A stretch of 64,000 bases of DNA from Elusimicrobiota bacterium (lineage in GTDB: Bacteria; Elusimicrobiota; Elusimicrobia; Elusimicrobiales; UBA9959): assembly GCA_026388155.1 (NCBI GenBank), contig JAPLKI010000025.1, forward strand, positions 408,931-472,930, given 5' to 3'. Made by a program: the position numbers and the translations under genes. The notes beneath the pieces are model-generated. The model did no database searches, was not told the origin of the DNA, and saw only the letters and a program-made list of their open reading frames with translations. This document shows, one piece after another, positions 1-64,000 of this stretch (positions are counted from its first letter, which is position 1; each line of letters starts with the position of its first letter).

Positions 1-445
1 CTTTGGCGAGCCAGACCTCGGTAAAGTTAGCGGCGATGGTGAGCACCTGCAGCTCGCGCGACGACTCCCAGAAAGAGTCAAGCCCGGCGGGGCCTTCAAT
101 ACGGGCCAGTTTCGCGAAAGGCACCGCCTTGAACGGTTTGTCCGCGGGTTTTCCGCCTTTTATGTAGTACTTTTCAATAACCCGGCCAAGCGGTTCGGCA
201 AGCGCCGGCTGGCGCCGCGCAAGCTCGTCGAACGCTTTCCGGATATGGCCGCCGGGGTCGCCGTTCTGCAGGAGGCGCGGGTAAACTATTTCAAGCGCGG
301 TGCCGGACACCACCCCCAGAACGCCCATCATGGAAGCGATCCTGGCCATTTGCCAGCAGGAAATATGAACGCCCATGCCGCCGGAGATTATCACCGGATC
401 TGGACGGTTATCGGGTTCTGTTCTGTCAAATTTAAAGCGCAGCAT
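1..445 (-). CDS. Nitronate monooxygenase-like flavoprotein, N-terminal part (gene runs off the window start)
   Basis: The reading frame starts at the ATG at 443-445 and stays open to base 1, so about 148 N-terminal residues are visible. They include an early ISGGMGVHIS segment and a GVVSGTALEIVYPRLLQ segment. These resemble the FMN-binding TIM-barrel N-terminus of 2-nitropropane dioxygenase/nitronate monooxygenase proteins, a family that also contains FabK- and PfaD-like enzymes. An AGGAA ribosome-binding site lies 5 bases before the ATG, and an extended -10 box lies about 50 bases upstream (495-503). The substrate cannot be inferred and the C-terminus is outside the window. Confidence 0.7.
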   Translation of the reverse strand, partial: MLRFKFDRTEPDNRPDPVIISGGMGVHISCWQMARIASMMGVLGVVSGTALEIVYPRLLQNGDPGGHIRKAFDELARRQPALAEPLGRVIEKYYIKGGKPADKPFKAVPFAKLARIEGPAGLDSFWESSRELQVLTIAANFTEVWLAK

Positions 446-494
446 CTAATTCCTGTTCAAGTCCCCAAAAAATACCTGATACGCACATATACAA

Positions 495-503
495 ATTATA
501 GCA
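495..503 (-). promoter_or_regulatory. Extended -10 promoter box (TGCTATAAT) for the nitronate monooxygenase-like gene
   Basis: On the minus strand this reads TGC followed by a perfect TATAAT, a TGn-extended -10 hexamer, about 50 bases before the ATG at 445. No convincing -35 box is seen, which is normal for extended -10 promoters. Related boxes occur at 4167-4175, 10440-10448 and 32978-32986. Confidence 0.55.
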
Positions 504-541
504 ATTTCAATTCCACATCATCGGGATTTTTTAGCCCGCTT

Positions 542-558
542 ATTTGCCGAAGGCAAAT
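542..558 (-). terminator. Small hairpin after the tetratricopeptide-type gene
   Basis: ATTTGCC and GGCAAAT form a perfect 7-bp stem with a GAA loop, downstream of the stop codon at 593 on the minus strand. A second imperfect stem (about 563-588) lies between it and the gene. No clear U-run follows, so intrinsic termination is only a possibility. Confidence 0.4.
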
Positions 559-592
559 CTTTTGTTCCCGCTGCTTCCCGAGCAGGAACCGC

Positions 593-1876
593 TTATTCTT
601 CTATCAACTGGCGGTAGATTTCTTTGAAACCGGGCGCTTTTTTAAGGCCTTTTTTGGCGTAGAGATGCGAGTCCCAGAAATTGCCGCGTTTAAGCGCGGT
701 CTTATAATCCTTAACGGCGTCTTCCCTGTTGCCCAGCAGATCAAAAGCCTGGGCGCGGCGCAGGTAGCAATAGCTTATCCAGCCTTTATCCGGGTAGGCC
801 GTGTTCTCTACCCCTTGAGTGAACCAGGCCACGGCCTCCTGCGGCTGGTTCAGCGCCAGTTTGGAATCCCCGGCCGATAAATAGACCAAGGACAATTGTT
901 GCGCCAGCCAGGGATTCGCCGCGCCGGAATTAACGGTGAGGAACTTCAGGCTTTCGTCAAACGCCCGCGGCCAGTCCTGGGAGTGTATATAGGCCATTAT
1001 CTCCCCAAGCCAGAGAAAGGGATTATCGGGATCGGTTTCCCGCAGGGCTTTGGCCTCAGCTATCGCCTGGTTGAAATCCTTCTCGTGGCGGGTGAGTATC
1101 TCTATAAGAAAGACGCGCGCTTCAACTGAAAAAAAGCGGCCCTTGTCCCTGGCCAGGCGGACTTCTTCAAGGCCGCGCGCTCTGTCGCCGTGCACGAATA
1201 AAAGCGCCGGCACGCTTAAGACGCCGGGTAAAGTATCGGCGAAATAATCAAAAATGCCAAGCCCCAGATAGGCGTCGTAAATATCGGGGTTCAGTTTCAC
1301 GCATTTTTTAAGCATCTTACGGCCGCGGTTCCCATAGATATAGGCCCTGAACCATTTTCGCTCCACGGCGTACCACCGCCCTTTAAGCCCGTAGGCGCTG
1401 CCCATGAAGAAATAGGCCTGGTCCGGAGAAATCTTTTTTTTAAGCATCGCCTCCGCGACTTTGGCCGTTTCGTCGACATGCCGCATAAATTCCTCTTCGT
1501 AGGCGGAAGAGGCGACGTTGACATCGAAGTTTTGCGCGCAGCGCCACCAGGAAAGCGCCGACAGCGCGAAGTAACCGGCGGGGCTTGAAGAGCTCATGCG
1601 CACGATATCGCGGAACTCAGTCTCCGCCTTGTCGAATTCCAGGCGGTACATGAACGCTATGCCTTTGTCGTATTTGGCGTCGATTTTGGGGCCAAGGGTC
1701 AGGGGCGCCGAAGAAAGTTTCAGGTCAGTAAGCGGGAGTAGTTCTTCAACCTGTATTTTATCTTCCGCGGTATTGTCGGCGGCCAACGGCTCCTGGGCGA
1801 AAGCGTCCGGGGCGCAGGAAATTAAAAACGCGGCGAGCAAAACCGGTTTTTTAAAAATTTCAAAATTACGTTTCAT
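593..1876 (-). CDS. Exported tetratricopeptide-type repeat protein, 427 aa
   Basis: The start is placed at the ATG at 1874-1876, inside a longer open frame, because the protein then begins with a signal peptide (MKRNFEIFKK, a hydrophobic stretch, cleavage likely at AFA-QE). The ATG also overlaps the upstream stop as ATGA. The mature part is helical with TPR-like elements, for example YDAYLGLGIFDYFADTLPG in the middle and SYCYLRRAQAFDLLGNREDA near the C-terminus. It probably acts in the periplasm or at the outer membrane as a scaffold. The signal region also contains LISC, so a lipoprotein reading cannot be excluded. No enzymatic motif is seen. Confidence 0.7.
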   Translation of the reverse strand: MKRNFEIFKKPVLLAAFLISCAPDAFAQEPLAADNTAEDKIQVEELLPLTDLKLSSAPLTLGPKIDAKYDKGIAFMYRLEFDKAETEFRDIVRMSSSSPAGYFALSALSWWRCAQNFDVNVASSAYEEEFMRHVDETAKVAEAMLKKKISPDQAYFFMGSAYGLKGRWYAVERKWFRAYIYGNRGRKMLKKCVKLNPDIYDAYLGLGIFDYFADTLPGVLSVPALLFVHGDRARGLEEVRLARDKGRFFSVEARVFLIEILTRHEKDFNQAIAEAKALRETDPDNPFLWLGEIMAYIHSQDWPRAFDESLKFLTVNSGAANPWLAQQLSLVYLSAGDSKLALNQPQEAVAWFTQGVENTAYPDKGWISYCYLRRAQAFDLLGNREDAVKDYKTALKRGNFWDSHLYAKKGLKKAPGFKEIYRQLIEE

Positions 1877-2154
1877 AAAATAAAAGCTATCAAAAGCAGG
1901 GCCAGCACCGCAACCGCCGCCAGCGCCATTAATGATTCCCTCATCCTGTAAAACCCGTAAACGAGCATTATCACCCTGGCCGCCGGCGTAAGCAGCAGGG
2001 CCAGCACCCCCGCGGTGAAAAATCCACCGGCCCGGGGACTTCCCAAAATCCTGAAAACCAAACCGAAGAAAAAAAGCAGGAGGCATAAGAATACGCCGGC
2101 CAGCAATGCGCGCTGAACAAGTCTGCCGAAGTCTTTGTCGTTAAATTTGTTCAT
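1873..2154 (-). CDS. DUF1634 family small membrane protein, 93 aa
   Basis: A small protein with about three hydrophobic segments. The central GVLALLLTPAARVIMLV with a following MRESLMAL is the signature I associate with DUF1634. Members of that family are commonly encoded beside TauE/SafE permeases, and the gene immediately upstream here (2266-3114) is one. The stop overlaps the next start by 4 bp. It may be an accessory subunit of the transporter; that role is inferred from context. It is shorter than typical family members (about 120 aa). Confidence 0.7.
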   Translation of the reverse strand: MNKFNDKDFGRLVQRALLAGVFLCLLLFFFGLVFRILGSPRAGGFFTAGVLALLLTPAARVIMLVYGFYRMRESLMALAAVAVLALLLIAFIL

Positions 2155-2167
2155 TTATATGTACCAT

Positions 2168-2252
2168 CATAAGCCCTAAGCCATATGCTTTAGGCCATAA
2201 GCTTTTAAGGATTTCCTCACAAACCTATGGCGTATAGCGTAAGGCGTATGGC
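2168..2252. repeat. Heptad-hairpin element, GCCATAN type
   Basis: The left arm is 7-bp units such as AAGCCAT and AGGCCAT (from about 2171). The core is AAGGATTTCC near 2207-2216. The right arm carries the complementary word as CGTATAG and CGTAAGG units up to about 2252. The arms pair imperfectly in 7-bp register. It lies between the TauE/SafE and DUF1634 genes. Confidence 0.8.
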
Positions 2253-2265
2253 GGGCGCTACGCCC
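2253..2265 (-). terminator. Short GC hairpin immediately after the TauE/SafE stop codon
   Basis: GGGCG and CGCCC enclose a CTA loop directly abutting the minus-strand stop at 2266. There is no T-run, so termination or mRNA-end protection are both possible. Confidence 0.35.
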
Positions 2266-3114
2266 TCACATCGCTTTCATAAGCATCTTTACGGCCACTA
2301 AAAGCGTAAGCACGGAAAAAGCCATTTGTATCTTTTCAGAACGGGCCTTGTAAAGCGCGTGGATACCCAGAAAAGAACCGAGTAAAACTCCTATAACTAT
2401 TACGGAGGCGAGTTCCGGCAGTATATAGCCCTTTTTAAAGTAAACGAAAGCGCTGGCGGCGGCGGAAACCCCTATCATAAAATTGCTGGTGGCCGCGGCC
2501 GCCTTCATAGGCACGCCGCAGATCAGCGTCATCACCGGCACCTGCACTATGCCGCCGCCAAGCCCCAAAAGTCCGCTTAAGACTCCCCCAAAAAAAGAAA
2601 ACAGCGAACCCGGCAGAACATTTTTAACTCTGTAGGCATGCTCGCCTTTAAGGGCGGGGTCAAAAAACGCGGCGTCGAATTTGCCGCCGTCGGCGGAGCT
2701 TGCGGCGTGTATTTCATGCTTTGTCGCGCCGAAAGCGCGCCAGCCTTTCATGAACATCACGGCCGAAATAGGAAAAAGCGCCAATGCGAACATCAGCTGC
2801 ACCGCGCTAGCCGGCAGGCGGCTTGCCACAAGCGCCGAAAGCACCGAACCCAGCGCCATGGTGGTTTCAAAAACTATGCCAAGGCGCATATTGGTAAGCC
2901 CGCGCTCCACATTTACCGAAGCTACGGCGCTTGAGGTGGCGGCAATGGCGACCAGTGAAACAGCCACCGCCTGGTGTATGGGGATTTTCAGAGCCAGCAC
3001 CAGAAAGGGCACCATGAACACCCCCCCTCCGATGCCAAGCACCGAGCCCAAAAGGCCTATGACAAAACCAAAAGCCACCAGCGCGGAAAAATTTAAAAGA
3101 GTCAGTTCAGGCAT
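2266..3114 (-). CDS. TauE/SafE family anion permease, 282 aa
   Basis: A polytopic membrane protein of about eight segments. It has the two internally repeated glycine-rich signatures of this family: GLLGSVLGIGGGVFMVPFL near the N-terminus and GLLGLGGGIVQVPVM after a central loop. Family members export sulfite, sulfoacetate or related organosulfur anions across the inner membrane. The neighbouring DUF1634 gene downstream fits the usual pairing. No sulfur-metabolism gene is nearby, so the substrate is open. The 20-22 residue SSADGGKFD-containing central loop is cytosolic or periplasmic by prediction only. Confidence 0.85.
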   Translation of the reverse strand: MPELTLLNFSALVAFGFVIGLLGSVLGIGGGVFMVPFLVLALKIPIHQAVAVSLVAIAATSSAVASVNVERGLTNMRLGIVFETTMALGSVLSALVASRLPASAVQLMFALALFPISAVMFMKGWRAFGATKHEIHAASSADGGKFDAAFFDPALKGEHAYRVKNVLPGSLFSFFGGVLSGLLGLGGGIVQVPVMTLICGVPMKAAAATSNFMIGVSAAASAFVYFKKGYILPELASVIVIGVLLGSFLGIHALYKARSEKIQMAFSVLTLLVAVKMLMKAM

Positions 3115-3121
3115 AATCAGA

Positions 3122-3206
3122 AGCAGGGGCTAGAGGCGAGGGGATAGGGTTCAGGGTAAGGAACTCCTTCCCTAAACCTCTTTTCCCTAAGCCCCTAGCC
3201 GCTATT
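3122..3206. repeat. Heptad-hairpin element, AGGGNNN type
   Basis: Left-arm heptads (AGGGGCT, AGAGGCG and so on) run from 3124 to a core AAGGAACTCCTT at about 3158-3169. Right-arm units such as TTCCCTA and TAGCCGC end at the patatin stop codon (3206-3208). It fills the whole gap between two minus-strand genes. Confidence 0.85.
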
Positions 3207-4123
3207 CAGTGTAAATGTTTCACAAACTTCTCCCCCGTTCTTTCTCCTATGTTGAAAGCTCGGGCGCATTTTTCGCCTTCAAAATCAAATACTCCGAGCC
3301 CCAGGTTTTCAGGCGGCTGTATGAGGTGCACCTCAGGATTTGATCTTATGAAAATTCTGGACTCGTACACCTTATCGGTGTGAAGCGCCAGCATTCTGCG
3401 GGCTTTGGTTTCAAAATAACCAAGAAAACCTTTGCCGGTAAAGGCAAGGTCCTCCGGCCTGGTATTGCTTATCATTATCACCGTTCCGCAGCCCTCGAAG
3501 ATATTAAGGTTTATGGTGGCGATCCCTATAACCCCGCCGTCCACCAGGTGGTAATCGCGGCCATGTTCGGTAAGTTTGACAGGAGGAAAGATAGACGGTA
3601 TGGCGCAGCTGGCCACAAGCGCGTCCACAAAAGATATAGGCCCGCCGCCGGTTGAGCCGTTAAAACAGGCGATGTACGGCAGCTTCATTTCAACGGCGTG
3701 GCTTATGGCGTAAAACTTCACATGTCTTTTGAATACCGCGCCTGAGCGGTTTAGCCAGCTGTTGAGAAGCGAATAAACAGGCTTGTTCGAAAATAATGAA
3801 AATTTAGCCAGCCGGTTCTGCAGAAAAAACCCGGCTTTGGAAAATGGGTTATTATTGTAATGCTGGTAAAGCTCAAGCGGCATATTGGTATAGCGGGGGC
3901 TGAGATCAAAAACCCCGCCCGGCTTCATGGCTTGCCAGAGGCCGCCAAGGTCGCCGGTCTTGTTGTAGCAATAGGCGGCGCCGTTAAGCGCGCCTACGCT
4001 GAAACCGGCCACCACATCAAAATTCAGGCCCGAATTCACCAGTTTTGCCAGCACCCCGGACTGCCAGCTGCCCAGCGCCCCGCCGCCGCATAAAAAAAGA
4101 CCGACCGGTTTGTTAAGTTTCAT
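3206..4123 (-). CDS. Cytoplasmic patatin-like phospholipase, 305 aa
   Basis: The patatin fold is shown by the oxyanion-hole motif CGGGALGSWQSG close to the N-terminus, the nucleophile elbow GFSVG (serine of GXSXG) and the later VDGG that supplies the catalytic aspartate. There is no signal peptide, unlike the second patatin at 39635-40588. It probably hydrolyses an acyl ester of membrane lipid; the substrate is unknown. An extended -10 TGCTACAAT lies 44 bases upstream of the ATG. The gene is divergent from the transporter at 4200. Confidence 0.85.
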   Translation of the reverse strand: MKLNKPVGLFLCGGGALGSWQSGVLAKLVNSGLNFDVVAGFSVGALNGAAYCYNKTGDLGGLWQAMKPGGVFDLSPRYTNMPLELYQHYNNNPFSKAGFFLQNRLAKFSLFSNKPVYSLLNSWLNRSGAVFKRHVKFYAISHAVEMKLPYIACFNGSTGGGPISFVDALVASCAIPSIFPPVKLTEHGRDYHLVDGGVIGIATINLNIFEGCGTVIMISNTRPEDLAFTGKGFLGYFETKARRMLALHTDKVYESRIFIRSNPEVHLIQPPENLGLGVFDFEGEKCARAFNIGERTGEKFVKHLH

Positions 4124-4166
4124 CGCCCTTGTTTTATCACCGTGTTAAAAGTAATAGAATAATGTT

Positions 4167-4175
4167 ATTGTAGCA
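4167..4175 (-). promoter_or_regulatory. Extended -10 box (TGCTACAAT) for the patatin gene
   Basis: On the minus strand TGC precedes TACAAT, 44 bases from the ATG at 4123. It has the same form as the boxes at 495-503 and 32978-32986. Confidence 0.45.
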
Positions 4176-4199
4176 AATCGGCGTTGTCAGCTTTTATTC

Positions 4200-5249
4200 A
4201 TGAATGATTACTTCATAATAGCCGGGCTCTCGGCGATAATGGCTCTTACTTTAGCCCTTCCTTTTTCGGTAAAAAAGGTGGAGGAGGAACTTGAGTTCTT
4301 TCTTTGCGTGATGGGCGCGCTTGCGGTAAGCATTTCCGGCGTCTGGAGCTTCGGCCTTGTGAAGGCGGCTCTTAAAGAGCCGCTCGCCATAACCGCCGCC
4401 GTAACAGCGGTGGGTTTTATTTTCAGGGCTGTGCGGCCCAAAATAAAATTCTGTCTTGACTGGCTGACGGCTAAGTTCGGCGCCCCTTCAAGCGTATTTA
4501 TCGTAGTCACGCTGCTCGGGCTAGGCTCAAGCGTGTTTACCGCCATCATCGCGGCTTTGGTGCTGGCCGAAATTGTAACCTTGTTTAAATTTGAGCGGTC
4601 ATACGAAATAAAACTGGTCGTTTACGCCTGTTACGCCATAGGCCTGGGCGCCGCCCTTACCCCCATAGGCGAGCCCCTTTCCACCATAGTGGTGGCAAAA
4701 CTGAAAGCTCCGCCGCATAACGCGGATTTCTTCTATCTGATAAGGATACTGGGCGGCTGGGCGGTGCCCGGCGTGCTTTTAAGCGCTTTTATGGCAAGCC
4801 TCGGCGCCGGAAGCGCCCGTACGGGCGCCGCGGGCTTAAGCGAAGACCATGTTGAAACCGACAAGAACATACTGCTGCGCTCGGGCAAAGTTTATATTTT
4901 TGTAATGGCGCTCATACTGCTTGGGGCCGGCCTCTCCACACTGGCCGAAAGGTTTATAGCCGTCATGCCCACCTGGGCGCTTTTCTGGGCCAATTCTGTT
5001 TCAGCCATTTTAGACAACGCCACGCTGGCCGCGGCCGAGCTGACGCCCGCCATGACCGACAGAAAGGTTATTTTCGCGCTTATGGGGCTTTTAATTTCAG
5101 GCGGCATGCTGATACCCGGCAATATCCCGAATATTGTCAGCGCAGCCAAACTCGGGATAAAATCGCGGGAATGGGCAAAAGCCGCCATACCCTACGGCGC
5201 GGCTTTGATGGTGTCTTATTTCGTGCTGCTGACTATATTTGTAAAATGA
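4200..5249 (+). CDS. DUF1646 family predicted cation transporter, 349 aa
   Basis: About ten membrane segments. The conserved stretches GLGAALTPIGEPLSTIVVAKL, ANSVSAILDNATLAAAELTP and MLIPGNIPNIVSAAKLGI match what I know of the DUF1646 predicted cation transporters. These are related to the Na+/H+ antiporter and anion-transporter (IT) superfamily. The gene is 49 bp upstream of tryptophanase on the same strand, so it could share its transcript and move an ion or product linked to amino-acid breakdown; that is inference. No clear Shine-Dalgarno precedes the ATG at 4200. Confidence 0.75.
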   Translation: MNDYFIIAGLSAIMALTLALPFSVKKVEEELEFFLCVMGALAVSISGVWSFGLVKAALKEPLAITAAVTAVGFIFRAVRPKIKFCLDWLTAKFGAPSSVFIVVTLLGLGSSVFTAIIAALVLAEIVTLFKFERSYEIKLVVYACYAIGLGAALTPIGEPLSTIVVAKLKAPPHNADFFYLIRILGGWAVPGVLLSAFMASLGAGSARTGAAGLSEDHVETDKNILLRSGKVYIFVMALILLGAGLSTLAERFIAVMPTWALFWANSVSAILDNATLAAAELTPAMTDRKVIFALMGLLISGGMLIPGNIPNIVSAAKLGIKSREWAKAAIPYGAALMVSYFVLLTIFVK

Positions 5250-5298
5250 TAGTCAGAGGTGATTTAAAACTGTCAGCATTTTGAACAAGGAGATCGAT

Positions 5299-6732
5299 AT
5301 GGAATGGAAAACGATTATTGAGCCGTTTAAAATAAAAAGCGTGGAGCCTCTGGGTTTTACCACCTCGGAGGAAAGACTTAAACTGCTTGAGCAGGCTCAT
5401 TACAATCTTTTTAATATCCGGGCGGAAAAGGTGCTTATAGACCTGCTTACCGACAGCGGCACCGGCGCCATGAGCGCGGCGCAGTGGGGCGGCATAATGG
5501 TAGGCGACGAGTCCTACGCCGGTGCCCGCAGCTATTACAATTTTGAAAACGAAATCAAGGACCTGACGGGCTACGAGGAAGTGATCCCGGTGCATCAGGG
5601 ACGCGCCGCTGAGCACATACTTTTCTCCATGATAGGCGGCCATGGCAAATATATGGTGTCAAATTCGCATTTTGACACTACAAGGGCCAATGTGGAAGCT
5701 TCAGGCGCCGAAGCCATGGATTTCCCGGCCAAAGGGGCGCTCGATTTTGACAGGCCGGGCCCGTTCAAAGGCAATATGGACACGGAAGCGCTTGAAAAAT
5801 TCATAAAGGAAAAGGGCGCCAAAAATATCCCCCTGTGCGTGATGACCGTTACTAATAATTCGCTTGGCGGCCAGCCGGTTTCCATGGAAAACCTGAAGAG
5901 TACGCAAAACATCTGCCGCAAATACGGCATTCCGATGTTTCTGGACTGCGCGCGCTTCGCCGAGAACGCTTATTTCATAAAAGTGCGGGAGAAAGGCTAT
6001 AACAAAACGCCCGTACGCGAAATAGCCCAGGAGATGTTTGAGCTGGCCGACGGCGCCATGATGAGCTCAAAAAAAGACGCTTTCGCCAATATGGGCGGTT
6101 TTCTGGCGATGAACAATACCGAATGGGCAGGCAAGGCGCGCCAGCTGCTGATCCTCACCGAAGGTTTCAATACTTACGGAGGACTCGCCGGCCGCGACCT
6201 TGAAGCCATAGCCATAGGCCTCCGGGAAGTTCTGGATGAAAATTACCTGCAGTACCGCATCCGCTCCACGGCGTATCTGGGCGAGGGGCTGATGCGCCAC
6301 GGAGTGCCGATAGTCATGCCGCCGGGCGGGCACGGCGTTTATATAAACGTAAAAAAATTCCTGCCGCACATAAAACCGCAAAACTTCCCCGCCACGGCGC
6401 TGGCAGCCGCGCTGTATCTGGAGGGAGGCATAAGGGGTGTCGGAATCGGCACGCTGATGTTCGGACGGCGCGACGCGAAAGGCGATTTCCTGCCGGCGGA
6501 CATGGAGCTTTTAAGGCTGGCGATCCCGCGCCGGGTTTACACCCAGAGCCATATAGACTATGTGATAGAGGTTTTCGGGCACCTCGCAAAAAACAAAAAA
6601 GCGATAAAAGGCCTTGAAATAATGGAGGCGCCGAAAGCGCTGGCGCATTTCACGGCCAAGCTTAAACCGGTAAGTAAAAACAATGCCATATGCCATAAGG
6701 GCGCCGCGCCGGCCATAGGCCATAAGCTATAA
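5299..6732 (+). CDS. tnaA: Tryptophanase (tryptophan indole-lyase)
   Basis: A PLP-dependent beta-eliminating lyase of 477 aa that cleaves L-tryptophan to indole, pyruvate and ammonia. IDLLTDSGTGAMS lies near residue 50, VIPVHQGRAAEH near 100 and the PLP-lysine region SSKKDAF near 256-262 (Lys259 expected). The close relative tyrosine phenol-lyase has an arginine at the position where this protein has isoleucine (RGVGIGTLMFG), which favours tryptophanase. The start is the ATG at 5299, 6 bases after AAGGAG; a TTG at 5281 also opens the frame but lacks a site. The family ends at a motif like HFTAKLKPV; here about 19 further residues are encoded mostly by a repeat element. Confidence 0.9.
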   Translation: MEWKTIIEPFKIKSVEPLGFTTSEERLKLLEQAHYNLFNIRAEKVLIDLLTDSGTGAMSAAQWGGIMVGDESYAGARSYYNFENEIKDLTGYEEVIPVHQGRAAEHILFSMIGGHGKYMVSNSHFDTTRANVEASGAEAMDFPAKGALDFDRPGPFKGNMDTEALEKFIKEKGAKNIPLCVMTVTNNSLGGQPVSMENLKSTQNICRKYGIPMFLDCARFAENAYFIKVREKGYNKTPVREIAQEMFELADGAMMSSKKDAFANMGGFLAMNNTEWAGKARQLLILTEGFNTYGGLAGRDLEAIAIGLREVLDENYLQYRIRSTAYLGEGLMRHGVPIVMPPGGHGVYINVKKFLPHIKPQNFPATALAAALYLEGGIRGVGIGTLMFGRRDAKGDFLPADMELLRLAIPRRVYTQSHIDYVIEVFGHLAKNKKAIKGLEIMEAPKALAHFTAKLKPVSKNNAICHKGAAPAIGHKL

Positions 6733-6779
6733 GGGAACTCCTAAAAAGCATATGGCATACGGCTTATGGCTTACGGCAG
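6684..6779. repeat. Heptad-hairpin element, GCCATAN type, overlapping the tnaA 3' end
   Basis: The left arm starts inside tnaA with GCCATAT and later GGCCATA-type units and contains an interrupting GC palindrome (6698-6712). The core is AAGGGAACTCCT at 6731-6742. The right arm (GCATATG, GCATACG, GCTTATG, GCTTACG) ends 25 bases before the next ATG. The core and right arm are nearly identical to those of the element at 43740. Confidence 0.9.
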
Positions 6780-6804
6780 TAACTTTAACTGAAAGCAAAA
6801 GAAC

Positions 6805-8940
6805 ATGTTCAAACAAGATAAACTCGGACCTGTGCGACAAAAACTTGAGGCCATAGTAGGCCCGGAAAATGTGCGTACGGACGAGGCCGAGATATTGATG
6901 TATTCGTACGATGCCGGCATGGCAAGAGCCCGCCCGGAAGTAGTAATACGCTTTACCGCCGCCGCTCAGGTGGCCCCCGCGGTAAAAATACTCCATAAAG
7001 CTGCGATACCGTTCGTGCCAAGGCTTGCCGGCACAAATCTTTCCGGCGGCACCATAGCCCTGAAGGGCGGGGCTATATTAAACCTGTCGTCCCTGAAAAA
7101 GATACACCGCATTGACACGGAAAACCGCGTGGCCGTGGTGGAGCCGGGCGTGGTAAACCTTGCACTGCAAAACGCGCTGGAACCCTTTGGTTTTTTTTAC
7201 GCCCCCGACCCGGCCAGCCAGAAAGTGTCCACAATAGGCGGGAACATCGGCGAAAACGCGGGCGGGCCGCAGTGCCTTAAATACGGCGTAACCTCCGACA
7301 ATGTGGAGAAACTGGAAGTGGTCACTCCCGAAGGGGAAGTGAAAACCTGGTCTTACCGCGACCCGGGGCCGGACCTGATGAGCTTTATAATCGGCTCCGA
7401 AGGCACGCTCGGCATAGTTACCAGGGCCTGGCTGAAAATAATTGAAAAACCGGCATATCTGCAAACCTCGGCCGCGGCCTTCAGTTCGCTTGATAACGCC
7501 ATGCTCGCGGTCACGAAGATTATAAGTTCCGGGATCGTGCCGCGGGCGCTTGAGGCCATGGACAGCGTTTCCCTTGAGGCGGCGGGCGGAAACTCAAAAC
7601 TTTCGCTCCCTCCCGGAACCGAGGCCCTGCTGATCATTGAACTGGACGGCGACGACCGGACACTGATAAAAAGGACGGCTAAGCGCATTGAGGCCATCTG
7701 CGCGCAAAATTCGTCGACCTATTTCAGGACCTCCGGAACGGAAGAGGAAAGAGAAACCCTTTGGGCGATACGCAAAGGCGCCTACCCCGCCATGGCAAGG
7801 CTCGCGCCTAATGTGTCGGTGGAGGACGGAGTGGTTCCCCGCCCGATACTCCCCCAGGCGCTTAAAGAAACCAGGGAAATACTTTTAAGCTACAAACTTA
7901 CCGCCGGCCTGCTTTTTCACGCGGGCGACGGCAATTTACACCCCAATATTATTTTTGACGGGCGGGATATGCAGGAAGTAAAACGGGTAAAAAAAGCCGG
8001 TTATGAAATACTTAAGTCCTGCATACGCCTTGGCGGCACCATTTCGGGCGAGCACGGCATAGGCGTGGAAAAGAGGGTAGCCATGGCCTGGCTTTACGAC
8101 ACAAAAACCCTGGATTTTTTCAAGAGCCTGAAAACCGCTTTTGACCCGGCGGGGCTCTCCAACCCGGACAAAATATTGCCGGTTTCAGTTGACAACCGCC
8201 AGAAAGTTCCCGTTACGCCCGCTGAACTTGGCGCAGGCGCTAAAACTATTTTGGACGAACTCCGCTTACGCGCCAAGGCCGGAACAAAAACCCTGATTTT
8301 GGGCCTGGGCACTAAGATAAACGCTTCCGTGCCGGGGGCACGGACGCTTGAACTTAAAAACCTGGACAAGATATTGGATCTGGACAGGGAAAACCTGACA
8401 GTGAAAGCTGAAGCGGGAATAAAGATCAGCGAACTGAAAAGACAGCTTGGGGAGCAGGGTTTCACGCTTGCCATCCCCGACCTGAAAGGCAGTCTTGGCG
8501 GAAGTATCGCCGCCAAAACATTTCCGGAGATGCGCAGCCTTCTTTTGGGGCTGGACCTTGCGATGGCCGACGGCACCGCGCTTTTTCTGGGCGGAAAGAC
8601 CCTGAAAAATGTGGCCGGCTACGACGCCGTGAAACTTTTCTGCGGCTCGCTTGGCGCTTATGGAATAATACTTTCCGCAACTCTTAAAATTTCAGTCGCG
8701 GACGACGCCAGAGGCAGGGGGGACCACAGTGCGGCAAGCCCCTTCCCGACGTCAATTAATGGCGGGCTTGAACCGGCCTGGAAAGAACTTACGCAAACTT
8801 TTGAACCGCTGGATCATCACCGCCGTCTTAAAAAGGCCCTTGACCCGGCAAACTTGCTGAATCCGTGGATATACGAAGGACAGGGGCGAGCGTATAGGGA
8901 CGAGGGTCCAGGGAAGGAAATCCTTATTACTAAACTCTAG
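6805..8940 (+). CDS. FAD-linked 2-hydroxyacid (glycolate/D-lactate) dehydrogenase, GlcD-GlcE fusion
   Basis: A 711-residue fusion. Residues 1 to about 460 are a complete GlcD/LdhD-like FAD enzyme: PCMH-type FAD-binding with STIGGNIGENAGGPQ and IGSEGTLGIVT, then FAD-oxidase C-terminal motifs LLFHAGDGNLHPN, SGEHGIG and AFDPAGLSNPDKILP. Residues from about 475 are a second, shorter FAD-binding domain like GlcE (GGKTLKNVAGYDAVKL, FCGSLGAYGII) ending in ALDPANLLNPW. With the Fe-S protein that follows it should oxidise glycolate or D-lactate and pass electrons to the membrane pool. The last 18 or so residues come from a repeat element. The substrate is not decidable here. Confidence 0.87.
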   Translation: MFKQDKLGPVRQKLEAIVGPENVRTDEAEILMYSYDAGMARARPEVVIRFTAAAQVAPAVKILHKAAIPFVPRLAGTNLSGGTIALKGGAILNLSSLKKIHRIDTENRVAVVEPGVVNLALQNALEPFGFFYAPDPASQKVSTIGGNIGENAGGPQCLKYGVTSDNVEKLEVVTPEGEVKTWSYRDPGPDLMSFIIGSEGTLGIVTRAWLKIIEKPAYLQTSAAAFSSLDNAMLAVTKIISSGIVPRALEAMDSVSLEAAGGNSKLSLPPGTEALLIIELDGDDRTLIKRTAKRIEAICAQNSSTYFRTSGTEEERETLWAIRKGAYPAMARLAPNVSVEDGVVPRPILPQALKETREILLSYKLTAGLLFHAGDGNLHPNIIFDGRDMQEVKRVKKAGYEILKSCIRLGGTISGEHGIGVEKRVAMAWLYDTKTLDFFKSLKTAFDPAGLSNPDKILPVSVDNRQKVPVTPAELGAGAKTILDELRLRAKAGTKTLILGLGTKINASVPGARTLELKNLDKILDLDRENLTVKAEAGIKISELKRQLGEQGFTLAIPDLKGSLGGSIAAKTFPEMRSLLLGLDLAMADGTALFLGGKTLKNVAGYDAVKLFCGSLGAYGIILSATLKISVADDARGRGDHSAASPFPTSINGGLEPAWKELTQTFEPLDHHRRLKKALDPANLLNPWIYEGQGRAYRDEGPGKEILITKL

Positions 8941-8969
8941 CCCCTCTACGCTATCCCCTGCACTATTCT
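8881..8969. repeat. Heptad-hairpin element, AGGGNNN type, between the GlcD-GlcE and GlcF-like genes
   Basis: The left arm (AGGGGCG, AGCGTAT, then AGGG units) lies inside the end of the upstream CDS. The core AAGGAAATCCTT is at about 8915-8926. Right-arm heptads (TAGCCCC, TATCCCC) stop just before the next ATG at 8970. No Shine-Dalgarno is left between the element and that start. Confidence 0.88.
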
Positions 8970-10319
8970 ATGAGCAAATATGAAATAAACGAACTTTACG
9001 GCGGCAACTCGGAAAACCGCCACTTAAAAACCCTGCTTACCGACCTGGGAGAACGCACGCTGTATGACGCTGCCGCCCAGTGCAACAAATGCGGCTATTG
9101 TGAAACCGTCTGCCCGACTTACATGCTTACCGGGCGCGAGACCATTTCCGCCAGAGGCCGCAACCAGTTCGTGCGCCTGCTGGTGGAAGGCAAGGCTAAA
9201 AACATAGGCGACGCCGCCGAGGCGCTTAGCACCTGCCTGCTTTGCGGGGCCTGCACTTCGGCTTGCTACGCCAAAGTGCCCACCGCCGACATCGCGCTTG
9301 AGGGAAGACGCAGCATAACCGGTTACGGCAACAACTTTTTTTCAAAACTGGCGGTGGAAACGCTTTTAAACGCTCCTCACATCTTCGCGTTATGGCTGAA
9401 AGCCGTCTATATTTTAAAACGCCTGGGATTAGCGCGTCTGGCGGATTGGTTCGGCCTCTACGATTTTCTTGGCATGCCGGCGCTGGCGGACGCGCAAAAA
9501 GCCGTGGGCAAAACGCCGCTTAGATTTGCCTCCGAAGTATTAAAAAAAGATCCGGCTCTCTCGGCGCGGGGCAAAACCGGCGCGGCCTGGGCCTATTTCG
9601 CGCCGTGCGGGCCCAACTATATTTTTCCCGAAGTGGCGCTCGCCACGGTGCGTTTGCTTCAAAAACATCTCGGGGAAGGAATTTTCATAGAAAATTCCTG
9701 CTGCGGACTGCTTGCGAATAATTACGGCCGCCTTGAGGACGCCAAAGAATTCGCGAAAAAGAACATCCTGCGCTACGAGGAATTGAAGGCCTCCCTGGGG
9801 GATTTTGCCGTGATCGGCGACTGTTCTTCATGCGTGGCTTTCATGAAAACCTACGAACAGCTTTTTACCGGCTCGGACGAGTGGCGGCCCAGAGCCGCGG
9901 CTTTCGCGGCCGCGGTCAGAGATATCCTTGAAATAATCCCGGCGGAAAAAGTAAACCATTCCAAAAAAGCGAAATCGGCGGGAATTACGGTCTATCACGA
10001 TTCCTGCCGGGCCTGCCACGGCCAGGGTATAAGGAGGGAACCGCGCGCCGTTTTAAAAAAGCTTGCGGGGCCCCAATGGCGTGAACTGCCGGAAAGCGAC
10101 TGGTGCTGCGGCGGGGCCGGCGCCTACGCTTTTACGCAAAGCGCCATGTCAAGCGCCATTCTGGAGCGCAAGCTGAAAAATATCGCTTCCACGCAGGCCG
10201 ATACCGTTGTAGTGGGCGCCACTTCCTGCCTTATACAGATAAACGGCGGCCTGAAAGCCGCCTACCCGACGGCTAAGGCCGTACATTACAGCGTATTTGT
10301 GGACAAGTTCGGAGAGTAA
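8970..10319 (+). CDS. GlcF-like iron-sulfur subunit (two 4Fe-4S clusters, two CCG domains), 449 aa
   Basis: Two ferredoxin motifs near the N-terminus, CNKCGYCETVCP and CLLCGACTSACY, bind 4Fe-4S clusters. Two cysteine-rich CCG domains follow, with the pairs SCCGLL near residue 245 and DWCCGGAGAY near residue 380. This is the layout of GlcF and related electron-transfer subunits of glycolate/lactate dehydrogenases, and it fits the fusion gene 29 bp upstream. The ATG at 8970 directly follows a repeat hairpin with no ribosome-binding site, so translation may depend on coupling or on the element. Confidence 0.87.
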   Translation: MSKYEINELYGGNSENRHLKTLLTDLGERTLYDAAAQCNKCGYCETVCPTYMLTGRETISARGRNQFVRLLVEGKAKNIGDAAEALSTCLLCGACTSACYAKVPTADIALEGRRSITGYGNNFFSKLAVETLLNAPHIFALWLKAVYILKRLGLARLADWFGLYDFLGMPALADAQKAVGKTPLRFASEVLKKDPALSARGKTGAAWAYFAPCGPNYIFPEVALATVRLLQKHLGEGIFIENSCCGLLANNYGRLEDAKEFAKKNILRYEELKASLGDFAVIGDCSSCVAFMKTYEQLFTGSDEWRPRAAAFAAAVRDILEIIPAEKVNHSKKAKSAGITVYHDSCRACHGQGIRREPRAVLKKLAGPQWRELPESDWCCGGAGAYAFTQSAMSSAILERKLKNIASTQADTVVVGATSCLIQINGGLKAAYPTAKAVHYSVFVDKFGE

Positions 10320-10425
10320 GGGCTTAAGGCTGAGGGCTGAAGGTATAGTGTAAAATAAAAAAACGAATCTGACTTCTACCCCCCTCATTTCCTTATCCTT
10401 CAGCCTTAAGCCTTCAGCCTTTCCC
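10320..10425. repeat. Heptad-hairpin element, CTTMAGC type
   Basis: The left arm has AGGGCTT, AAGGCTG and AGGGCTG units right after the GlcF-like stop codon. The right arm has CTTCAGC and CTTAAGC units (about 10397-10424). The central part is longer and A-rich and lacks the usual GGAACTCC core. Confidence 0.75.
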
Positions 10426-10439
10426 GACCCTTTCACAAA

Positions 10440-10448
10440 TGCTAAAAT
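10440..10448 (+). promoter_or_regulatory. Possible extended -10 (TGCTAAAAT) ahead of the HD-GYP gene
   Basis: TGC followed by TAAAAT lies between two heptad elements. If used, transcription would begin near 10455, so the second element would form almost the whole 5' leader of the gene at 10561. Confidence 0.35.
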
Positions 10449-10450
10449 AC

Positions 10451-10557
10451 AGCAGGGGCGAGCGTATAGCGAATAGGGCTTAGGGATTAGGGAAGGAGTT
10501 CCTTATTTCAGCTTCCTATCCCCTATACGCTCGCCCCTATACGCTGTCCCTATTCAT
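10451..10557. repeat. Heptad-hairpin element, AGGGNNN/AGCGAAT type
   Basis: Left-arm units AGGGGCG, AGCGTAT, AGCGAAT and AGGGATT lead to the core AAGGAGTTCCTT (about 10493-10504). Right-arm units TCCCCTA, TACGCTC and GCCCCTA end 3-4 bases before the ATG at 10561. The arms are long and well matched. Confidence 0.9.
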
Positions 10558-10560
10558 ACT

Positions 10561-11721
10561 ATGACCAAAGAAGAAGAACTGCAAAACCGCTTAAACCTGC
10601 TGGTGCAATTCGGCGGAGTGGTCTCCAAGGAAACTCACCTGGACAAGCTGCTTGAAATTATCGCCGCACAGGTAAAAAAAATACTCAACTGCGACCGCTG
10701 CACCGTTTTTATTCTGGACAGACACACCAACGAGCTTTGGTCAAAAATCGCCCAGGACATGCAGAACACCGAAATCCGCATGCCTTTCAACAAAGGCATA
10801 GCCGGCGAGGTCGCTTCCACCGACCGGACGATAAATATCAGGAACGCATACAACGAAACCCACTTCAACCCGGACATAGACCGCCTTACCGGGTACGCCA
10901 CAAAAACCATACTTGCCGTGCCGCTTAAGAATGTCAGCGGCCGCATTATAGGGGTTTTTGAAGTTATAAATAAAACCACGGGATATTTTGACACGGAAGA
11001 TGAGGGCATACTGCAGCTTCTGGGATCGCTTGCGGCTTCGGCAATCGAGAACGCGCAGCTCTACGAAAGCCTTTCTAAATCGCAGCTTGAAACCATTTAC
11101 CGCCTGGCGATAACCGCCGAATACCGCGACCAACAGGACACCGCGATACATTTAAAGCACATAAGCGAATATTCCGCCCTGATAGCCCAGGGCATGGGTC
11201 TGCCGGAAAAAGAAGTGGAAAATATCCGCTACGCGAGCCCGCTGCACGACATAGGCAAGGTCGGCATAGCCGACATAATACTTTTAAAGCCGGGCAAACT
11301 CACCCCGCCGGAATACGACGAGATGAAAAAACACACTCTTTACGGCGCTAAAATACTCGCGAACGCCGAAAGTTCGCTTTTGCAGATAGCCTGCAAGGTG
11401 GCCGCGTCCCACCACGAGAAATTTGACGGCACGGGCTATCCCTCAAAATTAAAAGGCGGCCAGATACCGATTTACGCGCGCATAGTATCGGTGGCCGATG
11501 TGTTTGACGCTCTCTGCATGCCCAGGGTCTATAAGCCGAAATGGGACCCTGAAAAGGCCCACGCCTATATCCGCGAGGGAAGCGGAACTGCCTTTGACCC
11601 GGTTGTGGTGGAAGCCTTTGAAAAAGTTTATCCTGGCATTTTAAAAGTTTACGCTGTAACGGACGGAAAAACCACAATTATTCCAGGCATTACCAAAGAA
11701 CTAAACCGGTATACGTATTAA
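10561..11721 (+). CDS. GAF domain plus HD-GYP domain protein, 386 aa
   Basis: An N-terminal GAF sensor domain (about residues 20-170, with DRCTVFILDR and AVPLKN) is followed by an HD-GYP phosphohydrolase domain (about 180-370). The latter shows the metal-binding HDIGKVGIADIIL, then KHTLYGAKIL, SHHEKFDGTGYP and VSVADVFDALCM. HD-GYP proteins usually hydrolyse cyclic di-GMP; no GGDEF partner is present in the window. There is no signal peptide or membrane segment, so it should act in the cytoplasm. The ATG has no Shine-Dalgarno and sits directly behind a repeat hairpin. Confidence 0.87.
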   Translation: MTKEEELQNRLNLLVQFGGVVSKETHLDKLLEIIAAQVKKILNCDRCTVFILDRHTNELWSKIAQDMQNTEIRMPFNKGIAGEVASTDRTINIRNAYNETHFNPDIDRLTGYATKTILAVPLKNVSGRIIGVFEVINKTTGYFDTEDEGILQLLGSLAASAIENAQLYESLSKSQLETIYRLAITAEYRDQQDTAIHLKHISEYSALIAQGMGLPEKEVENIRYASPLHDIGKVGIADIILLKPGKLTPPEYDEMKKHTLYGAKILANAESSLLQIACKVAASHHEKFDGTGYPSKLKGGQIPIYARIVSVADVFDALCMPRVYKPKWDPEKAHAYIREGSGTAFDPVVVEAFEKVYPGILKVYAVTDGKTTIIPGITKELNRYTY

Positions 11722-11723
11722 CA

Positions 11724-11815
11724 ACAAGCGAATAGCAAACAGGGATGAGCGAATAGGGAATGAGTTCCTTATACATCCGCTATCACCAAATCTTCGTATC
11801 CCCCACTATTCGCTA
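11724..11815. repeat. Heptad-hairpin element, AGCGAAT type
   Basis: Left-arm units AGCGAAT, AGCAAAC and AGGGATG begin 3 bp after the HD-GYP stop. The core GAGTTCCTTAT is at 11762-11772. The right arm carries GTATCCC and ends in ACTATTCGC. Spacing on the right arm is less regular than in other copies. Confidence 0.8.
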
Positions 11816-11843
11816 ACGATATCAATGTTGAGGATAACAACTT

Positions 11844-12236
11844 ATGTCTGACATGGAAATAACTTTTCCGGGAAATAAAAAAGTAAACGCCGCTATTCAC
11901 GGTTTTGAAATAGCCACCGACCAGCCGGCCCAGGCGGGAGGCGGCGGCTCGGCGCCTACGCCTTTTGACCTTTTTCTGGCTTCGCTCGGTACCTGCGCCG
12001 GCATATTCGTGCTGAGCTTCATGCAATCCCGCGGGCTTAGCGAGGAGGGGCTGAAAATAACCTTATCTATGGATTGGGACCAGGCCGCGCACCTGGCGAC
12101 AAAGATGTATTTTAAAATTACGCTGCCGAAGGATTTTCCCGCCAAGTACAAGGGCGCGGTAATAAAAGCGGCGGAGCAGTGCCTGGTAAAGCGCCACATG
12201 CAGAACCCGCCGGAGTTTGAAATTACCGCACATTAG
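11844..12236 (+). CDS. OsmC family protein, 130 aa
   Basis: A small OsmC/Ohr-fold protein. The first redox cysteine is in FDLFLASLGTCAG and the second in AAEQCLVKRHM, the usual pair for thiol-dependent reduction of organic hydroperoxides. It is close to family length. The GGGGSAPTPFDLF segment is also typical. GAGGA lies 12 bases before the ATG at 11844; an alternative start is the ATG three codons later. It probably contributes to peroxide defence in the cytoplasm. Confidence 0.83.
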   Translation: MSDMEITFPGNKKVNAAIHGFEIATDQPAQAGGGGSAPTPFDLFLASLGTCAGIFVLSFMQSRGLSEEGLKITLSMDWDQAAHLATKMYFKITLPKDFPAKYKGAVIKAAEQCLVKRHMQNPPEFEITAH

Positions 12237-12298
12237 CGTCTTAGAGTCTAAGAGTCGTAGAGTCACAGACTCCCAGACCCTTAGACTCTCAGACTACC
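12237..12298. repeat. Octad-repeat hairpin element (8-bp period)
   Basis: Four 8-bp units of the form GTCNNAGA on the left (first GTCTTAGA) face units of the form CYCNYAGA on the right. The element starts immediately after the osmC-type stop and ends next to the wecA-type stop. It is the only copy with an 8-bp rather than 7-bp period. Confidence 0.8.
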
Positions 12299-12306
12299 AA
12301 AACGGC

Positions 12307-13344
12307 CTATATTTTTATTCTGGCTATGGCCGCGCTTATAAGCAGGAATACAATTCCGACGACAAAACCGATAAGCGCCCCCCAGACAAGCGGCACCAGG
12401 GTTATAAGCCAGGCAAAAACTGACAGCGCCACCGCGGCCAGCGCCGCGCCAAACGCTATTCCCTGCCTTGAGAAACCCAGCTTTTCCAGCCGCAGGGCGA
12501 AATGGTCTTTACTGCCCAGAAACGGCGAATGCCCGCGCCGCAGGCGCATTACGGAAACGAAAAGGGTATCGTATATCGGGATGGCCAGTATAAAAAGCGG
12601 CGCGTAAACCCCAAGCGGATTAATTTTAGTGTACTGGGTGCCCATAGCGACCAGCGCCAGCACGAATCCGCAGAAAAGGCTGCCGGAATCGCCCATGAAA
12701 ATTTTAAATTTCTTTGAGAAGTTATACGGCAGAAAACCCAGAACGGCGCCCGCGAGAGCCGCGGAAGCGAAGTTGACATATATCGATTCCGAAGGAAAAG
12801 CTATCAGCAAGAAACCGAAAGAGGCTACCGCGGCCTGCCCGGCGGAAAGACCGTCCATAATGTCAATGATGTTAAAAGCGTTGGACACGCCCACTATCCA
12901 CAACAGGCTGAGGGCGAAGGAAAGATACTGCGGTTCCACGAAGCGTATCCTTATGCCGTAAAGGGCGGTAAAAAAAGCCACCAGGAACTGTATGGTAAAT
13001 TTTGTCCTGACGCCGAGCCCGTTGGGTTTTTTAAGGTCGTCAATGAAGCCCAGCGCGAACATCACCGCCCCCCCCGCAAGTATCACGCGCAAATCCCTGA
13101 GCGTGCCGGTGGGGAAAGAGGTGTAAAAACGCATGACAATAAGCGAAACCGAAAACGCCAGAGCCACGGCCACCCCGCCGAAAAGCGGCGTCGGGACCTT
13201 GTGAGTCTTGATGTCGGTAGGCTTGTCCACGTGCCCGAGAGCCAGCGCCGCGCGCCGCAAAAGCGGCGTGAACGCAAGTGAAAGGCCCAGCGGCAGCAGA
13301 AAGGCTATGAGATAAAGCCTGAAATTTTCAAGCAGAGTATTCAT
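12307..13344 (-). CDS. WecA/TagO-type undecaprenyl-phosphate sugar-1-phosphate transferase, 345 aa
   Basis: A polytopic polyprenyl-phosphate glycosyl-1-phosphate transferase of the MraY/WecA superfamily, with about ten membrane segments. Visible motifs are THKVPTPLFGGVAV, GFIDDLKKPNGLG (DD pair), NAFNIIDIMDGLSAG and FMGDSGSLFCGF, all conserved in this family. It should start lipid-linked glycan assembly by moving GlcNAc-1-P or a related sugar phosphate from its UDP donor to undecaprenyl phosphate. It is the last gene of a five-gene minus-strand operon and overlaps the preceding rmlD-like gene by 17 bp. Confidence 0.87.
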   Translation of the reverse strand: MNTLLENFRLYLIAFLLPLGLSLAFTPLLRRAALALGHVDKPTDIKTHKVPTPLFGGVAVALAFSVSLIVMRFYTSFPTGTLRDLRVILAGGAVMFALGFIDDLKKPNGLGVRTKFTIQFLVAFFTALYGIRIRFVEPQYLSFALSLLWIVGVSNAFNIIDIMDGLSAGQAAVASFGFLLIAFPSESIYVNFASAALAGAVLGFLPYNFSKKFKIFMGDSGSLFCGFVLALVAMGTQYTKINPLGVYAPLFILAIPIYDTLFVSVMRLRRGHSPFLGSKDHFALRLEKLGFSRQGIAFGAALAAVALSVFAWLITLVPLVWGALIGFVVGIVFLLISAAIARIKI

Positions 13345-14197
13345 TTAATAATTTTATAAATTTAAGACTGTCCGAAGCGCCAAGAGGGACCCGCCCGAGT
13401 TCCTTCTTAAGTTTCTCCGTTTTAAGGCCGGCGCATAGAGGCCTTGCCGCCGTCTGGCCAAGCTCGGCGGTAAGCGCGGGTTCTATCAATGAAGGCTTAA
13501 GGCCCAGAATTTCACAAGCCTTCAGCGCAAAAGAGCAGCGGTCCAGGCGTTCGGCGCCGACCACATTGTAAATTCCGCTCTTACTCTTAAGGACAAGTTC
13601 CAGAATAAATTCCGCAAGCTCCGGAGCGTAAGTGGGATTGGAATACTGATCTTTAGGCACCCGCATTTTAACGCCTGATTTCGCGGCGCCTATGAGCTGC
13701 ATCAGAAAATTTTTCTCCCCCGGAGCGTAGCTGTAAACCACCGTGGTCCTTATTGAAAGCGCGTTCTCAAGCGCCAGCGCCGCCCGCTCGCCGCGAAGCT
13801 TTGTTTTCCCGTAAACGCTTATGGGGTTCGTGGCGTCGGTCTCGGAGTAAGGGCCGTTTTTTCCGTCAAAAACATATTCGGTTGAAAGATACACAAGCTT
13901 TGAGCCGGCCTCGCGGCAGCAGGCGGCCGTAATTTCCGTTCCCCTTACATTTATTTTTTCAGCGAGCGACGGATCTTTTTCGCAGCCGTCCACATATGTC
14001 ATTGCGGCGCACAAATAAACGACCTCGGGCCGGACGGTTTCAAACGCCGCGCGCACGGAGGCGGGTTCGGTAATGTCGATAAAAAGCCTCCCTGACGAGG
14101 GCTTTATGTCGGCGCCGCGAACTTCACCGTTGACGGCGCAGGCGCGTTCAAGGTTTGATCCTACCTGGCCGGAGGAACCTATGACAAGATTTCTCAT
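13328..14197 (-). CDS. dTDP-4-dehydrorhamnose reductase-like SDR, 289 aa
   Basis: An extended short-chain dehydrogenase with the N-terminal Rossmann signature [10 protein letters not shown], the middle segment [20 protein letters not shown] and the catalytic YGKTKLRGE (Tyr-Lys). These are the marks of RmlD, which reduces dTDP-4-keto-rhamnose to dTDP-L-rhamnose. RmlA is the next gene upstream (ATGA overlap), which strengthens the assignment. RmlB and RmlC are not in the window, so a different 4-keto sugar as substrate is possible. Confidence 0.8.
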
Positions 14198-15063
14198 GGC
14201 TCTTCAAGCACGCTTTTCAGGTACGGCCCCTGGGGGGTAGCCGCCATTTCAAGCGCCAGACGGGCAAACTGCCGCCTGCTTATAAAACCCAGGCGGTAGG
14301 CTATTTCCTCAACGCAGGCCACCTGAAGGCCCTGGCGTTTTTCTATAGCCTGTATGAAATTTGAGGCCTCAAGCAGACTGTCGTAAGTGCCGGTGTCAAG
14401 CCACGCGTATCCGCGGCCCAGTTTCCTGGCTTTAAGCTCCCCCCTGGAAAGGTAAATATTGTTAAGGCCGGTTATTTCAAGCTCGCCCCGGGCGGAGGGT
14501 TTAAGTTTTTTAGCGAACGCCGAAGCGCGCTTGTCGTAAAGGTAAAGGCCGGTCACAGCGTAGTTTGAAAGGGGCCGCGAGGGCTTTTCTTCTATGCTTT
14601 GGGGGACGCCGTGAGCGTCAAAAGAGAGCACCCCGTAGCGCTGCGGGTCGCTCACGCTGTACCCGAAAACGGTGGCGCCGTCGTTTTCAAGACCGGCGGC
14701 TTCCAGCTCCTGCGGCAGGCCGTGGCCGAAAAAGATATTATCGCCGAGTATCAGCCAGCAATTTTCCCCCCCGATGAAATTTTCGCCTATGATCAGCGCC
14801 TCGGCTATGCCGCGGGGGCTTGATTGCGCGGCGTAGCTTATTTTAAGGCCCAGGCGCCGCCCGTCGCCCAGCAGTTTTTTAAACCCTCCGAGGTCGCGGG
14901 GAGTGGAAATTATAAGTATCTCGCGCGTTCCGGCGAGCATCAAAGTGGCCAGCGGAAAATGCACCATGGGCTTATTGTAAACAGGCAGCAGCTGCTTTGA
15001 AACGACCGTGGTCAGCGGGGCAAGCCTGGTGCCTGAGCCCCCGGCGAGTATTATACCTTTCAT
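14194..15063 (-). CDS. rmlA: Glucose-1-phosphate thymidylyltransferase
   Basis: 289 aa, the usual length of RmlA. The nucleotide-binding start [17 protein letters not shown] is followed by [29 protein letters not shown] and the C-terminal [19 protein letters not shown], all hallmark RmlA segments. It makes dTDP-glucose from dTTP and glucose-1-phosphate for deoxysugar synthesis. ATGA overlaps link it to the GT2 gene before it and the rmlD-like gene after it. Confidence 0.9.
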
Positions 15064-15770
15064 GATGATTGACTCCTTAGCGTAAGGCGCAGCCAGAAGA
15101 TCTTCAAAACGCCTTTAACCGCGTCCTTATAATTTATTTTTTTACCTTCCAGCCTTGACCGGGAGGCGTAAATTATCGGCACCTCTTCAAAACGCGCTTT
15201 TCTGAAAGCGAGCTTGCAGGAAAGTTCCGCTTCTATTTCAAACCCGTTCGAAGATAGATCCAAGGTTTTTAAAAAAGGCGCGCTGAAAGCTTTATAACAG
15301 GTGTACGAATCGGTCATGCGCGCGCCAAAAAGCAGGTTTATCAGGCATGTTAAGAACTGGTTGCCCCAAAGGTAAAAGACATTGTACGGCTTCGACTCTC
15401 CTGTTGTCAGGCGCGAGCCGTAAACCGCATCGGCACGGCCCTCGGCGACGGGACGCACTATTTCAGGGATATATTTGCAGTCGTATTCAAGGTCGGCGTC
15501 CTGCACTATTACTACGCCTCCCGAGGCGGCGGCAAAACCGGTTATAAGCGCGCCTCCCTTGCCTTTATTGCGCTCGTGCTCTATCACCTTCAGCTCGAAC
15601 GGAAACAGTTTTTTCTCAAGGGCCAAGTTCAGCCACTCGCGCGAGCCGTCCTTTGAGCCGTCATCCACCGCTATCACTTCCTTTTCAATGGGCAGGGCGG
15701 CCAGCCGTTTAAAGACCTCCGGCAGGGTTTTTATCTCGTTATAACAGGGGACCACAATTGAAACTTTCAT
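15060..15770 (-). CDS. Family 2 glycosyltransferase, 236 aa
   Basis: A GT-A fold enzyme of the DPM1/polyprenyl-phosphate sugar transferase group: [18 protein letters not shown] at the start, [13 protein letters not shown], then [12 protein letters not shown] holding the metal-binding DXD-type acidic cluster. It has no C-terminal membrane anchor. The GT-C type gene directly upstream (ATGA overlap) would use a polyprenyl-phosphate sugar, so this enzyme may make that donor; this is an inference from gene order. Confidence 0.83.
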
Positions 15771-17353
15771 TTTTTAACTACCTTGAGCACTCTTATATCC
15801 GGATTCATGAAATTTACCTGCTGAGCCATGTTTCTGTAATTGAACGGCAGAATATAAAAAGGCAGCCTCTTCTCAAATCTCTTAACCTCTTTGGTCCCGG
15901 AAAAAACCTTCTCAAGCGCGGCATAGGCAGCCGGGTATTGTTCCGGAGTTGCCTCTATGGGGACATATTCGGGCTCTGAAATTACCACGTAATCCGCTTT
16001 TGAGTAGATTTTGCCGAGTTCAGCAACGGCGTACGGGACAACCGACTGGGAAGATGCTCCTTCAATAACTTTAAAGGAGCCCGAGTGCCGCCTTATAACG
16101 AACGGCGTCCAGGTATCATTCTTGGCTATCGCGACGTTTGAACCTTCCGGCAAATTTTGCCGTATCCATGAGTCGGCTTCCTTTATGGTGTAGTCCGAGA
16201 CGTAATTGCGCCTGATAAAAAGGGTGTAAAACAGAACCTGCGCGAATACCGCAATGACAATAACCTTTCCCCAACGGCTGTCAAATATGGAATGGGCCAG
16301 GTCCCCGGCGGCAAGAAAGATAAAAGGGGCAAGGGGCAGCGTATAGAGCACATAGGTGTATGGGGCGGCGCCCGCCCAAGCGGCGAACAACGCACAATAA
16401 ACGACCGCTATTTTCTTCTCATAAGAGGGGCCGGAAAACCAGCGCGCCATAGCCGCCAGAGCGAAGGGGACCATACTCCAGCCGAAAGCCGCGGGAAGGA
16501 CCGTCAAAAAATAAGCGGCATATAACTCCCGAAGACTGCCGCCTATCCTGCCGCAGGCGGCTACTATCGACATGTATTTAAGTTCGTCCGAGAACTTCAA
16601 TATAAAGTACGGGTTCAGAACGAGGAAAACCGCAAGGCCCGAAAGCATGAAAATAAAAAGTTTCTTAAGCCCGAAAACAGGGTTGCGCGACACGTACGCA
16701 TAGTGAAAATGCGCCGCTAAAGGGAAAAAGACAAGCAGCGCCGCGCTGTATTTAGTTATGAAAGCGAGCCCCAGAAAGACGCCGGCCAGCGAGTAATTGG
16801 CATTTGAGGGCTTGCGCAGAAGTTTAAAAGAAAAATAAACCGACATCAGCCCCCAAAAAAGCATTACACTGTCAGTTTTAACAAGAGCCGAAGCCATAAC
16901 CGGCGCCTGCGAAACAGCCATAAACATGGCAGAGGCGAATGCGGCTCTCTCACTCAAGAACAGGCAGCCGATAAAATATAGCGCGATAACCGATAACGCG
17001 CCGAATATCGCTGAAAGCGCGCGGGCGGACAGATACATTTTGTCTACCTCGCCAAGGTTCTTTTTAAGATTTTCACGATCCCCCAGTTTTATAAATCCGG
17101 CGATATCAAGCGTTTTAACCAAAGCCCCCACTGAGTAAACATAAAAGGTACCCCAGCTAAGCGAGTCGCCCGGATAAAAATCCAGTTTTGACGGATCCAT
17201 CCTTTCAAGAGAGTAAAAAGTCACTGATTCGTCCGGGTGGAGCGTTGTAAGCCCGCCGGTTTCGGAAGGCAGGCCAAGCTTCAAACCGGCTATGCGCAGC
17301 GTCAAAGCTGCGGCAAATAAAAAAATCAAAGGCAAACTTCTGTTAAGTTTCAT
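15767..17353 (-). CDS. GT39/ArnT-like integral membrane glycosyltransferase, 528 aa
   Basis: A GT-C family protein with roughly ten to twelve membrane segments and a C-terminal soluble part. The first periplasmic loop contains TTLHPDESVTFYS, the acidic HPDE-type motif expected for PMT/ArnT-like enzymes that use polyprenyl-phosphate sugars. It is the first gene of the minus-strand operon ending at 12307. A minus-strand TATAAT at 17377-17382 could serve as its -10. The acceptor is unknown. Confidence 0.78.
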   Translation of the reverse strand: MKLNRSLPLIFLFAAALTLRIAGLKLGLPSETGGLTTLHPDESVTFYSLERMDPSKLDFYPGDSLSWGTFYVYSVGALVKTLDIAGFIKLGDRENLKKNLGEVDKMYLSARALSAIFGALSVIALYFIGCLFLSERAAFASAMFMAVSQAPVMASALVKTDSVMLFWGLMSVYFSFKLLRKPSNANYSLAGVFLGLAFITKYSAALLVFFPLAAHFHYAYVSRNPVFGLKKLFIFMLSGLAVFLVLNPYFILKFSDELKYMSIVAACGRIGGSLRELYAAYFLTVLPAAFGWSMVPFALAAMARWFSGPSYEKKIAVVYCALFAAWAGAAPYTYVLYTLPLAPFIFLAAGDLAHSIFDSRWGKVIVIAVFAQVLFYTLFIRRNYVSDYTIKEADSWIRQNLPEGSNVAIAKNDTWTPFVIRRHSGSFKVIEGASSQSVVPYAVAELGKIYSKADYVVISEPEYVPIEATPEQYPAAYAALEKVFSGTKEVKRFEKRLPFYILPFNYRNMAQQVNFMNPDIRVLKVVKK

Positions 17354-17376
17354 AATTCACTTTTTTATATAATAAG

Positions 17377-17382
17377 ATTATA
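17377..17382 (-). promoter_or_regulatory. Candidate -10 (TATAAT) for the 17353-12307 operon
   Basis: A perfect TATAAT on the minus strand, 23 bases before the ATG at 17353, in a clearly A/T-rich gap between divergent genes. No -35 was identified. Confidence 0.4.
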
Positions 17383-17430
17383 GTAAATCTTCACACTTGC
17401 GAACGCGCTTGAATATACAAGGGAAAAACA

Positions 17431-18561
17431 ATGAAAATCCCCATGGTTGACATGCTGGCGGGCTACCCGCCTATCAAAGACGAGATCGAAACCGCGGTAA
17501 AAACCGTTTTCAACAAGGCTAATTTCATTTTGGGCGAAGAAGTGGCCAAATTTGAAAAAGAATTCGCGGCGCACGTGGGCGCCAGATACGCGGTAGGCGT
17601 TGCCAACGGCACGGACGCCCTGCGCCTGTCGATACTTGCCTGCGGCATAAAGCCCGGCGACGAGGTAATAACCTCCCCCTTCACTTTCATAGCCACCGCT
17701 GAAACCATCAGCCAGGCCGGCGCCGTGCCGGTGTTCGCCGACATTGACCCGATTACCTACACCCTGGACCCGAAAAGCGCGGAGAAAAAGATCACAAAAA
17801 AAACCAGGGCCATAATACCGGTGCACCTCTACGGCATGCCAGCCGACATGGATGCCTTCATGGCGCTGGCGAAAAAGCATAACCTGAAGATCATCGAAGA
17901 CGCCGCGCAGTCTTTCACCGGCAAGTACAAAATCGAAGGCAAAGACTGGCAATACCTGGGCAACATAGGCGACTGCGGCACTTTCAGCTTTTTCCCAGCC
18001 AAAAACCTGGGCGCCTTCGGCGACGGCGGCATGGTTACAACGAACGACGACAAAATACACGAAGAGCTGAAAGCCCTGCGCAACCACGGGCAGAAGGCGC
18101 GATATCTCCACGAAATGGAAGGCTTTAATTCCCGGCTCGATACCGTGCAGGCCGCCATACTTTCCGTGCGTCTAAGGCACGTGGAAGAATGGACGGAAAT
18201 GCGGAACCTCGTGGCCGGCAAGTATGCCGCCGCGCTCAAAGGCGTCTGCGTTACCCCCTCCGTGCCGTCCAACTGCCGCCACTCCTTCAACTACTACACC
18301 ATCCGCTTTGACTCCAAAGCCAAACGCGATAACGCGCAGAAGCACCTGACAGAGCAGGGGATAGGCAACCAGATCTATTATCCGATCTCTCTGCACCTGC
18401 AGCAGGCTTACTCCCGGCTGGGCGGCAAACGGGGTGACATGCCGGTCTGCGAAAAGGTACAGGACATGGTCTTCTCGCTGCCGATGTACCCGGAGCTGAC
18501 CGATGCCCAGATAAATGCCGTGACCAATGCGGTTAAAGAAGCGGTTCAAGTAAGCGTCTGA
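17431..18561 (+). CDS. DegT/DnrJ/EryC1/StrS sugar aminotransferase, 376 aa
   Basis: A PLP-dependent nucleotide-sugar aminotransferase. The family segments VGVANGTDALRLSILACGIKPGD, TSPFTFIATAETI, IIPVHLYGMPADMD, IEDAAQSFTGKY and FSFFPAKNLGAFGDGG (with the PLP lysine) are all present, in order. AAGGGA precedes the ATG. It should transaminate a 3-keto or 4-keto nucleotide sugar. It is about as similar in layout to the second DegT gene (21180-22295), suggesting two amino sugars or two steps. Confidence 0.88.
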   Translation: MKIPMVDMLAGYPPIKDEIETAVKTVFNKANFILGEEVAKFEKEFAAHVGARYAVGVANGTDALRLSILACGIKPGDEVITSPFTFIATAETISQAGAVPVFADIDPITYTLDPKSAEKKITKKTRAIIPVHLYGMPADMDAFMALAKKHNLKIIEDAAQSFTGKYKIEGKDWQYLGNIGDCGTFSFFPAKNLGAFGDGGMVTTNDDKIHEELKALRNHGQKARYLHEMEGFNSRLDTVQAAILSVRLRHVEEWTEMRNLVAGKYAAALKGVCVTPSVPSNCRHSFNYYTIRFDSKAKRDNAQKHLTEQGIGNQIYYPISLHLQQAYSRLGGKRGDMPVCEKVQDMVFSLPMYPELTDAQINAVTNAVKEAVQVSV

Positions 18562-18588
18562 CCTGTAACTGACAACTTGTGACGGCAA
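18558..18588. repeat. Short heptad array, AACTTGT/GACCTGT type
   Basis: GACCTGT, AACTGAC and AACTTGT units overlap the stop of the aminotransferase gene and run up to the hairpin repeat that follows. The matching opposite arm is not seen here. Confidence 0.5.
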
Positions 18589-18653
18589 AAAGGTGCCAGG
18601 CCCCGCCCTTTTGGCTCGCCTTCGCAGCAAAAAGGTGCCAGGCACCTTTTTGC
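18586..18653. repeat. Repeated AAAAAGGTGCCAGGC hairpin motif
   Basis: AAAAAGGTGCCAGGC occurs twice (from 18587 and 18629). The second copy completes a strong inverted repeat, GCAAAAAGGTGCC with GGCACCTTTTTGC, ending in T-rich sequence at 18652. It could terminate transcription on either strand between the aminotransferase and asnB genes. Confidence 0.7.
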
Positions 18654-18660
18654 TTTTATT

Positions 18661-20520
18661 ATGTGCGGAATAACAGCAAAAATAAATTACGCGTCTAAAA
18701 AGCCGGTAATGGAAGCGGAACTCAAGAGACCGCTTTTTGAGATGTTCCACCGCGGCCCGGACGACGAAGGCGTTTTCACCGACCGTTACTGCGGCCTTGC
18801 TATGCGCCGCCTTTCCATAATCGACGTGACCGGCGGCCGCCAGCCCATTTTCAACGAAACCGGCGCCGTGGCAGTTATACTGAACGGGGAAATATACAAT
18901 TACCGCGAACTCAGGCGCGAACTTGAGCCGAAACATCATTTCAAAACCAACTCCGACACCGAAGTGCTGGTGCACCTGTACGAGGAATACGGAGAAAAGT
19001 TCATTGAGCGGCTGAACGGAATGTTCGCTTTCGTCCTCTGGGACGCGAAAACCGAAACTTTGCTTGCGGCCCGCGACCGCGTGGGCGTAAAACCTCTGTT
19101 CTACTGCGACCTTAACGGCACGCTGCTGCTGTCTTCCGAAATAAAGTCCCTGCTCTCGTTTACCGGAGTGCCGCGCGATATTGACCGCCAGGCGCTGACA
19201 AATTATCTTTCCTTCTACTATATTTCTTCGCCCCGCACCATTTTCGAACATGTGCGCCGCCTGCCCCAGGGCTGTTTTATAAAGGTTCGTAACGGAAAGA
19301 CCGAGATACGGCAGTACTGGCATTATCGCTTCACCCCGAAAAAAATGACCGAGGCGGAAGCCTCAGCGCGCATTGAAGAAGCGCTTTTAAATTCGGTCAG
19401 ACGCCAGCTGATGAGCGAGGTGCCATTGGGCGTTTTCCTTTCCAGCGGACTTGATTCCACCGCAATAGTGGCTATGATGGCAAAACTGGGCGTTAAGCCG
19501 AAAACTTATACGGTGGGCTACGAAGGCGGCGGTACCTACAATGAACTGGACGACGCGCGCCTGGTGGCGAAGAAATACGGCACGGACCATCACGATTGCC
19601 TGCTTACCCCCGGACACGTTAAGGAATATCTGCCCTCGGTAATAGAACACCTTGCGGAACCCCACGGCGACTGGACTTATCTGGCCATGCACCATGTTTC
19701 AAAGCAGTCGCGCAAAGACATAACCGTGGCGCTCACCGGCGCGGGCGGCGACGAGCTCTTCGCGGGCTACCCGACGCTGACCGCCGCCAAGTTCGGCCGT
19801 ATTTACCGCTATCTGCCGGGGCCCGTAAAAGCGGCCATCAAAAGAGCGGCGGACTCGCTGCCTGTGTCCCACAAGCGCCTGAGCCTGGACTTTAAAATAA
19901 AATCCTTCACGCGCGGCGCGGCTTTCAAACCGGAAGCGGCGCATTTAAAATACAAGGAAATACTCACCCCCGGGGAAATAAAAACCTTTATGCCCGGAGC
20001 GGGGGCCGCGGATCCATTTGAGGTTTTCGCCCAGCACCTGCCCATGGTGCAGGAAGACGAACTGCTTAACCGCCTGATGTATCTGGACCTGAATGTTTTT
20101 CTGCCCTACTGCTCGCTGCATTCCACCGATATGGTCACCATGCTGAATTCCCAAGAGGCCCGCGTTCCGCTGCTGGACAATGAGATGCTGGACCTGGCGG
20201 CCATTATCCCGCTTGGTATGAAAATAAAAGGCTTTACGACAAAACACATAATCCGCAAGGCCCTGAGTTCCTACCTGCCGGAAGAAATAATTAAGATGCC
20301 CAAGAAAGGCTTCAATATGCCCACGCCCTACTGGCTGAAAGACAGCCTGCTTGAGTTTACCAGGGACGCCATAAGCGGGGCCAGGGCCCATAACCCGGAC
20401 ATGTTCAATTACGATTTCGCCGATAAGCTGCTGGCCGACCACTTGGCAGGGCGTCAGGACAATACCCGAAAACTGACCTGTCTGATCTCCCTCTTCCTGT
20501 GGCAGACAAAATACACGTAA
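18661..20520 (+). CDS. asnB: Asparagine synthetase, glutamine-hydrolysing, 619 aa
   Basis: The protein begins MCGI, so Cys2 is the class II glutaminase nucleophile. RGPDDEG, LNGEIYNYRELR and RDRVGVKPLFY are further amidotransferase marks. The synthetase half carries the ATP-pyrophosphatase loop FLSSGLDSTAIVAMM at residues 259-273 and ALTGAGGDELFAGYP. AsnB-type enzymes make asparagine or, inside polysaccharide clusters, amidate uronic acids or other sugars. Its position between two aminotransferase genes favours a surface-glycan role, but plain asparagine synthesis cannot be excluded. Confidence 0.88.
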   Translation: MCGITAKINYASKKPVMEAELKRPLFEMFHRGPDDEGVFTDRYCGLAMRRLSIIDVTGGRQPIFNETGAVAVILNGEIYNYRELRRELEPKHHFKTNSDTEVLVHLYEEYGEKFIERLNGMFAFVLWDAKTETLLAARDRVGVKPLFYCDLNGTLLLSSEIKSLLSFTGVPRDIDRQALTNYLSFYYISSPRTIFEHVRRLPQGCFIKVRNGKTEIRQYWHYRFTPKKMTEAEASARIEEALLNSVRRQLMSEVPLGVFLSSGLDSTAIVAMMAKLGVKPKTYTVGYEGGGTYNELDDARLVAKKYGTDHHDCLLTPGHVKEYLPSVIEHLAEPHGDWTYLAMHHVSKQSRKDITVALTGAGGDELFAGYPTLTAAKFGRIYRYLPGPVKAAIKRAADSLPVSHKRLSLDFKIKSFTRGAAFKPEAAHLKYKEILTPGEIKTFMPGAGAADPFEVFAQHLPMVQEDELLNRLMYLDLNVFLPYCSLHSTDMVTMLNSQEARVPLLDNEMLDLAAIIPLGMKIKGFTTKHIIRKALSSYLPEEIIKMPKKGFNMPTPYWLKDSLLEFTRDAISGARAHNPDMFNYDFADKLLADHLAGRQDNTRKLTCLISLFLWQTKYT

Positions 20521-20578
20521 AACAAGCGAATAACCTAAAAAAATTAACACACCAGACCGGAAAGTTCGCGGGGCCTGC

Positions 20579-20692
20579 CTCCGGGTATATTTGCAGGGGT
20601 CGGGTCGGCCAGTACGGCCGCCCTTATCCTCAGGCTCCACCGACTGCAAGCACAGGTCGCCTTCCGGAAAACCCCTGCAAATATACCCGGAG
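20579..20692. repeat. 114-bp element with perfect 22-bp terminal inverted repeats
   Basis: The arm at 20579-20600 (begins CTCCGGGTATATTTGC) is perfectly complementary to 20671-20692. The 70-bp interior has smaller complementary stretches (GTCGG with CCGAC). It lies in a gene-free gap. No ORF, no target-site duplication and no integron attC boxes were found. Confidence 0.85.
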
Positions 20693-20929
20693 TCACCCGC
20701 TCCAAAGCACATTTTTTAAAATATATATGTGTCCCCGCCCTTACTTATGATACTTCAAAATTACCCCGCCCGTAGGTCGCCGCCAGTCTGATAAAAACAA
20801 AACCGCCGGTTTCTTTGCGGTCATCACCAGAAGCCAACCACACTTAAATATCTTCATTCCACCAGGATATTACCGATGTATCTTGAACAAGGGTGGGAAC
20901 ATATATATTGTTTAAGTTAGCCGTTTATG

Positions 20930-21132
20930 CAGGAGCCGGCGGGTTTACCGCACCGCTCCTTTTAGGGTTTTTGGCACGGGGTCTGGAGCGTATCCCTATT
21001 ATTTGGGACGGCGAGGACCGTTCAAGCCGGACCGCTGTGCCGGGCCGGCGCGTTCCGGAGCCGGCGGAAGACCCCGTGCGCCTTCCCCGGAAAATCCGGT
21101 CTCGGAGCGCGCGGGAAACCCACCGGCTCCTG
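20930..21132. repeat. 203-bp nested inverted-repeat structure
   Basis: The outer arms at 20930-20950 (CAGGAGCCGGCGGGTTT...) and 21112-21132 match at 19 of 21 positions. An inner perfect 11-bp pair, GCACGGGGTCT (20974-20984) with AGACCCCGTGC (21069-21079), lies in the same register, with CGCTCC and GGAGCG between them. The whole could fold as one long hairpin in RNA or DNA. No ORF is credible. Confidence 0.8.
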
Positions 21133-21179
21133 ATAGAGAACTCCTTATTTATTTGAGGATTTCAAAAAAGCTAAAGCCA

Positions 21180-22295
21180 TCACTTACAGAACGAGCGTAT
21201 CGCTTCAATAACCCGGCCCTGCTGCGCGGCGGTCATCTCGGGGAACAGCGGCAGTGACAGCACCCTTGACTGGTGGCGGTAGGCGTTCGGAAAATCCTTA
21301 GCGGCGGCTCCGAGGCGGGCGTAGGCTGGCAGGAACGGGAGCGCCACTGGATAATTGATAATTGTTTCAATGCCCCGGTCCGCCAGATATTTTTTAAGCT
21401 CGTCCCGGCGGGAATGGCGCACTACATAAAGGTGATACACATGCTCGCGGCCCGCGGCGACCGCCGGCAGTTCCAGACCGGGCAGGCCGGCCAGCGCCTT
21501 GTCGTAAACGGCGGCCAGACGCCGGCGCTCGGCGGTCCAATCCGGCAAGTGAGGCAGTTTGACCGAAAGAACGGCGGCCTGAAGGCCGTCAAGACGGCTG
21601 TTTATGCCCTCAATGCTGTGGTCGCCTTTTTTAAGGCCGCCGTGCCGGGCGAACATCGCCATGCGCTCGGCGAGTCTGGGGTCGGCGGTTACCACGCAGC
21701 CGGCATCCCCCATCGCGCCCAGGTTCTTGCCGGGATAGAATGAAAAGACGGCGGCAACTCCGAAAGTGCCAGTCAGCCGCCCGCCGCAGCGGGCCAAGTG
21801 CGACTGGGCACAATCCTCCAGCACCCACAGGCCGCGCCTGGCTGCGATAGCCATTATGGCGGGCATATCAGCCGGCTGGCCATAAAGGTGCACCGGGATA
21901 ATTCCTGCCGTGCGCGGAGTGATCTTCTCCTCGATACGGGCCGGGTCAAGAGTAAAAGTGTCGCGGTCCGTATCGCAGAAAACGACTTTTCCCCCGGCCT
22001 GGGTTATGGTTTCGCTGGTGGCGATCCAGGAGTGAGCGCTGGTGATAACTTCAGCACCGGGCTTTAACTTCAGGGCGTGCATGGCAATATAGAGGCCGTC
22101 GGTCCCATTGGCGCATGACACGCAATGAGGCATGCCAAGGACCCCCGAAAATTCGCGTTCAAAAGCGTCAACGAACGGACCGCGGATAAAAGCCGAGGCG
22201 CGGATGACGTCAGCTATCGCGGCGTCAACTTCAGGCTTTATGGAAAGGTATTGCGCGTAGAGGTCGGCGAAGGGAACATTTTCCGGAACGCTCAT
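21180..22295 (-). CDS. DegT/DnrJ/EryC1/StrS aminotransferase (WbpE-like), 371 aa
   Basis: A PLP sugar aminotransferase with the family segments CVSCANGTDGLYIAMHALKLKPGAE, TSAHSWIATSETITQAGG, GIIPVHLYGQPADM, LEDCAQSHLA and FSFYPGKNLGAMGDAG (PLP lysine). It is the third gene of a run oxidoreductase, N-acetyltransferase, aminotransferase, which matches WbpB, WbpD and WbpE of the UDP-2,3-diacetamido-uronate pathway. In that scheme it would transaminate the 3-keto sugar. It overlaps the acetyltransferase gene by 4 bp. Confidence 0.87.
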   Translation of the reverse strand: MSVPENVPFADLYAQYLSIKPEVDAAIADVIRASAFIRGPFVDAFEREFSGVLGMPHCVSCANGTDGLYIAMHALKLKPGAEVITSAHSWIATSETITQAGGKVVFCDTDRDTFTLDPARIEEKITPRTAGIIPVHLYGQPADMPAIMAIAARRGLWVLEDCAQSHLARCGGRLTGTFGVAAVFSFYPGKNLGAMGDAGCVVTADPRLAERMAMFARHGGLKKGDHSIEGINSRLDGLQAAVLSVKLPHLPDWTAERRRLAAVYDKALAGLPGLELPAVAAGREHVYHLYVVRHSRRDELKKYLADRGIETIINYPVALPFLPAYARLGAAAKDFPNAYRHQSRVLSLPLFPEMTAAQQGRVIEAIRSFCK

Positions 22296-22762
22296 ACCGG
22301 CAGTTCCTTAATCAGCCGGGCGGGATTGCCGGCATAAATTCCGGGCTTGGCAATATCTTTCGTTACCACCGCGCCGGCCCCTATAACGGTTCCGTCGGCA
22401 ATGCTCACCGGCAGAATGGTGGCGTTCGAGCCGATAGACACCTTATTGCCTATTTTTGTAGCGCGCCACAACTCCCTGCGTCCGCCCGCCGGCCCGCCTG
22501 AAGCGAAGGTGTCGTTTATGAACATCACCCCGTGTCCTATAAAACAATCGTCCCCTATGGTAACCAGTTCGCAGATGAACGCGTGGGACTGCACCTTGCA
22601 GCGTTTTCCCACTACGGCGGACTTCTGTATCTCAACAAAAGGTCCCACAAAGGTTCCGTCGCCTATGGCGCAGCCATAAAGGTTGGAGGGGCCCACCACT
22701 TTCACCCCTTCCCCGAACTTCACATCGGCTATCCCGGCTAATTTAATTACAGGTTTTCCCAT
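22292..22762 (-). CDS. Hexapeptide-repeat N-acetyltransferase (WbpD-like), 156 aa
   Basis: A left-handed beta-helix acyltransferase: repeated isoleucine/valine-led hexapeptides such as IGDGTFVGPFVEIQ, VTIGDDCFIGHGV, IGNKVSIGSNATILP and VIGAGAVVTKDI, then the C-terminal YAGNPARLIKEL. It should use acetyl-CoA to acetylate the 3-amino group of a nucleotide sugar made by the adjacent aminotransferase. The ATG at 22762 is chosen because GGAGG lies 8 bases upstream; a TTG five codons earlier is less likely. Only one base separates it from the upstream stop. Confidence 0.87.
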   Translation of the reverse strand: MGKPVIKLAGIADVKFGEGVKVVGPSNLYGCAIGDGTFVGPFVEIQKSAVVGKRCKVQSHAFICELVTIGDDCFIGHGVMFINDTFASGGPAGGRRELWRATKIGNKVSIGSNATILPVSIADGTVIGAGAVVTKDIAKPGIYAGNPARLIKELPV

Positions 22763-22763
22763 T

Positions 22764-23840
22764 TTATGGGCCTCCAAGGCGGGTCTTCCGGGGGCGGGAG
22801 CGCAGGCTGACCTCCCGCTTTGTCTCGATGGATTCGTAGATCCCGGCTATCAGCTCCAGACTCTTGCGGCCTTCTATGCCGTCCACCAGTTGGCGGCTGT
22901 CGTTATTTATGCAGTCCACCACATGTTCGTAATAGGCCTTGTGGCCGAAGCCGTAAACGTCGGGCGGGTTGACCGAATACTTCTTCATCACTTCCTCGTC
23001 GCCGGGCTCGGGTTTGGTGAAGTTCCACGTCCTCATCCGGTTCACCGCGAAACCCGCGATCTCCACCGAGCCGGTCTCGCCTAAAATAGAAATAGAGCCT
23101 TCCAGATCCTTTGGCCGCGCCGCAGTGGTGGCCTCTATCACGCCCAGGGCCCCGTTGCGGAAGCGCACCGTAACCACGGCGGTGTCCTCGGTCTCTATCT
23201 TAACCAGGGCCGTGGCGGACATGGCGTAAACGCCCTCCACCTCGCCCATCATCCATTCCAGCAGATCGATATGGTGACTGGCCTGGTTGGCCAGCACTCC
23301 GCCGTCCAGCGCCCAGGTGCCGCGCCATTTATCCTGGTCGTAATAGTTTTGCTCCCGACACCAGCGCACGCGTACCGTGCCCAGCACCAGCTTGCCGAAG
23401 CGCCCGGCTTCAAGCGCCTGCCGCAGTTTAATTACCGGCACATTGAACCGGTTCTGCTTTACGACAAAAAGTCTCACGCCCGCACTGTCACATGCCTTTA
23501 TCATGGCGTCCGCATCGTCTAAGGTGAGCGCCATAGGCTTTTCAACCACTATATGTTTTCCGTATTTAGCCAGCGCCGTCACGTGCGCCGCATGATGACC
23601 GCTTTCGGTGAGCACGGAAACCACGTTCACCGGGGTTTTGGCCATCATCCCGTGCATGTCGGTATACCAGGGAACCCCGAATTGTTCTCCCAAGCGGCGG
23701 GCCTTTTCGGGAACAATATCGCATACAGCCGCTAAAACGGCGCCGGATATCCGCTTATTGCCGAGCAACTCGGAATGCCGTTTGGCGATGCGTCCGCATC
23801 CGACAAGAGCGAATTTGAGCTCCCGGTTCACGGAGTTCAT
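22764..23840 (-). CDS. Gfo/Idh/MocA oxidoreductase (WbpB-like), 358 aa
   Basis: An NAD(P)-dependent sugar dehydrogenase: the Rossmann start FALVGCGRIAKRHSELL, then VVSVLTESGHHAAHV, HIVVEKPMALTLDDADAMI and the C-terminal-domain catalytic region GGVLANQASHHIDLLEWMMG with its histidine. By gene order it should oxidise C3 of a UDP-HexNAc uronate (WbpB step). The start at 23840 follows GAGAGG; an ATG eight codons earlier is less well placed. It leads a three-gene operon ending at 21180. Confidence 0.87.
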   Translation of the reverse strand: MNSVNRELKFALVGCGRIAKRHSELLGNKRISGAVLAAVCDIVPEKARRLGEQFGVPWYTDMHGMMAKTPVNVVSVLTESGHHAAHVTALAKYGKHIVVEKPMALTLDDADAMIKACDSAGVRLFVVKQNRFNVPVIKLRQALEAGRFGKLVLGTVRVRWCREQNYYDQDKWRGTWALDGGVLANQASHHIDLLEWMMGEVEGVYAMSATALVKIETEDTAVVTVRFRNGALGVIEATTAARPKDLEGSISILGETGSVEIAGFAVNRMRTWNFTKPEPGDEEVMKKYSVNPPDVYGFGHKAYYEHVVDCINNDSRQLVDGIEGRKSLELIAGIYESIETKREVSLRSRPRKTRLGGP

Positions 23841-23937
23841 GTATTTTTTACCTCTCGGCTGCATAGAAATTCAAATAACAGCGTGAAAATTGTATTATAT
23901 CATTATCTTAAATGGCGGATATCGCGAACAGGAACGA

Positions 23938-24924
23938 ATGTCCGCCGCAAAATCGGGATTGAAAATGTATCGTGATAAAAAGATCGCTCTTGTAATACCC
24001 GCGTATAAAGAAGAAAAACTGATAGTTGACACGCTGCGCAGCGCGCCGCCGCTGGTGGACAGGATTTACGTGGTGGACGACGCAAGCCCCGACCGGCTGG
24101 CTGAGGTGGTGCTTGGAATAGCGAAAACCGACCCGCGCGTTAACCTGCTCCGCCACAAAACGAACCTCGGCCCCGGCGCCGGTATTATAACCGGATACAG
24201 GCAGGCAGCCGCCGACGGCTGCGACATAACTTTGGTGGTGGGCGGCGACAATCAGATGCTGTTAAGCGAAGCCTCTCATTTTCTGGACCCGCTGGTGGAC
24301 GGCAGAGCGGATTACGCAAAAGGCAACCGTTTTCTTGACGCCAACCTGGAAGACACCCTCTCAAAAATGCCAACAATAAGACTGTTCGGCAACTGGCTGA
24401 TAACGGCCCTTACAAAAATATCCTCCGGCTACTACAAAACGATGGATGTTGTGGACGGCTACACCGCCATTACCCGCAGAGCCATTGAAACCATAAACTG
24501 GTCCCGCGCCTGGAAGGGCTACGGCTACCCGATGGATTTCTTAGTGCGTCTTAACGCCTACGGATTCAGGTTAATAGATATACCACGCACTGCCGTCTAT
24601 CTGCCGGGGGAACGCCAGTCGCAGATAAAGGGCTTTAACTACGCCCTCAAAGTTTCCCCGATGCTTGTGAAGGATTTTTTCTGGCGGCTTAACTTCAAAT
24701 ATATGTACCGCGACTTTCACCCGCTGGTGTTCTTCTATTACCTCGGCCTGACCCTGCTGCCGGCCGGTTTTTTGTCCGGGCTTTACCTGGTTTACGACAA
24801 AATTCTGCGCGGCGGCTACGCCGTGACCGCGCCAAGGTCCATTTTTGTGGCGCTCCTGATAATTTCAGGAATTCAATTTCTGCTTTTCGCGATGCTCTTC
24901 GACATGGAACAGGGCCAGAAGTGA
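23938..24924 (+). CDS. Family 2 glycosyltransferase with C-terminal membrane segments, 328 aa
   Basis: A GT-A enzyme of the dolichol/undecaprenyl-phosphate sugar synthase kind: ALVIPAYKEEKLIVDTL, YVVDDASPD and LVVGGDNQMLLSEA, and two hydrophobic segments near the C-terminus that would anchor it in the inner membrane. The start is uncertain: 23938 follows AGGAA closely, while 23965 gives the more typical N-terminus MYRDKKIALVIP. It is divergent from the WbpB-like gene and 4 bp upstream of a GT-C gene, probably supplying its lipid-linked sugar donor. Confidence 0.8.
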   Translation: MSAAKSGLKMYRDKKIALVIPAYKEEKLIVDTLRSAPPLVDRIYVVDDASPDRLAEVVLGIAKTDPRVNLLRHKTNLGPGAGIITGYRQAAADGCDITLVVGGDNQMLLSEASHFLDPLVDGRADYAKGNRFLDANLEDTLSKMPTIRLFGNWLITALTKISSGYYKTMDVVDGYTAITRRAIETINWSRAWKGYGYPMDFLVRLNAYGFRLIDIPRTAVYLPGERQSQIKGFNYALKVSPMLVKDFFWRLNFKYMYRDFHPLVFFYYLGLTLLPAGFLSGLYLVYDKILRGGYAVTAPRSIFVALLIISGIQFLLFAMLFDMEQGQK

Positions 24925-24928
24925 GTTT

Positions 24929-26146
24929 ATGATCGAAAAAGCCAGGAATTGGCTGAATTCTGAAAAAAACTTTCTTTACGCGCTGTTCGGATTTTCCCTC
25001 CTGATACGGCTGGCTTATGTTCTGCCTCTGCCAGCCGGCAAGCTTTCCCCTGACGCCTATGATTGGATCAACGGCGGCTGGTCCATAGCGCACGGGACCG
25101 GCTTCGGCGGTTCCTGGCGGCCGCCCGGGTATGCGTTTTTCCTGGCCGCGATATTCTTTATTTTCGGGAAATCCGTAGTTGCGGCGCGCGTAATGCAGGC
25201 TCTGCTCGGCGCGCTGACCTGTCTGCTGACTTACAGAACCGGAAAGAAGATATTCACGGAAAATACCGGAAGGATCGCGGGCGCCTTGGCGGGCTTTTAT
25301 CCCTATTTCATAGCCTATACCGGAGATCTGCTCAGCGAAACATTCCTTACTTTCATGCTGGCCGCGGCCATTTATCAGATCGTTAAAACGGCCGAAGCGC
25401 CGTACTGGAAAAACCTCGCCCTTACCGGAATTCTTATAGGCCTGACCGGACTGACAAAGTCCGTGGTACTGCCGTTCTTCGCGCTGGCATGCGCCTGGCT
25501 CTGGTGGCAGACCGGAAAATTCAGAACGGCTTTTCTGGCCGGGGTTTTTACGCTCCTGACCATCGCCCCCTGGACTCTGCGGAACTATTTTCATTACGAT
25601 AAAAGCTATGTCATGCCGGTAAGCACCCCCTGGTTCAGCCTGTACGGTTCCTCCTGCGATGAGGCGCTATTAAACGAAACCACCGGGGATATATTAAAAG
25701 GGCCGGGTGTCGAACGAATTGACCAGTTCCTGCCGCCGGACTGGGAGTACGCGGCGGCGCTCCCGCTGCCGGAACGCGACAAGTACTGCAAGGAAAAAGC
25801 GCTGGGCTGGATAAAGAACAACCCCCGCAAGTTTACCTGGCTGCTTTACAGGCGTTCCCTGCATTTCTGGAGGCTTTACCCCGTGATAGCGTACGGCCGT
25901 GAGAAAGCCGCGGCCATGGCCACTTCAGGGCTCTACATCCCGCTGGCGGTGATAGGGTTCTTCCTTTCACTGCCGGCTTTCAAGAGAACTTCACTCTTGC
26001 TGGCTTTGTTTTTAAGTTACACTCTGGTAAATATTTTTTTCGCGACGATGATAAGATACAGGGTCCCTATCGACCCTTTTGTGATCATGTTCGCGGCCTG
26101 CACAATTGAAAGGGCTTATACAGCCCTTCATATCAGAAAGAGCTAA
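24929..26146 (+). CDS. GT39/PMT-like membrane glycosyltransferase, 405 aa
   Basis: A GT-C protein of eight or more membrane segments. The first loop has the acidic KLSPDAYDWI and then GTGFGGSWRPPGYAFFLAAIF, the RPPGYP-like segment common in PMT_2 family enzymes. It should transfer a sugar from a polyprenyl-phosphate carrier on the outer face of the inner membrane. Its TAA stop overlaps the TAG stop of the convergent gene at 26143, sharing the bases CTAA. Confidence 0.75.
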   Translation: MIEKARNWLNSEKNFLYALFGFSLLIRLAYVLPLPAGKLSPDAYDWINGGWSIAHGTGFGGSWRPPGYAFFLAAIFFIFGKSVVAARVMQALLGALTCLLTYRTGKKIFTENTGRIAGALAGFYPYFIAYTGDLLSETFLTFMLAAAIYQIVKTAEAPYWKNLALTGILIGLTGLTKSVVLPFFALACAWLWWQTGKFRTAFLAGVFTLLTIAPWTLRNYFHYDKSYVMPVSTPWFSLYGSSCDEALLNETTGDILKGPGVERIDQFLPPDWEYAAALPLPERDKYCKEKALGWIKNNPRKFTWLLYRRSLHFWRLYPVIAYGREKAAAMATSGLYIPLAVIGFFLSLPAFKRTSLLLALFLSYTLVNIFFATMIRYRVPIDPFVIMFAACTIERAYTALHIRKS

Positions 26147-28020
26147 ACACCCTTGAGATCGGCTGCGGAACGGGACACTTCACCGGGTTTTGCCACCGAA
26201 TACAGCGTCACATTGTCATGAGAGATCACCGGTTTGAGAAAGTTTTCCCTAAGCCATTCTACGGGGAGTTCAGCCCCGCCATCTTTCCAGAGCGCGCTTC
26301 TGGCCCCGTCTGACTTAAAATTGTCCCAAACCACCACGACATACTCTATTCCCGCTTTCTCAAATTCCGCCGACACGCCAAGAGGGGATAAACCGTAAAA
26401 ATCAATACCGAAGGCGTCCATCCCGAAAACCCTGTGCCGGGGATAGTTCAGCTGGGGGGCTCCCAGATTACACATAAAAAATATACCGGCCCCCTCCCGG
26501 ATATTGCGGTTTATGTAGCTCACAAAAAAAGACTTTTCCCAGAAATCATAACCGCGGTCAAAATAATTTTTCCGGGACTGCAGCCCAAAAAACACCGGCA
26601 GACGCTTTCCGCCAAAATACAGAGAAAGAGCCAGGTTTGTAATAAGGGACAGGGAAATAAGCGCGGCGATGTAGCCGCGTAAGGTCCTGACGGCACAGAG
26701 CCGTTCCGCGGCGTAGGCCACCGGGATCGACAGCAGAGCGAAGCTGAGCAGACTATGGCGGGTCAGCTGGAAAGAAATGTGGGCCATAAACAGCAGCAGA
26801 ACGTTAAGAGCCGCTATGCCCAGCAGAAGCATGGAAATATCCCGGCCATCCTTGTCCCTGAGCCTGAAGAGGAATACCGCCGGCAGAAAAGCGGCAAACA
26901 CCGGCCCTATGCCCCATATGATATCCCCCGCGGAACTGAAATTCGCCATCATGCCCGGCAGGTCAAAGAACGACTGCTTTTTCAAATGCCCCAGGTACAG
27001 CAGTCCGTCATATTTCAAACCCGGCAGCAGCCGCGCGGGATAAAGGGGGTTGCCGGTAAGCGCGGCGGTGCGCGCAAGATATGGGATCAGGGCCGCAAAT
27101 GAAACGGCCGCGAACGCCGCGGCGGACTTAACAGCGCCGGCCAGGCGCTTTCTTTCTTCATAAACAACAGCCAGCGGAAATATTATGAGCAGCGGGAAAG
27201 CGGTGTACTTGCAGGCGGCGTGAGCCCCGGCCAGGACCGCCGCAAGCATCAGAGCGCGCGGCTCTTTTGAGGACAGCCAGCCGGCAAAAGCATAAACCGC
27301 AAGCAAGGCGTAAAAAAGCGTGCCCAGGTCCGTATTGCCCACGCCGGAAAGAGAAGTTACCATCGGCATGGTATAGAACAGAACGCAGGCCAGCAGTGCC
27401 TGACTGCGGTCAAGGAATCTCCGCGCAAGCAGCCAGACGCAAAGCAGGCAGAAAAGCCCGGAAACATAGTGAAAAAGACGCGCCGCCTGCACTGAACCCG
27501 CGCTGACAAGCGCCAGATAGTCAGCCAGTACTCCGTAAGGGAAATACTGCGCCGAAGCTCCGGGCAGGGCGTAGATAGCGTGCGCGCGCGCCCATTTAGC
27601 CGGTATTCCCAGGTAGGTCGAAATTTCGTCCTCGGCGCAGGGCGGGCAGTAATTGTAGAAAAAATTAAAAACCGCGGCCGTAAAAATAACAGCAAGCAGC
27701 AGTTTTTCGACGCGCGATAAAGGCCCCGGCCTGATCTCCCCGAACCTCCTGAAAAAGACGGAGATTTCTTTTCTGCCAAGCCAGACGGCCACCGCAAAAA
27801 GTGATAAAAAAACCGGCCTGTAAACCAGGCCGGCCAGCCCTAGCGCGTAGGAGAGGTAGGAAAATGCGAATAAACCAAGACCGGTGGAAAGGAGAAAGTC
27901 CCCTGCCGCGGGCTCCGAATCCGGACGCGTAAAAAAACCAAGCGCCATACGGCCAAGCCCGGCGCAGGCAAGAACGAATAACGCTATAACGCAGATATCC
28001 AGGGGCAGGGTCAGTATCAT
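26143..28020 (-). CDS. Large integral membrane protein, probable GT-C glycosyltransferase, 625 aa
   Basis: About twelve membrane segments with a C-terminal soluble region. The early loop NYCPPCAEDEISTYLGIP has the acidic pair expected of GT-C enzymes, and DLGTLFYALLAVYAF and AGAHAACKYTAFPLLI resemble dolichyl-phosphate-mannose-dependent transferase repeats. No precise family is recognised. It lies at the end of a minus-strand polysaccharide operon (32746 to 26143). Confidence 0.6.
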   Translation of the reverse strand: MILTLPLDICVIALFVLACAGLGRMALGFFTRPDSEPAAGDFLLSTGLGLFAFSYLSYALGLAGLVYRPVFLSLFAVAVWLGRKEISVFFRRFGEIRPGPLSRVEKLLLAVIFTAAVFNFFYNYCPPCAEDEISTYLGIPAKWARAHAIYALPGASAQYFPYGVLADYLALVSAGSVQAARLFHYVSGLFCLLCVWLLARRFLDRSQALLACVLFYTMPMVTSLSGVGNTDLGTLFYALLAVYAFAGWLSSKEPRALMLAAVLAGAHAACKYTAFPLLIIFPLAVVYEERKRLAGAVKSAAAFAAVSFAALIPYLARTAALTGNPLYPARLLPGLKYDGLLYLGHLKKQSFFDLPGMMANFSSAGDIIWGIGPVFAAFLPAVFLFRLRDKDGRDISMLLLGIAALNVLLLFMAHISFQLTRHSLLSFALLSIPVAYAAERLCAVRTLRGYIAALISLSLITNLALSLYFGGKRLPVFFGLQSRKNYFDRGYDFWEKSFFVSYINRNIREGAGIFFMCNLGAPQLNYPRHRVFGMDAFGIDFYGLSPLGVSAEFEKAGIEYVVVVWDNFKSDGARSALWKDGGAELPVEWLRENFLKPVISHDNVTLYSVAKPGEVSRSAADLKGV

Positions 28021-28021
28021 T

Positions 28022-28134
28022 TCAGAAACCGGCCAGTTTGTGCAGGCCTTTGGCCACGTTACCGCTCTTTAAGAAGTTTAAAAAAAACGCCAGATAGTTA
28101 GCGGCGGACCAGACTATGAACGCGAAGGCGAGCA
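28022..28134 (-). pseudogene. Small membrane-protein ORF needing a -1 frameshift
   Basis: From the ATG at 28134 the frame reads MLAFAFIVWSAANYLAFF and then stops at a TAA directly after a run of seven T (minus strand). Shifting -1 on the T-run restores an open frame, LNFLKSGNVAKGLHKLAGF, whose TGA (28022-28024) ends exactly one base before the ATG of the next gene at 28020. That spacing is what a genuine operon gene would have. It may be a slightly broken gene, a programmed frameshift, or a homopolymer sequencing error. The product, if made, is about 37 residues with one hydrophobic segment. Confidence 0.5.
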
Positions 28135-28143
28135 TCCTGTTTT

Positions 28144-29109
28144 TCACCGCCGGCCGCCTTTGGCGCGGTAAAATTCAAGCAGATCCGGCCGCCCCGAAAG
28201 CCATTCCGCGGTCTTTTTAAAACCGCCCGCAAAATTAAAACGCGGTTCCCAGCCGAGTTCCCGCCGTATCAGGCGGCTGTCAGAGATCCAGACCCCGGTG
28301 TCCCAGGAACGGGCCGGCATGCTTCCCCACTTCGGTTCGGCGGCCAGGCGCATTACGCCGCGCGCAGTTTCAACGGCCTCGCGCAGCGTTGTCTGCGTAC
28401 CCGTGCCCACATTGTAGATGGAGCCGCGCGGGACATCCGCGCGGGCGGCGGCCAGCAGATAAGCGTCGCAGACATCGTCCGCGTAAACATAATCGCGCGC
28501 AGTTTCCGGGGCGGCCAGCGGCGGAAAGCCGCCGCGCAGACCGTTGATTATCAGCGCCGGAATAAAACGGCCGGGATCCTCGAAGGGCCCGTAAACGGAA
28601 TAAAGGCGGAGCGTGACCGCGTGTACGTCCCTGGCGCGGGAGATATACCTGCAGAAATTCGTGGCGGCCGACTTGGTTACGGCGTAGCAGCTGTTGGGTT
28701 CAGGACACTCCCCCTCTCCGGGCGCGTGGTCCTTGAAACCGTACTCGGAGGAAGAACCGGTATTCACAAAAGCCTCGAACCCGCGCTCAAGGCAGGCGCC
28801 GAGCAGGTTCATTGTGCCGGAGATGTTTGTGCGCACTATGGCGTCGGAGTCCGTCTGCCAGGAATAGGCGCCGTGCGCCGCGAGGTGGAAGATCCAGTCC
28901 GGTCTGACGGTCCCGGCTATTTCGGAAAGCCGCGCCTTGTCGTCCAGAGCAGACTCGTGAAAAAACAGTTTTGACTTTATATCGCCCAACCGCCAGGCCG
29001 TGTGCTCCGGGCGCACCAGCAGGTGCGTTTCGTGCCCCGCCTCCAGCAGGCGCCGCGCCAGGTTTGCCCCTACGAAACCGGTGCCTCCGGTCAGCATCAC
29101 CTTTTTCAT
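28144..29109 (-). CDS. NAD-dependent sugar epimerase/dehydratase (SDR), 321 aa
   Basis: An extended SDR: MKKVMLTGGTGFVGANLARRLLEAG gives the Rossmann glycine motif, then FHLAAHGAYSW, NTGSSSEYG and the catalytic YAVTKSAATNF, ending with RDYVYADDVCDAYLLAA and YNVGTGTQTTLREA. These fit nucleotide-sugar 4,6-dehydratases, epimerases and reductases such as CDP-paratose/abequose synthases. The ATG at 29109 overlaps the upstream methyltransferase stop (ATGA), so the longer open frame is not the real start. Confidence 0.85.
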   Translation of the reverse strand: MKKVMLTGGTGFVGANLARRLLEAGHETHLLVRPEHTAWRLGDIKSKLFFHESALDDKARLSEIAGTVRPDWIFHLAAHGAYSWQTDSDAIVRTNISGTMNLLGACLERGFEAFVNTGSSSEYGFKDHAPGEGECPEPNSCYAVTKSAATNFCRYISRARDVHAVTLRLYSVYGPFEDPGRFIPALIINGLRGGFPPLAAPETARDYVYADDVCDAYLLAAARADVPRGSIYNVGTGTQTTLREAVETARGVMRLAAEPKWGSMPARSWDTGVWISDSRLIRRELGWEPRFNFAGGFKKTAEWLSGRPDLLEFYRAKGGRR

Positions 29110-30035
29110 CGCGGCCTCCCCCCCTCCGGCTTCACGGCTATAAGGTAAATATTGCCGAGCGGCGCCCGCAGCGCCAGCCTCCCGGCGCCGCTCCGCTCCA
29201 AAGCCCAAAGCGCGGCCCGTTTCAGAGCGGGCGGCAGCGGCAGCAGCCGGGTCAGGTAATTCAGCGAATAAGTGTTGAAAACGGGACCGGCTTCTTTAAC
29301 TTCAAAACCGCGGCTTTCAACAAGGCGCGGCAGTGTGCGGCCGCCGTACAGGAAAGTGTGCTCAATGTCCACTATGGGGCTGCGCTCACCCATCAGCCGC
29401 GCGGAAACCGCGTCTATATTATGATTCAGCACCAGGATAGCTCCGCCGGGGCGCAGCGCGCGCAGACAGCCGTCAAGCAGCGCGCCCGGGTCGGGGATAT
29501 GGTCAAGCACCTGGAACATGCATACAATATCGAACTCCCCTTCTGCGAACAGGCCCGGCTTCATGACACTCACGCGGATATTGGAGCGCACCGAGGGAGC
29601 GGCCTTTTCGGCGGCCGGGGCGCTGGGCTCCACTCCCCGGACTTTTGTATAGCCGCGCCCGAACGCCTCTTCCAGGAAAAAACCGCTGCCGCAGCCGATC
29701 TCCAGCAGGGACCTCGCCGGCGACAGGTATTTCCCGGCTTTCGCCAGGTAGCGGCCGTAAGTGCGGCGTATGTTCTGTATCTCGGAATAATAGTCCAGCG
29801 TGCTGGCGGCGTAAAGCCTGGAGAGGGTTTCGGTGTCGGCCACAGGGTCCGAACGGACCAGGCCGCAGGTATTGCATTTCACGGTGCGGTAGTGGACCCG
29901 GTCCGGCAGGCGTCTGGCGGAGAATACCGCCGGGTTGAACGCCTCCATGTCAAAATTGGCGGGATACAGTTCTGCCGCGTTTCCGGCGGTATCGCAGACG
30001 GGGCAGCGCGTCCGGCGCAGTTCAACGTTTGGCAT
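29106..30035 (-). CDS. SAM-dependent methyltransferase with zinc-binding N-terminus, 309 aa
   Basis: The N-terminus has paired cysteines CPVC and, about 45 residues later, CNTCGL, a probable structural zinc site. The class I methyltransferase core follows: LLEIGCGSGFFLEEA (SAM motif I), VRGVEPSAPAAEKA, FDIVCMFQVLDHIPDP and LRPGGAILVLNHN. Proteins of this layout methylate sugars or lipids in polysaccharide clusters. The start is set at the ATG at 30035, close before CPVC, with a 14-bp overlap with the gene before it; an earlier in-frame start at 30113 would overlap by 92 bp. Confidence 0.8.
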   Translation of the reverse strand: MPNVELRRTRCPVCDTAGNAAELYPANFDMEAFNPAVFSARRLPDRVHYRTVKCNTCGLVRSDPVADTETLSRLYAASTLDYYSEIQNIRRTYGRYLAKAGKYLSPARSLLEIGCGSGFFLEEAFGRGYTKVRGVEPSAPAAEKAAPSVRSNIRVSVMKPGLFAEGEFDIVCMFQVLDHIPDPGALLDGCLRALRPGGAILVLNHNIDAVSARLMGERSPIVDIEHTFLYGGRTLPRLVESRGFEVKEAGPVFNTYSLNYLTRLLPLPPALKRAALWALERSGAGRLALRAPLGNIYLIAVKPEGGRPR

Positions 30036-30999
30036 CTGTTCCGGGCGTATAGTTAAGGTAGCTCTCAACCACGTAGGGCGGGCGGCGCTTAACCTCGTCG
30101 TAAATATGGGCAAGGTACGACCCTATGATCCCCAGGCAGAGCAGCTGCACGCCGCCCATGAAAAGTATCAGTATTATGATCGTGGGGAAACCGTGCGGGG
30201 CCAGGTCCGGGTAGAGCAGGCGCAGCGCGACCTGTACGATGATGGCGGCAAAGGAGCCGGCTACCGCAAGGAAAGCCAGCCAGATGATAAAGTCAAGCGG
30301 GGCATAGGAAAAAGAGAAAATGGCCTTGCGGGCCCAGTCCAGGTTGCGAAGGAAGGAATTCGTGGTGCGGCCGAACATGCGCTCCGGCCTGACGTACGGC
30401 ACTCCCGCCTGCCTGAACCCGGCCCACGCCCTCAGGCCCCGCATAAGGCGGTTGTTTTCCGGGAGGCTGTTGAGCACGTCAACCACCCTGCGGTCAATAA
30501 GCGAAAAATCCCCGGCGTCCAGCGGGATAGGCAGGTAGGACAGCGAGTGAAAAACCCTGTAAAAGATTTTGTAAGCCGCCTGCATGACCAGCGGAGCCTC
30601 GCGTTTTTCTCTGACGCCGTACACCACGTCGTAACCCTCGCGCCACTTGCGGTAAAAGCCTTCGATAACTTCGGGAGGGTCCTGCAGGTCTCCGTCGAGC
30701 AGTACTACCGCGTCCCCTGAGGCTATGCGCATGCCGCTGGTGAATGCGTTCTGCGACCCGAAATTGCGGGCGTGATTTACCACCAGCAGCTTTTTGTCGG
30801 CCGCGGCGAGTCCCGCCAGCACCTCCCTGGAATTATCGGGGCTGCCATCGTTGACAAAAATTATCTCGTAATCCACTCCCAGCTTTTCAAAAACCGTTCG
30901 CAGCCTGCCGTACATCACGGGCACGGCCTGCGCGTCGCGGTAGCAGGCGATGATGGCGCTTATTTTGGCTTTTTTTTCGGTGTCGGTCATAATGGTCAT
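30022..30999 (-). CDS. GT2 glycosyltransferase with C-terminal membrane anchor (GtrB/ArnC-like), 325 aa
   Basis: ISAIIACYRDAQAVPVMY, IIFVNDGSPDNSREVL and VVLLDGDLQDPPEVI (metal-binding DGDLQDPP) identify an undecaprenyl-phosphate sugar transferase of the GtrB/ArnC type. Two hydrophobic helices and a short basic tail follow (about 230-300), the usual anchor. The product would be a lipid-phosphate sugar used by the GT-C enzymes of the region. It overlaps the transketolase subunit gene before it by 4 bp. Confidence 0.87.
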   Translation of the reverse strand: MTIMTDTEKKAKISAIIACYRDAQAVPVMYGRLRTVFEKLGVDYEIIFVNDGSPDNSREVLAGLAAADKKLLVVNHARNFGSQNAFTSGMRIASGDAVVLLDGDLQDPPEVIEGFYRKWREGYDVVYGVREKREAPLVMQAAYKIFYRVFHSLSYLPIPLDAGDFSLIDRRVVDVLNSLPENNRLMRGLRAWAGFRQAGVPYVRPERMFGRTTNSFLRNLDWARKAIFSFSYAPLDFIIWLAFLAVAGSFAAIIVQVALRLLYPDLAPHGFPTIIILILFMGGVQLLCLGIIGSYLAHIYDEVKRRPPYVVESYLNYTPGTDAKR

Positions 31000-31940
31000 T
31001 TTTCCGCTCCGCCAAAGGCGCTTTCCCGGGCGAGCTTAAGCGCGGTCTCCGCCAGCGACACGCGGTCCAATCCGCAGGCGCGGTTCATGTATTCTTCGCT
31101 GCCGGAGAAACCAGCCGGCATCGTCCTGATGCCGCATCTGGCAAGCCTGCAGGACAGCCCGTGCTCCGCTATAACCTCCGCCGCGATAGAGCCCAGGGCT
31201 CCGTTTATGTAATGCGCTTCCACGGTCATCGCGGCTTTAAATTTCCCCAGCAGCCCGGCCAAGTCGTCAACCGGGGCCGGGTTCGCCTCGGCCACCACGG
31301 CCACCGTGCAGGCGAGGCCTTTCGCGCGCAGTATTTCGGCTGCGCCGGCGGCCTCTTTCGCTATGCTGCCCATAGCCAGGATAAGCAGGTCGCCGCCTTC
31401 GGCCACTATCTGCGCGCGCCCGCGCTCAAAACGCCCGTCGAGCCCCGGCACTATCGTTTTGGCGTCTTTACCGAGCCGGTAATACACAGGCCCGGGGATG
31501 TCCCACGTTGCGAGCAGGGCGGAACGCGCCTGCCCGTTGTCGGCCGGGGAAATGACCGTAATCCCCGGCTGCGTTCTCATAACCGCGACATCCTCCACGG
31601 CGTAATGCGTTATGCCGTTATGCCCGTATTCAAAGCCGCCGCCGACTCCGACGATGCGCACCGGCAGGCGGTGCAGCGCAGGGCCGTTGCGTATAAAATC
31701 GTAGGGTCTGAGCGCGGAAAAAGTGGCTATGGAATAGACAAAAGGCACAAAGCCCGCCTCCGCCAGCCCCGTGGCCACGCCCACCAGATTCTGCTCCGCC
31801 ACGCCGCCGTTAAAATACCGGCCCGGGAATTTGTCCGCGAACGGCTCAAGTGCAAGGTATCCGATATCCCCGGTCAGCAGCAGCACGCGCGGGTCCTTTT
31901 CCGCCAGTTCCACCAGTGTGTCAATAAAAACTTTTCTCAT
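30996..31940 (-). CDS. Transketolase-like C-terminal subunit, 314 aa
   Basis: This carries the pyrimidine-binding and C-terminal domains of a split transketolase: LLLTGDIGYLALEPFADKFPGRYFNGGVAEQNLVGVATGLAEAG, with the conserved glutamate region AEQN, then GPALHRLPVRIVG and a C-terminal domain starting near ILAMGSIAKEAA. The partner (31937-32746) overlaps it by 4 bp. Together they should move a two-carbon ketol unit with thiamine diphosphate. A full-length transketolase is encoded separately at 49282, so this pair probably has a dedicated role in sugar biosynthesis. Confidence 0.87.
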   Translation of the reverse strand: MRKVFIDTLVELAEKDPRVLLLTGDIGYLALEPFADKFPGRYFNGGVAEQNLVGVATGLAEAGFVPFVYSIATFSALRPYDFIRNGPALHRLPVRIVGVGGGFEYGHNGITHYAVEDVAVMRTQPGITVISPADNGQARSALLATWDIPGPVYYRLGKDAKTIVPGLDGRFERGRAQIVAEGGDLLILAMGSIAKEAAGAAEILRAKGLACTVAVVAEANPAPVDDLAGLLGKFKAAMTVEAHYINGALGSIAAEVIAEHGLSCRLARCGIRTMPAGFSGSEEYMNRACGLDRVSLAETALKLARESAFGGAEK

Positions 31941-32746
31941 TTCAGTTTTTCAATAGCGGCCAGCGCCAGCCGGTATTCTTCTTCCGACATGGGCCAGTAA
32001 TGCCACTTGATCTTGCTTTCCATGAAAGGCACGCCCTTGCCGAAAACGGTGCGCGCCACTACCATGCGCGGCTTGCCGTTTTCGGATGCGGGAGAGGACA
32101 GGACGGCCTGCAGGGCTTTTATGTCATGACCATCCACTTCGCGCACGTCCCAGTTGAAAGCCCGCCAACGCCCGGCCATCGGCGACATGGAGAGGACTTC
32201 CTCAGTGTAGCCGAAAGCCTGCTGGCCGTTGAGGTCAATAATGGCTGTCAGGTTTGAAAGCTTGTGATGGGCCGCGAACATGGCGGCTTCCCAGACCGCG
32301 CCCTCGTTGCATTCCCCGTCGCTCAGCAGCGCGAAAACCCTTCGCCGGGAATTCTGAAGGCGCGCGGCCAGGGCTGCGCCCGCCGCCATAGACAGACCCT
32401 GCCCCAGCGCGCCGGTGGAAAAATCTACGCACCCGAGGGAACTTTCCGGGTGTACTCCGAGCGCGGACCCGTCGCCGCAGAACGTCTCCAGTTCATCGCG
32501 CGAGATAAAACCCTTAAGGTGAAGCGCGGCGTAAAGCGCAAGGGCGGCGTGGCCTTTTGAAAGCACAAAGCGGTCGCGCTCCGGGCTCTTGGTCTTTTCA
32601 GCTTTGATCACCCCGGAATAAAGCGCCGCTATTATATCGGCCACGGAAAGGGCCGAGCCGATATGCCCCACTTTCGCGCGCCATGATCGTTCAAGAATTA
32701 TTTTTCTTACGGAGTAAGAAGTTATAGGAAGTGAGTTGTCAGCCAT
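31937..32746 (-). CDS. Transketolase-like N-terminal (TPP-binding) subunit, 269 aa
   Basis: It has the thiamine-diphosphate domain: AKVGHIGSALSVADIIAALY, SKGHAALALYAAL, DFSTGALGQGLSMAAGAALAARL and the magnesium/TPP motif LLSDGECNEGAVWEAAMFAAHHKLSNLTAIID. It pairs with the next gene. It is the first gene of the minus-strand run towards 26143. Between it and the divergent flavoprotein gene lie three hairpins. Confidence 0.88.
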   Translation of the reverse strand: MADNSLPITSYSVRKIILERSWRAKVGHIGSALSVADIIAALYSGVIKAEKTKSPERDRFVLSKGHAALALYAALHLKGFISRDELETFCGDGSALGVHPESSLGCVDFSTGALGQGLSMAAGAALAARLQNSRRRVFALLSDGECNEGAVWEAAMFAAHHKLSNLTAIIDLNGQQAFGYTEEVLSMSPMAGRWRAFNWDVREVDGHDIKALQAVLSSPASENGKPRMVVARTVFGKGVPFMESKIKWHYWPMSEEEYRLALAAIEKLK

Positions 32747-32790
32747 AAACCCTGCCGGGGGAATTTTTGCCGGCGCAAATACGCTGACCC

Positions 32791-32850
32791 GAATCCTTCA
32801 GTTGAAGGATTCGCCCGAAGGGCGAAAGTTGCAGTTAACTGCAACTTTCG
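32791..32850. repeat. Block of three adjacent palindromes
   Basis: GAATCCTTCA with TGAAGGATTC (32791-32812), CGCCC-GAA-GGGCG (32812-32824), and a perfect 28-bp palindrome with half CGAAAGTTGCAGTT (32823-32850). Removing the central GGGCGAA would give an even longer palindrome from GCCCGAA to TTCGGGC. Confidence 0.85.
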
Positions 32851-32977
32851 GGCTAAAGCAAAAGCGCGCGGGATCGCCATCCTCCAGCGCCTTAACTCAC
32901 TTCATTAGACTAAATTCAAGCCCACCATATCAACCTTTCCCTATAGTCGGGGCAAAAGGAAAAAGGCGCCGCTCTAT

Positions 32978-32986
32978 TGCTATAAT
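32978..32986 (+). promoter_or_regulatory. Extended -10 (TGCTATAAT), leaderless configuration
   Basis: TGC plus TATAAT ends 8 bases before the ATG at 32995, so transcription would begin at or next to the start codon. No Shine-Dalgarno is present, consistent with a leaderless mRNA. Confidence 0.55.
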
Positions 32987-32994
32987 ATTTTCAC

Positions 32995-34314
32995 ATGCTG
33001 GAAACTGACGTTCTAATAATCGGCGGCGGGCTTGCCGGCCTCTCCGCGGCCGGGGCGCTGGAAGGCAAAAAAAGTTACATAGCAGCCGAACGCGAGAATC
33101 GCCCGGGCGGCCTTGCCGCCACGGTAAAAAAAGGCGGGTTCCATTTTGATTATTCCGGCCACCTGCTGCACCTGCGCTGGCCAAAAACCGCGGCCCTGAT
33201 ACTGGACGCGCTTAAGGGCAATTGCTCCCGTATAAAACGCGACGCCCGTATTTACGCCCACAAAAACTGGACGCCGTATCCCTTCCAGGTGAACCTGTCC
33301 GGCATGCCGTATAAAGTAAAAAGCGAATGCGTGGGAGGATTCCTTGCGGCGTACAACAACAGCCATAGGCCATACGCCATAGGCCATACGCAGAAAAGCC
33401 CGGAAGTATTCAGCCGCTGGAGCAGAAGGGTTTTCGGAGACGGGATTTCAAAACATTTCATGCTGCCTTACAACGCCAAGCTCTGGCAATACCCGCTGGA
33501 GCGCCTTACCACCGAATGGTGCGCGCCTTTCGTGCCGGTGCCCAAACCTGAAGAAGTGCTTGAGGGCGCCTACGGAAAACGGCGCGACGGCCTGGGCTAC
33601 AACACCGTTTTTCATTATCCGAAACGCGGCGGCATAGGGGCGCTGGCCAACGCTATGGCCCTGATAGCCGGCGGCCTGCGCCTGGGGCTTGAGATTGATA
33701 GTCTTAACCTTAAAAAACGCGTGGCAAATATCCGCCATTTCGGCCCGGTTAATTTTAAACACCTGATAAACACAACTCCGCTGAATGAATTTATCGGCAG
33801 AACTGAGGACGCTCCAGCCGCGGTAAAGCGGGCGGCGGCCGCCTTGCGCCACAATACTGTTTACGTGCTGAACCTTGGGGTCAAAGGCGTAAGGTCAGAC
33901 ATGCACTGGGGATATTTCCCCGAAGCCCGCTTCCCCTTTTACCGGGCCGGCATAGCCAGCAATTTTTCAAAAAAACTTGCGCCGGCCGGCTGCGCCTCTT
34001 TCTATATTGAAATAGCCACCGACGGCCGGGCGCTGAACCTGGCCTCCGCCGAAACGGAAGTAATAAACGGACTTAAGGCCTGCGGCCTTATAGAAAATTC
34101 CGGCCAGATCGTTGAAAAACTCTGGCTTAAAATACCCTGCGCCTATGTGATTTATAACAGGGAAAGAACCGAAGCGCTGCCCGTGATTTTTGACTGGCTT
34201 AAGGCCAATAAAGCCTCCTCCATAGGCCGCTACGGCGCCTGGAAATATTCATTCATGGAAGAAAGCGTAAAAGAAGGCCTGGAAGCGGCGGAGAAAATAC
34301 TAGGTAACCGGTAA
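32995..34314 (+). CDS. FAD-dependent oxidoreductase, amine-oxidase/protoporphyrinogen-oxidase-like, 439 aa
   Basis: DVLIIGGGLAGLSAAGALEG is the dinucleotide-binding motif, followed by RPGGLAATVKKGGFHFDYSGHLLHL, typical of the amine-oxidase/UDP-galactopyranose-mutase-like flavoproteins found in glycan clusters. WRKxM-like and NAKLWQYPLERLTTEW segments also fit that group. The substrate is unknown. Residues 123-133 (SHRPYAIGHTQ) are encoded by an in-frame heptad array at 33361-33393 and look like an insertion. The mRNA is probably leaderless. Confidence 0.78.
   Translation: MLETDVLIIGGGLAGLSAAGALEGKKSYIAAERENRPGGLAATVKKGGFHFDYSGHLLHLRWPKTAALILDALKGNCSRIKRDARIYAHKNWTPYPFQVNLSGMPYKVKSECVGGFLAAYNNSHRPYAIGHTQKSPEVFSRWSRRVFGDGISKHFMLPYNAKLWQYPLERLTTEWCAPFVPVPKPEEVLEGAYGKRRDGLGYNTVFHYPKRGGIGALANAMALIAGGLRLGLEIDSLNLKKRVANIRHFGPVNFKHLINTTPLNEFIGRTEDAPAAVKRAAAALRHNTVYVLNLGVKGVRSDMHWGYFPEARFPFYRAGIASNFSKKLAPAGCASFYIEIATDGRALNLASAETEVINGLKACGLIENSGQIVEKLWLKIPCAYVIYNRERTEALPVIFDWLKANKASSIGRYGAWKYSFMEESVKEGLEAAEKILGNR
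33361..33393. repeat. Heptad array of GCCATAG/GCCATAC units inside a coding sequence
   Basis: Four tandem units alternate GCCATAG and GCCATAC within the flavoprotein gene, the same word as the intergenic GCCATAN elements. No core or opposite arm is present. The array keeps the frame. Confidence 0.85.
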
Positions 34315-34403
34315 CAAAGCGGAAAAAGGTAAGGGCACAGAGTTTTTTTGTTTACCCAGGCTGTTTATACCGGTTACCGATTACCGCCTACTGATTACCG
34401 CTG
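34303..34403. repeat. Heptad-hairpin element, GRTTACC type
   Basis: GGTAACC and GGTAACA overlap the flavoprotein stop codon. The right arm carries GGTTACC, GATTACC, GCCTACT and GATTACC (34373-34400) and ends at the dapA stop. The middle is a degenerate A/T-rich stretch with a seven-T run (34341-34350). Confidence 0.8.
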
Positions 34404-35285
34404 TTAGAGCAAACCGGCTTCCACCATGGCTTTCTTCAGGGCATAGCGGCTCTTTTCTGTAAGCGGAGTGAGCGGCAGGCGCGGCTCATAACCGCAAAGC
34501 CCTAAAAGAGAAGCCGCGTATTTTACCGGGATGGGGTTGGTTTCAATAAACAGCGTTTTGATCAGCGGAAACAGCGCGTGATGCATCTTTGCCGCCGTGT
34601 CGGTCCCGCCTTTAAGGAACAGGTCGCACATTTTTGCGGTTTCGGCGGGGGCGATATTTGAAACCACCGAAATAACTCCGCGCGCCCCCACGGACATCAT
34701 AGGAAGCGTAAGGGAATCGTCCCCGCTCATAACCGCGAAATCCCTATCAAGAATATTTACTATTTCGCTCACCTGGTCAAGATTGCCGGACGCCTCTTTA
34801 ATTCCGATGATGTTTGAGAATTTCTTTCTTAATGCCAGCACGGTCGCCGGCAGCATGTTCACACCTGTACGCCCGGGGATATTGTAAAGGATCATGGACA
34901 GGCGGGTGGCGCGGGCCAATTCAGAAAAATGCGCTATCATGCCGTCCTGCGTGGGCTTATTGTAATAGGGCACAACGGCAAGAAGTCCGTTCACCCCGAG
35001 AGTGGAAACTTTTTTCACCATTTCAACGGATTTTGCCGTGGAATTGGTGCCAACGCCGGGCACCACCGGCACTTTTCCCCCCGCCTCTTCCACCGCCAGT
35101 TTTATAACTTCAAGGTATTCCTCGGGAGTAAGAGTGGCCGCCTCGCCGGTGGAACCGCAGGGCACCAGGCCAGAGACGCCGCCTTTAAGCTGGAACTTCA
35201 CGATTTTTTTCAGAGCCTCCCGGTCAATCCCGCCGTTTTTAAACGGAGTTACTATAGCCGTAAAACAACCTTTCAGCTGAAGCAT
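34404..35285 (-). CDS. dapA: 4-hydroxy-tetrahydrodipicolinate synthase
   Basis: 293 aa, the normal length. CGSTGEAATLTPEEY, VVPYYNKPTQDGMIAHF with the catalytic tyrosine, LYNIPGRTGVNM and the Schiff-base lysine in IIGIKEASGNLDQV are all present. It condenses pyruvate with aspartate semialdehyde in the lysine/diaminopimelate pathway. AAGGAG lies 7-8 bases before the ATG. dapF is encoded upstream on the same strand, separated by an apparent insertion (35337-37508). Confidence 0.93.
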   Translation of the reverse strand: MLQLKGCFTAIVTPFKNGGIDREALKKIVKFQLKGGVSGLVPCGSTGEAATLTPEEYLEVIKLAVEEAGGKVPVVPGVGTNSTAKSVEMVKKVSTLGVNGLLAVVPYYNKPTQDGMIAHFSELARATRLSMILYNIPGRTGVNMLPATVLALRKKFSNIIGIKEASGNLDQVSEIVNILDRDFAVMSGDDSLTLPMMSVGARGVISVVSNIAPAETAKMCDLFLKGGTDTAAKMHHALFPLIKTLFIETNPIPVKYAASLLGLCGYEPRLPLTPLTEKSRYALKKAMVEAGLL

Positions 35286-35300
35286 GATGTTTCTCCTTTA

Positions 35301-35320
35301 TCTGTAGTAAACATAAACCC
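35301..35320. repeat. Direct repeat, copy 1 (TCTGTAGTAAACATAARCCC)
   Basis: It matches 37643-37662 at 19 of 20 positions in the same orientation. It lies just upstream of the dapA ribosome-binding site. The two copies flank the A/T-rich membrane-protein gene. Confidence 0.85.
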
Positions 35321-35336
35321 AGTTACACACGACAGG

Positions 35337-37508
35337 CTAAATTACTTTTTCATATACGGAAACCAATTCTCCCTTCTCCACCAATCGATAGCCGCGTGAA
35401 ACCTCATGAAATATCTTTTTAAGTTCGTTTAGTCTTCCCAATCTGGACACTCTCTCTATTGCCGTCCCTTCAGGATCAAGTCCAGCCATAGGATCTTTCC
35501 CCAGAGAATTCATATCGGAATCCACAAAAATATATCGGGGCCGCCCTTCTTTGAACTTCTTAACTACTTGCGCACACTTGTCGTCATCGATCACGAACCA
35601 ATTCAGCTCGAAATGCGGCATCATGCTATAGCGACCGCTTACAAAAGGCAGGATGGCGTCAAATTTGGAAATTATATAGATCCCGCGGCTATCGGCGTAT
35701 TTATTTATTAATCCGGCGGCGTCATTAAATATTGCGGGGTTGATAGTCGAGATCAGTCTGGCGTTCTTAAATTTCCATTCGAAGCATCGGTGAGAGACGA
35801 AGTTCCTTGAAACTGTTTTCTTGCCGAACGTGCTGGAATAAAAAGCAGAAGCCGCAACGGCGACGGAAACCAAAGCAATAATCAGCAGCATCGGCTTTAG
35901 GTTATGAATAATTTTCCGCAAATAAAGAGGAGACTCATGGTTTTCCATTATTTTTATAGCGAGTATGAGTTGAAAAACGATATATGGGATAACTATCGGG
36001 AAATGATTAACCAACCCCGCCCAATAAAAATAGACGAATAATCCCTGTGAGTATACGAACGATAATAGATAGAGATATTTCAGATGACTTCTGGTCGTTC
36101 TGATTAGAATTAAAAAGCCGTAAGAAAGTATGAAATATATAATCGTAAACATGACCAGAACCGGGGACGGCGCCCAGGAATAAAGACCGGAAAAATATGT
36201 TCTAAGCATGTTTTCTGATGTTGTCCCGGCAAACTTAGTCGCCAGCAAGAAAACCGGGGCCAAAAGCGCGGCCGGCAGGATTACCATAAGATATTTCTTC
36301 GTAGCGCTGCGGTTTTCAAACGCATATACGGCAAGCGTCACAATCCAGGCCAGGGCCAGCATTGCCCCGAATTGCCGGTTCATTAATATGCCAAGGGAAA
36401 CGAATAATAAAGAACAAAGCAAGGAACATCCACGTGCCCTTCCGATGAAAAAGGCAAACATACTCAAAATCAGAAAAACGTCAAAGAAATGTATTGTCGG
36501 AATCAGCCCCGGGGCAAAATATAGCGGAATATAGTTGTAAAAGAAATGCATAAAAGCAACTGCGGAAAATCCCAGGAATACGTATAAAGCGTCTTTAAAC
36601 ACAAAATACAGCATTATCAGGAAGGCAAAATAGTAAATTGGATAATAAATATAGCACTTATAATAATTCTGGAACGAGACGCCGCCGAAGATATCCATTG
36701 TCCACTTGAAAAGCAGAGTATTACCGACTCCATATTGCATAAAGATTGTTGACAGCGGTTTCCCCATGGCATACTCATTGGCGGTATTCAATATATGCCC
36801 GACATGGTTAAGTTGCCCCCTACCCATAACCTGGTGGGATCGCTCAAATGAGTTGTCCGTGACAAATTTCTTTATAAAGACATCTCTCTGAGTTGCCGAG
36901 ATTTTGGAGAGAAAGGCATCATTCCTCACATACTCACCATCAACCAGTGTTTCGCTGAATAACTCAGGATATTCATTCATTAATCGCGCGGGACCGATAA
37001 AAAAAAGGATGGGTTCCAAGGAAACGAACAAAAATAAAAGCACCACAGCAGGAAATAAGAGTTTTTTACAATAGGATACCGGAACAAAATAGCCCGCCGG
37101 AGCAAAAACGAGGAAAGAAGCCGAGATCCAAAGTTTATGGCTCTTAAAGGGCAGAACATAACCGGCGACAATGATAACGGAAACGCCAAGCAGATAATAG
37201 ACGGTGCGTTTTGACACGCCCTCCACTCTGGCGCCGATTTTCTTAAAATAATCCGATGGGAGGCAATATATTACCAGGGCAAAAATTCCAAAAACGACTG
37301 AAAAGAGCATATAGTTGAGCAAATTCGCCTCATACGGATGATAAAAAAGAACCGCCCACTTTTTAATAGCGTAAGCAGAGTCCGCAAAAAGGTATTTTTT
37401 CAAGAGGTCGCCCATCTTCCAAATAAGCACAGATAGGCCTAAAAGCGACATAAGAATCTGAGCGTAGAACAGATGACTAATTTGAAAAAGAGCCTTCTTC
37501 ATAATCAA
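35337..37508 (-). CDS. Unrecognised large membrane protein, 723 aa, probably acquired
   Basis: About twelve to fourteen hydrophobic segments followed by a soluble C-terminal domain of about 170 residues. It could be a GT-C type transferase or polymer-modifying protein, but no motif settles it. Base composition is clearly A/T-rich (some 60-base lines, such as 36601-36660, are near 27 per cent GC), unlike its neighbours. It is flanked by the 20-bp direct repeats and splits dapF from dapA, which suggests insertion. The start is TTG at 37508, well spaced from AAGGA, or the ATG two codons later at 37502. Confidence 0.7.
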   Translation of the reverse strand: MIMKKALFQISHLFYAQILMSLLGLSVLIWKMGDLLKKYLFADSAYAIKKWAVLFYHPYEANLLNYMLFSVVFGIFALVIYCLPSDYFKKIGARVEGVSKRTVYYLLGVSVIIVAGYVLPFKSHKLWISASFLVFAPAGYFVPVSYCKKLLFPAVVLLFLFVSLEPILFFIGPARLMNEYPELFSETLVDGEYVRNDAFLSKISATQRDVFIKKFVTDNSFERSHQVMGRGQLNHVGHILNTANEYAMGKPLSTIFMQYGVGNTLLFKWTMDIFGGVSFQNYYKCYIYYPIYYFAFLIMLYFVFKDALYVFLGFSAVAFMHFFYNYIPLYFAPGLIPTIHFFDVFLILSMFAFFIGRARGCSLLCSLLFVSLGILMNRQFGAMLALAWIVTLAVYAFENRSATKKYLMVILPAALLAPVFLLATKFAGTTSENMLRTYFSGLYSWAPSPVLVMFTIIYFILSYGFLILIRTTRSHLKYLYLLSFVYSQGLFVYFYWAGLVNHFPIVIPYIVFQLILAIKIMENHESPLYLRKIIHNLKPMLLIIALVSVAVAASAFYSSTFGKKTVSRNFVSHRCFEWKFKNARLISTINPAIFNDAAGLINKYADSRGIYIISKFDAILPFVSGRYSMMPHFELNWFVIDDDKCAQVVKKFKEGRPRYIFVDSDMNSLGKDPMAGLDPEGTAIERVSRLGRLNELKKIFHEVSRGYRLVEKGELVSVYEKVI

Positions 37509-37613
37509 TATTTTTCCTTCTAAACCGGAAGTTCCGCTAAAGCTTTACGATAAGCATCCGTTTAGAATACATTTCCGTAATGTGGCCGGATTGTCCGCCT
37601 AAACCGATCTCTC

Positions 37614-37639
37614 AAAAAAAGCAACGATCAGCTTTTTTC
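37614..37639 (-). terminator. Hairpin ending in a T-run
   Basis: AAAAAAAGCAACGATC faces GATCAGCTTTTTT. The stem is A/T-rich and could act as an intrinsic terminator on either strand near the edge of the presumed insertion. Confidence 0.4.
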
Positions 37640-37642
37640 GGA

Positions 37643-37662
37643 TCTGTAGTAAACATAAGCCC
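37643..37662. repeat. Direct repeat, copy 2 (TCTGTAGTAAACATAARCCC)
   Basis: It pairs with 35301-35320. The single mismatch is the R position. It lies 135 bases upstream of the A/T-rich gene start. Confidence 0.85.
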
Positions 37663-37790
37663 GGCTATCGTTAGTTTTCCCCTGTTACCTGACACCTTCA
37701 ACCTCCTAAAAAAACACAAAAAGCGTTCCCCCTTCCACCATCTTATCTATACCGCAAAAAGCAGAGTGTTTTTATCAAATTTTTATGTGG

Positions 37791-37857
37791 TTTCCCCGGC
37801 GACCCGACCGGGCTATCCTGCGGCGCTATTACCTAAAGCCAACCAGCCGGCGTTACT
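37791..37857. other. GC-rich structured block downstream of dapF
   Basis: It contains CCCGACCGGG (self-complementary), GGTT and AACC at its ends, and CAGCCGGCG. It could be a folded RNA, but I do not recognise a known riboswitch or attenuator. Confidence 0.3.
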
Positions 37858-37860
37858 TCA

Positions 37861-38679
37861 TCAAATTTCTATTGTTCCCTTAAAAATTATTTTTGCCGGG
37901 CCTTGTATGTATATGTCCGTAACCCGCCCTCCGGATGGTTTGTACCACACTTTAAATCTTTCACCGCTTTTTGAGGTGATTTTCACCGGGGAGCGCAGAC
38001 CTTCGCAAAGCCCGAACGCTATGGCTGAGGCTGTAATTCCGGTGCCGCAGGCGAGCGTTTCCGCTTCAACTCCGCGTTCATAGGTGCGTATTTTTACAAC
38101 CCCATTTTCCACACGGACGAAATCCACATTAGTCCCGGCTTTGCCGAAGGCTTTGTGATGGCGCATTAAGCGTCCCAGCGCCGCCACATCCAGCGTTTTC
38201 AGGTTTTTCACCACGGCCACCGCGTGCGGAACTCCGGTGTTTAAAAAATGGACCGCTTTGAGCGGATGCGGCCATACGCCTTTATGGAAAAGCGATACCG
38301 CCTCCACATCGGGCATGCGCATTTTTACGGTTTCAAGAGAAACTATTTCAACCGGCAGGCAGCCGCTTACGCTTTTAAGCAGAAATTTTTTATTTTTTAT
38401 CAGACCCGATGCGTAAGCCCACCAGGCCGCACAGCGCGAGCCGTTACCGCAGAAGGTCTCGGAACCGTCCGAGTTAAAGTAGCGCATGTTTATGACGCCG
38501 GGCCCCGACTTATTTACATACAAAAGCCCGTCGGCCCCGACGGCGGTTTTTACGGCGCAAAGTTTAACGGCCAGCTTTTTAAACCCCTCACTTTGGCCCT
38601 TTTTGGGAAAAAGTGCGGGGCCTGTCAGCAGCACAAAATCATTTCCCGCGCCGGACATTTTAAAAAAATCAAGTTTCAT
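37861..38679 (-). CDS. dapF: Diaminopimelate epimerase
   Basis: 272 aa. It starts FFKMSGAGNDFVLL and has both active-site cysteines: FCGNGSRCAAWWA (near residue 77) and LACGTGITASA (near residue 222). It converts LL- to meso-diaminopimelate for peptidoglycan and lysine. It is the third gene of an overlapping minus-strand run (patatin, TPR protein, dapF), overlapping the TPR gene by 4 bp. Confidence 0.93.
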   Translation of the reverse strand: MKLDFFKMSGAGNDFVLLTGPALFPKKGQSEGFKKLAVKLCAVKTAVGADGLLYVNKSGPGVINMRYFNSDGSETFCGNGSRCAAWWAYASGLIKNKKFLLKSVSGCLPVEIVSLETVKMRMPDVEAVSLFHKGVWPHPLKAVHFLNTGVPHAVAVVKNLKTLDVAALGRLMRHHKAFGKAGTNVDFVRVENGVVKIRTYERGVEAETLACGTGITASAIAFGLCEGLRSPVKITSKSGERFKVWYKPSGGRVTDIYIQGPAKIIFKGTIEI

Positions 38680-39638
38680 TTCTTCGCACCTGCGGCTTTA
38701 AGAAAAGCCTCCGCTATCTGCGCCGTAAAGGGCTCTCCGTTCCGGGCGGCCAGCTCAAAGAAGCCGCGTGCCTGGTCGTTTTTTCCTTCTTTAAAAAACG
38801 CCATGGCTTTTATAAGCGAAGCCAACGGATCTTTTGAAACCTTGGCAAGCGCTATGTCAGCCTCGGTACCTGCCGCTTCGGTATTGCCGGATAAAAGCAA
38901 ATACAACGCCCTTTCAAGCGCCAGGGGGCGGTTTTCAGGAGAAAGCTTGAGCGCGGAATTCATGTAAGCCCAGGCTTTCTTATAGTCGCCTTTGCCCGCC
39001 TGAACCCGTGCAAGCGTCCGCGGCCAGAAAGCGTTTGCGGGTTCGGATGCCCGCCCCTTTTCGGTCAGCATTATGACTTCCGGCCAATCCCGCTTTTGAA
39101 TCATCACCGAAGCGTATTCCGCGAGCACAGCCGGATCGCCGAAATCAGTGAGCGCAACGGCTATGGAATAATGAGTCTTTGCCCTGGCGAGAAACCCGAG
39201 CCTTGAGTAAGCTCTGGCCAGGCCCAGATTCGCTTCCAGATCGTCGGAACGGACTGCGAGGATTTTTGTAAAAAGCGTTACGGCATTTTCATAAAAACCC
39301 GTATCCAGGTATATGCCGGCAAGACGCGCGGCAAAAAAGAAATTTTCAGGATAAAGCCCGGAGGCCAGGTTATATAAGCTTATGGCCTTGTCGGCAAGCC
39401 CCTCGCGTTCGTAACAGCGGCCCATGTATTGGTAGGCGGTCTCCTTAAGTTCCGCGGAAGGCCCCTCTTTCAGGAAAGCGTCGGCCTTATCAAGGACAGA
39501 TGCGCAGTTGCCGTTTTCAAAATCACCTCGTATAGCCTCGAACATTTCGGGGGTTTTGTCCGGTCCCCTGCTGAAAAAAAAGCAAAAAACCTCAGCCGGC
39601 AAAAATGTCAACAAAAGCAGCAGAATGATCTTTCTCAT
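38676..39638 (-). CDS. Exported tetratricopeptide-repeat protein, 320 aa
   Basis: An N-terminal signal peptide (MRKIILLLLLTFLPAEVFC) precedes several TPR units, for example ETAYQYMGRCYEREGLADKAISLYNLASGLYPEN-like spacing, then ARLAGIYLDTGFYENAVTLF and LGLARAYSRLGFLARA. It should be a periplasmic or outer-membrane-associated scaffold. The terminal cysteine of the signal region leaves a lipoprotein reading possible. ATGA overlaps join it to both neighbours. Confidence 0.8.
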   Translation of the reverse strand: MRKIILLLLLTFLPAEVFCFFFSRGPDKTPEMFEAIRGDFENGNCASVLDKADAFLKEGPSAELKETAYQYMGRCYEREGLADKAISLYNLASGLYPENFFFAARLAGIYLDTGFYENAVTLFTKILAVRSDDLEANLGLARAYSRLGFLARAKTHYSIAVALTDFGDPAVLAEYASVMIQKRDWPEVIMLTEKGRASEPANAFWPRTLARVQAGKGDYKKAWAYMNSALKLSPENRPLALERALYLLLSGNTEAAGTEADIALAKVSKDPLASLIKAMAFFKEGKNDQARGFFELAARNGEPFTAQIAEAFLKAAGAKK

Positions 39639-40588
39639 GGTTTGGCCAGTAACAGCGGGACGGAACTGGCAAGCAGCGATTCCTCGGCTTTCTCAAGCCG
39701 CCTTGAAGCCTCAATAACTCCCGCGTCGCCTGCCTGGGCGCATTTCTCAAAATCAGCCACCTGTATCCCTTCCACCTCGGGCTTTATAAGAAAATCGGCG
39801 TCCTTCTCTGAATTTCTGGCCAGCATCGAGCCGCGTATATCTATAACCTGCAAAAGCGACAAAAGCACGTTCCCGGGCATTTCGCCCGGCAGACTTTCCG
39901 TCACGCTCGCCAGCACCCAGTCGGCTCCAAGCCCGCGCGCCGCGTCTATCGGGATAAAATCCACCACGCCGCCGTCCACCAGGTAGCGCTGGCGGTATTG
40001 CACCGGCGCGAAAATGCCGGGCAGGTTGACGCTTGCGCGCACCGCGGGCGCCAGTTCCCCTTCGGTAAAAATTATTTTTTCGCCGGTCCTTAAATCCATG
40101 GCCACGCAGGCAAAGGGGAGTTTTAATTTTTCAAAACTCAAGTCTCCAAGACGCGTGTCTATGAAACGTTCAATATAGGTGGGGGTGATCAGCTTGTCGG
40201 TAAGCAGCAGCCGAAGCAGCTTGATCCCCTTAAAGTCGCGCGAAACCTTGGATTGGGAGGCCTCAAGCCCGAACTTCCATATTTCCTCAACGCTCATGCC
40301 GTTCGCGTAAAGAGAGCCGATAACAGCCCCCATGGAGGTACCTGAAACCATGTCAATGGGGAACCCCGCGTATCCCAGGACCTCAAGCAGGCCCGCGTGG
40401 GCAAAGCCCCTGGCTCCGCCGCCCGACAGCGCGAGCCCCACTCTGGGGCGGCTAGGCGGTTTTGAAACAATAAGTTTGGTCCAAAGCGCTCCGCGCAGTA
40501 TGTCGTCGTCGCTTTCCTGTGCGCGCGCGCATACCGGTGCGAGGGTCAGCGCGGCACAGAAAAATGATATTAATAGTGAAAAACGCAT
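39635..40588 (-). CDS. Exported patatin-like phospholipase, 317 aa
   Basis: Signal peptide (to about ARA-QE, residue 24), then the patatin motifs GLALSGGGARGFAHAGLLEVL, GTSMGAVIGSLYANG (nucleophile serine) and VDGGVVDFIP (aspartate). RssA/NTE-like bacterial patatins have this layout. It probably acts on envelope lipids, in contrast to the cytoplasmic patatin at 3206. The downstream genes overlap it by 4 bp. Confidence 0.87.
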   Translation of the reverse strand: MRFSLLISFFCAALTLAPVCARAQESDDDILRGALWTKLIVSKPPSRPRVGLALSGGGARGFAHAGLLEVLGYAGFPIDMVSGTSMGAVIGSLYANGMSVEEIWKFGLEASQSKVSRDFKGIKLLRLLLTDKLITPTYIERFIDTRLGDLSFEKLKLPFACVAMDLRTGEKIIFTEGELAPAVRASVNLPGIFAPVQYRQRYLVDGGVVDFIPIDAARGLGADWVLASVTESLPGEMPGNVLLSLLQVIDIRGSMLARNSEKDADFLIKPEVEGIQVADFEKCAQAGDAGVIEASRRLEKAEESLLASSVPLLLAKP

Positions 40589-40597
40589 AGGCAGGTT

Positions 40598-40705
40598 AGT
40601 TGCAAGTCAAAAGTCGCAGGTCTCAAGCGAAAAAACGCTGAAACTTAAGATTTTTCTTTTTATCTGTTGCTTGTGACTTGAGACTTTCCCTTGACTTGTG
40701 ACTGC
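40598..40705. repeat. Heptad-hairpin element, AAGTCNC/CTTGTGA type
   Basis: Left units GCAAGTC, AAAAGTC and GCAGGTC (40602-40622). Right units CTTGTGA, CTTGAGA and a final ACTTGTG (40671-40702). A small GCGAAAAAACGC hairpin sits at 40627-40638. It lies between the tolC-type and patatin genes. Confidence 0.8.
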
Positions 40706-40729
40706 AAAAGGAGCTTTGCTCCTTTTGCT
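40704..40729 (-). terminator. GCAAAAGGAGC hairpin after the TolC-type gene
   Basis: GCAAAAGGAGC and GCTCCTTTTGC are perfect arms around a TTT loop, overlapping the minus-strand stop at 40728. T-rich on both strands. The same arms recur at 48367-48391. Confidence 0.65.
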
Positions 40730-42011
40730 ATTTCTCCAGATCATGCCCCTGGGCCCACTCAAGTTTTATTCTCGCAAGCAGCTGGTTGTAAACACTCTCG
40801 AAATATTTTTTTTCAAAATCGCATAACGGGCAAAGTGACCGCAGGGCGCCCATCGACGCTTTATTGTTCCGCATAGCCGTTTCATACTCCGCATCAAGGC
40901 GCTCAAAAACCGCCTTGCGGTCCTGCGCCTCTTTCTGCCAGAACTCAAGGTCTTTATAGGCGCTTGTTATCTCAAAGCGTATATTATCCTGCAGTTCCAC
41001 CCTTTTTAGATCCCCCTGACGCTGCTGGGCTTTTTTTTGCAGGACCTGGGTCCAGATATCGTAGGAAAGCGGAAAATTTATACCTACGGAAGCCATCCAA
41101 TTGTTGGACTTTATGGCGCCGCCCGGGATGGCGGTCTTGTAGCCTATAACATCGTAGCTTGCCCCCAGATAAATATTAGGGTTGCGCCGGAACAGCGCCA
41201 TGTTTACGGCTATATCGTCCATCTGCGCCTTATAAATTTCACTCTTCATCTCGGAACGGGATTCCATAGCCGTTACCAGACTTTTAGTGACGCTCTCATT
41301 TACCGGCTGAAGAACAAATTCCCCGGTGATCTCCACCTGATAACCGGGTTCACGGTTCAACAGCTTTACCAACGCGGCGCCGGCGGATTCAAGGTTTTTT
41401 TGGGACAATTCAAGTTCGGAACGCAGTCTGACAAGGGCCAGTTCCACTTCAATATTTTCAAAGGAGTCTTTTTTCAGGCCCGCCGCAAGCGTTTCTGCCC
41501 TGGCAAAACAGCGCACCGCGCAGGCGTTAAGCGCCTTGTTGTAAAGCACCGAGTAAAAAGTCATTTTGGCGTTAAAAATAGCGTCATTTTTGACTGTTTC
41601 ATAATCGACCTTGGCCTGATTATGAGCGGTTTGGGCCAAGCGCACGGTACTGGTATTGCGCCCGCCGGTATAGAGCGGCTGAAGGGCATAAGCCCTGAGG
41701 GTGTAAAAATTGTCGTTCACATCGGCGGCAAGATAGCGGTCTCCCAGCTCCGGACCCAGCACCGTGGGATATTCAAGGTTAACCCGGCTGAAAGTGCCGG
41801 AAAGGGAAAATTGAGGCAGGTTAAGAAAGCGCGCTTCGTGCACGCGCTGTCTGGCGATGATAATGCCCTGTTCGGCCGCCAAAACGGCCGGATTGTTTTT
41901 TACGGTAAGCCTTATGACTTCGTCCAGGGTCAAAGTATCCTGAGCGCGCTGGGCAAAAACCACAGCCGGAAAGAACAACGCTATAAGAACAACCCGCATC
42001 TTTTTTGGCAT
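40728..42011 (-). CDS. TolC family outer-membrane efflux channel, 427 aa
   Basis: Signal peptide (MPKKMRVVLIALFFPAVVFA-QR), then the TolC pattern of LTLDEVIRLTVKNNPAVLAAEQGI and long amphipathic helices in two repeats, including AYALQPLYTGGRNTSTVRLA and INFPLSYDIWTQVLQKKAQQ. These build the trimeric channel-tunnel. No inner-membrane pump or adaptor gene adjoins it; the partner is outside the window or unlinked. It is 6 bp downstream of a HAMP-domain protein gene. Confidence 0.87.
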   Translation of the reverse strand: MPKKMRVVLIALFFPAVVFAQRAQDTLTLDEVIRLTVKNNPAVLAAEQGIIIARQRVHEARFLNLPQFSLSGTFSRVNLEYPTVLGPELGDRYLAADVNDNFYTLRAYALQPLYTGGRNTSTVRLAQTAHNQAKVDYETVKNDAIFNAKMTFYSVLYNKALNACAVRCFARAETLAAGLKKDSFENIEVELALVRLRSELELSQKNLESAGAALVKLLNREPGYQVEITGEFVLQPVNESVTKSLVTAMESRSEMKSEIYKAQMDDIAVNMALFRRNPNIYLGASYDVIGYKTAIPGGAIKSNNWMASVGINFPLSYDIWTQVLQKKAQQRQGDLKRVELQDNIRFEITSAYKDLEFWQKEAQDRKAVFERLDAEYETAMRNNKASMGALRSLCPLCDFEKKYFESVYNQLLARIKLEWAQGHDLEK

Positions 42012-42017
42012 GAACCC

Positions 42018-42569
42018 TTAAATCTTATAATTCGGCATTATCTCCAGGATTTTTTTTGAGAGCGCCTCGGCCTTAGGCCCCAGGTCCGGATGAGCGAGCG
42101 AGGCTTCCTTGCTGAATTCGTCCAGGGCGCGGGTTGTTTCGTGCACGGCTTTTACCATGTTGTTAAACTGGTCCTGCAGGTCCGTAAGCTGATCACCTTT
42201 CCTTAAATACACCCTGTGCGTAAGGTCCCCGCCGGCCACTGTGGCGCAGCTTTTTTCGAACTTAAAGATAGGCCCCGCCATGCGGTGAGAAATGACCGCC
42301 GACACTATAAGCACTATCACCATGAACATCACTAACTTTATGGCGAAAAGCGGCACTGTTGAGGACAGCTCATCAAGCAGCGGTATCATCATGGGATGTT
42401 CTCCCACCACCTTTGACACGGTCCACAGTATGTCAAGCCCCGCTATAATAAAAGCTATGAACACGCTGAAAAATATAAGGGCCATATAGCGGTACTGCAG
42501 GCCCTTTTTTATCATTATGGTCTTGCGCTGGAACTGCTGCGCCGGTTTTGCCTGGGTATTTTCAGTCAT
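42018..42569 (-). CDS. Membrane protein with HAMP domain and no output domain, 183 aa
   Basis: Two membrane segments (about residues 28-50 and 72-93) enclose a short periplasmic loop and are followed by a HAMP domain, HRMAGPIFKFEKSCATVAGGDLTHRVYLRKGDQLTDLQDQFNNMV. A coiled stretch then ends the protein. No kinase, cyclase or methyl-accepting domain follows, so it may be a stand-alone signal-transmission or partner protein. GGAG lies 5 bases before the ATG. Confidence 0.8.
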   Translation of the reverse strand: MTENTQAKPAQQFQRKTIMIKKGLQYRYMALIFFSVFIAFIIAGLDILWTVSKVVGEHPMMIPLLDELSSTVPLFAIKLVMFMVIVLIVSAVISHRMAGPIFKFEKSCATVAGGDLTHRVYLRKGDQLTDLQDQFNNMVKAVHETTRALDEFSKEASLAHPDLGPKAEALSKKILEIMPNYKI

Positions 42570-42590
42570 AAAAGCTCCTTATAATTGTGC

Positions 42591-42673
42591 GCCATATGCT
42601 TTAAGCCATACGCCATAAGCTTTAAGGAATTTTCTTAAATAGCCTATGGCATACGGCTTATGGCTTATGGCAG
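42591..42673. repeat. Heptad-hairpin element, GCCATAN type
   Basis: Units GCCATAT, GCTTTAA, GCCATAC and GCCATAA lead to a core AAGGAATTTTCTT (42624-42636). The right arm GCCTATG, GCATACG, GCTTATG ends at the phosphofructokinase stop codon. Confidence 0.9.
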
Positions 42674-43708
42674 TTAGAAAAGCACTTCCATCAGTTCAAG
42701 CCACTCTTTTGAAACGGTCTTCAGCTCGCCTGTGGCTTTTTCAAGCGAAACACCCACTATCGTGTTGCCCACAAGCGCGCTCATCATGCCGAATTTACCG
42801 TCGCGCACCAATTGTGCCGCTTTAACTCCCACCCGGGTGGCCAGCATCCTGTCAAACAGAGTGGGTGAACCGCCGCGCTGCATGTGGCCGATAACGGCGG
42901 AGCGGGTTTCTATGCCGGTCTGTTTTTCTATAAAGCCCGCTATGCGCTCGCCCATGCCGCGGTCCCGTAAGATCAGGTGGCCGAACTGGTCAAGCTCGCG
43001 CATGGCCGCGTTTTCACCCGCTTCTTCAAGCTCGGAGGCCTCGCTTGTTACCACCAGGGCGAAGTGTTTGCGCGCGTAAACTTCCTTGATCCTGGCCACG
43101 ATGTCAGCCGGGTTTGTTTTCTTCTCGGGTATACATACATAATCGGCCGAAGCGGCCATGGCGGTAAACAGCGCCACCCAGCCGGCGTGGCGGCCCATAA
43201 CCTCAAGAACCATCACCCGGCGGTGGCTGCGGCCCGTGTCAATAAGGGCCTCGGCGGCCTCCATGGACTTGGTGGCTGAAGTGTCAAAACCGAAAGTGTA
43301 ATCGGTGGCGTTAAGATCGTTGTCCATGGTCTTCGGCACACCCACCACGTTCAGCTTATGCTCCTTGTAAAAACGAGTGGCCACGCCAAGAGTATCTTCG
43401 CCGCCCATAGCGACCAAAGCATGAAGGTCAAGTTTCTTGAAATTCTCAAGGCAGCTTTTAACGTTTTCCTCTTTTTTAAAGGGATTGGTGCGTGAAGTGC
43501 CAAGGATGGTCCCGCCCTTGCCGATAATATATTCGACCAATTCCTTGTTTAAAGGCATGGTAAGGCCTTCCACCAGCCCTTTCCAGCCGTCGGTGATGCC
43601 TATGCACGTGTAGCCGTATTTCTCGGCCGCGTACACGCAGCCGCGGATGGCCGGGTTAAGCCCGGGGCAATCCCCCCCGCCCGTTAAAATCCCGATTTTT
43701 TTAGACAT
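42674..43708 (-). CDS. 6-phosphofructokinase, probably pyrophosphate-dependent, 344 aa
   Basis: MSKKIGILTGGGDCPGLNPAIRG starts the protein; AAGGAG precedes the ATG at 43708 by 9 bases, so the longer open frame is rejected. Residues 102-106 read GGEDT and 125-131 PKTMDND. ATP-dependent enzymes have glycine at these two sites (GGDGS, PGTIDND), so the aspartate and lysine point to PPi as phosphoryl donor. The enzyme phosphorylates fructose-6-phosphate in glycolysis and would act reversibly. Heptad elements lie on both sides of the gene. Confidence 0.88.
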   Translation of the reverse strand: MSKKIGILTGGGDCPGLNPAIRGCVYAAEKYGYTCIGITDGWKGLVEGLTMPLNKELVEYIIGKGGTILGTSRTNPFKKEENVKSCLENFKKLDLHALVAMGGEDTLGVATRFYKEHKLNVVGVPKTMDNDLNATDYTFGFDTSATKSMEAAEALIDTGRSHRRVMVLEVMGRHAGWVALFTAMAASADYVCIPEKKTNPADIVARIKEVYARKHFALVVTSEASELEEAGENAAMRELDQFGHLILRDRGMGERIAGFIEKQTGIETRSAVIGHMQRGGSPTLFDRMLATRVGVKAAQLVRDGKFGMMSALVGNTIVGVSLEKATGELKTVSKEWLELMEVLF

Positions 43709-43739
43709 ATATTTTTTCTCCTTAAAACTGTTTTCGTTT

Positions 43740-43833
43740 GCCATATGCCATAGGCCATAAGCTATAGGGAAACTCCTAAAAAGCATATGGCATATGGCTT
43801 AAAGCTTATGGCAGCCTTTATGCGTATGGCATC
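43740..43833. repeat. Heptad-hairpin element, GCCATAN type
   Basis: Units GCCATAT, GCCATAG, GCCATAA precede the core GGGAAACTCCT (43767-43777). The right arm GCATATG and GCTTATG continues into a loose tail (GCGTATG) ending at the next stop codon. The core and right arm resemble those of the element at 6684. Confidence 0.9.
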
Positions 43834-43834
43834 T

Positions 43835-44587
43835 TTAGAAATTAGCGCTATATCTCATCTGTACTATGCGCTCCGGCTTTCGCGGGCCTCCGTTGCTAAA
43901 AGACCCGTTTTTGCCAAGTTCGCGCACCGCCAGGTCAAGCTGAAAATAAGGCGTAATATAAATCCTGGTCCCGACATTAAGCCTGGACGGATCGGGCGAA
44001 TGAAAGAGGTTGTCGTATTCAAGCAGGAAGGCGATCTTGTCCTCCAGGGTGTAACTCGCCCCGATAAATCCTAAAACATAGTTCTTGTCAAAATCGGAAA
44101 TATTGAACCCCCCGTGCGCCATCAGGTTGGGAACCCCGATTTCCTTTGAACCCGCCAGGTAAAGGCCTTTTCCCTTCTCCAGGTATTTCTTGCTCACCTG
44201 GTCGTAGTAATAGCCCTGGCCTTCGTAGCCTACGGCGAACGCCGGTATATAATATCCGCCGTCATAAAAGCGGAATTTAACCCGTATTTCCGGCTTACGC
44301 ATTTTAACCGAGGAATCGGATCCTATCAGGCGATCCACCGTCATGGAAACCCCGAGGTTAAGCCTTTCCTGAACGCCGAAATTAAGCTGGCCCAGTACTC
44401 CTCCGTCGGAGTAGAACCTTGTCTTTAGCATAAAGCCATACTGGTCAAGTATGCCCGCGGTGGGCGCGTCTATCAGTTCCGTGTCCGGCAAAACCATGTC
44501 CTCGCTCTTGCTTTTTTCAGCTCCGGCGCGGGAGACCGACATAAAAAGCGCCGCAAGAGCGAGCGCCGCTAATTTTATTTTTTTCAT
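43835..44587 (-). CDS. Exported beta-strand-rich (probable outer-membrane) protein, 250 aa
   Basis: A signal peptide (MKKIKLAALALAALFMSVSRAGA) is followed by alternating hydrophobic and glycine/aromatic stretches typical of beta-barrel strands, such as YGFMLKTRFYSDGGVLGQLNFGV, IRVKFRFYDGGYYIPAFAVGYEG and TRIYITPYFQLDLAVREL. The last residues RIVQMRYSANF end in Phe, the classic barrel C-terminus. A YjbH-like or porin-like role is possible; no specific function is recognised. Confidence 0.7.
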   Translation of the reverse strand: MKKIKLAALALAALFMSVSRAGAEKSKSEDMVLPDTELIDAPTAGILDQYGFMLKTRFYSDGGVLGQLNFGVQERLNLGVSMTVDRLIGSDSSVKMRKPEIRVKFRFYDGGYYIPAFAVGYEGQGYYYDQVSKKYLEKGKGLYLAGSKEIGVPNLMAHGGFNISDFDKNYVLGFIGASYTLEDKIAFLLEYDNLFHSPDPSRLNVGTRIYITPYFQLDLAVRELGKNGSFSNGGPRKPERIVQMRYSANF

Positions 44588-44620
44588 TTTAAAACCTTCC
44601 TTTTTTGTGTTGCCAACAAA

Positions 44621-44779
44621 AACCGAATACGGACATGCGAATATGAGCGAATAATTTACCGCACACAGCCGTTTTTTTAACCCGGTTCAGACTGAGTGTT
44701 CTTAACCGGGCCCGTCACTATTTTAGAAAATATAAACCGCTTTTTATAGCTATTCGCTATTCCCTAATCCGCTGCCGCA
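44621..44779. repeat. Degenerate heptad element, AGCGAAT type, with inner stem
   Basis: Left units such as CGAATAC and GAGCGAA (44623-44651). The right arm is TATAGCT, ATTCGCT, ATTCCCT and AATCCGC (44745-44772). Between them lies a separate CCCGGTT/AACCGGG stem (44682-44710). It is the longest and least regular copy. Confidence 0.55.
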
Positions 44780-47700
44780 CTAAAATCCGCTTTCCACCTG
44801 CCATGTTTTATCTCCCAATACCTTTTCTATATCCTTGAAAAGGGCCTCGCTGAAAACGACTCTTTCATTTGTCTCTATCACGTAGGCATTTTTAGCTTTG
44901 GTCTGCACCCTTAAATAAACCGGGCAATAGCCGTGGCTTTTGCCAAGGGCGCTTTTAAGTTCCGAAAGCTGTTTCTCGTCAAAAAGCATGCCTTCCGGCA
45001 GATTTACAAGCAGGTTTTTGCCCCACTTGTTCATAGCCTCATAAAGGCCCATGGCCTCTTCAGCTATCAGTTCAAAAGCGTTCTCGCCGAAATTTGATTT
45101 TTGCACCTTGCCGGAGATTACCACCACTTTATTAAGCGACATCTGCGGACCGAAAACGGCGTATTTTTTAGGGAACAGGCATACCCCTATATTTCCGGTA
45201 AGATCTTCAATTTCCAGTTTGGCCATGGCATCGCCCTTCTTGGTCTGCATGGCTTTAAACTGCGATACTATGCCGGCCACGCGCACCATAGCGCCGTCTT
45301 CAAAGCCGCCGTTTAAAACCTTTTCCACGGTTGAATTAGCCATCATACTTATCTGGCGGCGGTAACTGTTGAGCGGATGGCCTGAAAAATAAAAGCCCAG
45401 CACCTCCCTTTCATTTTTCAGTATGGCGTGCTCGCTTAAAACATGCGGCGTATGACCTTTTTCGGGCGTAGACCCGAGCGGCTCCGGCGGAGCGAACAGC
45501 ATATCCTGGTTTACATCCCGGGCCGGCTTGCCGGAGCCGGCCACAAAAGCATCTATCGCTTCTATAGCGCGGGTGCGGGAAAGCGGCGCTTCTTTAGCGG
45601 GAAACAGGCAGTCAAAGGCCCCGGCTTTGGCAAGCGACTCAATTACCCGTTTATTGAGCTGTTTTGAGTCGGCGCGCATTGTGAATTCCTCAAAAGATTT
45701 GAAAAGCCCGTTTTTTGATCTCTCAGCCACAAGCGCCTCAACCACTCCCTCCCCCACATTTTTTACCGCCGTAAGGGCGAAGCGCAGGGCCGGCTTGCCG
45801 GAACGCTCCTCCATGGCGAAGGTCCCGACCGAACAATTAACGTCCGGGCCCAGTATCTCTATGCCCATGTCCTGGGCTTCGCCCACATAAGTGACCAGCT
45901 TGTTTTCCTCTTCGGTCCCTATGGGGCTTTTTCCAATTTCGCTGGTCAGAATAGCGGACATATATTCCACAGGGTAATTGGCCTTAAGCCAGGCGGTCTG
46001 GTAGGCCACCAGGGCGTAGGCGACCGAATGGGACTTATTAAAACCATAGCCGGCGAACTGCGCCATCTGGTCAAAAACTTTAGTGGAAAGCTTCTGGGAA
46101 ATATCCTTTTTTTTGGCGCCTTCAACAAATTTAGCCCGCGCCTCCTCCATAACTTCGGCGTTCTTTTTTCCCATGGCTTTTCTCAGCCCGTCGGCCTCGC
46201 CTGGCGTGAATCCGCCCAGGCTCTTTGAAATCTCCATCACCTGTTCCTGGTAAACCATGGTGCCGTAGGTGTCTTTAAGTATCGGCTCGAGCAGCGGATG
46301 ATCATAAACTATTTTTTTGCGGCCGTGCTTGCGGTCGACAAACTGGTCCAGCATTCCGCTTTGTATGGGGCCGGGGCGGTAAAGGGCCACCAGGGCCGAC
46401 ACATCGCTGAACTGGGAGGGTTTAAGGCCCTTTATCAATTTTTTCATTCCATCGGATTCCAGCTGAAATACGCCCGTGGTACGGCCGTCGCATAGTAACT
46501 GAAAGGTTTTTTCGTCGTCAAGAGCTATGGCGTAAATATCAAAATCCTTATCTTTGTCCTTGATCAGTTTTGAGGCGGTTTCTATGATTGTAAGAGTGCG
46601 CAGGCCGAGGAAATCCACCTTCAGCAGTCCGAGACGCGAAAGCATATTGCCGTCGTACTGGCTGGTAATGACATTTTTTGTGTTACGGTTTGAAAGCGGG
46701 GTATAATTGGCAAGCTCTTCCTTGGTTATCAGCACGCCGGCCGCGTGAACCCCGGTATGGCGCCTTAAGCCCTCAATTTTTACTGCTATTTCAAACATCT
46801 TCTTGACCTTGGGGTCCCTTTGGGCGCATTCTTTCATCTCAACAGAGGTATTTACGGCCTGATAAAGAGTTTCCCCCTCAGGGATAAGCTTACAGATGGC
46901 GTTCACGTCCGTAAGGGAAATACCCATCACCCGCCCCACATCGCGCACGGCGCTTTTTGACTTTATGGTGCCGTAAGTTATGATATTGGCCACATTGGCG
47001 ACGCCGTACTTCTGCCTTACATATTCCACCACCTTTTCGCGGCCGTCGTCGGCAAAGTCAATGTCCAGATCGGGCATGCTTTTGCGGTCCGGATTTAAAA
47101 ATCTTTCAAAAAGCAGGCCGTTCACCAGCGGGTCAACGCGGGTTATATCAAGAGTGAAAGCCACAAGCGAGCCCGCGCCCGAGCCGCGGCCGGGACCTAC
47201 CGGCACGGAGTTCGCCCTGGCATAGAGTATAAAATCCATGACTATCAGGAAGTAGCTTGAAAACCCCATCCGCCTGATCACATCCAGCTCATATTCCAGC
47301 CGTTTCCTGTAAGCTTCGCCCGCCCCTGGAACTTTGCGTTTAAGGCCCGCCTCGCACAAATCCCTTAGATAGTGGAAATCTCCTTCATTTTTACCGTCGG
47401 CGTTGTGTTTTTCGTACTCAGGCGGTATTTGAAAAGCGGGCAGATACAATTTACCGGTTTCGACTTTCAGGTCGCACTGCGCCGCTATTTCCAATGTGTT
47501 CTTAACGGCCTGCGGGGTATGGGAAAAAAGCTTTACCATTTCCTCCTGGCTCTTGAAATATAATTCGTGGGTGCTCATGCGCATACGGTCTGGATCGCTT
47601 ACCTGCGAACCGGTGGAAATGCAGATGTGCGCGTCATGCGCCTCCCAGTCGTCTTTTTTAAGGTAATGACAGTCGTTCGTGGCTACAACGGGCAGACCGG

Positions 47701-48319
47701 TTTTTTTGGCCACCTCAAGGAGATTTTTAAGGGCCTCGGTTTCCTCCGGTATGCCGTGGTCCATTAATTCAAGGTAAAAATTGCCGGCACCCACAATATC
47801 GCGATATTCGCAGGCGATTTTGGCGGCCTCATCCACATTGCCCGCGGCGCAGGCCCTGGCCACATGGCCCTTGAGGCAGCCGGAGAGAAAAACCAGCCCC
47901 TCGTGATGCTGCGAGAGCAATTCGTTGTCCACCCTGGGGTCGTGGTAAAAACCCTCTATGAAGCTTTTTGAAACCATCCGCATCAGGTTCTGATAACCCT
48001 TAAAATCCCTGACCAGCACCGTCATATGGCCGTTATCCCTGCGGGTAGTACTTTTGTCTTTAGTAAGCCTGGAACCGCGGGTGGTGTAAATTTCGCAGCC
48101 TATGATGGGTTTCAGGTTAAGCGGCTTTGCGGTGAAATAAAACTCCATGGCCCCGTACATATTGCCGTGGTCGGTAATGGCAAGCGCCGGGGTTTTTTTA
48201 TCGGCGAGCGTTTTCAAAAATTCGGAGGGGTGTCCCTCGCCGTCGGTAATGCGCAGCATCCCGTCCAGCAGGGAATATTCCGAATGGTTATGCAAATGAA
48301 TGAAATCAGCCGGTTGCAT
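44780..48319 (-). CDS. dnaE: DNA polymerase III alpha subunit
   Basis: 1179 aa, usual length. The N-terminal PHP domain begins FIHLHNHSEYSLLDG (residues 6-20). The polymerase core has VGPGRGSGAGSL at 374-384 and PDLDIDFADD at 416-425 holding catalytic aspartates, then GYGFNKSHSVAYALVAYQTAWLK and a C-terminal OB-fold (VRVAGIVSQF). It is the replicative polymerase. The start is the ATG at 48317-48319 (MQPADFIHL), not the 147-bp longer open frame. No Shine-Dalgarno is seen on the minus strand; a TATAAT 9 bases upstream suggests a leaderless mRNA. Confidence 0.93.
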   Translation of the reverse strand: MQPADFIHLHNHSEYSLLDGMLRITDGEGHPSEFLKTLADKKTPALAITDHGNMYGAMEFYFTAKPLNLKPIIGCEIYTTRGSRLTKDKSTTRRDNGHMTVLVRDFKGYQNLMRMVSKSFIEGFYHDPRVDNELLSQHHEGLVFLSGCLKGHVARACAAGNVDEAAKIACEYRDIVGAGNFYLELMDHGIPEETEALKNLLEVAKKTGLPVVATNDCHYLKKDDWEAHDAHICISTGSQVSDPDRMRMSTHELYFKSQEEMVKLFSHTPQAVKNTLEIAAQCDLKVETGKLYLPAFQIPPEYEKHNADGKNEGDFHYLRDLCEAGLKRKVPGAGEAYRKRLEYELDVIRRMGFSSYFLIVMDFILYARANSVPVGPGRGSGAGSLVAFTLDITRVDPLVNGLLFERFLNPDRKSMPDLDIDFADDGREKVVEYVRQKYGVANVANIITYGTIKSKSAVRDVGRVMGISLTDVNAICKLIPEGETLYQAVNTSVEMKECAQRDPKVKKMFEIAVKIEGLRRHTGVHAAGVLITKEELANYTPLSNRNTKNVITSQYDGNMLSRLGLLKVDFLGLRTLTIIETASKLIKDKDKDFDIYAIALDDEKTFQLLCDGRTTGVFQLESDGMKKLIKGLKPSQFSDVSALVALYRPGPIQSGMLDQFVDRKHGRKKIVYDHPLLEPILKDTYGTMVYQEQVMEISKSLGGFTPGEADGLRKAMGKKNAEVMEEARAKFVEGAKKKDISQKLSTKVFDQMAQFAGYGFNKSHSVAYALVAYQTAWLKANYPVEYMSAILTSEIGKSPIGTEEENKLVTYVGEAQDMGIEILGPDVNCSVGTFAMEERSGKPALRFALTAVKNVGEGVVEALVAERSKNGLFKSFEEFTMRADSKQLNKRVIESLAKAGAFDCLFPAKEAPLSRTRAIEAIDAFVAGSGKPARDVNQDMLFAPPEPLGSTPEKGHTPHVLSEHAILKNEREVLGFYFSGHPLNSYRRQISMMANSTVEKVLNGGFEDGAMVRVAGIVSQFKAMQTKKGDAMAKLEIEDLTGNIGVCLFPKKYAVFGPQMSLNKVVVISGKVQKSNFGENAFELIAEEAMGLYEAMNKWGKNLLVNLPEGMLFDEKQLSELKSALGKSHGYCPVYLRVQTKAKNAYVIETNERVVFSEALFKDIEKVLGDKTWQVESGF

Positions 48320-48328
48320 TGGATTACA

Positions 48329-48334
48329 ATTATA
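48329..48334 (-). promoter_or_regulatory. -10 box (TATAAT) of dnaE, leaderless-type spacing
   Basis: TATAAT ends 9 bases before the dnaE ATG on the minus strand, inside the sequence TTAATTTATATAATT that also precedes the NUDIX gene. Confidence 0.5.
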
Positions 48335-48366
48335 TAAATTAAGGAGGACGGGCCGGAAACTAAAAA

Positions 48367-48391
48367 GCAAAAGGAGCGAAGCTCCTTTTGC
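48367..48391. repeat. GCAAAAGGAGC hairpin, second copy
   Basis: GCAAAAGGAGC and GCTCCTTTTGC flank a GAA loop. It has the same arms as 40704-40729 with a different loop. It lies upstream, not downstream, of the genes on both sides. Confidence 0.7.
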
Positions 48392-48449
48392 TGCCACAGG
48401 TCTCAAGGCCGTTTGTTGGCTATAAGCCCTGATACGGCACTGCCATAGG

Positions 48450-48600
48450 CTTGTCACATGACACAAGCAAGAAAGAACACTGAAGGGTTGAAGTTTCAGG
48501 GAGAGAAGATTGAGCGGTAAGTTATAAGGACTTTATACAACTTTCTCTTTTCCCTTACTTGTGACCTGTGACTTGTGACTTATAGCCTTAACTCGTGTCT
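48450..48600. repeat. Heptad-hairpin element, ACTTGTG type
   Basis: The right arm is regular: ACTTGTG, ACCTGTG, ACTTGTG, ACTTATA (48557-48584). The left part (GTCACAT, GACACAA from 48453) is weaker. The middle has GGTAAGTTATAAGGACTTTATACAACTT, without a clear core. Confidence 0.7.
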
Positions 48601-48614
48601 ACCCTTTTAATTTA

Positions 48615-48620
48615 TATAAT
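48615..48620 (+). promoter_or_regulatory. -10 box (TATAAT) of the NUDIX gene, leaderless-type spacing
   Basis: TATAAT ends 6 bases before the ATG at 48627, so transcription should start at the codon itself. No ribosome-binding site is present. Confidence 0.55.
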
Positions 48621-48626
48621 TTGATC

Positions 48627-49205
48627 ATGCCGCCGAAATGTCTGTCAGAAAACGACACAAGTCTTATTGAAAAAAAATTCAGGAAAGTTTACGCTTACCG
48701 CGGCAACGCCGTGGCCCTGCGGGCGGACGAAGTGCTCCTGCCGAACGGAAGGAAGGGCACGCGCGAGTTTTTAGAGCATCCGGGCGCGGTGGCCGTGCTG
48801 CCGGTGCTTGACGACGGCCGGCTGATCTTTGTGCGGCAATACCGCTACCCGGTCGGCCGCGTGACTCTTGAAATACCCGCTGGCAAAATGCATTCCCTTA
48901 AAGATTCCCCGCTTAAGCGGGTCAAAGCGGAGCTTAAAGAAGAAACCGGCTGCACCGCGAAAACCATCGAACCACTGCTGGATTTCTGGCCGACCCCCGC
49001 GTTTTCGGACGAATTGCTGCGAATTTATCTGGCCTTCGGCATAAGGCACGGACAGGCTAGCCCCGACGAGGACGAATTTTTGAAAGTGGAAATACTCAGC
49101 TTTAAAAAAGCCTGGGCCATGCTGGAACGCGGCGAAATAAAAGACTCAAAAACCATCATAGCCCTGCAGGCGTATGAACGTCAGGGGAGAGGGATTAGGG
49201 GATAG
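48627..49205 (+). CDS. NUDIX hydrolase, ADP-ribose pyrophosphatase (NudF)-like, 192 aa
   Basis: The N-terminal FLEHPGAVAVLPVLDDGRLIFVRQYRYPVGRVTLEIPAGK segment is the ADP-ribose pyrophosphatase signature. The NUDIX box follows but is degenerate: GKMHSLKDSPLKRVKAELKEETG keeps the E-L-x-E-E-x-G end while the usual first Glu and the Arg of REL are replaced. Substrate may be ADP-ribose or a related nucleoside diphosphate sugar. The last residues, QGRGIRG, are encoded by a heptad element. The mRNA is probably leaderless. Confidence 0.83.
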   Translation: MPPKCLSENDTSLIEKKFRKVYAYRGNAVALRADEVLLPNGRKGTREFLEHPGAVAVLPVLDDGRLIFVRQYRYPVGRVTLEIPAGKMHSLKDSPLKRVKAELKEETGCTAKTIEPLLDFWPTPAFSDELLRIYLAFGIRHGQASPDEDEFLKVEILSFKKAWAMLERGEIKDSKTIIALQAYERQGRGIRG

Positions 49206-49262
49206 GGGTTAGGGAAAGAGTTCCTTATAAACTCTACCCTAGCCCTATGCGCTATAAATATC
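49182..49262. repeat. Heptad-hairpin element, AGGGNNN type, overlapping the NUDIX 3' end
   Basis: AGGGGAG, AGGGATT, AGGGGAT and AGGGGTT start within the CDS. The core AAAGAGTTCCTT is at 49215-49226. The right arm carries TAGCCCT and ATGCGCT. It ends just before the AGGAG ribosome-binding site of the transketolase gene. Confidence 0.9.
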
Positions 49263-49281
49263 ACTGATAGGAGTGTTTACA

Positions 49282-51246
49282 ATGAAATTTACTGAAACAG
49301 ACCGGCTTTGTGTTAATGCTCTTCGGGTTTTTTCTATTGATATGATCGAAAAGGCCAATTCCGGCCACCCGGGCCTGCCTTTGGGCGCGGCTCCGCTTGC
49401 CTACGCTGTTTGGGCCGGCCACCTGAAATACGCGCCAAAAGATACGGATTGGTTCGACAGGGACCGTTTTGTGCTTTCCGCCGGGCATGGCTCGGCGCTT
49501 TTATACTCGCTTCTGTATTTTTACGGCACGGGTCTCACAATTGAGGATCTGCGCAATTTCCGGCAGCTTGACAGCCTCACGCCCGGCCACCCGGAGCGCG
49601 GACATACCGCGGGCGTTGAAACCACGACAGGGCCGCTGGGCCAGGGATTTGCCAATGCCGTGGGCATGGCGCTGGCTGAAAAAAAACTTTCGGAGCTCCT
49701 TAACGAAGCGGAAAATAAAATTATTGACCATTACACCTACGCGCTCGTGGGCGACGGGGATTTGATGGAAGGCATTTCCTATGAAGCCGCCTCACTTGCA
49801 GGGCACCTGAGGCTTGGCAAGCTTATCTGCCTTTACGACTCAAATTCAATAACCATAGAGGGCTCCACCTCGCTTGCGTTCACGGAGGACATAAAAAAAA
49901 GATTCCAGTCGCAAGGCTGGCAGACGCTGGAAGTTGCGGACGGAAACGATCTGGAACTTATTGACAAAGCCATAAGGAAAGCGAAAAGGGAAACACAAAA
50001 GCCTTCGCTGATCATCGCAAAAACGCATATAGGTTTCGCAAGCCCGAAACAGGACACCAGCGCCGTGCACGGCGAGCCGCTTAAAAAAGATGAGGTACTG
50101 CTGACAAAGAAAAGCCTGGGCTGGCCGCAAATACCCCCTTTTACCGCGCCGCCGGAAGTGGAAAAGCATTTTAAAGCGCTGGCGGCCAAAGGAAACAGGG
50201 CCCGGAATAAATGGCTTAAGCTGGCGGAGGCCCATCAGTCAGCCTGCCCGCAAAAGGCCGCTCTGCTAAAAACTTTTTTGGACGGCGGCTTGCCCGAAGA
50301 CCTGCTTTCGCCTGAAAGCGCGGGTTTTGACAAGCCTACGGCCACAAGGGAGGCCTCGCATAAAGCGATAAACCTGCTGGCGGCAAAGCTGCCTAATTTT
50401 ATAGGCGGCTCGGCGGACCTTGCCCCATCCACAAAAACGGATTTTACGGCTGAACCGGAGCGCACTCTGCATTTCGGCATCAGGGAACACGCCATGGGCG
50501 CCATAGTAAACGGCCTGGTTTTGCACGGCGGGCTGAGGGCCTTCGGCTCCACCTTCCTGGTATTCTCGGATTATATGCGCCCCGCCATACGCCTGGCCGC
50601 GCTTATGGGCATTCCTTCCATTTTTGTTTTCACCCACGACAGTATCGGCTTGGGAGAAGACGGTCCCACCCACCAGCCGGTGGAGCACTTAATGAGCCTG
50701 CGCCTGATACCCGGCCTGACAGTGCTGCGGCCCGCGGACGCCTACGAGACTTTTTACGCCTGGGAAACGGCGCTCCGGCTGAACAAACCGGTATGCCTGG
50801 CGCTTTCAAGGCAGAAGCTGCCCGTTCTGTCCGCGTACGCCGACAGAATAAAAGCGGGCGTAAAACGCGGAGCCTACGCGCTTGAGGACGGAGGGCCGTC
50901 CCCCGCCGTGGAACTTATTTCCACGGGTTCCGAGGTCAGCCTGATACTTGAAGCGGCAAAAATACTGAGCACGCGCGGCATTGCGGCAAAAGTGGTGTCT
51001 ATGCCTTCGGCGGAGATTTTTAACGCGCAGGACGAGTCCTACAAAAATTCCGTGCTGAAGCCCGGAGTGCCAAAACTTGCCGTGGAAGCGGGAAGAACTC
51101 AGGGTTGGAAAGACCTAGCCGCCGGCGCCGGAGCGATGGGGATTGAAACCTTCGGCAAATCCGCCCCCGCCGAAAAGATCTACAACGCCTTCGGCCTGAC
51201 GCCAGAGAACATAGCGCGTGAAGCGGAAAAAATGTTGAAGATTTGA
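49282..51246 (+). CDS. tkt: Transketolase, full length, 654 aa
   Basis: It carries all three domains. The TPP domain has SGHPGLPLGAAPLAYAVW, DRFVLSAGHGSALLYSL, TTGPLGQGFANAVGMALAE and the TPP motif ALVGDGDLMEGISYEAASLAGHLRLGKLICLYDSNSI. The pyrimidine domain has LHFGIREHAMGAIVNGLVLHGG and FTHDSIGLGEDGPTHQPVEHL. The enzyme serves the pentose phosphate pathway. The ATG at 49282 follows AGGAG by 8 bases; a GTG at 49273 also opens the frame. It is distinct from the split enzyme at 30996-32746. Confidence 0.94.
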   Translation: MKFTETDRLCVNALRVFSIDMIEKANSGHPGLPLGAAPLAYAVWAGHLKYAPKDTDWFDRDRFVLSAGHGSALLYSLLYFYGTGLTIEDLRNFRQLDSLTPGHPERGHTAGVETTTGPLGQGFANAVGMALAEKKLSELLNEAENKIIDHYTYALVGDGDLMEGISYEAASLAGHLRLGKLICLYDSNSITIEGSTSLAFTEDIKKRFQSQGWQTLEVADGNDLELIDKAIRKAKRETQKPSLIIAKTHIGFASPKQDTSAVHGEPLKKDEVLLTKKSLGWPQIPPFTAPPEVEKHFKALAAKGNRARNKWLKLAEAHQSACPQKAALLKTFLDGGLPEDLLSPESAGFDKPTATREASHKAINLLAAKLPNFIGGSADLAPSTKTDFTAEPERTLHFGIREHAMGAIVNGLVLHGGLRAFGSTFLVFSDYMRPAIRLAALMGIPSIFVFTHDSIGLGEDGPTHQPVEHLMSLRLIPGLTVLRPADAYETFYAWETALRLNKPVCLALSRQKLPVLSAYADRIKAGVKRGAYALEDGGPSPAVELISTGSEVSLILEAAKILSTRGIAAKVVSMPSAEIFNAQDESYKNSVLKPGVPKLAVEAGRTQGWKDLAAGAGAMGIETFGKSAPAEKIYNAFGLTPENIAREAEKMLKI

Positions 51247-51283
51247 TGTTTTACGCTACAAATTAGGGGTTTTCGCAACGCTT

Positions 51284-52882
51284 TTATTCCACCAGGTTGA
51301 GCTGATATTTACCATTTTTGTCGATTTCCGGCCCTAAGAATGATATTTTTCCGGCCGCGCTTAGTATATAAATTCCATCACCAGCGCCTATAATTAAGGA
51401 ATCCCCGGCTCTTTGGATAACACTAATACCGACAGGCAATTCATAAGTAGTGATATTGTTGCTTACAATATCCAAAGCCGCCAAACCTCCGGAATAAGTA
51501 TATCCTTCACCGATATGTTCCAATCCCATCCAAACCGTTTCTTTTTCGGCCAGAATGGCGGAACATGACCATTTAGCCGTTTGTGAAGAATATATGATGT
51601 CGAAAACTTTTTCTTTTAAGTCAAAATATCCGGCGGCGCCGACGCCGCATTCCCCTTCTCCGCCATAAAAATTCTTGCAGAACCAGATGCGGTCGTCCAG
51701 TTTTTGAAAAGGCCCTATTTTGTCATTCAGGCCGCAACCCTCGGCGGCCTTTTTCGGACGGAAACGCGTGAGTATGTCATTAGTCGGCACCGGCATTGGA
51801 TAAAATTTACAAGTTTTGCCTCTGATTTCATAAATGCCGGTTACATGGGCTGTAGATGGCATCTCAGAATTCCATACAAAGAACCTGCGCAGTGGAACTC
51901 TGGAGCTATTTACTACATGTTCCGCAACGGCATAGCGCTCAAGAGCGCCTGCGTATGAATCCCACAACCAGAAGTGTTCCCCAGGATTATCCGTTTCGCA
52001 TGGGCCTTCGTAGCCAACTGTTGCCGCATCTCCCTGAACGTGGCGTTCTTTGTCGCACTTCTCATATAAGAACCCATTATTTCTCATAAGTGCTTCAGTT
52101 GGGAAAAGCGAACAGGGGTCTTTCGCCGGGCGGAAATATCGCGAATCGGGGCCGCTGACTTTAGTCCAAACCTTCCCGTCAAAGGCATAGGTTTCCGTGT
52201 GCGTATACATCCGCAGGCCGCCGTCCTCAACTTTCGCCAGGGTGATACGGGAAAGTTTTTCTCCGCCTATACTGGTGATCCTTTCCCAATTCCCGGGGTC
52301 CGGATTCCCGTTTTTTAATCCCAGCCGGATTATAACCCCCTCATTACCGGACAAGCCGGACAGGTAAAGACTGTCACCGAACCTGGTGCTGATGTTTATG
52401 CTGACAGGCTTGTAGGAGACGGACTTAACAGGGGCTGAGGAAAGCTCATTGAAGAAATATTTGGTGCGGGCAAGTTCGCCGCCATAGTCTGCATCTTCCT
52501 GTACCACGGTGATATAATCCGGCCCGGCCGCTTTTATGTCAGGAATAGTGTTGCCTGGCGAAACAGAGTCAAACGTAGTGATACTTTTTACGAGTGTGCC
52601 GGAAGACGGGTTTACAAGGAAGAGCCTAAAAGTTTCACTAATCCAGGGGAAGCTGCCGGTGCCGACTAATATTGCTGAACGATGCGCCGAGATCGGATGG
52701 CTCGCTATGATGGCGACGCCTTCCAGCTTCGGGTTCTCCTTTTTTAAGGCAGCGGGAATACCATAAAGGTTTGTCGTGGAAATATCCATAGACTCAACTA
52801 TGTCCTTGGCGGCAGCGGGGTCGGACAGAAGAATGGATAAAAAAACAGCAACCAGGGACATTTGCACGCGGATTGAGCACAT
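51284..52882 (-). CDS. Unrecognised exported protein, 532 aa
   Basis: An N-terminal signal peptide ends near AAAK (residue 25). The body has repeated short beta-strand stretches with GD/GG turns (DSLYLSGLSGNEGVIIRLGL, ERITSIGGEKLSRITLAKVEDGG, DSLIIGAGDGIYILSAAGKISFLG), suggesting a beta-propeller. About ten cysteines, several near the middle, may form disulfides. No family recognised. GGA lies 8 bases before the ATG, 13 bases after the preceding gene, so both are probably one operon. Composition is more A/T-rich than the surrounding genes. Confidence 0.65.
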   Translation of the reverse strand: MCSIRVQMSLVAVFLSILLSDPAAAKDIVESMDISTTNLYGIPAALKKENPKLEGVAIIASHPISAHRSAILVGTGSFPWISETFRLFLVNPSSGTLVKSITTFDSVSPGNTIPDIKAAGPDYITVVQEDADYGGELARTKYFFNELSSAPVKSVSYKPVSINISTRFGDSLYLSGLSGNEGVIIRLGLKNGNPDPGNWERITSIGGEKLSRITLAKVEDGGLRMYTHTETYAFDGKVWTKVSGPDSRYFRPAKDPCSLFPTEALMRNNGFLYEKCDKERHVQGDAATVGYEGPCETDNPGEHFWLWDSYAGALERYAVAEHVVNSSRVPLRRFFVWNSEMPSTAHVTGIYEIRGKTCKFYPMPVPTNDILTRFRPKKAAEGCGLNDKIGPFQKLDDRIWFCKNFYGGEGECGVGAAGYFDLKEKVFDIIYSSQTAKWSCSAILAEKETVWMGLEHIGEGYTYSGGLAALDIVSNNITTYELPVGISVIQRAGDSLIIGAGDGIYILSAAGKISFLGPEIDKNGKYQLNLVE

Positions 52883-52895
52883 AAAGTTATCCGGC

Positions 52896-54440
52896 TTACA
52901 TCGGACCGCAGCCGGAGTAAAAAGAGCAGTAGGTATTTCCTTTGGTTCTTAATTTAGGAAGGATATGAAGCAGATGCTCCTGATATTCCTTCCCGTCCGG
53001 CCTGCCCAGCACTTCCGTGTAATACTTTATCGCATCAAGCCTGTGTTTTTCACTGTCTTTTATTAATGCTTCACCATCGGTTTTGTCAATACAATCGTAC
53101 GTATCCAGAGATAGCCCCACGGAATAAGCACTCTCATTTGCTTTGCCCAGCAGGAATAAAATACGTGTCAGGAAAGGCGAACCCGCATGACCTGACAGAA
53201 ACTGCTCTCCTTCTTTTATCACCATCAGGGAATCCAGTCCGCAGGTGCTGTCGCTAAAACCCCTTTCCATTTCCTTTAAAAAAGAGTATTGCCCCCAGTA
53301 AGAATCCGAGTATTTCCCGTAAACGTTAAAAAGCGAGTTTTTTACAGGGGCGTAACTGTCCCCCAAATATTGAAGTTCGTAAGGGATATTATTTTCTTTG
53401 AGTAGTGCAAGTTCAGGCAAAGCCAGTGGATTCACTCCGCCAGCAATAATCTGGTGATGCAAATCCTGGGTTATCCGGGGAAACATCCCATCTACAAGAT
53501 ATTTCTTCAAGACCAGAAAAAGCGCCCCGTTTTCGCCCTCGGGCATATTGGCCTCAATAGAATTCTTGGCGGCCAGCAGTTTGTCAACCGAGACGGTTGT
53601 ATTGAGGTTTACACCGCTTGTCAGCATTTTTTTGATTTCTTCCCAGTCCGCGCCTATTATTTTTGCCGCCCCCCGCTGTTCCACGTCCGCGATCAGTTTT
53701 GCAGTCGTTCCGGAGAGATCGAAAAAATGTTTTGCGGTTGGTCCCTGATCTAAGTATCCATCTCTGTCTTTATGCTCAAGCCTGATCTTAAGACTGCGAA
53801 TCACGCCGTGCTGCTCGTAATACATAAGCCCCGACAGTTTGCCTTTTTCCAGTTTTATTACATCGGTCCAATTAACTAACCCGGGGCTGAAACCATAGTC
53901 CGCAGGCTTCGTCTCAAAGCCGCTGCTTTTAAGCAAGTCAAGCGCGGCCTTTTGTTCAATCTCCTTGAAAATCTTCAGTTCGCCAGCCATTATAAGTTCT
54001 TTGGCGTCGGTCAAGGAGGGCACTGCATAGGAAAACAAATCTATTTCCATTCCCGGGCCTTTCCGTCTAAAACATTTTGAATAGGGAAGGGAAACAGCGT
54101 ACTCCGGTTGGGAGAGCACGACCTTCCAGTTATTGTCCGGATTTATTTCGCCGGGCTCCTGATTGAAGGGAGCGTTTATCAGGGTGGAGATCAATTCCAG
54201 CGGGGTGTCTTTTTCCGTAAGTTCAAAGGTTTCCTGAGCCGCCGGCGCCGGTCCGGCCATTATCCCTTTCGTGGCTACGCCCATACCTAAACCCGATATC
54301 ATTTGTCCGTAACTTGCAGACACCGCCTCCTTGCGTGGTTCTATTTGCCGCCCGGTGTAATACATTTTATAATGGATAAAAACTGCCACGGTAAGAAGCA
54401 GAGCGAAACCAACTATTTTTATAATAGTCACTCTGGTCAT
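52896..54440 (-). CDS. Unrecognised membrane-anchored protein, 514 aa
   Basis: One N-terminal membrane segment (about residues 8-25, IKIVGFALLLTVAVFIHY) anchors a large soluble domain without recognisable motifs. The C-terminus ends in GNTYCSFYSGCGPM with paired cysteines. Its orientation suggests a periplasmic domain. It precedes the unknown exported gene by 13 bp, so the pair may act together. Function is unknown. Confidence 0.65.
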   Translation of the reverse strand: MTRVTIIKIVGFALLLTVAVFIHYKMYYTGRQIEPRKEAVSASYGQMISGLGMGVATKGIMAGPAPAAQETFELTEKDTPLELISTLINAPFNQEPGEINPDNNWKVVLSQPEYAVSLPYSKCFRRKGPGMEIDLFSYAVPSLTDAKELIMAGELKIFKEIEQKAALDLLKSSGFETKPADYGFSPGLVNWTDVIKLEKGKLSGLMYYEQHGVIRSLKIRLEHKDRDGYLDQGPTAKHFFDLSGTTAKLIADVEQRGAAKIIGADWEEIKKMLTSGVNLNTTVSVDKLLAAKNSIEANMPEGENGALFLVLKKYLVDGMFPRITQDLHHQIIAGGVNPLALPELALLKENNIPYELQYLGDSYAPVKNSLFNVYGKYSDSYWGQYSFLKEMERGFSDSTCGLDSLMVIKEGEQFLSGHAGSPFLTRILFLLGKANESAYSVGLSLDTYDCIDKTDGEALIKDSEKHRLDAIKYYTEVLGRPDGKEYQEHLLHILPKLRTKGNTYCSFYSGCGPM

Positions 54441-54471
54441 TGATGATAATCCCCCCGCTACTGCATCCTTT

Positions 54472-54503
54472 TTTCTGATTTCTCACCCCTCACCCCTCAG
54501 CCT
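54472..54503. repeat. Short heptad array, CCCCTCA type
   Basis: TTTCTGA, TTTCTCA and CCCCTCA units precede the LptF/G-type stop codon (54507-54509). No facing arm is visible. Confidence 0.6.
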
Positions 54504-54506
54504 TTC

Positions 54507-55595
54507 TTAGAACACCCTGGCTTTTTTCAGGCCGAAAAGAGAAAAGAGGGCAAAAAGCGCCAGCGGCCCGAATCCGGCCACCAGCGGAGGGAAAAACTCG
54601 GCGTTGCCCAAAGACTGCCCCATTATCATCCCCGCCCAGAATATAAAGCCCACCACCACGGCCAGGCCGAAGTTTAAAATGCGGCTTCCGCCCTTAATGA
54701 GAAGCACCATCATGGCGCCGATAAGCGCCATTATAAGGTTCGCAAGCGGAGCGGCCAGCTTGCAGTAAATAAGAGTAAGCTCGCTTACCACGGGCGAACC
54801 CACAGCGCTAAGACGTTTCACCCGCCTCAGAAGATCCGCGATTGAAACGCCCTCCGGCACCAGCAGTTCAAGCACCAGGCTGTCGGGCGGCACGGAAATA
54901 CCGGACTGGTAAGCGCTGAATCTGGAACTGGACGGTTTGAGACTCGCGTCGTAGTTTATAAGCACTCCGTCCTCAAAAAGCCAGCGGCGCTCCGCCGCCT
55001 GCCACAAAGCCTTTCGGGCGTTTATCTCGACAAAAAGCCTGCCATCGCGGTAAATATTAGCCTGCACCCGCTCCATGGAGTTTTTCCTGCCGTCAAAAAC
55101 ATGGGCGGTTACAAAAACCTCCTCCCCGGCGGAAAAAACGACATCTTTTTTAGCCAATTCCTGCCAGTTTTCCTTTCCGCGCAGCTTGCCTTCAAAAAGA
55201 AATTTCGAACGCATATAAAATTGGGGAGCTACGGCCTCCTGCAGAACCAGCTGGAAGGCGGCGGTCATTACCGAGCAGAGCAGAAGCGGCTTAAGCATTT
55301 CAAAGGGGCGCCAGCCGCCGGCCATGCCCGCTTTCCATTCACCTCGCGAGAGCATTCCGCCCAAAGCGAACAGAACGCCAAGCAGCGTGGCCATTGGCGT
55401 CATTTTTACAAGGAAATACGGAAACTGATAAAGCAGATACCTGCCAAGCAATCCGATTCCGGAACTGGCTTTCATGAAAGAATTGAGCTTATCAAAAAAG
55501 CTGCCGAACAAAAGCAAGGCCGTAAAGACACCCAGGCCCAAAATGAAAGGCTCCCAGAAACTTCGCGCTATATAACGAAGGAATGTCTTATTCAT
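54507..55595 (-). CDS. LptF/LptG family permease (YjgP/YjgQ), 362 aa
   Basis: A YjgP/YjgQ protein: MNKTFLRYIARSFWEPFILGLGVFTALLLFG begins with the first membrane helix. Two more helices (LGVLFALGGMLSRGEWKAGMAGG loop between) precede a beta-rich periplasmic jellyroll (EEVFVTAHVFDGRKNSMERVQANIYRDG), and three helices end the protein. LptF and LptG form the inner-membrane part of the lipopolysaccharide exporter with LptB. The start at 55595 excludes an earlier 52-codon extension that reads through a heptad array. Confidence 0.88.
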   Translation of the reverse strand: MNKTFLRYIARSFWEPFILGLGVFTALLLFGSFFDKLNSFMKASSGIGLLGRYLLYQFPYFLVKMTPMATLLGVLFALGGMLSRGEWKAGMAGGWRPFEMLKPLLLCSVMTAAFQLVLQEAVAPQFYMRSKFLFEGKLRGKENWQELAKKDVVFSAGEEVFVTAHVFDGRKNSMERVQANIYRDGRLFVEINARKALWQAAERRWLFEDGVLINYDASLKPSSSRFSAYQSGISVPPDSLVLELLVPEGVSIADLLRRVKRLSAVGSPVVSELTLIYCKLAAPLANLIMALIGAMMVLLIKGGSRILNFGLAVVVGFIFWAGMIMGQSLGNAEFFPPLVAGFGPLALFALFSLFGLKKARVF

Positions 55596-55602
55596 GGTTT
55601 GG

Positions 55603-55651
55603 AAAGCGAACAGCAAATAGCGAATAGTTAACAGCGAATAACAGTGAATTG
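55603..55651. repeat. Heptad array, AGCGAAT type, single arm
   Basis: AGCGAAC, AGCAAAT, AGCGAAT, AGTTAAC and AGCGAAT follow one another between the two LptF/G-type genes. No core or facing arm is present. Confidence 0.85.
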
Positions 55652-55672
55652 CCGCGTCTGACTTCCGACCTT

Positions 55673-56785
55673 TTATCTCGCATACAGGCGTTTTCTCCAG
55701 AGCCAGATACCTGCCGCCGCCGCAAAAACGGCAGGCGTAAAAACCGCCCACGGAAACAAAAAACTGTATTTTTTGGCCAGCACCACTCCGGTAAGCGTAA
55801 GGCCGTAGTAAAAAAAGATTATAAGCAGGCTGAGTGAAAACCCGGCGGAACGGCCTTTTTTGTCAAGCACCACTCCAAGCGGGGCGCCTATGAGAAAAAA
55901 CACGATGGGCGTAAGGGCGAAAGTAAGGCGCGAAACTATCTCAACGCGGTAGCGGACCGCGTTTTCAGCGTTAATTACTCCGGCCTTAAGCCTGCCCAAA
56001 AGATCGGGACTTGAATACTCCATAGGGCTTAAGGCGCGCTGGTCTACATTCCCGGAAATAAAAGGAATAAGCGTCTTATATGCCGAAAATTCCCCGTAGA
56101 TGAGTTTTTCGTCGTTTTTGCAGTCGGTCTGTGTAAACTGTCCCTTTGCGAGCGTTATCTCCATGCCTTTTTCCTGCACCATTTCGTAGCGGCCTTCGGC
56201 CGAGTTTATTTTATTCACATAAACGGGCGTTTCCCCTTTATTCAGGCGCTTTATCAACTGCACATAACGCAGTTTTCCGGTGATATTATTCACTTCCCTC
56301 GCGTAAATGACCCAGTCGGAAACTTTCTGAAAAGTGCGCGGTTTCAGTTCTATTTTAGTCACCCGGTTGAGCATGTAAAAGGTATAGTCGTTCGATTTTT
56401 TAAAGCCTTCAGGACCCAGCCAGTTGTTTACGGCCAGAAGCAGAAGGGAACATAGAACGGCCAGGGAAAATATCCGGGAAAGTATATCCGAGAACGAAAA
56501 ACCTCCCGCGCGGAGCGCCACTATTTCCCCCTCCTGCGACATTTGGGCCAGGCTCAAAAGCAGGCCGAGCAGGAAAGCCAGCGGCAGCGACATCGAGACT
56601 ATATTCGGCAGCAGATAGGCCATGCTTTTTGCGAGAAAATACAGGGAAAAACCGCCCAGGACCCCCTGGTTCACGATTTGCACAAAATTGAGCATCACAA
56701 AAAGCGCGGTAAAAATAAAAAGCGAAAGCGCAAAGAATTTGGCGAAGCTTCGCAGGATATAACGCTGGGCTATGGGAATTCGCAT
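55673..56785 (-). CDS. LptF/LptG family permease (YjgP/YjgQ), second copy, 370 aa
   Basis: Same fold as the downstream gene: MRIPIAQRYILRSFAKFFALSLFIFTALFVMLNF with the first helix, then AYLLPNIVSMSLPLAFLLGLLLSLAQMSQEGEIVALRAGG, a periplasmic beta domain (VIYAREVNNITGKLRYVQLIKRLNKGETP), and three C-terminal helices. With its partner it should form the LptFG pair. Its ATG lies 59 bases from the divergent TTG start of the SprA-like gene. Confidence 0.88.
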   Translation of the reverse strand: MRIPIAQRYILRSFAKFFALSLFIFTALFVMLNFVQIVNQGVLGGFSLYFLAKSMAYLLPNIVSMSLPLAFLLGLLLSLAQMSQEGEIVALRAGGFSFSDILSRIFSLAVLCSLLLLAVNNWLGPEGFKKSNDYTFYMLNRVTKIELKPRTFQKVSDWVIYAREVNNITGKLRYVQLIKRLNKGETPVYVNKINSAEGRYEMVQEKGMEITLAKGQFTQTDCKNDEKLIYGEFSAYKTLIPFISGNVDQRALSPMEYSSPDLLGRLKAGVINAENAVRYRVEIVSRLTFALTPIVFFLIGAPLGVVLDKKGRSAGFSLSLLIIFFYYGLTLTGVVLAKKYSFLFPWAVFTPAVFAAAAGIWLWRKRLYAR

Positions 56786-56843
56786 TTATTTATTCTATTA
56801 TATATCTATTAAAGTCCGCCTCCGTCGGCGGGAGGTTATTTTT

Positions 56844-59800
56844 TTGACCAGGCGCCAAAGGCGCCGGCTATATTATATTATAAACCGGACCCGCGCGTGG
56901 AAAGCAAAAACAGTGAAACCATTATCCGCAGTTCTGATTTCCTTCTGCCTGCTTCAGGGGTTTTCACCGGCCCGGGCTGAAGACAATTTCCTGGCCCCGG
57001 CATCCGCCACAGGCGCCGGGGGGCGTTTTTTGCTGCTTGAGCGCCCTGACCCCCAAACCATCCTGAACACTATGCAGGCCGACACCGCGCCGGTGCAGGG
57101 CTCCGCCCTTGAAAACATGGAAAACGATCTTCCCCTTTCAGACTACTCGCAAGGCGACTGGAACCGGGTGCGTGAGGATATAGAGACCGGGGGGGCAAGG
57201 CAAAACTATATCCCGGAAACCGATTTTTCCCTTTCCACCTCCGCTCCCAGCGCCCCTCCCCCCGAGGTGGAATTTAAAGACTCCGGGACCTCGCTTTCCG
57301 TCACGGGCAGAAAGGTGATCTCGCTTAATTACAGCGGAAAGAGATTTATTAACGACCAGAAAACAGTTACCAGGCCCAGATCGTTAAGCCTTTTTGAAAT
57401 CACCCAGCAGATGCAGGTGAGGATGCAGGGCAAGGTGGGCCAAAAAATAAGCGTGAATGTGGACTACGACGACACCAAGCAGGACAAGCAGGATATTTCG
57501 GTGGTTTACCAGGGCGAACCCAATGAGGTGGTGCAGAATGTTTCCTTCGGCGACATAGACCTTTCACTGCCGGCCACGGAATTTGTTTCTTACAATAAAC
57601 AGCTGTTCGGCATAAGAGCGGACTTACAAACCAACCATTTCAAAATGACCTTCGTAGGCTCGCGCACCAAGGGTCTGACCAAAACCAAGCAGTTTACGGG
57701 CAACACCCAGTTTCAGGGCGTGGACCTGCTTGATACCAATTATCTGCGCCGCAAGTATTATGATGTGGCTTTCAGGGATTCGGCCGGCAACGCCGCGCTT
57801 GGCCGCCTGCCCATAAAGGCGGGGTCGGAAAAAATTTATATCGACCAGCAGAACCAGACGCCCGTGGACAACATAACCGTTTTCGATAAAACCGCGAACG
57901 ATCTGGATGTGCCCGCGTCCTCTTACACGGGGCGTTTCCAGCTTCTGAACCCGGGCATAGACTATGTTATGGATTATGTAAAGGGCATAGTGACTTTCAA
58001 CCGGACACTGAACTCGCAGGACGTGGTTATTATCGACTACATAAACGCCAATGGAAGCAGCCTGGTGCAAAATTCCACCTCAAGCCTCGCCGACACTTCT
58101 GTAGTAAACGGACTCTACAAGCTGATAAAAAACCCGAGTGATATATATATTTCACAAGCCGGAGACAAGCGTGAATTGAAAACTTATTATTCCATAGGCC
58201 AGACGAACATTGTGCACGACGACGGAAGAGGAAATTTTACCCTAAAGGTTAAAGACCAGAACCGCAACGATGTGGGAACTTCCCTGAACCCGACTCAGAC
58301 CTATCCGGATGACATGGACGTGGACTTTGACCAGGGCATAATAACCCTTAAACATCCTTTTGGAACATCCGCCGCAGATCCCGCCCCCGACAAACAGATA
58401 TATTCGGACTCGCCTTCTTCAAAACGGCTGATACGGGTGGAATACTATTATCGCTTCAAAACTTTCCTGCTTGAGCCGAGCATTGTTTTACAGTCGGAAT
58501 CCGTGCTGGTGGACGGAGTTAAACTTACCCGGAATCAGGATTACTTCATCGACTATGATTCCGGCTTTATCACTTTCTACTACCCGGACAGGATAACACA
58601 GAACTCAAAGATAGATCTGACTTACGAGGTTGCGCCTTTCGGCGGCCTGGGTAACCAGTCGCTGGCAGGCGGACGGATTTCCTATGATCTCAGCAGACAC
58701 CTTTCGCTTGGCTCAACCTTGCTTTATCAGGGCGGCATAAAATCCGCTTCAGTGCCCAATGTGGCCGATCTCACCAACAGCATGACGGTTTATGAAGGCG
58801 ACGCGCAGTTAAAAGACCTGAACATCCTCGGCTTGAAAATGAACCTGTCGGGCGAGTTGGCGCAGTCAAAAACAAACCCCAATTTAAACGATTACGCCCT
58901 GATAGACAACATGGAGGGTGTAAAACAGGAAGACTCCCCCTCATTTGACAAAAACTACTGGTTTATAGCCGCAAACCCCATGCTCGGGCCGGCCGATCCG
59001 AACGCGCTCAAGCCAGATTGGAACAGCGAGGATGTGAAAGCCCGCGACATCAATTCGCAAGCCACATCCGACGGCACACAGCAGGTGTTGACCGTCCATT
59101 ACGATTTTAATGTGTCCTCGGAAGTCTCCATCGTTTATCCGCTGTCAGCCACGGGGCTGGATTTCTCGCAAAAAACCTCGCTTGAACTTGTGCTGTATGG
59201 AGAGAATTCCGATTCCGCCGGAAACCAGGGGCCGGAATTGAACATTCACTTCGGCCAGATAAATGAGGACGCCGACGGAACAGGCGGAATCGGGCATACT
59301 CTCACCTGCGCGAGCGGCCTGACGCTTCCTTCAGATTCCCCAAAAAGCGAAGACTTAAACTGCGACGGGCAGGTGTCTTCGGCGGAGGACATCGGCTGGC
59401 TCTACGCTCCGCCCGGCCGGGCGCAGGCGCGCTACGGCGGGAACAACGGCCGCCTGGACTCGGAAGACTTAAACAAGAACGGCCGCCTGGACGCGCAGGA
59501 CTTCACCGGCGGAGATTTCGGTTATGTAAGCGCCTCGCTTTTCAGGGACACCACGGATCTGCTCTCTAAAAACAAGGTGAATTTCTCCGGCTGGCGCACG
59601 CTGCAGGCGCCTATGCCCATAGCATCGACCGACAGTTATAAATGGAGCGACATAAAGCAGGTGCGGCTCAGCCTGACGCAGACTCCGGGGGGAGCGACCA
59701 GGGGCGTTATAAAAATAGCGCGTCTGGCGGCCGTGGGAAATACCTGGACGGTCCAGCCAAGCGCCACCGTGGGGTCGCTGCAGACGCTCGCGGTGAACAA

Positions 59801-62294
59801 TATTGACAACCCCGGCTATATTCCTATTTATTCGGCCGGCGGGGACGCAACGACCGTATTCAACGAACTCTACGGCTCGGTTTCAGACCAGCAAAACGCG
59901 AATAATTCGAAAAATCTGGTGGAGCAGGCGCTCTCAATCACTTACTCTGATATCGCTTCCACCTCCACGGCCTATGTTTACAGAAAATTCACCCGCCCCA
60001 TAGATATTTCACAGCACAAACAATTCCGCTTACTCCTCAAGCCTCAGGCGCTGGACAATGGCGCCAGTTTTTATCTGCAGCTGGGAGACGAAAACAACTA
60101 CTTCAGGGCCGAAGTGCCGCTCGACACCTCGCACACCGGCTGGCGCCTTATTACCCTGGACCAGGTGGATCTGACCGGCGACAATGTTCCTGACGTCTGG
60201 GACGGCTCTAATTACAATATAACAGTTTCTTCAAAAGGCACCCCAAGCCTGCAGCAGGTGTCCCAGATCGTGCTTGGCATAAAAACCGCGGACGGGTCCT
60301 CCCACAGTGGCACGGTTTACATAGACGAAATACACCTGGCCAAATCCATTACGCGCACCGGCAATGCCCGGAAGGTGGAGGGAAACTTTGAAGTGCCGGG
60401 CTGGATGAGTTTTGGCGGCAAATACCGCTATGTGGACCGCGGTTTCCAAACGCCTGTATCGGCCATCACAAACCAGGACAATGAGCAGGATACAGGCTAC
60501 CTTAATTTCACGCGGTTTTCCTTCTTCCCCATGAATTTCACCGCCGGCCAACAGCTCACAGTGACGCCGAACACGTTAGCCACGGGTTCAAACAACCTGG
60601 TAAACTCGCTCCAACAGGGCAAAGTAAAGGCCCTTAACGGTACGGCCGCGGGCACTTTAAATATTCCGGCTCTGCCGAAACTCGGCCTGAATTATTCAAA
60701 AAACATAACGGATTACAGCCTGCTGAGCCGGCGCGACGACAGGGACCTGTACACCGCGAGCCTCTCTTACCCGGTGCCCGTGAGATTCTTCCCCCTGCCC
60801 AAATCGCTGGATTTGAATTATTCTTTTGGCCGCAGCCAGGTAAATTACGACGCCTCCAAGCTGATCAATACCGCGGGGCTGTTCGGCACGGATGAAATAA
60901 CCAACAACTACGGCGCGAAGCTAGCCTTCGTACCCTGGAACGGCTCATCCTTAAACCCGGGCTACACCCTGCAGCAGGTGAAAGAGAAACGCACCACGCT
61001 TTCATTACCCGGGACCGAAGAGAACTATCCCAAATCCCGGCAGCAGACCGTGGACTTTAATTCAAATTTTCAGATAGTCAAGTGGTTCAATCCATCGGTT
61101 AATTATTCCGTCACAACCATGGAAAACAACAACCTTACTGTCTCCACTTTAACGATGGTCAGCGCTTTGGGTGTGTCCTCGAAACCGTTTAACGCCGGCG
61201 ACATAAAAACAGTGACCCGCAACGCCCAGGGCGGAGTGAGCCTGACGCTTAACGCCAACGACCTCGTGCCGTCAAACAAGCTCCTGCGCTCCATGGTGCT
61301 GTCTTCAAATTACCAGATACAGGACGGCGATTCCTGGCAGAATGTGGAAAAAGAGTACGACACCAGCTCAAAGCTCTGGCTGCGTTCGGCGCTGCGCCCC
61401 CAAAACCCGTTCGCCCAGCGCAATTCAATAACTCTGCGCGACACGGTAAATTCCACCCAGCGCTGGCAGCCCTTTGAGGGATTCGCTTTCAAGGGGGCGG
61501 CCTCCGCGCTGAACACCATGTCGTTGACCAACAACTTTACCAACTCGGTTCAGCGTTCCGAGGTTACCGGCACGATTTCAAAAAGCGTCACCCGCACTTT
61601 CCCGGATCTTATAGTTTCGCTGTCGCAGCTGGAAGCGCTTCTCCGCGCGCGAAAATGGGCGCAGAACGCCACTATAAATCTTAAATACTCCCACAACAAG
61701 AACGAGTCCGTTAATATAAGTCTGGCCGACGCGGATACCTATGGCATGGACATGCGTTTTAAACTGCTGAATTATATGGACACGGCATTGAGCTATAACC
61801 TGCGCACAGCGGACACGAAGGATCTGCACGCCGGCAAGCTGGTGCAAAGCTCAGTGCACAACGACGCCACCCTGCAAGGCACTTTGGATTACAAAAAATT
61901 CCGGTTTACTCCGAAGGTGGACTATGTCTCGGATGTGGCAAAGGGCGCGCTCGGAGTGGTGAACCAGAACACCGTAACACTGACTCCCAGTCTCCTTATT
62001 AAGACCGATCTGCAGATACCGAAAGGACTGAAATTGCCTTTCTTCAAAGACACTATGGTACTTACCAACCGCATAGTGTGGACTACAACTTTAAGTTACG
62101 CTATAAAAACATCGCCAATTACCATAGCCGATAATAACAGGCTGTTCTCGCTCAATTCAAGCGCCGATTATGAACTGGCAACGAACCTGCGCATGACCTT
62201 TAATCTGGGGCTGCAGCGGCTATGGCACAAATATCTCAAGGAAGAGGAATATCTCTCCTACCAGGCAGGCTCCACGATGACGTTCCAGTTCTAG
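56844..62294 (+). CDS. SprA/Sov-like giant outer-membrane protein, 1816 aa
   Basis: SprA-type blocks are visible: LQVRMQGKVGQKISVNVDYDDT-like sequence near residue 220 (here MQVRMQGKVGQKISVNVDYD), EVVQNVSFGDIDLSLPATEFV, SYNKQLFGIRADLQ, and IDNMEGVKQEDS resembling the IDDFEG motif of SprA. The C-terminus is a long beta-barrel-like region ending GSTMTFQF. SprA is the outer-membrane translocon of type IX secretion in Bacteroidota; here it is shorter than theirs (about 2,300 aa). The TTG at 56844 is chosen because GGAGG lies 8 bases before it; a signal peptide ends near ARAED. No other type IX gene is in the window. Confidence 0.8.
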   Translation: MTRRQRRRLYYIINRTRAWKAKTVKPLSAVLISFCLLQGFSPARAEDNFLAPASATGAGGRFLLLERPDPQTILNTMQADTAPVQGSALENMENDLPLSDYSQGDWNRVREDIETGGARQNYIPETDFSLSTSAPSAPPPEVEFKDSGTSLSVTGRKVISLNYSGKRFINDQKTVTRPRSLSLFEITQQMQVRMQGKVGQKISVNVDYDDTKQDKQDISVVYQGEPNEVVQNVSFGDIDLSLPATEFVSYNKQLFGIRADLQTNHFKMTFVGSRTKGLTKTKQFTGNTQFQGVDLLDTNYLRRKYYDVAFRDSAGNAALGRLPIKAGSEKIYIDQQNQTPVDNITVFDKTANDLDVPASSYTGRFQLLNPGIDYVMDYVKGIVTFNRTLNSQDVVIIDYINANGSSLVQNSTSSLADTSVVNGLYKLIKNPSDIYISQAGDKRELKTYYSIGQTNIVHDDGRGNFTLKVKDQNRNDVGTSLNPTQTYPDDMDVDFDQGIITLKHPFGTSAADPAPDKQIYSDSPSSKRLIRVEYYYRFKTFLLEPSIVLQSESVLVDGVKLTRNQDYFIDYDSGFITFYYPDRITQNSKIDLTYEVAPFGGLGNQSLAGGRISYDLSRHLSLGSTLLYQGGIKSASVPNVADLTNSMTVYEGDAQLKDLNILGLKMNLSGELAQSKTNPNLNDYALIDNMEGVKQEDSPSFDKNYWFIAANPMLGPADPNALKPDWNSEDVKARDINSQATSDGTQQVLTVHYDFNVSSEVSIVYPLSATGLDFSQKTSLELVLYGENSDSAGNQGPELNIHFGQINEDADGTGGIGHTLTCASGLTLPSDSPKSEDLNCDGQVSSAEDIGWLYAPPGRAQARYGGNNGRLDSEDLNKNGRLDAQDFTGGDFGYVSASLFRDTTDLLSKNKVNFSGWRTLQAPMPIASTDSYKWSDIKQVRLSLTQTPGGATRGVIKIARLAAVGNTWTVQPSATVGSLQTLAVNNIDNPGYIPIYSAGGDATTVFNELYGSVSDQQNANNSKNLVEQALSITYSDIASTSTAYVYRKFTRPIDISQHKQFRLLLKPQALDNGASFYLQLGDENNYFRAEVPLDTSHTGWRLITLDQVDLTGDNVPDVWDGSNYNITVSSKGTPSLQQVSQIVLGIKTADGSSHSGTVYIDEIHLAKSITRTGNARKVEGNFEVPGWMSFGGKYRYVDRGFQTPVSAITNQDNEQDTGYLNFTRFSFFPMNFTAGQQLTVTPNTLATGSNNLVNSLQQGKVKALNGTAAGTLNIPALPKLGLNYSKNITDYSLLSRRDDRDLYTASLSYPVPVRFFPLPKSLDLNYSFGRSQVNYDASKLINTAGLFGTDEITNNYGAKLAFVPWNGSSLNPGYTLQQVKEKRTTLSLPGTEENYPKSRQQTVDFNSNFQIVKWFNPSVNYSVTTMENNNLTVSTLTMVSALGVSSKPFNAGDIKTVTRNAQGGVSLTLNANDLVPSNKLLRSMVLSSNYQIQDGDSWQNVEKEYDTSSKLWLRSALRPQNPFAQRNSITLRDTVNSTQRWQPFEGFAFKGAASALNTMSLTNNFTNSVQRSEVTGTISKSVTRTFPDLIVSLSQLEALLRARKWAQNATINLKYSHNKNESVNISLADADTYGMDMRFKLLNYMDTALSYNLRTADTKDLHAGKLVQSSVHNDATLQGTLDYKKFRFTPKVDYVSDVAKGALGVVNQNTVTLTPSLLIKTDLQIPKGLKLPFFKDTMVLTNRIVWTTTLSYAIKTSPITIADNNRLFSLNSSADYELATNLRMTFNLGLQRLWHKYLKEEEYLSYQAGSTMTFQF

Positions 62295-62318
62295 ACCAGC
62301 GCCCTGGCGCTGGTCTAG
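62291..62318. terminator. 28-bp palindrome containing the sprA-like stop codon
   Basis: CTAGACCAGCGCC faces GGCGCTGGTCTAG around a CT centre. The TAG stop lies in the left arm. There is no T-run; it may shield or terminate the transcript and directly abuts a heptad element. Confidence 0.6.
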
Positions 62319-62397
62319 CCATAGGCTTTACGCCGTAAGCCATAAGCTTTTAGGGAGCTCCTTCAAGCCTATGGCCTACGGCTTACGGCCTAAAGCA
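62318..62397. repeat. Heptad-hairpin element, GCCATAN type
   Basis: GCCATAG, GCTTTAC, GCCGTAA and GCCATAA lead to the core AGGGAGCTCCTT (62352-62363). The right arm holds CCTATGG- and CTTACGG-type units. It begins at the end of the sprA-like palindrome. Confidence 0.9.
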
Positions 62398-62416
62398 AAC
62401 GATTTTTTAACGATTT

Positions 62417-63148
62417 ATGAAAGCTTTACCTGCAATATGGAAATATTTTCTTCATGTCCTGCTTCCTAAAACCTGCCTCCACTGCCTTAAAGACCTGCCC
62501 TGGGAAAGCAACAAATCGCTTTGCTCCGTTTGCGAAGGCGCTCTTGAACCGCTGCCTGAACTGCACTGCGCGCGCTGCGGCCTGCCGCTGAAATCGGGCG
62601 GCCAAACCTGTTATGACTGCCGCGGGCAAAAAAGCGCGGCCGCGGCGCTTGAACTGGCGCGCTCAGCCTTTGTTTTCAACGCGGAACTGCGCTCTCTCAT
62701 TCACGCTTTCAAATACTCCCGGATGGAAAGCCTCTGCGGCCCGCTTTCCGAAGCCATGGCCGGCGCATGGGACCGTTTCCCCGAACTGAAGGACTATAAC
62801 TTCGTTTTGGCCGTACCGCTCCACCCGGCCAAGAAAAAGGAACGCGGGTTCAACCAGTCGGAGCTGCTGGCCGAAAAACTGGCCGCCGCAAAACATCTTT
62901 TTCTGCTTAAAAATTCGGCCGCGCGCGCGCTTAACACAAAACCGCAGGTCTCACTTTCAAAAGAAGAAAGGGCCAGCAACATGAAAAGCGCGTTTAAAAT
63001 AACCCGGCCGGAACTGGTCAAAGGAAGGAAGATACTGCTGATAGACGATGTCGCCACTACACTTTCAACTTTGGAGGAATTGGCGCGCGAATTAAAAAAG
63101 AATGGCGCCAAAGGCGTGGCGGCACTAACGCTGGCAAGGGAACCGTAA
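62417..63148 (+). CDS. comF: ComF family phosphoribosyltransferase-like protein, 243 aa
   Basis: The N-terminus carries four CxxC pairs (CLHC, CSVC, CARC, CYDC) that form the zinc-binding part. The C-terminal half is a PRTase fold ending with KILLIDDVATTLSTLEELA, the PRPP-binding loop. ComF proteins act in DNA uptake or in nucleotide salvage; no other competence gene adjoins it. The length is typical. Confidence 0.87.
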   Translation: MKALPAIWKYFLHVLLPKTCLHCLKDLPWESNKSLCSVCEGALEPLPELHCARCGLPLKSGGQTCYDCRGQKSAAAALELARSAFVFNAELRSLIHAFKYSRMESLCGPLSEAMAGAWDRFPELKDYNFVLAVPLHPAKKKERGFNQSELLAEKLAAAKHLFLLKNSAARALNTKPQVSLSKEERASNMKSAFKITRPELVKGRKILLIDDVATTLSTLEELARELKKNGAKGVAALTLAREP

Positions 63149-63152
63149 AGGG

Positions 63153-63250
63153 CAGGGGCGAGGGGCGAGGGGCTAGCGGATAGGGTAAAGGATGCAGGGG
63201 AATAAGGAATTCCTTCCCTAACCCCTATTCGCTATTCGCTAAACGCTGCC
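63153..63250. repeat. Heptad-hairpin element, AGGGGCG/AGCGAAT type
   Basis: AGGGGCG (twice), AGGGGCT, AGCGGAT, AGGGTAA lead to the core AAGGAATTCCTT (63204-63215). The right arm CCCTAAC, CCCTATT, CGCTATT, CGCTAAA, CGCTGCC ends at the stop codon of the amylase. It starts 4 bp after comF and bridges two convergent genes. Confidence 0.92.
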
Positions 63251-64000
63251 TTAAAACTCCACGTCAAAAATGTAGGAACAGTAGGGCGGCATCTGCTGGA
63301 GTTTCAGGCCCGGGGAAACATCTTCAGCCTTGAAGGAAAAGAAGCGGTCTGAAATTTCCTCAAAAAGGGCCGCGTTCTCACCCTGCGCTTTCACGGACAC
63401 ATTCACTACCCCGCAGGACGGGGCGGCGGAATAATTAACCGCCACTATCTTCATGGTGCGCCTTTGCACCCAGCTCCAGGCCAATATATTGCGGTTTGTA
63501 TTATCCTGGGGGGAGCAGGCGCGCACCTCAAGCAAATTCCATTCTCCTCCGTGAAAAGCGGGATGATCGGTTATTTTTAAAAGTTTTTCGTAAAATTTCC
63601 TGACCGCCGTGTCCGGAACGCGGTTATAAATTTCCTTGAGCTGCAGCGGCACACGGTAGCGGATGCCGTCCAGCTGATTTTCATTATACAAGCGCAGGCC
63701 TTTAATGGTGGAAATAATAACGCCCGCGGCAAACGCCTTCTCCCGGCCAAAGACCGTTAAAGAGGGCTGTTCGTCGTGATTGTCAATAAAGCGCACCGAG
63801 CGTTTCTGGTAAAGTTTCTCCGCGCGCAAGTGCCCCTTAACATCCTGGGGCCCCAGAAAGCGCAGGCGGTCGTAGGTAACCTTGTCGTAAGTATAATCAA
63901 AATCCATCTGCTGCACGCGCCATTCAAGACCCCAGTAAACCTCGCCTAAAAATATAAATTCCGGATATTTTTCCTTCACGGACTTTATGGCGTCGTCCCA
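63251..64000 (-). CDS. Alpha-amylase family (GH13) glycoside hydrolase, C-terminal part (runs off the window end)
   Basis: The open frame continues upstream without a stop to base 64000, giving about 249 residues. YPEFIFLGEVYWGLEW holds the catalytic-glutamate strand and VRFIDNHDEQPSL the NHD region IV, the hallmarks of GH13. A C-terminal beta-sandwich follows (MKIVAVNYSAAPSCGVVNVSV). The enzyme cleaves or rearranges alpha-glucans. Its N-terminus, signal peptide and specificity are outside the window. The minus-strand stop is shared with the edge of a heptad element. Confidence 0.8.
   Translation of the reverse strand, partial: WDDAIKSVKEKYPEFIFLGEVYWGLEWRVQQMDFDYTYDKVTYDRLRFLGPQDVKGHLRAEKLYQKRSVRFIDNHDEQPSLTVFGREKAFAAGVIISTIKGLRLYNENQLDGIRYRVPLQLKEIYNRVPDTAVRKFYEKLLKITDHPAFHGGEWNLLEVRACSPQDNTNRNILAWSWVQRRTMKIVAVNYSAAPSCGVVNVSVKAQGENAALFEEISDRFFSFKAEDVSPGLKLQQMPPYCSYIFDVEF

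What the first reader, a model, noticed from the sequence alone, without database searches (positions are those of the whole stretch)
33355..33396. Heptad array inside the flavoprotein coding sequence
Seen: four alternating GCCATAG/GCCATAC units at 33361-33393 are read in frame as SHRPYAIGHTQ (residues 123-133). The word is identical to that of the intergenic GCCATAN elements far away, but there is no core and no second arm. Inference: an array fragment expanded or inserted in a coding region without breaking the frame, which argues that arrays can spread independently of the hairpin.
Basis: partly seen in the sequence, partly recalled or inferred. Interest (0 to 1): 0.7.

Follow-up and report, generated by a model that had tools for sequence, protein, structure and literature searches.

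The report
Truncated hairpin repeat inside a gene
A seven-base repeat that this bacterium scatters between its genes as DNA hairpins also sits, cut short and in frame, inside an enzyme gene, where it codes for a floppy surface loop; relatives carry different seven-base repeats at the same spot.

Summary
Window 33362-33389 holds four exact GCCATAG/GCCATAC heptads, read in frame as SHRPYAIGHTQ (residues 123-133) of a UDP-galactopyranose-mutase-like flavoprotein of an Elusimicrobiota MAG. It is an insertion: array-bearing homologues have 16-34 loop residues against a median of 10.5 without, and AlphaFold gives pLDDT below 50 only at residues 126-132. One detail is corrected: the array is not core-less. 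It continues into GCAGAAA, the arm/core junction of the intergenic hairpins, and a complete hairpin about 100 kb away on the same contig matches it at 33 of 35 bases. I read it as a truncated hairpin element (left arm plus start of core), not as evidence that arrays spread without the hairpin. The phenomenon is wider than reported: at the same loop, relatives carry GTCACAR, CTTCAGC, CCTTCAT or GCCATTN heptads, and leucyl-tRNA synthetase and a mannose-1-phosphate guanylyltransferase show the same pattern. Heptad arrays run at 47-236 per Mb in five array-rich genomes of the family and 0-8 in two genomes of genus g12. Bacterial heptad repeats and in-frame palindromic inserts are both known; different words at the same coding sites appear new. 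Strain-level change could not be tested.

The parts
32995..34314 (+). Host gene: UDP-galactopyranose-mutase-like flavoprotein, 439 aa
   Evidence: Conserved in 57 of 59 family genomes; Pfam NAD_binding_8; PDB 3ute E 3.6e-42
33362..33389 (+). Four heptads GCCATAG GCCATAC GCCATAG GCCATAC = left arm of the hairpin element, in frame
   Evidence: 33/35 match to an intact hairpin arm
33390..33397 (+). GCAGAAAA: start of the hairpin core (arm/core junction)
33361..33393 (+). Codons of the inserted peptide SHRPYAIGHTQ (residues 123-133), disordered loop
   Evidence: Alignment, loop lengths, pLDDT under 50 at residues 126-132
6683..6786 (.). Intergenic GCCATAN hairpin element (comparison copy)
   Evidence: fold z -2.9
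42589..42675 (.). Intergenic GCCATAN hairpin element (comparison copy)
   Evidence: fold z -5.9
43738..43816 (.). Intergenic GCCATAN hairpin element (comparison copy)
   Evidence: fold z -4.4

Best explanation
The tract is a truncated, in-frame copy of the GCCATAN hairpin element dispersed through this Elusimicrobiota genome: the left arm (four heptads) plus the first 7-8 bases of the core. Shown: it is an insertion relative to homologues, has the same word and the same arm/core junction as intact hairpins, and encodes a loop predicted to be disordered. Inferred: a hairpin copy entered this permissive loop in an ancestor shared with some related genera; the rest of the core and the right arm were lost, or never copied, in a way that kept the frame; selection keeps the frame and avoids the stop codon (TAC, not TAA or TAG, at the one critical codon). 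The peptide is most likely only tolerated. Heptad arrays of other words entered the same loop in relatives.
For: Insertion: loop 16 residues against a median of 10.5 in array-free close homologues. Element identity: the tract continues into GCAGAAA, which follows 11 of 56 distinct arrays; GCCNTANGCAGAAA occurs 18 times in this genome against 1 in the reversed control; an intact hairpin near C25:341197 matches 33/35 including the order of the variable bases and folds with z -5.0. Same phase, unit number and right junction in G021 and G055. Disordered loop. A complete array-core-array element lies in frame in a RimO-like ORF of G058 (L139), so whole elements can enter genes.
Against: No intermediate with more of the core or the right arm was found at this site, so truncation is inferred. 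The order of events (insertion, then deletion) is not observed. GCAGAAA is short; a bare array that happened to meet it is unlikely but possible. The sibling search covered about 2.6 Mb of held loci.
Confidence: 0.72

Rival explanations
1. Bare heptad arrays (simple satellite repeats) spread and expand by slippage or template switching, and the flavoprotein array is one of these; the hairpins are pairs of such arrays.
For: Single-arm arrays of several words lie in many genes. The tract is an exact double of a 14-mer. Heptads are the commonest longer simple repeats in many bacteria, with slippage proposed as the cause (cited in PMC4679880, PMC4692102).
Against: This tract carries the element's arm/core junction and matches an intact hairpin arm 33/35.
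Confidence: 0.2
2. The DNA or the peptide of the array is itself selected (a binding site, RNA structure or protein interaction), which is why it is identical in distant relatives.
For: All 10 codons and residues are identical between G000 and G021, while the rest of the protein is 65% identical with 145/266 codons shared at matching residues (p 0.002).
Against: Most of the family lacks the peptide; close relatives have unrelated peptides from other heptad words at the same place; the model is disordered there; the coding tract folds only weakly (z -2.2).
Confidence: 0.06
3. The peptide is ordinary loop sequence and its repetitiveness is chance or codon bias.
For: G050 and G049 have similar-length loops from less repetitive DNA.
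Against: Chance expectation 0.01 in the window; codon shuffles never reach the heptad score; same word and junction as the intergenic elements.
Confidence: 0.02

Closest known systems
Bacterial heptanucleotide repeats (Xanthomonas GGGAATC, Nostoc GGGGA(C/T)T, Beggiatoaceae TAACTGA, Geobacter metallireducens GGGACCG)
   Same: Dispersed tandem 7-base units, mostly intergenic; in G. metallireducens 49 four-heptad elements lie both between and within genes (PMC2700814, PMC4692102, PMC4679880).
   Different: Here several words coexist in one genome, GCCATAN arms pair as hairpins around a core, and the same coding site holds different words in different species.
Rickettsia palindromic elements (RPE)
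   Same: Palindromic repeats inserted in frame in many unrelated genes, adding a peptide compatible with the fold (PMC10969869).
   Different: RPEs are about 150 bp; here 36 bp of a roughly 90-bp element built of 7-base units remains. No sequence comparison with RPEs was made.
PARCEL (palindromic amphipathic repeat coding elements)
   Same: Dispersed coding repeats with dyad symmetry at DNA level (PMC2996958).
   Different: PARCEL repeats are 25-residue protein units in tandem; here the unit is 7 bases, out of step with codons.

Membership tests
GCCATAN hairpin element of this genome | Heptad arm of the word GCCATAN | tested here: met
GCCATAN hairpin element of this genome | Arm/core junction (GCAGAAA type) | tested here: met
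GCCATAN hairpin element of this genome | Second, inverted arm | tested here: not met
   No inverted TATGGCN array follows in the ORF; hence 'truncated copy', not a complete member
Bacterial heptanucleotide repeats | Tandem 7-base units, dispersed, above chance and specific to period 7 | tested here: met
Rickettsia palindromic elements | In-frame insertion in protein genes | tested here: met
Rickettsia palindromic elements | RPE family sequence of about 150 bp | tested here: not met
   The insert is about 36 bp of 7-base units; not filed as an RPE
MITE or REP element mobilised by a Y1 (RAYT-type) transposase | A partner transposase whose presence tracks the elements | tested here: inconclusive
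   Y1_Tnp in 49 of 59 genomes, both with and without arrays
UDP-galactopyranose mutase (host gene) | Sequence similarity to solved enzymes | tested here: met
   3ute E 3.6e-42 over residues 3-344; activity and active-site residues not tested

The most novel reading that the evidence does not exclude
A permissive loop behaves as a docking site for the genome's current heptad repertoire: arrays at the same coding position are replaced or homogenised over evolution to match the words abundant elsewhere in that genome (concerted evolution of coding sites with intergenic hairpins), in several conserved genes.
Probability: 0.25. Interest if true: 0.75.

Novelty: new variant of a known kind. Interest (0 to 1): 0.5.

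Why it matters
It documents recurrent in-frame entry of seven-base repeats, a length out of step with codons, into conserved proteins (LeuRS, a guanylyltransferase, RimO-like, AddB-like, a mutase-like flavoprotein), at positions where related species carry different words. That gives a natural series for asking how heptad arrays copy themselves, why seven, and which protein loops tolerate inserts. It also warns annotators that such loop peptides are repeat DNA and not protein motifs.

Tried and rejected
Loss of mismatch repair as the cause of heptad expansion: MutL_C found in 54 of 59 genomes, including nearly all array-rich ones (G013 the exception). Y1 transposase as driver: present with and without arrays. 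Known structured RNA: no Rfam match in the window. Short-segment horizontal transfer to explain the identical 30 nt in G000 and G021: the raised identity spans a generally conserved region, so no clear tract; not settled. Literature on heptad or hairpin repeats in Elusimicrobiota: none found in the open library. A Fisher test printed used rough counts entered by hand and is not relied on.

Full report
What is there. The tract GCCATAGGCCATACGCCATAGGCCATACGC occupies 33362-33391 of the window, inside a 439-codon ORF at 32995-34314. S123 starts at 33361, so the eleven codons at 33361-33393 give SHRPYAIGHTQ as reported. Tandem GCCATAN pairs occur 10 times in the window against 0.01 expected, and three-unit runs 18 times in the 3.36-Mb genome with 0 in the reversed-pattern control. 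The ORF is real: it is conserved in 57 of 59 genomes of the family, carries a Rossmann-type domain and resembles solved UDP-galactopyranose mutases. NCBIfam places it near PRK07208 but below that model's cut-off. The organism is an Elusimicrobiota MAG, judged by the titles of its closest relatives.

It is an insertion. In an alignment of homologues the stretch between Y120 and E137 is 10-13 residues long in 28 of 30 array-free relatives of 60% identity or more (median 10.5, full range 10-28), but 16 in the window protein and 16-34 in the array-bearing homologues. AlphaFold, run on 31 aligned homologues, gives mean pLDDT 90.2; the only segment under 50 is residues 126-132, between helices 106-123 and 139-164. 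The insert is therefore predicted to be a disordered loop.

It is a piece of the hairpin element. The array does not simply stop: it continues GCCATAC-GCAGAAAA. GCAGAA is the commonest sequence after GCCATAN-type arrays in the loci held at that point (11 of 56). GCCNTANGCAGAAA occurs 18 times in this genome, 24 in G021, 23 in G058, 13 in G012, 10 in G011 and 9 in G055, against 0-3 in the other genomes and 0-2 in the reversed-pattern controls. In some elements GCAGAAA pairs with TTTCTGC before the second arm (9 of 40 loci). In the same contig, near C25:341197, an intact hairpin reads GCCATAGGTTATACGCCATAGGCCATACGCAGAAA, then a core and the inverted arm. It matches the coding tract at 33 of 35 bases, including the G-C-G-C order of the variable base, and folds with z -5.0. 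The simplest reading is a truncated hairpin copy. In the genome sample the variable base is C in 17 and C or T in 65 of 167 arm units. At the one in-frame TAN codon here it is C, giving TAC and no stop.

It is old and shared. G021 carries the identical 30 nt in a protein only 66% identical overall (L076). G055 carries AGCCATAAGCCATACGCCCTAGGCCATACGC at 61% identity (L081). G058 has a GCCATTN version with seven more residues, exactly three heptads (L082). Phase and right-hand junction agree in all. G050 and G049 have loops that look like decayed GCC-led heptads. Between G000 and G021 all ten array codons are identical, against 145 of 266 elsewhere at matching residues (p 0.002); the other two pairs give 8 of 8 (p 0.004-0.005). 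These comparisons share sequences and are not independent. Why the array stays crisp is not settled: homogenisation against same-word elements, short-tract transfer and direct selection all remain possible. Crisp versions occur in genomes that have the word elsewhere, decayed ones in genomes with no three-unit run of it.

Other words occupy the same site. Close relatives of the window protein carry GTCACAR (G022, L027), CTTCAGC (G011, L056) and CCTTCAT (G012, L055). On a tree built without the loop columns, the window protein, G022 and G011 form one supported clade (97/94) with three different words. Those words are common in those genomes: G022 has 70 GTCACAN and no GCCATAN three-unit runs, G011 has 20 CTTCANN and G012 has 9. 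Genomes rich in arrays but without one in this gene also exist (G010, G013, G015).

The pattern repeats in other genes. In leucyl-tRNA synthetase, G012 and G055 have GTCACAR and G011 has GTCGCCA at one loop where most relatives are about 12-18 residues shorter; G011 has two further arrays downstream. In a mannose-1-phosphate guanylyltransferase, G000 and G021 have GCCATAN after YGYIK, while G022 and a more distant homologue in G055 have GTCACAR there. Pfam domains support the identities of these ORFs. A complete array-core-array element lies in frame in a RimO-like ORF of G058 (L139). In stretches of 120-464 kb, period-7 runs number 236 per Mb in G011, 107 in G022 (one of its 15 runs is a masked N stretch), 100 in G055, 57 in G021 and 47 in G000, against 8 and 0 in two genomes of genus g12; other periods apart from 14 are much rarer. 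GTCACAN runs occur in 12 of the 46 family members and in none of 249 other genomes of an even sample of the phylum.

Known background. Heptads are reported as the commonest longer simple repeats in many bacteria, with slippage proposed as the cause (cited in PMC4679880 and PMC4692102). Geobacter metallireducens has 49 copies of a four-heptad element within and between genes (PMC2700814). Rickettsia palindromic elements insert in frame in many genes (PMC10969869). What I did not find described is the same coding position carrying different heptad words in related species; the literature search covered open-licence papers only.

Limits. The genomes are MAGs or drafts with one per species, so strain-level unit changes and empty sites could not be examined. 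ORFs were called by length, not by a gene finder. The sibling search covered about 2.6 Mb of held loci. Mobility of the elements, and any enzyme responsible, remain unidentified: neither Y1 transposase presence nor MutL loss tracks with the arrays.

Noticed in passing
window 34304-34401: A hairpin-like element of a different heptad word (GGTAACC / TTACCGN) overlaps the 3' end of the same flavoprotein gene and supplies its last codons and stop codon TAA.
   Followed up: partly
L003 near 1501 (G000:C7:174516): A GCCATAN array forms the C-terminus of an ORF and supplies its TAA stop (...QRAIGHTP*).
   Followed up: partly
L323-L329 (G055:C11), L195 (G000:C16), L189: CCTTCAT or CTTCAGC arrays encode part of the apparent signal peptides of several unrelated ORFs (FILHPSSFIL, FLLQPSIFS), suggesting signal peptides are another permissive entry site.
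   Followed up: no
L015 (G000:C25 near 400663): A GTCACAR array lies close beside a TATGGCT array: two words in one place.
   Followed up: no
L055 and L056, flavoprotein loop: The CTTCAGC-type arrays end exactly where the host codons CCTGAAG (reverse complement of CTTCAGG) begin, which might reflect microhomology or hairpin priming at insertion.
   Followed up: no
L159 (G000:C13 near 32252): A GTCACAR array lies in frame inside a PD-(D/E)XK nuclease (AddB-like) ORF of the window's own genome.
   Followed up: partly
window 2226-2253, 10397-10553, 48557-48581, 49183-49215, 54482-54499, 62367-62392, 63150-63241: Further heptad tandem repeats of other words (TATGGCG, CCTTCAG, TAGGGAT, ACTTGTG, AGGGATT, CTCACCC, GCCTACG, CTATTCG).
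   Followed up: no
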